Of a stretch of DNA of 33,139 bases, positions 1 to 33,139 are shown one piece after another. Under the pieces are notes generated by a model. It saw only the letters and a list, made by a program, of their open reading frames with translations, was not told where the DNA came from and did not search any database. The number at the start of each line of letters is the position of its first letter. Within the stretch, counting starts at the first letter, position 1. A program made the translations under genes and the position numbers. The DNA comes from an uncultured Elusimicrobiales bacterium (GTDB taxonomy: Bacteria > Elusimicrobiota > Elusimicrobia > Elusimicrobiales > Elusimicrobiaceae): assembly GCA_944326765.1 (NCBI GenBank), contig CALVFE010000015.1, positions 1-33,139 on the forward strand. Direction: 5' to 3'.

Positions 1-21
1 CCAAGAAGGAGGCGCTAAGTA

Positions 22-1437
22 ATGTCTAACAAGTTAGCCGTAAAATGGGGACTTATCATCGCCATTTTGCTGGGGTCGGTCTATCTCATTTACCCCAACT
101 ATAAGTGGTACTCCAAACCGCTGGCCGAGCGTGAAAAATTGGATACGCTGGGCGAACGTCCCAAAAGAATGCTCAATTTGGGCTTGGATTTAAGAGGCGG
201 ATCCAGCTTGCTTTTAGAGCTGGACGTTTCCAAATTAAACGCCAAAGAACCGCTCAACGAAGCTATGGCGCGCGCAGTGGAAATTATCCGCAACCGCATT
301 GACCAATACGGTCTGGCCGAAACCCAAATCACCCGCCATGGCGATAAATGGATTATGGTACAGCTGCCGGGCGTTTCCAATCCGCAGCGCGCCGAAGAAC
401 TGATCGGCAAAACGGCTATGCTGGAATTCCGCATCGTCAAAAACGACACTTCCGCCGCCCAAAAAGCGCTGGAAAAAGTGGAATCCACCGAAAAACCGTT
501 TGACGATAACGGCGTCTTAATCCCGGAAATCGCCAAACTCGTGCCGGAAGGCTATCAGATTATGCGCAACAAAGATGGCGGATACAGCGTGGTAACCGAT
601 ACGGCCACCGTAACGGGCGCGGATCTGGAAAATGCGCGCGTCGTGATGATGGGCGAAAACGGATACCCCGAAGTGGCTTTTACGTTTAACGCGGAAGGCA
701 GCCGCAAATTCGGACAGCTGACCGGCTCCAACATCGGCAAACAGCTGGCTATCGTGTTGGATAATACGGTTCAGTCCGCTCCGGTGGTACAGTCCCGCAT
801 TACCAAAGACGGCCGCATCTCCGGTACGTTCACCCCCGAAGAAGCCCGCTCGCTTTCCATCGTCTTGAAAGCCGGCGCACTGCCTGCTCCCGTAAAAGTA
901 ATTGAAAAGAAAACCATCGGCCCGACCCTGGGCGAAGACTCCATCAAATCGGGTCTTTCGGCTTCGTTCTATGCGCTGGTCATCATCTTGCTGTTTATGC
1001 TGGTGTATTACAAAGCCGCCGGTTTTATTGCGGATATCGCCCTCTTGCTCAACTTTGTGTTCACGGTAGCCATTATGAGCTATTTCTCCGCCACGCTTAC
1101 GCTGCCCGGTATTGCGGGTATGATTCTGTCGCTGGCGATGGCTATCGACGCCAACGTACTGATCATTGAACGTATGCGTGAAGAAAAACTGTTGGGCAAA
1201 CCCGTTTACGAAATCATCAACTTGGGTTATGATAAGGCTTGGTCTGCCATTTTCGACTCTAACCTTACCACCATCTTTGTAGGGGCGTGTCTGTTGCAGT
1301 TTGGAACCGGCCCGGTCAAAGGTTTTGCCGTAACGCTGATTATCGGCCTGACGGTCAGCTTGTTTACCGCCGTATTTGTAACGCGTGCCATCTACGAGTT
1401 GATCCTTACTTCTAATACCAAGGAGATCAGTTTATGA
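22..1437 (+). CDS. secD: Protein translocase subunit SecD
   Basis: SecD works with SecF and SecYEG in the inner membrane and uses the proton motive force to help pull exported proteins out of the translocon. The 471-residue product has an N-terminal membrane segment (about residues 9-27), the SecD motif LDLRGGSSLLLELD near residue 53, a periplasmic domain to about residue 290, and a C-terminal bundle of hydrophobic segments containing AMAIDANVLIIERMREE. This order is characteristic of SecD. The start is supported by an AAGGAGG ribosome binding site a few bases upstream. Its stop overlaps the secF start in an ATGA junction, so the two are translationally coupled. The promoter, and probably yajC, lie outside the window. 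Confidence 0.97.
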   Translation: MSNKLAVKWGLIIAILLGSVYLIYPNYKWYSKPLAEREKLDTLGERPKRMLNLGLDLRGGSSLLLELDVSKLNAKEPLNEAMARAVEIIRNRIDQYGLAETQITRHGDKWIMVQLPGVSNPQRAEELIGKTAMLEFRIVKNDTSAAQKALEKVESTEKPFDDNGVLIPEIAKLVPEGYQIMRNKDGGYSVVTDTATVTGADLENARVVMMGENGYPEVAFTFNAEGSRKFGQLTGSNIGKQLAIVLDNTVQSAPVVQSRITKDGRISGTFTPEEARSLSIVLKAGALPAPVKVIEKKTIGPTLGEDSIKSGLSASFYALVIILLFMLVYYKAAGFIADIALLLNFVFTVAIMSYFSATLTLPGIAGMILSLAMAIDANVLIIERMREEKLLGKPVYEIINLGYDKAWSAIFDSNLTTIFVGACLLQFGTGPVKGFAVTLIIGLTVSLFTAVFVTRAIYELILTSNTKEISL

Positions 1438-2450
1438 TGTTAAAGCTACTTCCCAAAACAAACATTGATTTCCTTAAATACAGAAAAGCCTATTACACGT
1501 TGTTTGCGCTGGTACTCATCAGCGGCGTAATCTGCTTTTTTACCAAAGGATTCAATATGGGTATCGATTTTACCGGCGGAACCATGGTGCAGGTAAAGTT
1601 TGACGCCCCCGTAGAAATGAGCGCAATCCGTGAAGCTTTGTCTGGCACGGGTGCAGAGTCCGAACTGCAGTCGTTCGGCGATAATTCCTACGCCATCAGC
1701 GAAAAAAGCGCCTCCAGCGAAGTGGGGCTCGTGCAATCCCGCATCGAAAAAGCGCTGGATACCCTCAACGTACCTTATACGGTGCTGTTAACCAACTCGG
1801 TAGGGCCGGCCGTCGGAGAAGATATGTCCGAACGGGCGCTGTGGTCTATTCTGCTTTCGCTGGTGCTGATCATTATTTATGTGGCATTTCGGTTCAGTAA
1901 CATTTTGTGGGGCGTTTCGGGCGTTGTAGCCGTGTTCCACGATTTGTTTGTAATGCTGTTTGCGTTCTCGCTTACGCAGCGCGAAATCGACTTGGTGGTC
2001 GTAGCGGCTTTCCTGACGGTGGCCGGCTTCTCCATCAACGACACCATCGTCATTTTCGACCGTATGCGCGAAAATATCCGCTTACACCCCAAAATGAAAT
2101 TTGGGGAATTAATCAACCTCTCCATCAACGAAACACTCTCCCGCACGATTATTACCACCCTTACGGTGATTTTTGCGGTAGTGATATTGTATCTGTTCGG
2201 CGGAGAAGTGATTAATTCTTTTGCGTTTGCCATGCTGGTAGGTTGTATTTCCGGCGTATATAGCACCATCGCGCTTACGACTCCGTTTGTATATACCTGG
2301 AGCCACGGCGAATTAAACGACGGCGGCAACCCCAATAAGCCGGTTGTGAAACTTTCCATACAAGAAAAACGGGAAGAATCCGCCGCGGAAGGGTATGCGC
2401 CGAAGAAGGCCGTAACCAAAATCAAACGTACTCGCCGCAACAGAAGATAA
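1434..2450 (+). CDS. secF: Protein translocase subunit SecF
   Basis: SecF is the partner of SecD in the SecDF translocation motor. The 338-residue product has a first membrane segment around residues 20-38, the family motif GIDFTGGTMVQVKF near residue 43, a short periplasmic domain, then five hydrophobic segments with the conserved NDTIVIFDRMREN near residue 200. The C-terminal tail, from about residue 300, is cytoplasmic and very basic, ending KRTRRNRR, which could sit near the ribosome or membrane. The start ATG overlaps the secD stop; a second ATG follows three bases later, so the exact initiator is uncertain by one residue. An AAGGAG site lies at about 1421. Confidence 0.97.
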   Translation: MMLKLLPKTNIDFLKYRKAYYTLFALVLISGVICFFTKGFNMGIDFTGGTMVQVKFDAPVEMSAIREALSGTGAESELQSFGDNSYAISEKSASSEVGLVQSRIEKALDTLNVPYTVLLTNSVGPAVGEDMSERALWSILLSLVLIIIYVAFRFSNILWGVSGVVAVFHDLFVMLFAFSLTQREIDLVVVAAFLTVAGFSINDTIVIFDRMRENIRLHPKMKFGELINLSINETLSRTIITTLTVIFAVVILYLFGGEVINSFAFAMLVGCISGVYSTIALTTPFVYTWSHGELNDGGNPNKPVVKLSIQEKREESAAEGYAPKKAVTKIKRTRRNRR

Positions 2451-2459
2451 TTTAAGCAA

Positions 2460-2498
2460 GCAGGGTCTCTCTTCCCGGGAGACCCTGCCAAACGTTTT
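2460..2498 (+). terminator. Terminator after secDF
   Basis: A perfect 10-bp stem (2460-2469 with 2479-2488, GCAGGGTCTC and its complement) has a 9-nt loop and starts 9 bases after the secF stop. Only a weak T-rich stretch follows, so termination may be partial. Confidence 0.6.
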
Positions 2499-2571
2499 AC
2501 ACAAAATCCTCCTGCCCCCGCCCGGCACAACCCAGCGAGAGTTTTCTGTAAACCGTTTGAAAGACAAGTGT

Positions 2572-3207
2572 ATGCGAAAAATTAAACATTTTAAAATTGC
2601 TTCCCGACAGCGCGACATTCTGCGCAAACTATTGCGCGAACTGCCTTTGCTGCGCCGCGCCGGTTTTGCCAGTGAAACGGAAGTAACGGCTTTTATTTTG
2701 GCGATTTTCAAAATTTTAGATCCTGGCGTACTGTACGAGTTTAACCAAGAAGCTCATTGGGAACTCGACGACCGGAACGTACTGTATAAGGAAATGTTCA
2801 GCGTTTGTGCGGTAACGTTGGGCAGTCAGTTGGAATCTTTTTTACAAAATATTACCAATCCTGACCGCAAAACCGTAGCGATGATTGTAATTTTAGAATT
2901 TTTAAAAAGCGCCATTACTTTTGTGGCAGACTTGGTAAAAGAACAGGCCGAAAAAGAAGAATGTGAAACGTTGGATTTACAATTTGTGTATCTTCCGCCC
3001 TTTGGAACGGCGGCTGCGCCGAAACTCCTGCGGGAAGCGGTACGGCTGGAAAATGTGCTGGCGGTAAAAACATTGCCTGTAATTCTGGAAAAGTTAAATG
3101 CGGACAAAATAGCGCTTTCACTGCTTCCGGACAATACACTTTCCCCCCAAATCAGCTCCATATTTTTGGTGCCCTGGCAAAAGGCCCGCAAAAGAGGAAA
3201 AAAATAA
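2572..3207 (+). CDS. Conserved-looking hypothetical protein upstream of a DUF374 acyltransferase
   Basis: I do not recognise this family. The product is about 211 residues from the ATG at 2572; an in-frame TTG at 2557 would add five residues, and neither start has a strong ribosome binding site. The N-terminal part is basic and helical (MRKIKHFKIASRQRDILRK), the middle looks helical with a hydrophobic stretch around residues 105-125, and the C-terminal half looks alpha/beta. There is no signal peptide and no clear catalytic motif. Its stop overlaps the start of the next gene (TAATG), so it is coupled to a putative lipid acyltransferase and may act in envelope or lipid metabolism. That role is only inferred from position. 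Confidence 0.8.
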   Translation: MRKIKHFKIASRQRDILRKLLRELPLLRRAGFASETEVTAFILAIFKILDPGVLYEFNQEAHWELDDRNVLYKEMFSVCAVTLGSQLESFLQNITNPDRKTVAMIVILEFLKSAITFVADLVKEQAEKEECETLDLQFVYLPPFGTAAAPKLLREAVRLENVLAVKTLPVILEKLNADKIALSLLPDNTLSPQISSIFLVPWQKARKRGKK

Positions 3208-3899
3208 TGTTTAGACCAACTTCGCTTGAAAAGAAAAAAATCTCTTGGAAACATATTATAGGTTCTGCGCTGGCTTATTGGTACACGCTGTTTTTGGGGT
3301 GGACGACGCGTATTTATTGGTTTAAGTCGGAAGAAGCCCTGCGTTTTGAAAAAGAAGGGCAAAATTATATTTTTGCGGTTTGGCACAATCAGCAACTCTT
3401 TTTGTTGTATCCTTACCGCGGGCAGAAGATCTGCGCGCTGATCAGCTTAAGCGACGACGGGGAATATATCGCCCGCTGCCTGCCCAAGTTTGGAATGAAA
3501 GCCGTGCGCGGCAGCACTACCCGCGGCGGCGTACGGGCATTAATCAAACTTAAAAACATCGCCGAAGCCGGCTACCACCCCATGCTCACGCCGGACGGTC
3601 CGCGCGGGCCCATCTATAAAGTACAGCACGGTATTTTGTTTCTAGCGCTTAAAACGGGACTGCCCATTATTCCCGTAGGTACGGCGTTAAGCCATAAAAT
3701 CAAGGTGGGCTCGTGGGATAAAATGCGCGTGCCGCTTCCGTTCGGAAAAACGGCTCTTACTTACGGCAAAGCCATTTATGTAAAGTCCGACGCCGATATG
3801 GAAACCGCCGCCCAAGAACTGGAAAAACAACTCAACTGGGCAACCGATCAATCGGAAATGTTTGTCAATAAAAAACATTTTGACAACACCCAAGCTTAA
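3207..3899 (+). CDS. DUF374 family lysophospholipid acyltransferase-like protein
   Basis: This 230-residue protein belongs to the DUF374 branch of the LPLAT superfamily, whose members are predicted to transfer acyl chains in lipid A or phospholipid synthesis at the inner membrane. Visible features are a hydrophobic N-terminal segment (about residues 15-35), the AVWHNQ block near residue 57, which matches the family's catalytic-His region, the RGSTTRGGVRAL block, and the signature TPDGPRGP near residue 127. The start overlaps the preceding stop (TAATG) and has a GAGGAAA ribosome binding site. Substrate specificity cannot be read from sequence. A strong terminator follows, so this closes a two-gene unit. 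Confidence 0.9.
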   Translation: MFRPTSLEKKKISWKHIIGSALAYWYTLFLGWTTRIYWFKSEEALRFEKEGQNYIFAVWHNQQLFLLYPYRGQKICALISLSDDGEYIARCLPKFGMKAVRGSTTRGGVRALIKLKNIAEAGYHPMLTPDGPRGPIYKVQHGILFLALKTGLPIIPVGTALSHKIKVGSWDKMRVPLPFGKTALTYGKAIYVKSDADMETAAQELEKQLNWATDQSEMFVNKKHFDNTQA

Positions 3900-3914
3900 A
3901 TTTGGTTCCCTCTG

Positions 3915-3954
3915 CAAAGAACCCCCGGCATTTACGCCGGGGGTTCTTTGTTTT
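3915..3954 (+). terminator. Intrinsic terminator, DUF374 gene
   Basis: A perfect 15-bp stem (3915-3929 with 3936-3950) with a 6-nt loop and GC-rich centre is followed by TTTT. It lies 16 bases after the stop codon. It could also act on the opposite strand for the convergent pilin-like gene. Confidence 0.93.
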
Positions 3955-3984
3955 ACACCAATTTTCGGGTATGATCGCGGATAT

Positions 3985-4557
3985 TTAGGGTACGTTATCA
4001 AACAAATATAAAGAGTATATACCCCAACTACCGTCCTGGGATTGTTTTTTGGTGAGATATTTACACCAATTTTCTTCTTCATTCTTTCCAGTTGTAGCGC
4101 CGCAAAAGTGCTTTCCCGTTGAAAGTGTTATATAGGAAATTAAACGAGGTTCTTTATCGGTAAGACACGCAACAAAATTTGCTTCATCATATGCAGCGTT
4201 AGAGACAGAAGAAAATACACATTGAAACTGCGTATTTTTCATACCAAATACCAACCCGTTATTTGTCGTAAACATAGGCTGCATATCCGATGGAAGAGAA
4301 ACATCTAAAACACTAAAATCAAAAGAATATTTTCCATTTGCCAATTTGTACACTTTTTGCGCCCGATAAATAGCCGCTGTTAAGGTTGTTAATTGGGTAA
4401 AACGGGCTTTTTTAACCGCTTTTTTAACCGCTTTTTCGTACTGTGGCAAGGCCACCGCTGCCAAAATACCGATAATTAATACCACGACTAACAACTCTAT
4501 GAGCGTAAATCCGGCGTGTTTTCCGCCAGAGAATGATTTTTGATAAATTTTATTCAT
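3985..4557 (-). CDS. Type IV pilin-like / pseudopilin protein A
   Basis: A prepilin-type protein of about 190 residues. The 16-residue leader ends in G followed by FTLIELLVVVLIIGILAAVA, the class III signal cut by prepilin peptidase, with Glu at mature position 5. The hydrophobic helix continues into LPQYEKAV, then carries a 4-residue duplication (KKAVKKAVKKAR) caused by a 12-bp tandem repeat absent from the other two pilin-like genes here. The C-terminal globular part has four cysteines. No assembly genes are nearby, so it is an orphan minor pilin or pseudopilin. The ATG at 4557 is chosen. A TTG at 4563 is in frame, but neither has a ribosome binding site; a GATAAA box 8 nt upstream suggests a leaderless message. 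Confidence 0.9.
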   Translation of the reverse strand: MNKIYQKSFSGGKHAGFTLIELLVVVLIIGILAAVALPQYEKAVKKAVKKARFTQLTTLTAAIYRAQKVYKLANGKYSFDFSVLDVSLPSDMQPMFTTNNGLVFGMKNTQFQCVFSSVSNAAYDEANFVACLTDKEPRLISYITLSTGKHFCGATTGKNEEENWCKYLTKKQSQDGSWGIYSLYLFDNVP

Positions 4558-4565
4558 AAGCAAAA

Positions 4566-4586
4566 TTTATCAAAAAAAAAGTCAAG
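4566..4586 (-). promoter_or_regulatory. Candidate promoter of pilin A (T-tract type)
   Basis: On the minus strand TTGACT is followed by eight more T residues and GATAAA, then 8 nt to the ATG at 4557. The same TTGACT, T-tract, GATA arrangement lies upstream of the other two pilin-like genes. Spacing to the -10-like box is short here, so strength is uncertain. Confidence 0.4.
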
Positions 4587-4781
4587 GCCAGAGCCTGGTC
4601 TCCCGACTCTATGCCCGTTAATCCGATTCCTTTAGGCCACACTGTTTCTGCACTGCCGCACCCTAACAAAAAAACAAGCCAGAGCCTGGTCTCCCGACTC
4701 TATGCCCGTTAATCCGATTCCTTTAGGCCACACTGTTTCTGCACTGCCGCACCCTAACAAAAAAACAAGCCAGAGCCTGGC
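4587..4781. repeat. Perfect 91-bp tandem repeat, two full copies and a partial third
   Basis: Units 4587-4677 and 4678-4768 are identical at all 91 positions, and a third copy begins at 4769 and breaks off after 12 bases. Each unit starts with the near-palindrome GCCAGAGCCTGG. On the minus strand this is preceded by AGAGTCGGG and, between units, followed by a T-rich run, so the element can fold as a small terminator for the gene at 4819-6369. Diverged single copies occur at 14222-14307 and 14625-14712. Perfect identity implies a recent duplication. Confidence 0.9.
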
Positions 4782-4782
4782 C
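4755..4782 (-). terminator. Terminator-like hairpin after the GT-C glycosyltransferase
   Basis: On the minus strand GGCCAGGCTCTGGC forms a 5-bp stem with a 3-nt loop and runs into TTGTTTTTTTG. It is contributed by the tandem repeat and lies about 40 bases after the stop of the glycosyltransferase. Confidence 0.55.
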
Positions 4783-4818
4783 GCCAACCCATTCTTCTGA
4801 CTCATTTAGGCTATCGTG

Positions 4819-6369
4819 TCAGGAAGGGGAATTTTCTATTCCCTTTGTTTTTTGGGATTTATGCTTTTTCTCTTCCAAAGAAATTAAGCAAGAAGATCCT
4901 ACAATCCCCCGTAAGTGAACTTCTTTATGCCAATTCTCGGAAATTTGTTTCAGTTTCCATTCTTGACACTTCGGCATACAAATAAAGGCTTTATCCATAC
5001 GGGCAAAGGCCTTTTCTCTTTCCTGCTGGCTTAAATGGACTAACTCCGTTACGGGTACATTTAACTTATAAATTTTATTGATATAGTACCCATACAAATC
5101 AGCCATAGCAGACGGCGGAAATGACTCTATAGCTATTACCATCACTTCCCTTCCGCGATAGAAATCCCGATACAATTCACTCACTAGCCGAGCAGGAAAG
5201 GTAGTTGGCCTCCGCAATACCTTAAGCTGTAAACTGAAAGAATGTAAAGCCGTTATAAAGGCAACCAGCAGAAGCAGCCGGTATAAATTATTCATATGAA
5301 CAAACCGGGCAATCAGCAAAGAAAGCAATAAATACAGAGCAGGAAGTATTTCGGTAAAATAACGGCCAATAAAGAAAAAAATCTTCAAAGAGATTAATCC
5401 AGCCAGTGCCAACACAGCAAAGACCACTATTCCCAACAATAACATTTCCCGTTTAAATGGGCAGTGGAATCCTTTTTTATGCCGTCGTATAATCATTATC
5501 CCAGACGCTCCCACCACCAATACCATGAGAACAATTTCGAAAGAAGAAAAAAAGAAAAAATGCAGGCTGGAAATAATCATATACCAAGAAGAGTCCCGGT
5601 TTGCCCACCAGTTATCTCCCAAAAAACGGTCTATCTGCAATTGCGCTAATAAATTAGGCACAATCCAAGGCAAAAACAGGGCACCTGTAATCACAGGCAA
5701 CCAAATAAACATCTTTAAATTCTGTTTATAATACCAAGCTTGCAGGAAAAGCAATATATAGAAAATACCCGCCAATAAAGCGCCAAAATAATGAGTCCAC
5801 ATCAACAAGAAGGCAAAAATGGCATATTTACCCCACAACTTAGAAGAAATTTGCTTCTTATGCCAAATCTGGCGGGAAATATCCAAAAACCAAAAAGTAA
5901 GAGGAATAGAGAGTAGGAGCATTAGCGAATAAGCACGTGCATGCTGGGCATATAAAATCATATATTGGTTGCATGCCAGCATAGCCACAAAGATCAATCG
6001 GGCAGTTTTACCAAACCTCGGGGGAAACATCAACCACCCGCATACCAATGCCCCCACTCCGAAGAACATACTAGGCAGCCGCAACCAAAGTTCCGGCCCA
6101 TATGGCGCAAAATGATTATATACCCACAACAGTACATTATATAAAGGAGGATGTACGTCTGGCACCAGCCAATGACTCCAAATCCAACTTAGCTGCCGAG
6201 CCGGATCCGTGGTAATGGCCGTAAATATTTCGTCATATTCAAACGATACGGAATATAACGTAAAACGAAAAATGACTGCCGCTAAAATCACTGCGTAGAT
6301 GCATATAGTAAGAATAAGACGAATCGTCTTATTCTTTAAAACAGGTGCAACGAATTTTAGGATATTCAT
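4819..6369 (-). CDS. GT-C fold membrane glycosyltransferase (family 39/ArnT-like)
   Basis: A 516-residue polytopic membrane protein with at least ten hydrophobic segments. The GT-C signature is in the first extracytoplasmic loop: YDEIFT near residue 45, with the acidic pair expected for lipid-phosphate-linked sugar transfer, then DVHPPLYN near residue 71 and QHARAYSL near residue 141. Such enzymes move a sugar from a polyprenyl-phosphate carrier to lipid A, protein or glycan on the outer face of the inner membrane. The acceptor is not predictable. It is a single-gene unit and looks more AT-rich than the flanking lon and secDF genes, which may reflect transfer. No ribosome binding site is visible; a TAGACT box lies 6 nt upstream of the ATG. 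Confidence 0.88.
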   Translation of the reverse strand: MNILKFVAPVLKNKTIRLILTICIYAVILAAVIFRFTLYSVSFEYDEIFTAITTDPARQLSWIWSHWLVPDVHPPLYNVLLWVYNHFAPYGPELWLRLPSMFFGVGALVCGWLMFPPRFGKTARLIFVAMLACNQYMILYAQHARAYSLMLLLSIPLTFWFLDISRQIWHKKQISSKLWGKYAIFAFLLMWTHYFGALLAGIFYILLFLQAWYYKQNLKMFIWLPVITGALFLPWIVPNLLAQLQIDRFLGDNWWANRDSSWYMIISSLHFFFFSSFEIVLMVLVVGASGIMIIRRHKKGFHCPFKREMLLLGIVVFAVLALAGLISLKIFFFIGRYFTEILPALYLLLSLLIARFVHMNNLYRLLLLVAFITALHSFSLQLKVLRRPTTFPARLVSELYRDFYRGREVMVIAIESFPPSAMADLYGYYINKIYKLNVPVTELVHLSQQEREKAFARMDKAFICMPKCQEWKLKQISENWHKEVHLRGIVGSSCLISLEEKKHKSQKTKGIENSPS

Positions 6370-6375
6370 GAATAT

Positions 6376-6395
6376 AGTCTAGGAAATTACCCTAG
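6376..6395 (-). promoter_or_regulatory. Palindrome overlapping the glycosyltransferase -10 region
   Basis: CTAGG at 6379-6383 and CCTAG at 6391-6395 form an inverted repeat with a 7-nt spacer. It overlaps a TAGACT -10-like box (minus strand, 6376-6381) preceded 18 nt upstream by TTGCTT. A repressor could bind here; no regulator is known. Confidence 0.35.
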
Positions 6396-6441
6396 AAAAA
6401 AGCAATTTTCTTTATTGCAAAAAATGAACTATTTTCACATT

Positions 6442-6470
6442 AAAAGCCCCTCTTTTAAGAGGGGCTTTTT
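6442..6470 (-). terminator. Intrinsic terminator after lon
   Basis: An 11-bp stem (6442-6452 with 6459-6469), AAAAGCCCCTC and its complement, with a 6-nt loop and flanking A/T runs, lies 16 bases past the lon stop on the minus strand. Confidence 0.9.
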
Positions 6471-6485
6471 AAACTTCTCTCAATA

Positions 6486-9011
6486 TTATTTCCCGCGCTT
6501 GCGTTTGAGCACCGTCTTGCGGGCAGGAACCGTCTTTTTAGCCTTTCTAACGGTTTTTTTAGCGGGACGGATAACCTTCTTTACCGCCGCTTTTTTAACC
6601 GTTTTATGGGACAGTTTAGACTTCTTTTCGGAAGAGTTTTTGGAATGGGATTTCTTTTGCAGTTTTGCTTCAAATTCTTTCCACCCTTCCAGCGCCAACG
6701 GCAAAACCTCGTCCATATGCTTGACGGGAATTAACGTCATTTCTTTGCGTACCCGCTCCGGCACTTCCGACACGTCTTTTTCGTTCGTATGCGGATAGAG
6801 AATTGTTTTGACGCCTTCGCGGTAGGCCGCCAGGAATTTTTCCTTAATTCCCCCCACCGGCAGTACGCGCCCCGTAATGGTTACTTCCCCCGTCATTGCG
6901 AGGTGCTTTTTAACGGGCAGCCCCGTTAAAAGGCTGGTTAAAGCGGTGGTAATCACGCTGCCTGCGGAAGGCCCGTCTTTCGGAACGGCTCCTTCCGGGA
7001 AGTGAACGTGAAAATCCGTTTTGTCAAAATCAATGCCTTCGCCGTAGCCGCGGCTGCGGGCATAGGTCAAAGCGGCGCGTACGGATTCTTTCATCACGTT
7101 ACCCAGCATACCTGTTAGAATCAGCTGGCCTTTTCCGGGCAGTTTGGTGGCCTCAATAGACAGGGTTTCCCCGCCCACACTCGTCCACGCCAGCCCGGTG
7201 GCGATACCTACGCCGTTTTCTTCGGTGGCAAAGTTGGAATATTTCGGCACGCCCAAAAAATCATGCAGATTTTCCCGCGTTACGATTACTTTTTTTGCAC
7301 CTTCCACAATCATTTTAGAGGCCTTCCGGCACAAGGAACCGATTTCCCGTTCCAAATTGCGCACGCCCGCTTCCCGCACATAATCGCGCATCAGCAACGC
7401 TACGGCCTCGTGCGTTACTTCCAGCTGTCCTTCTTTTAAGCCGTGCATTTTCATCTGCTTGGGCAGGAGATATTTATCCACGATATCGTGTTTTTCGTAC
7501 TCGGTATAACCGTCAAAATCAATAATTTCCAATCGGTCGCGAAGCGTCGTAGGAATGTTGGCCAGCGAATTTGCCGTCGTAATAAACATGACTTTGGATA
7601 CGTCAAACGGCACGTCCAAAAAGTGGTCGGTAAATTCCTTATTTTGCTCTGGATCCAACAGTTCCAACAAGGCGGCCGCCGGATCACCGCGCCAGTCCGA
7701 TCCCATCTTGTCTATTTCATCCAATAAAAACACCGGATTGGAACTTTTGGCCTTGCTGATGCCTTGGATAATCCGCCCCGGCATAGAGCCGATATAAGTT
7801 CTGCGGTGGCCGCGGATTTCGCTTTCGTCGCGCACGCCGCCCAACGACATACGCACAAACTTCCGCCCGATGGCGCGTGCAATGGACTTAGCCAAAGAGG
7901 TTTTTCCCACGCCAGGCGCACCGGCAAAGCACAACACCGGTCCGCGCAGGGAATTGGTCAGTTTGCTGACGGCCAGATATTCCAAAATACGCTCTTTCGG
8001 TTTTTCCAGACCGAAATGATCTTCGTCCAGAATTTTTTTGGCTTCGTTTAAATCCAGCACGTCTTCGGTAGTTTTATTCCACGGCATATTGACCAACCAA
8101 TCCAAATAGGTGCGTGAAACCGTAGCTTCCGGAGAGAATGGAGCCATTTTGACCAATCTGTCCAATTCTTTTTCGGCCGCTTCTTTGGCATGCGGCGGCA
8201 GACCGTTCTTTTTGATTTTAGCGCGCAGGGAATCCAATTCTTTTTGGAAATCGTCCTTCTGACTGAGTTCCTTTTGAATGGCTTTCATCTGCTCGTTCAA
8301 ATAATATTCTTTTTGATTTTTTTCAATTTGAGCGCGCACTTTGGAGTGGATTTTTTCTTCCAACCCCAAAATTTCCACTTCGCTGGTGATCAACTTCAAG
8401 ATTTTTTCCAACCGGTCTTTAATATGCACCGCTTCCAAAATTTCCTGCCGCTGGGCAGCTTTTACCAACATATTGGAAGCCACCGTGTCCGCCAGTTTAG
8501 ACGGATCATTAATCTGCCGCAGGAAAGAAACGCCTTCCACCGCAATCCGATGCGATACCCGGGCATAGTGATCAAATTCATCTAACACTTTGCGCATCAA
8601 TGCCTGCACGACTGGGGAATCATCGTCTTCTTCTTCAATATATTCCACCGTCGCAAACCAAGAACCCGCCACATGGTTCATTTCCAGTTTGGTTACCCGC
8701 GCCCGCGCCAAGCCCTGCAGAAAAATCTTCATAGACCCATCGGGCATTTTTAAATTTTGGGTAATCTGGGCAATTACGCCAAAGTGATAAATATCGGATT
8801 CTTTGGGTTCCTCAATCTCCGCATTTTTTTGTGAAACTGCCAGAATATATTTCTCAGGCGTATTAAGCGCCAATTCTACCGCCGCAATGGATTTTTCGCG
8901 GTCCACCGAAAGCGGAAGCGACATCCCCGGAAACATCACCACATCTCGTATGGCGACTGCCGGCACTACCGTCGGTAACGAAAGCGTTGTTTTTTTAATT
9001 TCTTCTGCCAT
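6486..9011 (-). CDS. lon: Lon protease with long polybasic C-terminal tail
   Basis: ATP-dependent serine protease that degrades misfolded and regulatory proteins in the cytoplasm. The order is a LON N-terminal domain (about residues 10-210), a coiled region, and AAA+ motifs GAPGVGKTS and FLLDEIDK. The proteolytic domain has catalytic Ser in PKDGPSAGS and Lys in [11 protein letters not shown]. At 841 residues it is about 55 longer than E. coli Lon. The excess is a tail from about residue 786 in which 25 of 56 residues are Lys or Arg, with KKTV-like repeats resembling histone H1 tails. The reading frame is open and ends just before a strong terminator, so the tail is not a frameshift artefact. 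The start has a GGGAG ribosome binding site. It is monocistronic downstream of clpP. Confidence 0.97.
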
Positions 9012-9185
9012 ATTATCTCCCTTACTCAGTGGATAAATCGTGTCTTAAGAAGCCTTTTGAAAACGCCCCCCGCTTCTTTGTTTATAAATTGTAGCAAATT
9101 GTTTTAAAATTAGCAAATCTTTTGTTTGTCTGCTAGTTTTGAACCGTTTATCGTCTGCCGGCAGGAATAAGCGCAGAACGACGAA

Positions 9186-9220
9186 AAACCCCGGCATGCA
9201 CAACTGCCGGGGTTTAAAAG
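9186..9220 (-). terminator. Intrinsic terminator after clpP
   Basis: An 11-bp perfect stem (9186-9196 with 9205-9215), AAACCCCGGCA and complement, has an 8-nt loop. On the minus strand the stem closes into TTTTT. It lies between the clpP stop and lon and separates the two transcripts. Confidence 0.88.
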
Positions 9221-9232
9221 ATATTTAAGCAA

Positions 9233-9820
9233 TTATTTTTTCAGTTCCAACACTTCATCAATCAGGCCATACTCTTTGGCTTCTTGGGCAGACATATAAT
9301 AATTGCGTTCGCTGTCGCGGCGGATTTTTTCCTTGTCCTGTCCGGTATGTTTCGCCAAAATATCCAGCAAATGTTCTTTATTGTCGCGCAGTTCGCGGGC
9401 TTCAATTTCAATGTCCGTTACCTGGCCGGAAATGCCGCCGCCCCAGATCAACGGCTGATGAATCATAATACGCGCGTGCGGAAGGGCATAGCGCTTTCCC
9501 TTAGAACCCGCCGCCAGCAGAACAGCCCCGAAACTCATCGCCTGTCCCATACAGATAGTGGTGATAGGGGCTTTAATAAACTGCATGGTGTCGTAGATAG
9601 CCAGCCCCGCAGTAACCAATCCGCCGGGAGAATTGATATAGAGATTGATTTCCCGGTTGGGGTCGTCTGCGTCTAAATACAAGAGCTGGGCAATAATCAT
9701 ATTCGCGCTGGCGGTATCCACCTCGCCTTCGCGTCCGCCCACAAAGATAATGCGGTCTTTAAGCAGGCGGGAAAAAATATCGTATCCAACATTTTTTTCA
9801 ATAATAGTAGGTATAATCAT
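9233..9820 (-). CDS. clpP: ATP-dependent Clp protease proteolytic subunit ClpP
   Basis: ClpP forms the tetradecameric peptidase chamber used with ClpX or ClpA-type unfoldases. At 195 residues it is the usual size. The catalytic triad is visible: Ser in [14 protein letters not shown], His in [10 protein letters not shown], Asp in [11 protein letters not shown]. The usual neighbours tig and clpX are absent; lon follows directly, separated by a terminator. There is no Shine-Dalgarno sequence. Instead TACAAT (minus strand, 9828-9833) lies 7 nt before the ATG, which suggests a leaderless transcript. Confidence 0.97.
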
Positions 9821-9827
9821 ATTTTAC

Positions 9828-9833
9828 ATTGTA
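9828..9833 (-). promoter_or_regulatory. -10 box of clpP, possibly leaderless
   Basis: TACAAT on the minus strand ends 7 nt before the clpP ATG with no ribosome binding site between. No good -35 is visible at 16-18 nt. Confidence 0.45.
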
Positions 9834-9858
9834 GTATATTTTCCGCTTGGAAACCCAT

Positions 9859-9913
9859 GGAGGCCTAAAAAAACCTAGGTCTTTTTTTCAAGGCTGCATA
9901 GGTCTAAAGGCCT
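9859..9913 (+). promoter_or_regulatory. Shared regulatory element upstream of exported protein 9975
   Basis: It contains GGAGGCC (9859), TAGGTC (9876) and the inverted-repeat core ATAGGTCTAAAGGCCT (9898-9913; AGGTC, 4-nt spacer, GGCCT). The same three parts at nearly the same spacing lie upstream of the ankyrin-like gene at 15570 (GGAGGCC to core 38 versus 39 bp). The last two parts also lie upstream of the gene at 11046. A -10-like TATGAT starts 25 nt past the core (9938-9943), placing the core around -43, the position of class II activators. Confidence 0.6.
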
Positions 9914-9974
9914 CTGTTTTTTTGAGAATTGATTTATTATGATATGGATAAGCAGGAAATTACCGGAGGATATT

Positions 9975-10493
9975 ATGAAACTAAAAAAGTTTTTTGCGTT
10001 GGTTGCCGTACTGGCGTTTTCCAGCACCGTTTTTGCGGGAAATTCTTCTAGCAATAGTGCTTTGATTGAAGAATCCGTTTCTGCCGCAGCTTCCGCGGTA
10101 AATGAAGAAGAAGTCAGCCCGCAAGTATTAAAAAACACCCAGCAAGCACTTACGATAGGTCTAATGGTTTTTGATGCACATCGGGATTTGAATTCTATGA
10201 CAGACGCAGACAAATCCATTGAAAAAGCATTGGAAACCCAAATTCCTGCTATCTTAAACAAAATTCAAAATACTTCTGATGAAGTATATGAAGAACTGGA
10301 ACCGGCCTTGACCAATTTAACCGATCTGTTGCTGCAAAACCAAACCGTATATCCGGCACAGACCGTTGATAAAGAAACCGGCGTATATATGACTATGATT
10401 ACAGCCATCGTCTATGCCCAGGGAAAAGGATTGCTGTTGGGAAAAGTGGCCAACATTCTAAGCGCCGAATTACAAGCCGCCATGGCGGAATGA
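9975..10493 (+). CDS. Small exported protein of unknown function
   Basis: A 172-residue product of no family I recognise. It begins with a classical Sec signal peptide: basic MKLKK, a hydrophobic core, and a cut site ending STVFA-GN near residue 21. The mature part is acidic and helical with no cysteines (SALIEESVSAAASAVNEEEV, then amphipathic stretches) and ends in AELQAAMAE. It is probably periplasmic or secreted. The ATG at 9975 is chosen because GGAGGA precedes it by 5 nt and the signal peptide then starts cleanly; an upstream ATG at 9939 would spoil it. It is monocistronic with a strong terminator, and shares its upstream element with two other exported-protein genes in this window. Confidence 0.85.
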   Translation: MKLKKFFALVAVLAFSSTVFAGNSSSNSALIEESVSAAASAVNEEEVSPQVLKNTQQALTIGLMVFDAHRDLNSMTDADKSIEKALETQIPAILNKIQNTSDEVYEELEPALTNLTDLLLQNQTVYPAQTVDKETGVYMTMITAIVYAQGKGLLLGKVANILSAELQAAMAE

Positions 10494-10515
10494 TTCTTGT
10501 ATCATGAATCTTTTT

Positions 10516-10541
10516 AAGCCCCCGCCCCGGGGGCTTTTTTT
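10516..10541 (+). terminator. Intrinsic terminator
   Basis: AAGCCCCC (10516-10523) pairs with its complement at 10529-10536 around a 5-nt loop and is followed by a T run. It lies 22 bases after the stop of the exported protein gene. Confidence 0.93.
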
Positions 10542-10620
10542 GGGTGTACCAAGAGCGCACCCCTGCGTTGGGAGTTAGCGGCTTTCCTAAAATAAAATTG
10601 GTTTTCTTTCTCATACCCAC

Positions 10621-10649
10621 TTGAAGAATCTCTGTTTTTGAGATATACT
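10621..10649 (+). promoter_or_regulatory. Near-consensus sigma70-type promoter for a small RNA
   Basis: TTGAAG (10621-10626), exactly 17 nt, then TATACT (10644-10649). It is among the best promoter matches in the window. It is followed not by a gene but by a compact hairpin starting at about 10657. Confidence 0.7.
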
Positions 10650-10655
10650 GTCAAT

Positions 10656-10714
10656 AACTAGCAAAGGAGCGGGGAGGTAGTGCCTCCAACATACCGGCTT
10701 TTGCTAGTCTTTTT
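10656..10714 (+). ncRNA. Candidate small structured RNA (about 59 nt)
   Basis: The predicted transcript starts about 7 nt after the TATACT box and folds into one long hairpin. A 9-bp closing stem ACTAGCAAA (10657-10665) pairs with 10700-10708. Inside it, AGC and GG pair with CC and GCT around one bulged G, and an apical GGAGG/CCTCC stem has a TAGTG loop (10673-10687). A five-T run at 10710-10714 follows immediately, so the molecule could end there as an autonomous RNA. It carries an accessible purine-rich AGGAG near the 5' end. No known family matched. It could also be a leader or attenuator for a longer transcript ending at 10930. Confidence 0.5.
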
Positions 10715-10902
10715 ATGTATAACTGTCTAATCCGGCATTACCTTCTTCCACTTATTTTAAAGAATGCCGCTCTACCGTATATATCCGTTTATCGTTTTTT
10801 CGTTCGAATGGCTCGCTCAAGCAGCCGCATTCATCGGCTATGGAAATATTTTTCAATTCATCTGCCGCCTCGACGAAATACCCCCCACAATCTCTTCCGC
10901 CC
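10715..10902. other. Intergenic stretch with small hairpins, no credible gene
   Basis: Two imperfect hairpins can be drawn: CGGCATT with AATGCCG (about 10733-10768) and GAATGGCT with AGCCGCATTC (about 10805-10832). An 84-codon frame from 10715 and a 73-codon frame from 10764 both run through the terminator-like hairpin at 10903-10930, have no ribosome binding site and show no recognisable domain. They are therefore not called as genes. Confidence 0.4.
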
Positions 10903-10933
10903 AAAGACCTATATTTTATATAGGTCTTTTTCT
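10903..10933 (+). terminator. Terminator-like hairpin, partly overlapping a regulatory repeat
   Basis: AAAGACCTATAT (10903-10914) pairs perfectly with 10918-10929 and runs into TTTTTC. It would end a transcript from the promoter at 10621 if the first T run is read through. Its right arm also supplies the TAGGTC half-site of the regulatory element upstream of 11046. Confidence 0.6.
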
Positions 10934-10959
10934 ACTCAATCAAATAGGCCCAAAGACCC
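10921..10959 (+). promoter_or_regulatory. Shared regulatory element upstream of exported Cys-knuckle protein
   Basis: TAGGTC at 10921 and the core ATAGGCCCAAAGACCC at 10944-10959 (AGGCC, CAAA, GACCC) lie 23 bp apart. A -10-like TAGACT starts at 10983, 24 nt past the core, matching the geometry at 9938 and 15592. Confidence 0.55.
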
Positions 10960-11045
10960 TTTTCAATAAAGTAAAATTTGTTTAGACTACAAATATGGAA
11001 TAATACTGTTCTGACTTTATATGAGCAGTTCCTATTGGAGGAAAA

Positions 11046-11951
11046 ATGAAAATTACAAAATGGATTACCGCCGCCTTTGCCGTTGCTGTATTAATGAGCC
11101 CGGCATTTGCCCAATATCAAGATCCTCATTTTAAAGAATATTGGAAAGAAGGCAAACACCTTTCGACCGCTATCGAGCGCGCCGCTATTAAAGCCGCACA
11201 GGAACATAAATCTTCCGTATGTTCCCAGTGTGGCGAAGCCTATACCATTGATGAAAAATATCACGGCTTGAAACACGAATGCGCCGCAACCAATAAAAAT
11301 GTTGCCAAAAACGCCGTCTGCTGCCGCTGCGGAGAAGAAATCAAACCCGGTCAGCATTGTGCAGCCGCCGGATATATTGCACTCTGCACCGCTTCGGAAC
11401 CAAACACAGCGGCTCCTGAAGTACACGCCGTGGCTGATTGCTGCCCTCAATGCGGCAAAGCCTATACCATTGATGAAAAATATCACGGCTTGAAACACGA
11501 ATGCGCCGCAACCAATAAAAATGTTGCCAAAAACGCCGTCTGCTGCCGCTGCGGAGAAGAAATCAAACCCGGTCAGCATTGTGCAGCCGCCGGATATATT
11601 GCACTCTGCACCGCTTCGGAACCAAACACAGCGGCTCCTGAAGTACACGCCGTGGCTGATTGCTGCCCTCAATGCGGCAAAGCCTATACCATTGATGAAA
11701 AATACCACGGCTTGAAACACGAATGCGCTAAACAGCAAGAAGAACCCCGCTATTGTATTTATTGCGGAGAATTAATTAAGAACAGCAATCAAAAATGCGC
11801 CGCCTCAAAACGAATCGTTTGTACGACGTCCTGCCCGGACTGCGGAGCAAATTTGCGGGATTCTAAAAACCTTTCTCCTGACGGAGTACACCACTGCCGA
11901 TTTAAAACCAGAATCAAACCGGCAGCTCCCAAAATTACCCCCGACAAATAA
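11046..11951 (+). CDS. Exported cysteine-knuckle (zinc-ribbon-like) repeat protein
   Basis: A 301-residue protein with a Sec signal peptide (hydrophobic core ending SPAFA-QY, about residue 22). After a short linker it has seven cysteine modules. Long ones run CSQCGEAYTIDEKYHG through LKHEC, short ones are CRCGEEIKPGQHC, and the final ones are CIYCGELIKNSNQKC and CPDCG through HHC. Each has CxxCG and a distal HxC, QHC or QKC, as in zinc ribbons, yet the protein is predicted to be outside the cytoplasm, where disulfides or metal capture are alternatives. A 74-residue block is repeated twice with identical DNA (222 bp) plus a partial third copy. The start has GGAGGA 5 nt upstream. It is monocistronic, with the shared upstream element. 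Function unknown. Confidence 0.88.
   Translation: MKITKWITAAFAVAVLMSPAFAQYQDPHFKEYWKEGKHLSTAIERAAIKAAQEHKSSVCSQCGEAYTIDEKYHGLKHECAATNKNVAKNAVCCRCGEEIKPGQHCAAAGYIALCTASEPNTAAPEVHAVADCCPQCGKAYTIDEKYHGLKHECAATNKNVAKNAVCCRCGEEIKPGQHCAAAGYIALCTASEPNTAAPEVHAVADCCPQCGKAYTIDEKYHGLKHECAKQQEEPRYCIYCGELIKNSNQKCAASKRIVCTTSCPDCGANLRDSKNLSPDGVHHCRFKTRIKPAAPKITPDK
11238..11728 (+). repeat. Perfect 222-bp tandem duplication inside the Cys-knuckle gene
   Basis: Units 11238-11459 and 11460-11681 appear identical base for base. A third partial unit (11682-11728) matches over 47 bases with a single T to C change. The unit is in frame (74 codons) and carries one long and one short cysteine module, so copy number can change without breaking the protein. 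Confidence 0.93.
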
Positions 11952-11958
11952 TTGATTT

Positions 11959-11985
11959 TCCCCGCCCAACCCGCGGGGATTTTTA
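11959..11985 (+). terminator. Intrinsic terminator
   Basis: TCCCCGC (11959-11965) pairs with GCGGGGA (11973-11979) around a 7-nt loop, followed by TTTTTA. It ends the Cys-knuckle gene 7 bases after its stop. Confidence 0.85.
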
Positions 11986-12113
11986 TGCTCAAGAACGGGT
12001 AAAAGTATATTTTTTATAGGATAAAATTCTCCCCGTTTTAAGTAAAAAAAGGTAAAATAAAGGCTTGTGGGCCGCCTTGAACCGAAATTTACACCGGCCG
12101 CCGCGAGGAAACC

Positions 12114-13466
12114 ATGACGATTCAAAGAAACGCAGAAGAAAAAGAAAAAATTAAAGAAATTTTAGCATCCGCCGAACGAAATAATATCCAAATTATAAAA
12201 TTGTGGTTTGTGGATATTTTGGGCAATTTAAAATCGCTCTCTCTTTCTTACCGGGAATTTGAATATGCCATGAATGAAGGCATGGGCTTTGACGGTTCTT
12301 CCGTAGAAGGATTCGCCCGCTTGTATGAGTCCGACCTAGTGGCTTTGCCGGATCTGGACACTTTCCAAATGTTCCCCCAGGAATTTACCGGCGCGCCCAT
12401 TGCACGATTTTTCTGCGACATTAAAACGACCGACGGCAAGCAATTTGAAGGAGATCCGCGCTATATTCTTAAAAAGAATCTGGCCGAAATGAAAAAGGCC
12501 GGCTTTGACCAATTTATGGTCGGCCCGGAATTAGAGTATTTTTATTTTAAAGACAATAAACACCCCGAAACGCTGGACTTTGGCGGCTATTTCGACACCA
12601 TTCCGCTGGATTCTTCTTATGCTGTACGCCGCCAAACCATGCAAATGCTGGAAAAATTGGGCATTCATGTAGAATATTCCCACCACGAAGTTGCGCCTTC
12701 CCAGCACGAAATCGACTTGCGTTATGACGAAGCGATGAAAATGGCAGATCAAGTCATCACCTACCGTACCGTCGTCAAACAAGTGGCCGCGGCCAACGGT
12801 ATTTACGCCACTTTTATGCCAAAACCCATCACAGGCGTCAACGGCAGCGGCATGCATGTACACCAGTCTTTATTTGCAAACGGTTCCAATGCTTTTTTTG
12901 ACGCAAAAGATCCGCTCTATTTATCGCAAACCGCACGGCATTATATCGCCGGCATTCTGGCCAACGTAAAAGAGATCTGTGCCGTAACCGACCAATGGGT
13001 AAACTCTTATAAACGCCTGGTTCCGGGATATGAAGCGCCGGCTTATATCGCTTGGGGACGGAAAAACCGCAGCACCTTAGTCCGCATTCCGCAGGCTAAA
13101 CAAGGCAAGCCAAACGCGACCCGCATTGAGTGCCGTTTCCCCGATCCAGCATGCAACCCTTACCTGGCCTTTGCCGTTATGCTGGGGGCCGGTTTAGACG
13201 GAATTAAACGCAAGCTGGAAGTGCCGGCTATTACCGAGGAAAATATCTTTCACATGACCCCCGAAGAACGTGCCAACCGCGGTATAGATACCCTGCCCGC
13301 TTACCTCTATGAAGCCATTAACTATACCCGCCATTCTAAATTGGTGCGTAAAGTATTAGGCGACCATACGTTTGAAAAGTTTATCGCCAATAAAGATATC
13401 GAATGGGAAAATTACCGTACGCACGTTTCCAGTTACGAACTGGAGAAATACCTGTCTGTCTTATAA
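12114..13466 (+). CDS. glnA: Glutamine synthetase, type I (alpha-like)
   Basis: Makes glutamine from glutamate, ammonia and ATP in the cytoplasm. The 450 residues include an N-terminal beta-grasp with GFDGSSVEGF, the catalytic domain with GPELEYF, HHEVAPSQHEIDLRYDEA, VNGSGMHVHQS and NRSTLVRIP, and the RIECRFPDPACNPYLA block. The length and the lack of the adenylylation loop (NLYDLPPEE-type) point to the GSI-alpha class found in Firmicutes and others, controlled by feedback inhibition rather than adenylylation. The start ATG has a GAGGAAA site. It is monocistronic, with TAAAAT at 12053 as the only plausible -10. A terminator follows. Confidence 0.97.
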   Translation: MTIQRNAEEKEKIKEILASAERNNIQIIKLWFVDILGNLKSLSLSYREFEYAMNEGMGFDGSSVEGFARLYESDLVALPDLDTFQMFPQEFTGAPIARFFCDIKTTDGKQFEGDPRYILKKNLAEMKKAGFDQFMVGPELEYFYFKDNKHPETLDFGGYFDTIPLDSSYAVRRQTMQMLEKLGIHVEYSHHEVAPSQHEIDLRYDEAMKMADQVITYRTVVKQVAAANGIYATFMPKPITGVNGSGMHVHQSLFANGSNAFFDAKDPLYLSQTARHYIAGILANVKEICAVTDQWVNSYKRLVPGYEAPAYIAWGRKNRSTLVRIPQAKQGKPNATRIECRFPDPACNPYLAFAVMLGAGLDGIKRKLEVPAITEENIFHMTPEERANRGIDTLPAYLYEAINYTRHSKLVRKVLGDHTFEKFIANKDIEWENYRTHVSSYELEKYLSVL

Positions 13467-13485
13467 AACGACATCAATCAAAGTT

Positions 13486-13520
13486 AAAGGCGCGTCCTAT
13501 AAACAGGACACGCCTTTTTT
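13486..13520 (+). terminator. Intrinsic terminator after glnA
   Basis: AAAGGCG, a C-A mismatch, and GTCCT pair with AGGAC and CGCCTTT (13486-13498 with 13505-13517), followed by a T run. It lies between convergent glnA and pilin B and may serve both. Confidence 0.88.
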
Positions 13521-13550
13521 AGTTTACTCTATTATTTATTGCAATCCAAG

Positions 13551-14018
13551 TTAAGGAAGGGTATAGATTCTGGTTGAACCTGGAATCAGCTCTCCGCCAA
13601 ATGATTTACAAACATACTCGGCGGTTCCTTCGGTATATGCACGGCATATGCGAGCGCCATTGTTGTATTTAATCAAATAATAATTAGTGTAAGGATTATT
13701 AAGAAACCCGGCCACACTATTTTGCCCATCTACATTCAGTTGAAATTCAAAGTTTTTAAAACGATAATAAGATTTTCCTTCAATCTCCGAATCGCTTACG
13801 GGAAGGGTAATGTCCAACTGATCCAACGTTTTGGCATAAGAGCCGTTCGCCATATAATATACGAGCTGCGCCTGATACAAGGCGTTCGTCATCGCCATCA
13901 GATTACTGTAGCGGGATTTGGCAACCGCTCGCTCATATTGCGGCAACGCTACCGCCGCCAATATCCCAATAATCAAAACTACCACCAACAACTCTATCAA
14001 CGTAAAACCTTTTTTCAT
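13551..14018 (-). CDS. Type IV pilin-like / pseudopilin protein B
   Basis: A 155-residue prepilin with a 4-residue leader MKKG cut before FTLIELL, Glu5 present, and the hydrophobic helix ending AVALPQYERAVAKSRYS. The globular part has two cysteines (RICRAY and YVCKSF), which could form the C-terminal disulfide loop of type IV pilins. The N-terminal 30 residues are nearly the same as in pilins A and C, but codons differ at most degenerate positions, so the similarity is held by selection and not by recent copying. The start has GAGGGG 6 nt upstream. Upstream lies a leader hairpin shared with pilin C. No assembly genes are adjacent. Confidence 0.93.
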   Translation of the reverse strand: MKKGFTLIELLVVVLIIGILAAVALPQYERAVAKSRYSNLMAMTNALYQAQLVYYMANGSYAKTLDQLDITLPVSDSEIEGKSYYRFKNFEFQLNVDGQNSVAGFLNNPYTNYYLIKYNNGARICRAYTEGTAEYVCKSFGGELIPGSTRIYTLP

Positions 14019-14091
14019 AAAAAACCCCTCAGCGCGTTGATTTAAAGGCTTATTTGCAAGTCCTGTATTTACTGCCTGAAAATCAACGCTA
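14019..14091 (-). promoter_or_regulatory. 5' leader hairpin of pilin B
   Basis: On the minus strand a 10-bp stem (14080-14089 with 14034-14043, GCGTTGATTT type) encloses a 2x2 internal loop, a 4-bp GGC/GCC stem and a 24-nt loop. The stem ends 3 nt before the GAGGGG ribosome binding site (14025-14030). The same architecture precedes pilin C. Confidence 0.6.
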
Positions 14092-14118
14092 GAGGAAGTT
14101 TATCAAAAAAAAAAACGA
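14092..14118 (-). promoter_or_regulatory. T-tract promoter of pilin B
   Basis: Minus strand: TTGACTCG, then 11 T, then GATAAACT. TTGACT is a good -35 and TAAACT a fair -10, though 15 nt apart. The homologous site before pilin C has TTGACTCG, 12 T and GATACAGT. Confidence 0.45.
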
Positions 14119-14221
14119 GTCAAGACCTTCCAGGCCACGGATTTCTGCCTCGGACAGCGTTTCGCCAATTACGGGGCTTACGCAATAGGGAACAAATTGC
14201 TGCAAATGCTTTCGCAAGGGG

Positions 14222-14307
14222 ATCAGAGCCTGGCCGCCCGACTCTTTGCCCATTAGCACGATTGGATTGAGTCACACTGTTACTGTGCGATCGTGTTCTT
14301 ACAAAAA
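14222..14307. repeat. Diverged copy of the dispersed 84-91 bp repeat
   Basis: On the minus strand it aligns over its whole length with the 91-bp unit at 4587: a TTTTTGT start, a CAGTAACAGTGTG-like segment, AATCG, TAATGGGCAAAGAGTCGGG and CCAGGCTCTG. The copy contains an ATG at 14253 that opens a 54-codon frame running into the pilin B promoter. Confidence 0.7.
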
Positions 14308-14322
14308 GACACACCTCTTAAT

Positions 14323-14414
14323 GAGGTATTTCCTTTTTATGCCGTTGCCGTTTAGATACGCCGTCAACAAGGTATTTTCCTTTTGATGTTGTTGCCGTTT
14401 ATCCGCCCCTTTGT
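14323..14414. repeat. Two degenerate 46-bp direct repeats
   Basis: Segments starting at 14323 (GAGGTATTTCCTTTTTATG, then GTTGCCGTTTA) and 14369 (AAGGTATTTTCCTTTTGATG, then GTTGCCGTTTA) align with few differences. No gene is associated with them. Confidence 0.6.
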
Positions 14415-14520
14415 CCTGCTTATAAAAAGCCTTTGCGGCAGAGCGGAAATTTTATTGTTTGAGCGTAGCGAGTTATAAAATTTCCTGCCGCAAAGTGATT
14501 TTTATAGGACGCCGGGGCGG
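14403..14520. repeat. 118-bp long imperfect inverted repeat
   Basis: Five nested paired blocks: CCGCCCC (14403), GTCC (14413), TATAAAAA (14421), TTTGCGGCA (14432) and GGAAATTTTAT (14445), each with its complement in order at 14475-14520. The pairs total 39 and the loop contains GAGCGTAGCGAG. It could be a MITE-like relic or a structured RNA. No transposase is near. Confidence 0.7.
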
Positions 14521-14530
14521 ACGCTTTTTG

Positions 14531-14622
14531 GTACTTTTTCCCGTTGGAAAAAGTACAGGTATATATTTATAGAACACTGGGGCGGCGGTCTTTTTCGTAC
14601 TTTTTCTGCCCCCAGAAAAAGT
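14531..14622. repeat. Two perfect palindromes in a degenerate 65-bp direct repeat
   Basis: GTACTTTTTCC pairs with its complement at 14531-14556 (11 bp, CGTT loop). ACTTTTTCTG pairs with its complement at 14599-14622 (10 bp, CCCC loop). Each follows a GGGGCGG block (14514 and 14579) preceded by TTTATAGRAC, giving a 65-bp spaced direct repeat that overlaps the end of the 118-bp hairpin. Confidence 0.65.
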
Positions 14623-14624
14623 TA

Positions 14625-14712
14625 GGCCAGAGCCTGGCCGCCCGACTCTTTGCCCGTTAGTCCGATTCCTTTAGACCACTCCATTAGAGCAATACCTCCC
14701 TCTGGCCAAAAA
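14625..14712. repeat. Second diverged copy of the dispersed repeat
   Basis: The minus strand matches the 91-bp unit closely at its 3' half (CTAAAGGAATCGG, TAACGGGCAAAGAGTCGGG, GGCCAGGCTCTGGCC) and loosely at its 5' half. The GGCCAG-AGC-CTGGCC palindrome is intact and followed on the minus strand by a T-rich run. Confidence 0.7.
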
Positions 14713-14839
14713 CCTTTTCAGGGGAAGAAACGCTGCTGTGCCTTTTAGTGACTTGTTTAAACGCCCTACCCTTGCTGGCAAAAAAGGCAGCAAACAAAAT
14801 TTAGCGCGTCAATGCCAGATAAGACAGCAGTAATATAAA
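14713..14839. other. Intergenic stretch without recognised features
   Basis: This is the remainder of the long gap between pilin B and the ankyrin-like gene. I see no ORF with a ribosome binding site, tRNA or strong hairpin here. Confidence 0.5.
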
Positions 14840-14871
14840 AAGGAACACCTCCGGAGGGGTACCGGAGGTGT
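14833..14871 (-). terminator. Intrinsic terminator of the ankyrin-like gene
   Basis: ACACCTCCGG (14845-14854) pairs with CCGGAGGTGT (14862-14871), a 10-bp stem. On the minus strand it is followed by TTCCTTTTTAT. Confidence 0.9.
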
Positions 14872-14892
14872 GGAGGAGATGAAATGGTGTGT

Positions 14893-15570
14893 TTATAAAT
14901 AAGAAGCGTTTTCGTGGAAGAACGAGATCACGCGATCCATTCCCGGCGCCGCAGCATTATCCCGCGCTGCCTGCGCGATGGTGCGGCCGCTGCCGTCTTT
15001 ACTCAGCTCAATGACCACAGCCGCTTCCGTTTGAGCGACTTCCGCTACGATACCGCCCTTATCCAATTTGGATTTTACTGCCATTATTTTTTCATAGATT
15101 TCCGTATAAGGAAATGCAATACGAAAAGTATCCGCCCGGCCGTAGTTAATTTGAGTTTGTACGGGGATTTCGCCCAACTGATTGCGCTGATTCATCATCT
15201 GACGGATCTTGATTTTATAATCGTTCGGATAAAAATGACGCAGCTCCCGCGCCAAAGCCTGGAAAGTTTGCGCGTTGCGCGCGACATGAAACACATTATT
15301 GCCGTTTTTGCCAATGTGAAGCAGAAACGTTCCCGTTGCGGCTTGTTTCCCATATTTTAAAATGGCAGTCACGTCGCCGTTCTGCGCGGCCGTAAAAACC
15401 GGCGTGTCGCCAAATTCGTTTTCTTTATTTAAGTCCGACGAGGAAAGCGCACGGGTCAAATACTCATGTACCAGCTGCTGACGGCGTTCCTGACGGGCAT
15501 CAACGGACGGAGCCGCGTTCACCACCGAAACCATCAAACAAACTACTAAAATAAAAAGAATGTTTTTCAT
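14893..15570 (-). CDS. Exported ankyrin-repeat-like protein
   Basis: A 225-residue protein with a Sec signal peptide (MKNILFILVV onward, cut near VVNA-AP at residue 19). The mature region has ankyrin-like units: EFGDTPVFTAAQNGDVTAIL near residue 52, GKNGNNVFHVARNAQTFQAL near residue 87, and NQLGEIPVQTQINYGRADTF near residue 130. The first matches the ankyrin pattern best, the others are degenerate. The C-terminal region has another GSGRTIAQAARDN unit. Such proteins act as binding scaffolds; the partner is unknown. The start has AAGAGGTAA upstream. It is monocistronic with its own terminator, and the promoter region carries the element shared with genes 9975 and 11046. Confidence 0.85.
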   Translation of the reverse strand: MKNILFILVVCLMVSVVNAAPSVDARQERRQQLVHEYLTRALSSSDLNKENEFGDTPVFTAAQNGDVTAILKYGKQAATGTFLLHIGKNGNNVFHVARNAQTFQALARELRHFYPNDYKIKIRQMMNQRNQLGEIPVQTQINYGRADTFRIAFPYTEIYEKIMAVKSKLDKGGIVAEVAQTEAAVVIELSKDGSGRTIAQAARDNAAAPGMDRVISFFHENASYL

Positions 15571-15616
15571 AATTACCTCTTACTTAGAGTATCGCTTTTA
15601 TGGCGTATTTTTACGA

Positions 15617-15670
15617 GGGCCTTTGGGCCTATTTCAAGCGGAATTTAGACCTATCTTTTTTTGGGCCTCC
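15617..15670 (-). promoter_or_regulatory. Shared regulatory element upstream of ankyrin-like gene
   Basis: On the minus strand, in order: GGAGGCC (15670-15664), TAGGTCTAAA (from 15653) and core ATAGGCCCAAAGGCCC (15632-15617; AGGCC, CAAA, GGCCC). Offsets of 17 and 38 bp from the first block match the element before gene 9975 (17 and 39). A GATACT -10-like box begins 24 nt beyond the core. Confidence 0.6.
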
Positions 15671-15674
15671 CCAC

Positions 15675-15710
15675 AAAAAAACCGCCTTCCCTATTAGGAA
15701 AGGCGGTTTT
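15675..15710 (-). terminator. Intrinsic terminator of the metallo-hydrolase gene
   Basis: AAAACCGCCTT plus CC pairs with GG plus AAGGCGGTTTT across 15677-15710 with a single bulge. On the minus strand a seven-T run follows. It is 16 bases past the hydrolase stop. Confidence 0.9.
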
Positions 15711-15725
15711 GAAAGCCCAAAACTC

Positions 15726-16505
15726 TTAAAACGCCAGCGTCTCCCCGCCGGCCGGGATGAGCAGGTTATCCAGCCGGTGCTGTTTGGCAAATGCCGCCAG
15801 TTGCGCCCGCGTAACGGACGCATGGCTGACCTCATCCATATGGCTGGCCACAATCTTAGCCTGCGGCGCGGCCAAGGCCGTTTGCAGCACGTCATTTTCA
15901 TCCATAATCAGGCGGTCTCCGCTGGCCACGCGCGCCGCGCACGCATTGACTATTACCACCGCCGGCTGGTATACGTGCAGGGCCTGCTGCACTTCTTCAC
16001 AGAAGATCGTGTCTCCCGCCAAATACAGGGTTTTCTCGCCTTCCGCTTGCATCACAACGCCCATAGCTTCATACGGCATGCCCAGCTGCCGGCACATAGG
16101 CTCCACTTTGGCTCTTTCCCCGTGCTGACCGCTCGTTTTATGCAACATAACGCCCCGGAAAGACGTTCCCCCCTCGCTTAGTACGCTCACGCGCGTAAAT
16201 CCTTTGCCGGCCACATACTTTTGGTCTGTTTCGGACTGAACAAAAAAGGGAATGTCTTTTTGCAGGGCTTCTTCGGCGTAAGCATCCCAATGATCCGGAT
16301 GGACGTGCGTTAAAATCACGGCGTCCGCCTGCGCCACCGTCTGCACCGGGAACGGGAGCTCCGTGCGGGGTTGGCGGATTTCCGGGTGGAGGGCCCCTTC
16401 AAAGCCGGGCATATATTCCTTGGGCCCCAGCCAAGGATCCACCAAAAATTTTACGTTATGATATTCTACCCACAGGGTAGCATTGCGGATTTGCGTAATT
16501 TTCAT
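15726..16505 (-). CDS. MBL-fold metal-dependent hydrolase (UlaG/YtkL-like)
   Basis: A 259-residue metallo-beta-lactamase-fold protein. The metal site is visible as HVHPDHWD near residue 89, a later Asp in LAGDTIFCEE and a final His in IVASHMDE, with the early FLVDPWLGP strand typical of the UlaG-like lactonase branch. The substrate is unknown. The start ATG at 16505 is chosen because AAGGAGGAAAC lies just upstream; an in-frame start at 16553 would overlap the promoter. It is transcribed divergently from an HxlR regulator with overlapping promoters, so it is probably that regulator's target, which suggests induction by an electrophile, aldehyde or redox stress. That last step is inference. Confidence 0.9.
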   Translation of the reverse strand: MKITQIRNATLWVEYHNVKFLVDPWLGPKEYMPGFEGALHPEIRQPRTELPFPVQTVAQADAVILTHVHPDHWDAYAEEALQKDIPFFVQSETDQKYVAGKGFTRVSVLSEGGTSFRGVMLHKTSGQHGERAKVEPMCRQLGMPYEAMGVVMQAEGEKTLYLAGDTIFCEEVQQALHVYQPAVVIVNACAARVASGDRLIMDENDVLQTALAAPQAKIVASHMDEVSHASVTRAQLAAFAKQHRLDNLLIPAGGETLAF

Positions 16506-16524
16506 AGGTTTCCTCCTTTCTTGT

Positions 16525-16553
16525 ATGATAAGTTTTTTGTATATTTTTAACAA
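16525..16553 (-). promoter_or_regulatory. Promoter of the metallo-hydrolase
   Basis: On the minus strand TTGTTA (16553-16548), 17 nt, then TATCAT (16530-16525), about 20 nt before the start codon. Confidence 0.65.
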
Positions 16554-16557
16554 GAAT

Positions 16558-16594
16558 GTACTTTTTTGTACAATACTTACTTTTTTGTATAATA
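16558..16594. promoter_or_regulatory. Divergent operator, likely HxlR binding sites
   Basis: Two copies of TACTTTTTTGTAYAATA lie at 16559-16575 and 16578-16594, 19 bp apart. The first is part of the palindrome TGTACTTTTTTGTACA (16558-16573). They overlap the regulator's own promoter (TTGTAC 16566-16571, 16 nt, TATAAT 16588-16593), as expected for autorepression. Confidence 0.6.
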
Positions 16595-16619
16595 ATGTCC
16601 ATAAAAGGATTTAAAGCCT

Positions 16620-17003
16620 ATGAAAAAGAAAACACAAGAATACAAATGCCCGCTGGAAGCCACTATGGCTATTATCGGCGGGAAATACAAAGGAATTATT
16701 TTAGGGTATTTAATCGGGCGGAAACTGCGCTACAGCGAATTGCAGAAATTAGTTTCGCAGGCAACGCCAAAAATGCTGATCCAGCAACTGAAAGAATTGG
16801 AGGCGGACGGGATGATTGTGCGCAAGCTCTACCCCGTGGTGCCGCCGAAGACGGAGTATTCCCTCTCGCCCCGCGGCAAAACGATGATTCCCATTATCAA
16901 AGCGCTTAACCTGTGGGGCATACGCTACTTAAAAGAGGAAAATATCCCCTGCAAATACAACCCGGACAACTTGTCCCCCGCGGCGAAGAAATTATTCCAA
17001 TAA
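16620..17003 (+). CDS. HxlR-family winged-helix transcriptional regulator
   Basis: A 127-residue HxlR/DUF24 regulator. The family pattern is clear: an N-terminal KCPLEATMAIIGGKYKGIIL with the conserved Cys near residue 9 that senses electrophiles or thiol stress in characterised members, then LRYSELQKLVSQATPKMLIQQLKELEADGMIVRK, the recognition helix and wing, and SPRGKTMIPII. It binds DNA as a dimer and commonly represses a divergent enzyme gene, here the MBL hydrolase. The start has AAAGGAT upstream and lies 26 nt after a consensus TATAAT. A strong terminator follows. Confidence 0.93.
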   Translation: MKKKTQEYKCPLEATMAIIGGKYKGIILGYLIGRKLRYSELQKLVSQATPKMLIQQLKELEADGMIVRKLYPVVPPKTEYSLSPRGKTMIPIIKALNLWGIRYLKEENIPCKYNPDNLSPAAKKLFQ

Positions 17004-17030
17004 AAAACCCGGAACATTGTTCCGGGTTTT
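17004..17030 (+). terminator. Intrinsic terminator of the HxlR gene
   Basis: A perfect 12-bp stem (17004-17015 with 17019-17030), AAAACCCGGAAC and complement. It overlaps the stop codon's edge and is symmetrical, so it may also stop transcripts reading out of the tRNA gene on the other strand. Confidence 0.9.
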
Positions 17031-17033
17031 AAA

Positions 17034-17107
17034 TGGAGCGGGCGAAGAGAATCGAACTCTCGTCTCAACCTTGGCAAGGTCGCGTTCTACCATTGAACCA
17101 CGCCCGC
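17034..17107 (-). tRNA. tRNA-Gly, anticodon GCC
   Basis: The minus strand folds into a full cloverleaf of 74 nt: acceptor GCGGGCG with CGCCCGC, D arm GTTCAATGGTAGAAC, anticodon stem-loop with GCC in CTTGCCAAG, and T arm GAGAGTTCGATTCTC. The discriminator is T and CCA is encoded in the genome (17034-17036). Confidence 0.97.
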
Positions 17108-17165
17108 AAAATTGTATCGGCTGCAACATTAAAATTATAACACATTTCCCACGACAGACACAAGA

Positions 17166-18092
17166 TTATTTTTTCTTGTTACGCTTGGCCGCCGTCGGTG
17201 AAACCTCTTTTTTGCCCGGCTGCTGGGCGGAACCGGCAGCGCCTAACAGAATGGGCGCTATTTTTTTCAAATAGGGGTTTTCCTGAACGGCTATCCGTAC
17301 GTTTGGATTTTGTTGCAATTCTCTCAAATAGGGATTGGCGGCTATAACCGCAGCTGCTTCCTCAGGCCGATCCCGAAAGTATTTAACCGCTTTGCTGATG
17401 AGCAAATAGCTCATAAAGCGACTGCCGGCTACGCTGCGAAGCATTTTCTCGTTAGCCAGCACGCTTTTTACCGTATCGCTGTCAAAAAATTCTTCCATCG
17501 CCACTCTATCGTTGGTAAAAGCCAGCAATAACTGCGGATCTTCCAACAAAGGCGCTACATCCTCCCGCGCCAGAAAAGCCTTGATCATCGTGTCATTGGA
17601 AAGCAAATAGCGCATTAACTCCGGATCTGCCAAATTAGAGGAAAAATTAGTAGTCAACGCCCAGGGCGCCGCCCCGATAATCTCATAGTTCTTAGGAGTA
17701 AACGAACGATAATTAAACCGACTGATGATAGGCAAAGTGGAACCCAAATTGCTTACCGCCACGTTGCGATCCTGCCCCTCTTGCACTTGGATATAAGTCA
17801 CCCCTACATTGGGATTAAATTCCGTTTCCGCTACCGAAAGTCCTTTGATTTGTTCCGGATCCAACGCAGCCGTCAAATTTTCCGCACGGTTTTTAGCCGA
17901 CATCATGACCAACAAAGTAACCGCCACCAATCCGACTACTCCTATTCCTACGCCTAAGAGCAGCTTATCCTGTACTTTATGCACGGCGAAAGCCTTCTCC
18001 GCCGCCGCCTCTTCTTTATTATGGGCACGTTTTTCCTCTTTGTGATATTTAGCGGGATTTCGCAGCAGTTTTAACAATTCTTCTTTTTTCAT
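17166..18092 (-). CDS. Single-pass membrane protein with helical STI1-like repeats, unknown function
   Basis: About 308 residues. A charged cytoplasmic N-terminus (KKEELLKLLRNPAKYHKEEK) precedes one membrane segment (LLLGVGIGVVGLVAVTLLVM, about residues 43-64). The rest, probably periplasmic, contains short helical units with repeating DP or NP starts (DPELMRYLL, DPQLLLAF, NPYLREL, NPNVRIAV, NPYLKKI), resembling STI1/Hop-type repeats. It ends in a basic tail KRNKKK. It is lacking Cys and catalytic motifs, so binding or scaffolding is more likely than catalysis. I do not recognise the family. The ATG at 18092 is preferred over an in-frame start at 18113. Confidence 0.75.
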   Translation of the reverse strand: MKKEELLKLLRNPAKYHKEEKRAHNKEEAAAEKAFAVHKVQDKLLLGVGIGVVGLVAVTLLVMMSAKNRAENLTAALDPEQIKGLSVAETEFNPNVGVTYIQVQEGQDRNVAVSNLGSTLPIISRFNYRSFTPKNYEIIGAAPWALTTNFSSNLADPELMRYLLSNDTMIKAFLAREDVAPLLEDPQLLLAFTNDRVAMEEFFDSDTVKSVLANEKMLRSVAGSRFMSYLLISKAVKYFRDRPEEAAAVIAANPYLRELQQNPNVRIAVQENPYLKKIAPILLGAAGSAQQPGKKEVSPTAAKRNKKK

Positions 18093-18142
18093 ACGCTTAT
18101 TGTAACAAATCAAACCTGTTTTTCGCTTACTTAATTATCAAG

Positions 18143-18148
18143 TATAAT
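18143..18148 (+). promoter_or_regulatory. -10 box of yjbQ, possibly leaderless
   Basis: A consensus TATAAT ends 7 nt before the ATG at 18156 and there is no ribosome binding site between, so transcription would begin at or next to the start codon. Confidence 0.5.
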
Positions 18149-18155
18149 TTATTAT

Positions 18156-18572
18156 ATGAAATCTTATACGCAATATCTAACCGTTTGCACCGACAAACGT
18201 TACCAAATCGTCAACATTACCCCGCAAGTGGAAGAAGCCTTGGAAAAAAGCGGCATTCAAGAGGGTCTTTGCCTCGTAAACTCTATGCATATTACCTCCA
18301 GCGTTTTTATTAACGATAACGAACGCGGCCTGCACGCCGATTTCCTGCGCTGGACGGAACAACTTGCCCCTTACGGCATAGACAAATACCAGCACAATTT
18401 AACCGGGGAAGACAACGGCGACGCTCATTTAAAACGCACCTTGCTGGGGCGCGAAGTCGTAGTGGCGGTTACCAAAGGCCGCTTGGATTTTGGTCCGTGG
18501 GAAACCATTTTCTACGGGGAATTTGACGGCCAGCGCAACAAACGGATTTTAATCAAAATTATTGGAGAATAA
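18156..18572 (+). CDS. YjbQ family protein (UPF0047)
   Basis: A 138-residue member of the compact UPF0047/YjbQ fold, a small homotrimeric enzyme family for which a minor thiamine-phosphate synthase activity has been reported. Conserved blocks are present: the [19 protein letters not shown] stretch near residue 45, [18 protein letters not shown] near residue 80, then [18 protein letters not shown] and a basic [10 protein letters not shown] end. The His residues are the presumed metal or substrate ligands. The stop is one base before the next start, so the two are co-transcribed and coupled. No Shine-Dalgarno; see the TATAAT box upstream. Confidence 0.92.
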
Positions 18573-18573
18573 T

Positions 18574-18960
18574 ATGAAAAAAACTATTTTTTATCACGAT
18601 ACCGACTGCGGCGGCGTGGTGTATTACGGCAACTATTTAAAATTTTTTGAAGAAGCGCGCACCCTGTATATGGCCGAAAAAGGGTTTTCCGTGCCGGCCC
18701 TGATGCAGCGCGGCTTTTACTTCGTAGTAGCCCGGCAGGAAGTGGAATATAAATACCCCGTGCGCTATGCGGACGTGATTGACGTTTCTACGCGCGTGTT
18801 GGAAGTGTCCGACATTAAAATCGTGTTTGAAAACATCATTACCAACCAAAACGGACGTTTATGCACCAAAGGTAAAACCACGTTGGTTTGCGTCAACAGT
18901 TCCGGAATGCCTACCGCAATGGGCGCGGAAGTCAAAAACGCGATGAGTCCCGCAGCTTAA
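18574..18960 (+). CDS. Acyl-CoA thioesterase, YbgC/4HBT hotdog family
   Basis: A 128-residue hotdog-fold thioesterase. The motif YHDTDCGGVVYYGNYLKFFE near residue 7 carries the catalytic Asp of the 4HBT/YbgC family, which hydrolyses acyl-CoA or acyl-ACP and in several bacteria is linked to envelope lipids. The next block, EVEYKYPVRYADVIDVSTRV, is also typical. The ATG at 18574 is chosen over an in-frame TTG at 18562 because TTGGAGAAT is then correctly placed as a ribosome binding site. It is second in a two-gene unit with yjbQ and ends at a strong terminator. The tol-pal genes often near ybgC are not here. Confidence 0.92.
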   Translation: MKKTIFYHDTDCGGVVYYGNYLKFFEEARTLYMAEKGFSVPALMQRGFYFVVARQEVEYKYPVRYADVIDVSTRVLEVSDIKIVFENIITNQNGRLCTKGKTTLVCVNSSGMPTAMGAEVKNAMSPAA

Positions 18961-18990
18961 ATAATTTGACGAAATAACCAATTGAAAAAG

Positions 18991-19020
18991 AAAACCCGAA
19001 ACGTTTCCGTTTCGGGTTTT
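18991..19020 (+). terminator. Intrinsic terminator of yjbQ-thioesterase
   Basis: A perfect 13-bp stem (18991-19003 with 19008-19020), AAAACCCGAAACG and complement, TTTC loop. It lies between convergent units and could act on both strands. Confidence 0.9.
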
Positions 19021-19042
19021 AAATTAAGAGTCGGCGCGTGCT

Positions 19043-19303
19043 TTACACAATTTTCTTTTCTTCTTCTTTCGCCTTTTCAATCTCTTTGTCCAGTTTCGCG
19101 GAGAGGCGTCTTAAAACCGTTTGCGTATTGCGTTTCCAGTCTTTTAAACTGCGCAATTCGCTTTCCGTTTTTTTCAGTTTTTCCACGCCGTCTTCCAAGG
19201 CGCGCAGCTTGGCTTTCAGCGCGTTGTTCTCCCCCTGCAATTCCTTCTGCCGGGCCAGCACTTGCGATACTAAAAGTTCCAGCTGTTTCAGTTTTTCCTG
19301 CAT
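19043..19303 (-). CDS. Short coiled-coil protein, ZapB-like
   Basis: An 86-residue, almost entirely coiled-coil protein (MQEKLKQLELLVSQVLAR, then leucine heptads through LKKTESELRSLKDW, ending in a charged AKEEEKK tail). It starts 4 nt after the pheT stop, so it is third in the pheS-pheT operon. In many bacteria zapA follows pheT. Here a ZapA-like gene instead stands on the other side of pheS, and this coiled coil resembles ZapB, the partner that links ZapA to the divisome. The ZapB assignment rests on size, coiled coil and context only. No enzymatic motif. Confidence 0.75.
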   Translation of the reverse strand: MQEKLKQLELLVSQVLARQKELQGENNALKAKLRALEDGVEKLKKTESELRSLKDWKRNTQTVLRRLSAKLDKEIEKAKEEEKKIV

Positions 19304-19307
19304 AAGT

Positions 19308-21692
19308 TTATCTCAGTTCCGCGCCTACCTGTTCACGCAGCTGCTGAACGATGCGGTTAAACGCTTCGTCCGTTTCCTTATCCTTCAGCGTACGCTCGGG
19401 ATTGGAAAACGCCAGCGAGAACGTAACGCTCTTTTTCCCGGCCGGCAAATGTTCCCCTTGATAGAGATCAATTAAATGATATTCCAGATTGACGTCCAAG
19501 GGCGTTTTGTCCAACGCGCTCGTAATGCTGGCGTACGAAACCGACTCGTCCAATACCACCGACAAATCGCGCAAAGACGGCGGAAAAACCGCCACGTCGT
19601 TCGCCGGTTTGAAATCCTGCGCGGAGAATACTTTTTCAATCGCTTTCGTGGCAAACTCAAACGCCCACACTTCTTGTGTTTTTACGTCAAACGCTTTAAG
19701 CGTCAGCGGATGCACTTTGCCAAACAGCCCGATCGCTTTGCCGTTTAGCAAAATATCCATACAAATTTTGGGATGCATATACACCGGAACGGTTTTGGAC
19801 GGCGCGAACGAAATGCCTTCCACCTCCGCCAAGAGCGCCTGCATTAAACCTTTCAACCAGTAAAAATCCACCGGTTTTTCCGCCGCGCCAAAGAATTTTT
19901 CCTGTTCCAGCGTACCCGTCAGCACGCCGGCCACCGCATATCCTTCCACCGGGAATCCCTTGACGGATTGGAAAGTTTTGGTTGTTTCAAACAACGCCAG
20001 ATTGCGGTTTCCGAAACGCAGGTTGCTTTCCACATTTTTGAGCAGAGACGGCAGCAGCGTCGGGCGCAAATAATCCCACCCTTGGGCCAGCGCATTTTTG
20101 ACTTTGATACAAAACTTCGGGTCTGCCCCAAACGCCTTGAGCTCTTTCTCTCCCAAAAAGTCAATGTTTTTGCACTCGCAGAAACCCGCCCCGATCAGCG
20201 CACGGGCGTATTTTTTGCCCAAGTCAATGCCTTTGGGATTGTCGGCAAACGCCAGGCTGGCTTTGGTTTGCGAGACGGGAATCATATCGTAACCGGCAAA
20301 ACGGGCGGCTTCTTCGGCCAGATCCCATTTGTGGTTTAAATCGCGGCGGTGGGTGGGCGCTTTAAACGTCCACTTGTCCCCGTCCGCGTGGAATTCGGCA
20401 GCCAAACGGGCAAAAATTTCTTTCAGCCGTTCTTCGGGAATCTGCGCGCCTAAAATAGCGTTGATTTCGGCCGGCGTGAAGGAAACGGTCGGGCTTTCGT
20501 AGCGCGTGGGATAAACGTCCACCACTTCCGAAGCCGCGCCGCCGCAAAGTTCCAAGAACAGATCCGTCGCGCGCTGCATCGCCAAAGTAACGCCTTCAAT
20601 ATCCGTACCGCGCTCAAACCGCTGGGAAGAATCCGACGATACGGCAAATTTCTTGACGGTTTTGTTAACCGTCGGCGGATTAAAATACGCCGCTTCAATG
20701 AAAATATCCTGCGTATCGTCTTTGATGCCGCTGTTAAGCCCCCCCATAATGCCGGCTAAAGCGGTGGCTTTATGAGAGTCGGCAATCATCAGGCAGTTTT
20801 CATTGAGCGTCAATTCCCGTCCGCCCAACAGCGTAAATTTTTCGCCTTCCTGCGCATTGCGGACAATCACTTTGCCGCCTTCCACTTCGCGCAGATCAAA
20901 CGCGTGCAGCGGGTGCCCCAGTTCAAACATCACATAGTTGGTTACGTCCACCAGCGCGTTTTTGGGATTAAGCCCCATCGCGGCCAAGCGCTGTTTCATC
21001 CATTCGGGGGAATCGGTGTTTTTTACCCCGCGGATAATGCGCCCCGTATAGCGCGGGCAGCCTTCGGCGTTTTGGATTTCCACTTCCAACGCTTTTCCCT
21101 CGCCCTTTACGCCTTTTACTGCGGGCAGTTTGACGGGTTTATTGAGCAGTGCCGCCAATTCGCGCGCTACCCCCAGATGCGAAAGCAGATCCGGACGGTT
21201 AGACGTAATTTCCAAATCAAACAAAGAATCCGGCTTGCCATACAGGGTGGAAACGTCTGTTCCCAACGGCAAACTTTCATCTAATACCAGAATGCCGCGC
21301 GCACGGGTTTGCGTAAGCCCCAATTCGTCAGACGAACAAATCATTCCTTCGGATTCTATCCCGCGGATCACCGCCGCTTTTAAAACGGTTTTCCCCAGCC
21401 GCGCTCCAACCCGCGCAAGCGGCACTTTCTGCCCCAACGCCACATTCGGCGCACCGCAGACCACGCGCTGCGTTTTGCCGCCGCCCAAATCCAGCGTTAC
21501 CAAATGCAAATGGTCGGAATCCGGGTGATCTTCAATTTTGATAATTTGAGCAACGTTTACCCCTTCAAAATCCGCACCGGTTGTTTCTACAGACGCCACT
21601 TCAATGCCGAGGTCGGTCAGTTTTTTGACCAATTCTTCGGGAGTCAAATCAATCTCTATAAAATCTTTCAGCCACGAATAAAGTATCTTCAT
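19308..21692 (-). CDS. pheT: Phenylalanyl-tRNA synthetase beta subunit
   Basis: The beta chain of the (alpha-beta)2 enzyme that charges tRNA-Phe. The 794 residues include an N-terminal EMAP-type tRNA-binding domain (about 40-150, IIKIEDHPDSDHLHLVTLDL), the B3/B4 editing domain with NALVDVTNYVMFELGHPLHAFD, B5 and catalytic-like core regions with SSDSSQRFERGTD, and a C-terminal ferredoxin-fold anticodon-binding domain starting around VAVFPPSLRDLSVVLDE. The length is normal. It starts 12 nt downstream of the pheS stop with an AAGGAT ribosome binding site. Confidence 0.97.
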   Translation of the reverse strand: MKILYSWLKDFIEIDLTPEELVKKLTDLGIEVASVETTGADFEGVNVAQIIKIEDHPDSDHLHLVTLDLGGGKTQRVVCGAPNVALGQKVPLARVGARLGKTVLKAAVIRGIESEGMICSSDELGLTQTRARGILVLDESLPLGTDVSTLYGKPDSLFDLEITSNRPDLLSHLGVARELAALLNKPVKLPAVKGVKGEGKALEVEIQNAEGCPRYTGRIIRGVKNTDSPEWMKQRLAAMGLNPKNALVDVTNYVMFELGHPLHAFDLREVEGGKVIVRNAQEGEKFTLLGGRELTLNENCLMIADSHKATALAGIMGGLNSGIKDDTQDIFIEAAYFNPPTVNKTVKKFAVSSDSSQRFERGTDIEGVTLAMQRATDLFLELCGGAASEVVDVYPTRYESPTVSFTPAEINAILGAQIPEERLKEIFARLAAEFHADGDKWTFKAPTHRRDLNHKWDLAEEAARFAGYDMIPVSQTKASLAFADNPKGIDLGKKYARALIGAGFCECKNIDFLGEKELKAFGADPKFCIKVKNALAQGWDYLRPTLLPSLLKNVESNLRFGNRNLALFETTKTFQSVKGFPVEGYAVAGVLTGTLEQEKFFGAAEKPVDFYWLKGLMQALLAEVEGISFAPSKTVPVYMHPKICMDILLNGKAIGLFGKVHPLTLKAFDVKTQEVWAFEFATKAIEKVFSAQDFKPANDVAVFPPSLRDLSVVLDESVSYASITSALDKTPLDVNLEYHLIDLYQGEHLPAGKKSVTFSLAFSNPERTLKDKETDEAFNRIVQQLREQVGAELR

Positions 21693-21704
21693 TGTCGTAA
21701 ATCC

Positions 21705-22745
21705 TTAAAACTGTTTGAGTACGCGCAAGTCGTTTTCATAGAACGTGCGGATATCTTTGATGTTGAGCATCATCATCGCCAAGCGTTCCACACCCATACC
21801 AAAGGCGTAGCCGCTGTACTGTTCGGGGTCAATGCCGCAGTTTCTAAGCACATTGGGGTGAACCACGCCTGCGCCCAGCATTTCAATCCAGCCGCTTCCT
21901 TTACAAACAGGGCAGCCTTTGCCTTGGCAGAAAACGCATTTTACGTCCACTTCCACGCTGGGTTCGGTAAACGGGAAAAACGACGGACGGAAACGGATTT
22001 CGGCTTTGTTGCCGAACAAGCCTTTCATAAAAGCGGTTAAATCGCTCTTTAAATCCGCCAAGCTGACGTGCTTGTCCACATACAGCCCTTCAATTTGATG
22101 AAATACGGGGCTGTGGGTCGCGTCTAAGCTGTCGTTTCTAAATACGCGGCCGGGAGCCATAATGCGAAGCGGCGGTTTGTGTTTTTCCATATACCGGCTT
22201 TGCACATTGGAGGTGTGGGTGCGCAAAACGAGCGGCATTTTCCCGTCCACAAAAAACGTATCCTGCGCGTCGCGCGCGGGGTGGTGCAGCGGGATATTGA
22301 GCAGATCAAAATTGTGTTTTTCGTCTTCCACCCACGGCCCTTCCGCCCATTCAAACCCCAAGCGGGAAAGAATTTCCGTCATACGGTCTTGCGCCACGGA
22401 AAGCGGGTGGCGGTGTCCTTTGGCTACAGGATAGCCGGGGAGGGTTAAATCCAGATTGACTTTGTTTAATTCGTCGTTGATTTCTTTGGCGGCAAAAATT
22501 TCGGTTTTTTCGTCAAACGCGGCCGTTAAAACGGCTTTTAACGCGTTGCCCAACGGGCCGGCTTCTTTCTTTTCTTCAATGGAAAAATCTTTCAGTCCTT
22601 TTAAAAGTTCCGTCAGCGCGCCTTTGCGCCCCAAGGCGGCCACGCGCAATTCTTCCACGGCGGCCAAATCGACGGCTTGGCCGATTTTGGTCTTGTATTC
22701 TTGTTCAATCGTACTGCAAGCGGATTTAAATTCTTGAATAGTCAT
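21705..22745 (-). CDS. pheS: Phenylalanyl-tRNA synthetase alpha subunit
   Basis: The catalytic alpha chain of PheRS. The 346 residues have an N-terminal coiled coil (1-100) and class II motifs: GRVFRNDSLDATHSPVFHQ (motif 2 region) and GMGVERLAMM (motif 3). A CVFCQGKGCPVCKGSGW segment with two CxxC pairs could bind zinc, as in several other bacterial PheS proteins. It is first gene of pheS-pheT-coiled coil. No ribosome binding site is visible; TATAAT (minus strand, 22754-22759) lies 8 nt before the ATG, so the message may be leaderless. Confidence 0.97.
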   Translation of the reverse strand: MTIQEFKSACSTIEQEYKTKIGQAVDLAAVEELRVAALGRKGALTELLKGLKDFSIEEKKEAGPLGNALKAVLTAAFDEKTEIFAAKEINDELNKVNLDLTLPGYPVAKGHRHPLSVAQDRMTEILSRLGFEWAEGPWVEDEKHNFDLLNIPLHHPARDAQDTFFVDGKMPLVLRTHTSNVQSRYMEKHKPPLRIMAPGRVFRNDSLDATHSPVFHQIEGLYVDKHVSLADLKSDLTAFMKGLFGNKAEIRFRPSFFPFTEPSVEVDVKCVFCQGKGCPVCKGSGWIEMLGAGVVHPNVLRNCGIDPEQYSGYAFGMGVERLAMMMLNIKDIRTFYENDLRVLKQF

Positions 22746-22753
22746 ATATATTA

Positions 22754-22759
22754 ATTATA
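22754..22759 (-). promoter_or_regulatory. -10 box of pheS operon, possibly leaderless
   Basis: A consensus TATAAT on the minus strand, 8 nt before the pheS ATG, without a Shine-Dalgarno between them. No T-box or other attenuator structure is visible, which would not fit in this short upstream space anyway. Confidence 0.5.
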
Positions 22760-22875
22760 GTATTTTTGAACGCGCGTATAGGGGATTTTTCCCATTTTTT
22801 AGGGATTTTCAGGTTTTCCCCTCCATTAACCGCGCGGACAAACGCCAAAAACATACAAACAAGCGGCAAAAAAGT

Positions 22876-22881
22876 TACAAT
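22876..22881 (+). promoter_or_regulatory. -10 box of zapA-rarA-xseAB-tlyA, possibly leaderless
   Basis: TACAAT ends 7 nt before the ATG at 22889, with no ribosome binding site between. The -35 region is poor. Confidence 0.4.
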
Positions 22882-22888
22882 ACCTATT

Positions 22889-23185
22889 ATGCCCAAAGAC
22901 ATTGTACAAGTGGAAATCAAACGAATCCCGTTGGATATAGAAGCTGCGGAGCTGGGAATGGTGGAGCTGACCGATCTGGCCGCCTCCGTGGAAAAGTATA
23001 TGCTCCAACTGCAGGAAGAAGGCGAAATTGACACGTTAAAACAAGCGCTGTTGGCCGCCCTGCATTTTGCCGCGAAATCCTATCTGCAAAACCAAAACGA
23101 AGGCGGCAAACGCAAGGAAGAAGAATCCCGCGTGGACGATTTGATTCTAAAATTAAAATCTTCTTTGGACAACACCCATAAATAA
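22889..23185 (+). CDS. ZapA-like cell division protein
   Basis: About 98 residues. The pattern VELTDLAASVEKYMLQLQEE, then DTLKQALLAALHFAAKSYL followed by a charged coiled coil, fits ZapA, which binds and bundles FtsZ at the division site. N-terminal VQVEIKRIPLDI is the expected beta strand pair. The ATG at 22889 is chosen: the frame extends to 22766, but the added residues are not ZapA-like. Its stop overlaps the rarA start (TAATG). It is divergent from pheS, near which zapA is often found in other genomes. Family assignment is likely, not certain. Confidence 0.75.
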   Translation: MPKDIVQVEIKRIPLDIEAAELGMVELTDLAASVEKYMLQLQEEGEIDTLKQALLAALHFAAKSYLQNQNEGGKRKEEESRVDDLILKLKSSLDNTHK

Positions 23186-24435
23186 TGATGGACGAACAAG
23201 AAAACATTCCGCTGGCGGCCCGCCAAGCGCCTAAGAAACTGGAAGATTTTGCCGGACAGCCGCATTTGCTCGGCCCGGGCAAAATGCTGCGTCGTTTGCT
23301 GGAAGCGGATATGATTAAATCGGCGGTGTTTTTCGGCCCGCCTGGCTGCGGCAAAACCGCCACCGCGCGCTACATCGCTTCGCGTACGCAAGCTTACACC
23401 GTGGAATTAAACGCGGCGGCCGCCGGCGTGGCGGACATTAAAAAGGTGTTGACCGAAGCGAGAGACCGCGCCCGCACCCCTACGTTTGACCAAAAACGTA
23501 CCCTCGTTATTCTGGATGAAATCCACCACTTTAACAAAACCCAGCAAGATGTGCTGTTGCCGTCCGTGGAACGCGGGGACATTATCCTCATCGGCATTAC
23601 CACCGAAAATCCCTATTTCTACATCAACACAGCCCTTTTATCGCGTTTTTCCGTATTTGAATTTAAAGCGCTGGGCGAAAAAGATTTGCTCAAAATTTTA
23701 ACGCGCGCCGCCGAAAAAGAAAAAGCGCAAATTTCCGAGGAAGCCGCAGACTATTTCATCACGCAGGCCAACGGCGATTCGCGCAAAATGCTAAACGCCG
23801 CCGAACTGGCGTTCGTGACCACGCCCCCTGAAAAGGACGGGCTCAAACACATTGATCTGGAAATTGCCAAAGAGTGCATCCAGCGCCGCCACTTAAATTA
23901 CGATAAAAAAGGCGACGAACATTACGATATCATCTCCGCTTTTATTAAATCTATGCGCGGCTCGGATCCAGACGCCGCCGTCTATTGGTTGGCGCGTATG
24001 TTGGAAAGCGGCGAAGACCCCCGCTTTATCGCCCGGCGCATTTTAATTTGCGCCTGCGAAGATGTAGGCCTCGCCGAGCCGTATGCCATTATGATCGCCC
24101 AAGCCGCCTTCTCCGCCGCCGAAGAATTGGGAATGCCCGAAGTGCGCATTCCCTTGGCGCACGCCGCCATTTATGTGGCCTGCTGCCCCAAAAGTAATTC
24201 CGCGTATCTGGCGGTGGACGCCGCACTGGCGGAAGTGCGCGAAGGCAAATACCGCCCCGTACCCGACCACCTGCGCTCCGGCGGAAAAAACCGCGGTTAT
24301 AAATACGCGCACGATTTTCCAAACCACTATATCAAACAACTCTATATGCCCTCGCCGATGCAATTTTTTAAACCGGGAGTGCTGGGCAAAGAAGCCGCTA
24401 TCATAGAACGGCTAAAAAAAATCAAAGGAGAATAA
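23185..24435 (+). CDS. rarA: Replication-associated recombination protein A (RarA/MgsA AAA+ ATPase)
   Basis: A 416-residue clamp-loader-like AAA+ ATPase that acts at stalled replication forks. Walker A is GPPGCGKTA near residue 51, Walker B LVILDEIHHF near residue 110, sensor 1 GITTENP, and arginine finger region LLSRFSVFEF. The C-terminal half has the MgsA oligomerisation signature KSMRGSDPDAAVYWLARML and later PVPDHLRSGG. The start overlaps the zapA stop and a second ATG follows at 23188. Co-transcription with xseA and xseB groups it with DNA repair. Confidence 0.96.
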   Translation: MMDEQENIPLAARQAPKKLEDFAGQPHLLGPGKMLRRLLEADMIKSAVFFGPPGCGKTATARYIASRTQAYTVELNAAAAGVADIKKVLTEARDRARTPTFDQKRTLVILDEIHHFNKTQQDVLLPSVERGDIILIGITTENPYFYINTALLSRFSVFEFKALGEKDLLKILTRAAEKEKAQISEEAADYFITQANGDSRKMLNAAELAFVTTPPEKDGLKHIDLEIAKECIQRRHLNYDKKGDEHYDIISAFIKSMRGSDPDAAVYWLARMLESGEDPRFIARRILICACEDVGLAEPYAIMIAQAAFSAAEELGMPEVRIPLAHAAIYVACCPKSNSAYLAVDAALAEVREGKYRPVPDHLRSGGKNRGYKYAHDFPNHYIKQLYMPSPMQFFKPGVLGKEAAIIERLKKIKGE

Positions 24436-25641
24436 ATGGAACCCGAAGCGCCCTTCCGCGGGCAGGTGTTCACGGTAACCGCTATCACGCTGGCCCTCAA
24501 GCAAATGATGGAAGGCGTGTTCCGCGACGTATTTGTAGAAGGAGAAGTGAGCAACTTGCGCGAAGCCGCCAGCGGACATATTTATTTTGACCTCAAAGAC
24601 AGAGAAGCCTTGCTGGCCGCCGTGATGTTTAAATGGGACGCGCGCAAATACGGGTTTGAACTCCAAGAAGGCGTACAGGTACGCGTATGGGGCAGTTTAT
24701 CCTGCTACGCCAAGCAAGGGAAATACCAGATCGTCGTCAAAACCGCGGAAGCCTTGGCAAAAGGCAACCTGTTTTTGGAATTTGAAAAACTGAAAAAGAA
24801 GCTGGAAGCCGAAGGGCTGTTCGCCCCGGAACACAAAAAAGAAATTCCGCCTTACCCCCAGCGCATTGGCGTGGTTACTTCCCCCACGGGAGCGGCGGTG
24901 CGGGATATTTTATCCGTATTAAAAAGGAGAAGTCCGCATTTGGAAATCGTGATTGCTCCCGTTTTGGTGCAGGGCGACGAAGCCGCCGGTCAGATTGCCC
25001 AGGCCATTGCAGATTTAAACCGCTTTCAACCGGCCATGGACGTGCTGCTCGTGGGACGCGGCGGCGGCAGTATGGAAGATTTATGGGCGTTTAACGAAGA
25101 AGTCGTGGCCCGCGCCATTTACAAAAGCAAAATCCCCGTGATTTCCTGCGTGGGGCACGAAGTGGATTTTACCATTGCCGATTTCGTGGCCGATTTGCGC
25201 GCGCCCACGCCGTCCGCCGCGGCGGAGCTGGTGGTGCAAAACTCCCAAAATACCCGGCAGTATATCCGCCAGCTGCAAAAACGCCTGCTCCAATCCGTCA
25301 GCTTGTTCTACGAACGCGCCCGCAACCGCTTTGACCGGGCCCTAAACAGCCGCGTATTTAAAAACCCCGAAACCATTTTTCAAGCCAAAGAACAGGAATT
25401 GGACGATTTGTCCCTGCGGCTGGAAAACGCGTGGAAAGAAAAGCTGTCTAATTTTACCCACCGTTTTGAACTCGCCCGGAACCAACTGCAGGCGCTGTGC
25501 CCCCAAGCCGTGCTTAAGCGCGGCTACAGCATTACGCGCAAGGCGGACGGCTCGGTCATCAGCCGCGTAGGCCAAACCGCGCCCGGCGAAACCGTATTTA
25601 TCCAAGTGCAGGACGGCATGATCCGCTCCGAAGTAAAGTGA
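24436..25641 (+). CDS. xseA: Exodeoxyribonuclease VII large subunit
   Basis: The catalytic subunit of ExoVII, which degrades single-stranded DNA to oligonucleotides. The 401 residues have an N-terminal OB fold (about 10-105, VEGEVSNLREAASGHIYFDL), then the catalytic core GVVTSPTGAAVRDI, VGRGGGSMEDLWAFNEE, and CVGHEVDFTIADFVADLRAPTPS, a long coiled coil and a C-terminal GYSITRKADG. The start directly follows the rarA stop, with AAAGGAG overlapping the end of rarA. It is slightly shorter than E. coli XseA (456). Confidence 0.97.
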   Translation: MEPEAPFRGQVFTVTAITLALKQMMEGVFRDVFVEGEVSNLREAASGHIYFDLKDREALLAAVMFKWDARKYGFELQEGVQVRVWGSLSCYAKQGKYQIVVKTAEALAKGNLFLEFEKLKKKLEAEGLFAPEHKKEIPPYPQRIGVVTSPTGAAVRDILSVLKRRSPHLEIVIAPVLVQGDEAAGQIAQAIADLNRFQPAMDVLLVGRGGGSMEDLWAFNEEVVARAIYKSKIPVISCVGHEVDFTIADFVADLRAPTPSAAAELVVQNSQNTRQYIRQLQKRLLQSVSLFYERARNRFDRALNSRVFKNPETIFQAKEQELDDLSLRLENAWKEKLSNFTHRFELARNQLQALCPQAVLKRGYSITRKADGSVISRVGQTAPGETVFIQVQDGMIRSEVK

Positions 25642-25647
25642 GGCATT

Positions 25648-25896
25648 ATGGTAAGCAAAATAAACTTTGAAAAACAACTGGCCCGGCTGGAAGAAATCGT
25701 GGCCCAATTGGAAGAAGAACAAACGGATTTGGACGCTTCGGTAAAACTGTTTGAAGAGGGCGTCGCTTTATCCAAAGAGCTGTCGCAAAAATTGGAAACC
25801 GTCAAATTCAAAGTGGAAGAATTAAAGAAAAAAGGCGGCGAACTCTTAACCGAGCCGTTTGACACCGAACTGGCCGAGGATTCCGATGGCAACTAA
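25648..25896 (+). CDS. xseB: Exodeoxyribonuclease VII small subunit
   Basis: An 82-residue helical protein with the family signature FEKQLARLEEIVAQLEE near the N-terminus and LDASVKLFEEGVALSK after it. It binds the XseA coiled coil and is needed for ExoVII activity. It starts 6 nt after xseA and its end overlaps the tlyA start by 11 nt. Confidence 0.95.
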   Translation: MVSKINFEKQLARLEEIVAQLEEEQTDLDASVKLFEEGVALSKELSQKLETVKFKVEELKKKGGELLTEPFDTELAEDSDGN

Positions 25897-26647
25897 AAAA
25901 TTACGCTTGGATATGGCGCTGGTAGAAAAAGGTTTTTTCCCCAGCCGAAACCGCGCGCAGGCCAGTATTATGGCGGGGGAAGTGTTGGTAAACGGTGAAG
26001 TGGATACGCGCGCCGACCGCACGATTCTGCCGGAAGACGTGATTGCGCTAAAAGAAAAATCCTGCCCGTATGTGTCGCGCGGCGGGCTGAAGCTGGCGGG
26101 AGCGCTGAAAGCCTGGAACATAGACCTGAAAGGAAAAGTGTGCGTGGACATTGGCGTAGCCACGGGCGGATTTTCGGATTGTATGATTCAAGCCGGCGCC
26201 AAAGACGTGTACGGGGTGGACGTGGGCAAAGGCCAGCTGGCCGACGAAATGCGCCGCTATAAAAACTTTCACTTTAAACCCGAAACCAACGCCCGCTATA
26301 TGACGGCCGATTTGTTTGACCAAGCCCCGCAGTTTGCGGCGGTGGACGTTTCGTTTATTTCCTTAACGATGATTATGGAGCCGTTATTTAAGGTGCTGGC
26401 AAAAGAAGCGGAAATCGTGTTTTTAATTAAACCGCAGTTTGAGCTGACGCCCAAACAGGTGCCGCACGGCATCGTGAAAACGGAAGAAAACCGGCAGCTT
26501 GCCATTCGGCGCGTGCAGGACTTTTTTGAAGAAAACCTGAAAGAAAAATACGGCGGCGTATCGGGCGAAGTGATGGAAAGCCCCATTAAAGGCACACACG
26601 GAAACACCGAATACCTGTGGCACGTAAAACTAAACAAACCGGTTTAA
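25886..26647 (+). CDS. tlyA: TlyA family RNA 2'-O-methyltransferase
   Basis: A 253-residue protein with an N-terminal S4 RNA-binding domain (LRLDMALVEKGFFPSRNRAQ, residues about 5-65) and an FtsJ-like SAM methyltransferase domain (CVDIGVATGGFSDCMIQAGA, then VYGVDVGKGQL; later DVSFISL and LIKPQFE). The characterised mycobacterial relative methylates 16S and 23S rRNA and confers capreomycin sensitivity; many relatives are annotated as hemolysin A. The ATG at 25886 is chosen, preceded by GAGGA; the frame opens earlier at 25859 with TTG. It is last gene of the zapA-rarA-xseA-xseB-tlyA unit. Confidence 0.95.
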   Translation: MATKKLRLDMALVEKGFFPSRNRAQASIMAGEVLVNGEVDTRADRTILPEDVIALKEKSCPYVSRGGLKLAGALKAWNIDLKGKVCVDIGVATGGFSDCMIQAGAKDVYGVDVGKGQLADEMRRYKNFHFKPETNARYMTADLFDQAPQFAAVDVSFISLTMIMEPLFKVLAKEAEIVFLIKPQFELTPKQVPHGIVKTEENRQLAIRRVQDFFEENLKEKYGGVSGEVMESPIKGTHGNTEYLWHVKLNKPV

Positions 26648-26665
26648 CCACAAAGAGCGTTAAAA

Positions 26666-26690
26666 AACCCCGCTTTTAAAGCGGGGTTAA
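26666..26690 (+). terminator. Intrinsic terminator between tlyA and pilin C
   Basis: AACCCCGC with complement GCGGGGTT around a TTTTAAA loop (26666-26688). The genes converge here and the hairpin is A/T-flanked on both sides, so it can serve both. Confidence 0.85.
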
Positions 26691-26692
26691 AT

Positions 26693-27199
26693 TTAAATAG
26701 GATTGCCTTCTCCTTTAAACATTTTGCACCATTTTTCACTTTCATAACAGACAATCGTATTAGCTGAACCTTCACACGTCTCGTATTCCAGCAGATACTT
26801 GCGTTCTAAGTTATTCCCGTCAAAATCTCTTCCGTCCCCTTCCATGCGGGCTGCAATCACATTCTCGGTTCCTGGGCAACGGCTGCCCCATCTAAAACCG
26901 GTGTTTATATAGCACCAGTCCTTGTTGCAACACACCTCTTCTTCCCCCGTCCAAGAGCAAGTTAGCCCGGCCGGCAGTTCTATGCCAAGATCTTCGTTCT
27001 TCTTCTCATATACGGCATCCGCCCCGTTTGCCAAAATAAACAGCTGTTTTTGCTGATTCATATAGCGTAACATCTGTACCGCTTCGGCAGCACGGGATTT
27101 TTCAACGGATTTTTCATATTGGGGCAGCGCAACAGCGGCTAAAATGCCGATAATCAATACCACTACTAACAATTCAATTAGCGTAAAACCTTTTCCCAT
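26693..27199 (-). CDS. Type IV pilin-like / pseudopilin protein C, cysteine-rich
   Basis: A 168-residue prepilin with leader MGKG cut before FTLIELL and Glu5 present; the helix ends ALPQYEKSVEKSRAAEA. The globular part has eight cysteines, including an adjacent pair (TCSW, VCCNK, WCY, RCP, TCE, VCY, WCK), far more than pilins A and B, so several disulfides are likely. The ATG at 27199 is chosen because AGGAGG then sits 5 nt upstream; an in-frame GTG at 27202 is too close. A leader hairpin and T-tract promoter shared with pilin B lie upstream. Confidence 0.92.
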   Translation of the reverse strand: MGKGFTLIELLVVVLIIGILAAVALPQYEKSVEKSRAAEAVQMLRYMNQQKQLFILANGADAVYEKKNEDLGIELPAGLTCSWTGEEEVCCNKDWCYINTGFRWGSRCPGTENVIAARMEGDGRDFDGNNLERKYLLEYETCEGSANTIVCYESEKWCKMFKGEGNPI

Positions 27200-27204
27200 C
27201 ACAA

Positions 27205-27267
27205 CCTCCTCAGCATGTTGATTTTTAGGCTAAAGTTTACTGCTTCTGTGCCAAAAAATCAACGTAG
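27205..27267 (-). promoter_or_regulatory. 5' leader hairpin of pilin C
   Basis: On the minus strand GTTGATTTTT (27263-27254) pairs with AAAAATCAAC (27226-27217), a 1x1 mismatch follows, then GGC pairs with GCC around a 19-nt loop. The stem ends 6 nt before AGGAGG (27205-27210). Compared with pilin B, stem arms and the GCTGAGG sequence next to it are conserved while the loop differs. Confidence 0.6.
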
Positions 27268-27270
27268 ACA

Positions 27271-27299
27271 CACTGTATCAAAAAAAAAAAACGAGTCAA
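27271..27299 (-). promoter_or_regulatory. T-tract promoter of pilin C
   Basis: Minus strand: TTGACTCG, 12 T, GATACAGT. TTGACT to TACAGT is 16 nt. The predicted start is at the base of the leader hairpin. Confidence 0.45.
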
Positions 27300-27328
27300 G
27301 GCCAACACGAAACGCTAGGCTATGAATA

Positions 27329-27366
27329 AAAACCCGGGGCGGTGAATTTCCCGGCCCCGGGTTTTG
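27329..27366 (-). terminator. Intrinsic terminator of glmU-prs-rplY-pth
   Basis: A perfect 12-bp stem (27329-27340 with 27354-27365), AAAACCCGGGGC and complement, with a 13-nt loop, lies 23 bases beyond the pth stop. Confidence 0.88.
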
Positions 27367-27388
27367 GATGTTTTTATAAATTTATCAA

Positions 27389-27949
27389 TCAGTTAAAGGT
27401 ATTCATCGCTTTTTCCATGCCTTGCGTAAAAAGCATTTCCAAAGCGTCCACCGCCCGCGAAAGGGCGTCTTCCAACGCCGGTTGGCCGGCCTTGGGAAAT
27501 TTGGAAAGCACAAAATTGGCCAAATCAAATTTTTCGGGTTTGGGGCCAATGCCTAGGCGCAGGCGGGGAATGTCCTGCGTGCCCAACTGCTCAATCACGC
27601 TTTTCATCCCTTTCTGCCCGCCGGCCGATCCGTTTTTGCGCAGGCGCAGCTTGCCCACCGCCAGCGAGACATCGTCAAAACACACCAAACAGTTTTGCGG
27701 CGGGATTTTATAGAACCGGGCCAGGCTGGATACAGCCCGACCCGATTCATTCATATATGTGGAAGGTTTCAGAAGAAAGACCTCTTTCCCCGCCACCGTT
27801 ACTTTTGCATATACTCCCAAGTTCTGCCAGGCTTTCCACTCGGCGCCCCATTTCTGTCCGGCGGCGTCCAACACCATAAATCCGGCGTTGTGGCGCGTGC
27901 GTTCATACTCGGTTCCGGGATTTCCAAGCCCCGCCAGGAGATATTGCAT
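27389..27949 (-). CDS. pth: Peptidyl-tRNA hydrolase
   Basis: Releases tRNA from peptidyl-tRNAs dropped by the ribosome. At 186 residues it is normal length. Active-site features: GLGNPGTEYERTRHNAGF with catalytic His near residue 20, STYMNESG with the conserved Asn, and FDDVSLAVGKLRLRKNGSAG followed by GGQKGMKS. It starts 3 nt after the rplY stop and closes the operon. Confidence 0.97.
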   Translation of the reverse strand: MQYLLAGLGNPGTEYERTRHNAGFMVLDAAGQKWGAEWKAWQNLGVYAKVTVAGKEVFLLKPSTYMNESGRAVSSLARFYKIPPQNCLVCFDDVSLAVGKLRLRKNGSAGGQKGMKSVIEQLGTQDIPRLRLGIGPKPEKFDLANFVLSKFPKAGQPALEDALSRAVDALEMLFTQGMEKAMNTFN

Positions 27950-27952
27950 ACG

Positions 27953-28618
27953 TTATTTCTTAGCGGCGTCCTTCGTAAGGTTGCCTTCTTCGTCTTTCTT
28001 GCCCTTGGTGGAAGAGCTTTCCGGCTGGGCGGCGGCATCAGCAGGCGCGGCAGCAGGAGCATCTTCTTTCGGAATGGCCAAGTGCACCACGGGGGCTTCG
28101 GCATCCGTAACGAGTTCCACCCCTTCGGGCAGTTTAATATCGCCGGCTACCAAGCCTTTGTTGATCGTCATGGGCGTAATATCCAACACGATTTCGTGCG
28201 GAATGGCACTGACCAAGGCGCGTACTTCAATTTCGCGCAGGATGTGTTCAATAATAGCGCCGTAGTTGGCCACATCGGCCGGGGTGCCTTCCAGTTTAAG
28301 CGGAACAACGACGTCCATTTTGTCTTTCATGCTGACGCGCTGAAAATCGGCGTGAATCGGATTGTCGGTTACGGCATGGTATTGGATTTCTTTTACCAGG
28401 GCCAATTCTTTGGCGCCGTTTAAATCCATTTCCACCAGCGTGTTTTTACCGGCTTTTACGATTTTGTCCAAATCTTTTACGCTTACGGTTACGCTAACAG
28501 GTTCTTTTTGCCCGCCGTAAATGACGGCCGGGATTTTCTTTTCGGCTCTGATTTTAGAAAGAGCCCCTTTGACGCCAATCCCTTCGCGGGCGGCGGCAGA
28601 GATAGTTACTTTTTCCAT
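27953..28618 (-). CDS. rplY: 50S ribosomal protein L25 (Ctc/TL5 type)
   Basis: The 5S rRNA-binding protein of the large subunit. At 221 residues it is the long Ctc/TL5 form: an N-terminal L25 domain (AREGIGVKGALSKIRAEKKI, VIYGGQKEPVSV) and a C-terminal TL5 beta domain (VPLKLEGTPADVANYGAIIE), then an Ala- and Lys-rich tail (DAPAAAPADAAAQPE) of about 40 residues. GGAGGA precedes the start. The position between prs and pth is the common arrangement for ctc. Confidence 0.95.
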   Translation of the reverse strand: MEKVTISAAAREGIGVKGALSKIRAEKKIPAVIYGGQKEPVSVTVSVKDLDKIVKAGKNTLVEMDLNGAKELALVKEIQYHAVTDNPIHADFQRVSMKDKMDVVVPLKLEGTPADVANYGAIIEHILREIEVRALVSAIPHEIVLDITPMTINKGLVAGDIKLPEGVELVTDAEAPVVHLAIPKEDAPAAAPADAAAQPESSSTKGKKDEEGNLTKDAAKK

Positions 28619-28663
28619 TTTATTCCTCCAAAAATTTTCATCCGAAAATTTTGAAATTTCGTT

Positions 28664-29608
28664 TTAGTTAAACATATCGCTAATAGAGCGGCCGTCGTGG
28701 TTGCGTTTAATCGCGTCCGCCAGCAAATACGACACCGACAGCACTTCCACCTTCGGCCCCAAGTCGCGAATCGGCAGCGAGTCCGAAATGACCAGCTTTT
28801 TGATTTCCGACCGGTTAATTTTGTCTATCGCGTTGCGGGACAGCAGACCATGCGTGCAAACCGCATAAATCTCGCGGGCGCCCCGCTCTTTGATTTTCTG
28901 GGCTACGGTGGTAAGCGTACCGGCCGTATCCACAATGTCATCAAAAATAATGGCTACTTTGTCTTTCACGTCGCCGATGACGTTATAGACCACCGCTTCG
29001 TTGGCTTTGGGGCGGCGTTTATCAATAATCACCAGCCCCGCATCCATGCGGGCCGCAAATTTGCGGGCGCGTTCCACGCCGCCCACATCCGGCGAAATAA
29101 CCACTAAATCTTTTCGGTCAAAATCTTTAAAATAATCCAAAAACACTTTCCGTGCCCGCAGGTGATCCACCGGAATATCAAAAAATCCCTGGATCTGTCC
29201 GGCGTGCAAGTCCACCGTCATAATACGGTCTGCCCCGGCTTCGGTAATTAAGTTAGAAGCCAGCTTAGCCGTAATCGGCACGCGCGGCGACGCCTTCCGG
29301 TCGGCCCGCGCATAGCCAAAGTAGGGGATCACCGCGGTGATTTTACCCGCACTGGCGCGTTTGAACGCGTCAATCATAATCAAAAGTTCCATCAAATTTT
29401 CATTGACGGGCGGACAAGTGGGCTGTATCAGATAGCAATCGTGTGCGCGGACGCTTTCCAAAATTTGCACGTCAATTTCTCCGTCCGCAAACCGCTCTAC
29501 GCGCAGTTTGCCCAGTTCCATATTCAAGTGGCTGCAAATCTTCTGCGCCAGGGCAATGTTGGAGTTTCCGGAGAAAATTCTTAAATCGCCGTTTACGCTT
29601 TTAGTCAT
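28664..29608 (-). CDS. prs: Ribose-phosphate pyrophosphokinase
   Basis: Makes PRPP from ribose 5-phosphate and ATP for nucleotide, His and Trp synthesis. At 314 residues it is the usual length. Motifs: IQPTCPPVNENLMELLIMID (ATP site region), IPYFGYARADRK (flexible loop, catalytic Arg/Lys), TVDLHAGQIQGFF, and the PRPP loop IIFDDIVDTAGTL. The start overlaps the glmU end by 8 nt. Confidence 0.97.
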   Translation of the reverse strand: MTKSVNGDLRIFSGNSNIALAQKICSHLNMELGKLRVERFADGEIDVQILESVRAHDCYLIQPTCPPVNENLMELLIMIDAFKRASAGKITAVIPYFGYARADRKASPRVPITAKLASNLITEAGADRIMTVDLHAGQIQGFFDIPVDHLRARKVFLDYFKDFDRKDLVVISPDVGGVERARKFAARMDAGLVIIDKRRPKANEAVVYNVIGDVKDKVAIIFDDIVDTAGTLTTVAQKIKERGAREIYAVCTHGLLSRNAIDKINRSEIKKLVISDSLPIRDLGPKVEVLSVSYLLADAIKRNHDGRSISDMFN

Positions 29609-31004
29609 TTTTCTTTACACCTTTTTTTTCCAGAACGACCTGACGCGAACGGGCTATCGCCAGAGATTCCGCCGGAACCTCTTTGGTAATCGTTGACCCC
29701 GCGCCGATTTTTGCATATTCGTGCACCGTTACCGGCGCTACAAAATTCACGTTAGACCCTACAAACACATGGTCGCCAATGACCGTTTGATGTTTGTTCT
29801 TCCCGTCGTAATTGCAGGTAATCGTACCCGCCCCCACATTGACGCCAGCGCCCATTTGCGTGTCGCCAATATAACTTAGGTGATTTACCTTAGAACCTTC
29901 CCCAATGACGGATTTTTTGATTTCTGAAAAATTGCCGACTTTCGCGCCTTTCTTAAGCACGGATTTCGGCCTCAAATGCGCATACGGCCCCAACTGACAA
30001 TCCTGCGCCACTTCCGACTCCTCTATATAGGTTCCCATTTTAAGCAGCACATTATCCCCAATGACGGAATCTTTAATATAGACGTTTCCCTCTATGTAAC
30101 AATTTTTGCCGATAACCGTTTTGCCGCAAATATAGCAACCGGGGCAAATGCGTGTATCCGTGCCGATTTTCACGCCGGGATCAATATAAACCTCTTTCGG
30201 CCGTACCAACGTAACGCCCGCGTCCATCAGTTCGGCGGCTACGCGGTCGCGCATGATCTGTTCCGCTTCCGCCAGCTGCGCTTTGCTGTTGACGCCCAAA
30301 GCCTGCTGGTAATCTTTTCCAGCAAATACCAATACGGGCTGCGTCATTTGTTTAATGAGCGCCAGCGTATCGGTTAAATAAAATTCTCGTTTAGGCCCTT
30401 GCGGCGTCAGCTGGGTCAGCGCCGATTGCAGGGAATGCGAATTAAAAACGTACATTCCGCTGTTAATTTCGGTAATTTTTTTGGTTTCTTCGTCAGCGTC
30501 TGCATCTTCCACTATATTTTCAAAAGAACCGTCCGCCGCGCGAATAATACGCCCATACCCGCTGGGATCCGGCACCGTTACGCCCAACACCAACGCACCC
30601 GCCTCATTCTGTTCAAAAACTTCCGCCATACGCGCCAAAGATTCGGCTTTGAGCAAGGGAGTATCGCCATTTAACACCATGATGGTTTCAAATTTCTGCA
30701 AGAGCGGCGCCGCCGCTTTTACCGCAGAAGCGGAGCCGGAAAGATCGGTTTGATGTACAAACACGACAGGAGCCGTAATCCCCCAGCCAGACAAGCTTTC
30801 CTGAATGGTTTTTACTACGGTTTCGGCTTCGTGCCCTACGACAATACCTATAGCGGCAGGCCCTAAAGCTTGGGCCGCTTTTAAAATATGTGCGATAATA
30901 GGAAGCCCGCAAACGATGTGTAAAGGTTTGGGGAGAGGGGATTTCATCCGGGTGCCTTTGCCGGCCGCCAAGATGAGTACACACAGATTTTTTTTGGCTA
31001 CCAT
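29601..31004 (-). CDS. glmU: Bifunctional UDP-N-acetylglucosamine pyrophosphorylase / glucosamine-1-phosphate acetyltransferase
   Basis: Makes UDP-GlcNAc for peptidoglycan and lipopolysaccharide. The N-terminal nucleotidyltransferase has LILAAGKGTRMKS near residue 10 and VLNGDTPLL. The C-terminal left-handed beta helix has hexapeptide repeats (IGKNCYIEGNVYIKDSVIGD onward), GNFSEIKKS and GAGTITCNYDGKNKH with the acetyltransferase site. At 467 residues it is the usual length. It is first gene of glmU-prs-rplY-pth, with a promoter at 31077-31105 and a leader of about 65 nt. Confidence 0.97.
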   Translation of the reverse strand: MVAKKNLCVLILAAGKGTRMKSPLPKPLHIVCGLPIIAHILKAAQALGPAAIGIVVGHEAETVVKTIQESLSGWGITAPVVFVHQTDLSGSASAVKAAAPLLQKFETIMVLNGDTPLLKAESLARMAEVFEQNEAGALVLGVTVPDPSGYGRIIRAADGSFENIVEDADADEETKKITEINSGMYVFNSHSLQSALTQLTPQGPKREFYLTDTLALIKQMTQPVLVFAGKDYQQALGVNSKAQLAEAEQIMRDRVAAELMDAGVTLVRPKEVYIDPGVKIGTDTRICPGCYICGKTVIGKNCYIEGNVYIKDSVIGDNVLLKMGTYIEESEVAQDCQLGPYAHLRPKSVLKKGAKVGNFSEIKKSVIGEGSKVNHLSYIGDTQMGAGVNVGAGTITCNYDGKNKHQTVIGDHVFVGSNVNFVAPVTVHEYAKIGAGSTITKEVPAESLAIARSRQVVLEKKGVKKND

Positions 31005-31076
31005 TGTTTTATCTACTCTTGCCTAAAAAAGAATCTAACTTGTTAATGAATAATCAGGAACAAATTATATATATAT

Positions 31077-31105
31077 ATTATACCAATAATCCGCCCAACC
31101 TGCAA
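31077..31105 (-). promoter_or_regulatory. Promoter of glmU-prs-rplY-pth
   Basis: Minus strand: TTGCAG (31105-31100), exactly 17 nt, TATAAT (31082-31077), followed by an alternating AT run. It is the best sigma70-type match in the window. Confidence 0.8.
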
Positions 31106-31179
31106 AGCGGAAATGTTGGCACTTCCTGCCTAGGCGGGGCATTAGACATATTGTAGCATTTTACAGGAAACTGGCAATT

Positions 31180-31196
31180 GGCGGCAAATGGCCGCC
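31180..31196 (-). terminator. Weak hairpin after mtaB
   Basis: GGCGGC pairs with GCCGCC around a 5-nt loop, 11 bases beyond the mtaB stop. No T run follows, so it may be a 3' end stabiliser or a poor terminator. Confidence 0.4.
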
Positions 31197-31206
31197 GGAT
31201 CCAAGA

Positions 31207-32436
31207 CTAAAGCGTTTCCGCCAGGCAAACGGCACCTTCCGCCCCGGTAATCCGCACGCGCACCAGCCCGCGGCACGGTTGATCCGTTTCCAGTATTGTT
31301 TGTTGAAAATTAGAAGTAATGCCGTGAGGCTGCCCTTGTTTGTATTCCTCTACAAAAACTTCCTGTTCCGTCCCTACCAGCGAAGCGGCAAAAGCGGCGC
31401 GAAGTTCTTTGTCCAGCGCGCGCAGCGCGTCCGAGCGGCGTTTGATTGCTTCGGGCGGCAATTGTTTTAAAGCGGCCGCGGGCGTTCCCGGACGGGGAGA
31501 ATAGCTGAATACATGAAGTCCGGCCAGTTTCACTTCCCGGATAAAAGAAACCGTCGCTTTAAAATCGGCTTCCGTTTCGGTGGGATATCCGGCGATAACA
31601 TCCGCAAAAATACCAATTTGCGGCACTTGGCGGCGCAACTCCGCCACGCGGGCGCGGTAAGCCGCCGTATCGTAATGGCGGTTCATATCTTTTAAAATTT
31701 TATCGCAGCCGGCTTGCAGCGGCAAATGAAAATAATTGCAAAAGCGGTCGGGGCGCAAGGCCATCTGGCGGATAATTCCGTCCGTTACCGTTTGCAGTTC
31801 AATAGAAGAAAACCGTACGCGGAAACGACCCGGCAAAACCGCAATCTGTCCGCATAACCCGGCTAAATCCGTACCGGTTTCGGGACATACATAATTGCCG
31901 ATATTAATCCCCGTCAGTACGATTTCGGCAAAGCCTTTTTGCACCAAGGTTTGGATTTCGCTTAATACATCTTTCAGCGGTTTGGAACGCTTGACGGGCC
32001 GCGCATAGGGAACAATACAATAGGAGCAGAAGCAGTCGCACCCGTCTTGAATTTTGATAAACGCGCGGCTGTGTCCTTCGTGGCCGGACACCGTCCAGCA
32101 GACATCCGGCACGTTAAAAAGAACTTTTCCCAAATCATATTTGCCGACAATTTCCGCCTGCGGAAATTTTTCGCGGACGGCCTTTTCGTGCGCCGCCGCA
32201 TAACAGCCCGTCAGCACCAGCCGCGCCTGGGGGTTGCGGCGCAAAATCTGGCGGATTTGTTTTTCTACGTCTTTATCGGCTTGGTGGGTTACCGTACAGG
32301 TATTGAGCAGACAGATGTCGGCCGTTTCAAAGGAGTCCGCCGGGGTGAATCCGCTGCGCAGAAATTGCTCCCACAAGGCTTGGCTTTCTACCTGGTTGAC
32401 GCGGCAGCCGAATGTTTTAATAAAAAAAGTAGTCAT
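31207..32436 (-). CDS. mtaB: tRNA (t6A37) methylthiotransferase MtaB-like radical SAM enzyme
   Basis: Adds a methylthio group to t6A at position 37 of tRNAs. The 409-residue product has an N-terminal UPF0004 domain with three cluster cysteines (FGCRVNQ, LNTCTV, TGCYA), a radical SAM core with the CxxxCxxC motif in CDCFCSYCIVPYARP, and a C-terminal TRAM-like region. The FGCRVNQ form and overall spacing fit MtaB better than MiaB or RimO. The ATG at 32436 is chosen: the frame continues upstream only through rsmE. The start overlaps the rsmE stop (TAATG). Confidence 0.92.
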   Translation of the reverse strand: MTTFFIKTFGCRVNQVESQALWEQFLRSGFTPADSFETADICLLNTCTVTHQADKDVEKQIRQILRRNPQARLVLTGCYAAAHEKAVREKFPQAEIVGKYDLGKVLFNVPDVCWTVSGHEGHSRAFIKIQDGCDCFCSYCIVPYARPVKRSKPLKDVLSEIQTLVQKGFAEIVLTGINIGNYVCPETGTDLAGLCGQIAVLPGRFRVRFSSIELQTVTDGIIRQMALRPDRFCNYFHLPLQAGCDKILKDMNRHYDTAAYRARVAELRRQVPQIGIFADVIAGYPTETEADFKATVSFIREVKLAGLHVFSYSPRPGTPAAALKQLPPEAIKRRSDALRALDKELRAAFAASLVGTEQEVFVEEYKQGQPHGITSNFQQTILETDQPCRGLVRVRITGAEGAVCLAETL

Positions 32437-33131
32437 TATAACAATTTGGCGGCAACGGCTATACACGCCGTTTCCGCACGCAGGATATTGACGCCCAGCG
32501 TAACGGGCAGTACGTTGTATTGGGCGGCGATGACGATTTCTTCGTCCGTCCAGCCGCCGGCCGGGCCGACATACACGCGCAGCCGTTTGGGATAACCTAA
32601 TTTTTCCTGCCCCCACGCCAAGGTATGCGTTTCTTCGGCTTCATAAGCAATTAAAGAAGGGATATCCTGCTGCAGCGCTTCCGAAAACTTTAACGGCGGC
32701 AAAATAGCCGGCACAAACGGCGTATCACACTGTTTGCAGGCCTCAATCATAATTTGATTCCAGCGGTCGTTTTTGCCGTCCCATTTTTTAAGCACGTCAT
32801 ATTCGCTGCGCTCGGTTACAATCGGACGGAAGGCCGCTACACCCAGTTGGGTGCATTTGTCCAGCACGTCTTCCAGCCCCGTACGGGAATTGGGCGCAAA
32901 GCAAAGTTCCAGCTCCAGTTCCGCACGGCGTACCGGACAGGGCTTTAACAGTGTCCCGCGGACAAATTTCTTTTGAATCCGGTCTATGCGCGCCATATAC
33001 TGGCGGCCCGTGCCGTCAAATACGCGGATTTCGTCCCCCTCCTTATGCCGCGCAACCGCGCAGGCGTGGTGGGCTTCCGCGTCCATCAGGAAAAATTCGG
33101 TTTCTTTGATGTCTGCAAAATACTGGGGCAT
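32436..33131 (-). CDS. rsmE: 16S rRNA (uracil1498-N3)-methyltransferase RsmE
   Basis: Methylates U1498 of 16S rRNA. The 231-residue SPOUT protein has an N-terminal PUA-like domain (AHHACAVARHKEGDEIRVFDG) and the C-terminal knot with VGPAGGWTDEE and LGVNILRAETACIAV, the family signatures. The start ATG is 8 bases from the window edge, so its promoter and any upstream partner are not visible. It is coupled to mtaB. Confidence 0.95.
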   Translation of the reverse strand: MPQYFADIKETEFFLMDAEAHHACAVARHKEGDEIRVFDGTGRQYMARIDRIQKKFVRGTLLKPCPVRRAELELELCFAPNSRTGLEDVLDKCTQLGVAAFRPIVTERSEYDVLKKWDGKNDRWNQIMIEACKQCDTPFVPAILPPLKFSEALQQDIPSLIAYEAEETHTLAWGQEKLGYPKRLRVYVGPAGGWTDEEIVIAAQYNVLPVTLGVNILRAETACIAVAAKLL

Positions 33132-33139
33132 ATAGTTAT

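Follow-up and report, generated by a model that had tools for sequence, protein, structure and literature searches.

Knuckles with Cys4 or Cys3His ligand sets are regarded as chiefly cytoplasmic building blocks, and the question raised by the gene at positions 11046–11951 (+) is what an array of seven such modules might do once exported. The gene lies in the window (the whole 33,139-nt stretch of DNA analysed here), which belongs to a genome of Candidatus Avelusimicrobium (Elusimicrobiales; a 1.49-Mb draft of 75 contigs, 87% complete), and is present in one copy within that genome. It encodes an exported cysteine-knuckle array protein (CKN) of 301 aa, and a Shine-Dalgarno-like GGAGG stands before it in the sequence (11038–11042, +). 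The initial annotation had proposed that the product is exported, and the N-terminus agrees with this: a predicted Sec signal peptide (MKITKWITAAFAVAVLMSPAFA followed by Q; 11046–11111, +) has a hydrophobic core and then an AxA site, with neither lipobox nor twin arginine in its sequence, and the pattern is repeated in relatives, all of which carry a signal peptide where their start is intact. The seven CxxC modules (residues 59, 92, 133, 166, 207, 237 and 263) alternate between long and short, as had been described before, in the order H-Q-H-Q-H-Q-H, where H is the long module CxxC-x10-H-x3-H-x-C (e.g. CPQCGKAYTIDEKYHGLKHEC) and Q is the short-spaced four-Cys module CxxCG..QHC..C (e.g. CCRCGEEIKPGQHCAAAGYIALC). 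On the forward strand they map to 11220–11282 (H1, residues 59–79), 11319–11387 (Q1, residues 92–114), 11442–11504 (H2, residues 133–153), 11541–11609 (Q2, residues 166–188) and 11664–11726 (H3, residues 207–227), followed by a C-terminal Q+H pair with a 3-residue linker (11754–11897, residues 237–284).

A profile of the Q-H unit found relatives in 32 of 66 genomes of Candidatus Avelusimicrobium, leaving about half of the genomes of the genus without the family, and none outside the genus among the 100 genera of the phylum searched. Reading the equivalent chromosomal place in genomes without a profile match added two further diverged members (L070 and L071), and a peptide-pattern scan of 84,980 species gave matches in Elusimicrobiales and in one ‘uncultured bacterium’ record. 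An origin in phages, plasmids or viruses was rejected, no relatives being found in phage or plasmid collections or in IMG/VR; PHROG matches were weak, to families without known function. The family genes occupy two conserved chromosomal sites. Site A reads Lon, ClpP, an exported helical protein, one to three family genes and glutamine synthetase, with a secretin/pseudopilin operon then adjoining in several genomes, and site B reads UvrA, YbaK, a family gene and an RDD protein; several of these neighbour names are our reading of the sequences, with glutamine synthetase and a pilin checked against Pfam. In the window the exported helical protein of site A (Exp4) is encoded at 9939–10493 (+), with a probable true start at 9975, and its place between ClpP and the knuckle gene is conserved in many Avelusimicrobium genomes. 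The window also holds three scattered genes for type IV pilin-like proteins that carry an N-methylation motif (3985–4563, 13551–14018 and 26693–27202, all on the minus strand), each single and apparently outside any pilus operon.

The initial annotation had left open whether such a protein would be metal-binding or disulfide-rich, and of these the metal array is the part that we favour for the CKN family, on sequence evidence. Each module keeps four Cys/His ligands, one of which is His in the H modules, and no ligand column (C, C, C, C and C, C, H, C) varies across the 27 units aligned. Where relatives differ by the gain or loss of a Cys, the residue is an additional one and not a ligand (columns from misaligned modules were set aside). 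In one relative (L081) the fourth Q ligand has changed from Cys to His, and modules of the form CxxC-C-HxH or C-C-C-H occur in three others (L070, L071 and L087). The total number of Cys is odd in 16 of 40 mature proteins, an approximate number obtained with a crude cleavage rule, and some members with a single pair of modules have seven. VKOR was found in none of 66 Avelusimicrobium genomes and DsbB in none of 41, and DsbA passed the cut-off in one of 66, while control genomes were positive. Partial DsbA-like matches (about 320 aa) were set aside; the one that was read, L094, is an exported, thioredoxin-like protein with only one Cys in its CPYG motif, and no dithiol oxidase. This protein is present in some Avelusimicrobium genomes. 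It is because of the conserved ligands, the Cys-to-His swaps, the odd Cys totals and the failure to find DsbB or VKOR that metal is favoured over disulfides. We consider it unlikely that CKN is instead a disulfide-rich repeat protein, its Cys paired and holding no metal, made as a protease-resistant surface or secreted protein of the gut. Such a protein would likewise be exported and Cys-rich, CKN does carry extra Cys beside ligand Cys where disulfides are possible, and the predicted extracellular proteases (trypsin-like and matrixin-like) that appear to be co-regulated with it (see below) would make protease resistance useful; at the same time, H modules built of three Cys and a conserved His, frequent odd totals, swaps at ligand positions and the near absence of DsbA, together with the missing DsbB and VKOR, all argue against pairing. 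If CKN does bind metal, the metal is most likely zinc, which is the usual occupant of such Cys4 and Cys3His knuckles, with iron as a possible alternative.

Structure prediction of one unit, which had been proposed as a check, was informative locally and gave no significant match to a known structure. In the AlphaFold models, both free of metal, the modules are predicted with local confidence (mean pLDDT of 81 in the unit and 80 in the protein), and the pTM values of 0.41 and 0.31 are low as expected for a beads-on-a-string layout. The C-terminal Q+H pair is the best-predicted region of the CKN model (pLDDT blocks of about 88–96), and residues 36–55, N-terminal to the modules, are modelled as a helix. 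Searches with Foldseek and VIA found no significant PDB match for the unit or for the full model; the weak fold matches, for the most part with zinc domains (LIM, RING, ribbon), were below significance and were discounted as evidence, and PDB zinc-finger matches (Aart, SALL4) were dismissed as low-complexity CxxC similarity with little aligned past the CPxCGK motif. The window protein CKN itself falls under every Pfam and NCBIfam cut-off. It scored 23.7 bits with PF07191 (cut-off 25), 14.7 with PF13240 (cut-off 25) and 11.8 with PF13248 (cut-off 27), and its best NCBIfam matches were far below their cut-offs (e.g. 20.1 against 125), one of them, to a ‘seadornavirus dsRNA-binding’ family, being a low-complexity CxxC hit. 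Most of the family members scanned show weak zinc-ribbon matches in Pfam, 10 of 13 to Zn_Ribbon_1. A search of open-licence papers found no description of the family, of an exported expandable array or of the promoter class described below.

The middle of the CKN gene is repeated in tandem with an offset of 222 bp, and positions 11236–11482 equal 11458–11704 base for base, an exact repeat of 247 bp that exceeds the length of one unit and is far beyond chance. The claim that two units are identical in DNA thus stands for the units at 11236–11457 and 11458–11679 (both +), but not if the unit is taken to start at 11226, in which case the copies differ at 11228, 11231 and 11235. A partial third copy (11680–11728, +) has a single change, as had been noted; the change is synonymous (T11483/C11705, codons TAT/TAC) and the copy diverges at 11729. 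The exact repeat backs the proposed recency of the expansion; it is the most recent case of duplication seen in the family. Could the perfect repeat be an artefact of draft-metagenome assembly, the true gene having some other number of units? The exact repeat is longer than the usual short read, and contig breaks or gaps fall inside a family gene in 5 of the 32 genomes that have one, against about 1.7 expected (P about 0.03; genome and contig numbers were rounded and gene length was a rough estimate, so that the excess is only suggestive). On the other hand, the flanking marks are not alike among the three H modules, assemblers mostly collapse such repeats and seldom create them, and the closest relative (L032_8, in genome G035) also has seven modules in units that have diverged. 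We therefore do not regard seven modules as an oddity of the assembly, and an artefact seems quite improbable; it would bear on the duplication alone and leave the family untouched. The copy number in CKN taken from this assembly alone is nevertheless insecure, given a draft genome and the breaks and gaps inside family genes.

Among the relatives the number of units is clearly variable. Complete members have 2 to 8 modules, so that unit number differs between species through lineage-specific duplications, and both the signal peptide and the repeats, which the initial annotation would have expected to be missing from homologues if its reading were wrong, are carried by the relatives. When Q-H units with a sister in the same gene were compared, 24 of 29 were nearest to such a sister, which shows that duplication (or homogenisation) took place repeatedly and separately in many lineages. 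At the same time, dN/dS values of 0.14–0.55 between pairs of relatives indicate that the proteins are under purifying selection. Some paralogues carry a third type of module (D, CxxCG..CPxDPDVxC), some carry GGDPHN linkers, and in some, Tyr-rich helical repeats stand in for knuckles. Three of the last kind (L041:2129–2794, L044:8681–9397 and L045:2024–2743) combine a single pair of knuckles with repeated Tyr-rich helices of the form LLxQAEALLQxDRDxHxGYAxHDLxYYYxLL, an unnamed repeat.

These features bear on a reading in which the family serves as a scaffold for adhesion or host interaction, the knuckles being metal-stabilised beads and selection acting on length and variability and not on storage. 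The range of 2 to 8 units, with duplicates recurring lineage by lineage, resembles the variation of repeats in surface adhesins, and the exchange of knuckles for Tyr-rich helical repeats, the GGDPHN linkers and the secretin/pseudopilin operon that adjoins the locus in several genomes fit the same idea. However, the proteins are short (about 200–450 aa), no cell-wall or membrane anchor motif was recognised in them and no adhesion domain was detected, and we think it rather doubtful that adhesion is their role; this judgement overlaps with the scaffold part of the explanation that we prefer, an exported metal-binding array.

The region upstream of CKN offers a further view of its function. With up to two mismatches, the element TAGGYCYAAAGRCYCT is found upstream of 38 of 41 family genes, and in 34 of these 38 a –10-like TANNNT lies exactly 22 nt past it. 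Before CKN the element reads TAGGCCCAAAGACCCT (10945–10960, +) and the –10-like TAGACT (10983–10988, +) keeps the exact 22-nt distance, which would put the transcription start some 7 nt beyond TAGACT. Further upstream, a perfect 12-bp inverted repeat followed by a T-run (10903–10929, +) is terminator-like and carries TAGG boxes, and similar inverted pairs precede many relatives; a reading of it as part of an RNA leader was dropped, and the element is taken to act at the level of DNA, because the –10 box is downstream of the element. Among 318 other neighbouring genes, the element at no more than one mismatch occurs only before Exp4 (16 genes), and Exp4 of the window has its own variant at 9899–9914. 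In eight genomes, sites at one mismatch number 4–14 each, compared with 0–1 for a reversed control, and the composite of element, 21–23 nt and TANNNT has more than 100 exact matches in 61 genomes, nearly all of them Avelusimicrobium, with none for the reversed control. Other sites are found in genome G000 (C43:9126, C4:22391, C2:3430, C2:33547, C4:35686 and C1:15818).

The genes behind the element encode mostly signal-peptide proteins: ankyrin-like, TraB/ChaN-like, trypsin-like and HEAT-repeat proteins, a matrixin-like metalloprotease and unknowns, as well as a guanylate-kinase-like locus and a glycosyltransferase-like gene. The element looks like the mark of an activator regulon of secreted proteins, and the genes behind it suggest a secreted-protease regulon. 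Examples are L098:336–1466, L099:1549–2664, L106:453–1466 and L150:1–1956 (exported TraB/ChaN-like, trypsin-like and matrixin-like proteins) and a HEAT-repeat gene (L095). The window itself holds another, an exported protein of 225 aa with a weak ankyrin match (14893–15570, –) and the element at 15616–15631 (–); in three genomes (G024, G076 and G030) its relatives have the element too. In several genes the start lies only some 8 nt beyond the –10 box, corresponding to near-leaderless mRNAs. Activators that touch RNA polymerase usually sit directly beside the –35 box, and we infer binding of an activator from the spacing, since a 17-nt spacer would put the –35 box against the element. No recognised metal-homeostasis gene is among the regulon genes found, so a role as a metal store draws no support from the regulatory partners of CKN.

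Taken together, the sequence evidence leads us to put the probability that CKN is an exported metal-binding array at roughly 0.55, a figure that spans storage and scaffold roles jointly. CKN would be exported by Sec and would fold into small knuckles that are independent of one another and flexibly strung together, with one metal ion (most likely Zn2+) bound in each by four Cys/His ligands, as Cys4 sets in Q and D modules and Cys3His sets in H modules. The linkers are free to vary and modules are added by in-frame tandem duplication, so that binding capacity would scale with the number of units. CKN and about ten other exported proteins are probably induced together, by an activator that would bind directly upstream of a weak –35 box. 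The most likely role of the protein is to buffer or store metal outside the cytoplasm, or to act as a metal-stabilised binding scaffold. A more specific version is tentative: a genus-specific extracytoplasmic zinc reservoir, its capacity tuned by intragenic duplication, might be co-induced with secreted proteases, among them predicted zinc enzymes, through an activator site not described before (TAGGYCYAAAGRCYCT-N22-TANNNT).

Exported arrays of variable length across a genus would represent a new design for handling metal outside the cytoplasm, or for building structural beads, in bacteria whose genomes did not yield the usual disulfide system. In this uncultured gut lineage the common promoter delimits a regulon of exported proteins, so that transcription mapping could be used to test the role.

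How does CKN compare with known metal-binding proteins? Metallothioneins are short, cytoplasmic and bind their metal as a cluster, whereas CKN is exported, longer (301 aa) and modular; the likeness would be one of working, and CKN matched no metallothionein family. Bacterial examples such as SmtA and MymT are small Cys-rich metal binders capable of buffering (PMC7558416). Csp1, an exported copper storage protein, has a Tat signal and forms a four-helix bundle, each monomer binding 13 Cu(I) (PMC7558416). Here too the likeness is only in how the proteins may work, in that an exported protein rich in Cys would have room for many metal ions beyond the cytoplasm; CKN differs in its Sec-type signal without twin arginine and, in the model, in having separate CxxC knuckles and no helical bundle of Cys. 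Closest in kind are the zinc ribbons and double zinc ribbons (PF13240, PF13248, PF12773 DZR and PF07191 Zn_ribbon_6), with which CKN shares the CxxCG spacing and tandem Cys/His sets. Zinc-ribbon domains are mostly cytoplasmic, with one or two per protein, while the CKN family has arrays of 2–8 knuckles behind a signal peptide and its own HxC and QHC signatures. A zinc-ribbon site consists of two CxxC-type knuckles in a beta-ribbon fold; a CKN module has one CxxC and two more ligands that stand singly, and the models contain no strands other than short ones. Judged by sequence, then, the type of knuckle appears to be a known, zinc-ribbon-like one, and what appears new is its use in an exported, expandable array under a genus-wide class of promoter.
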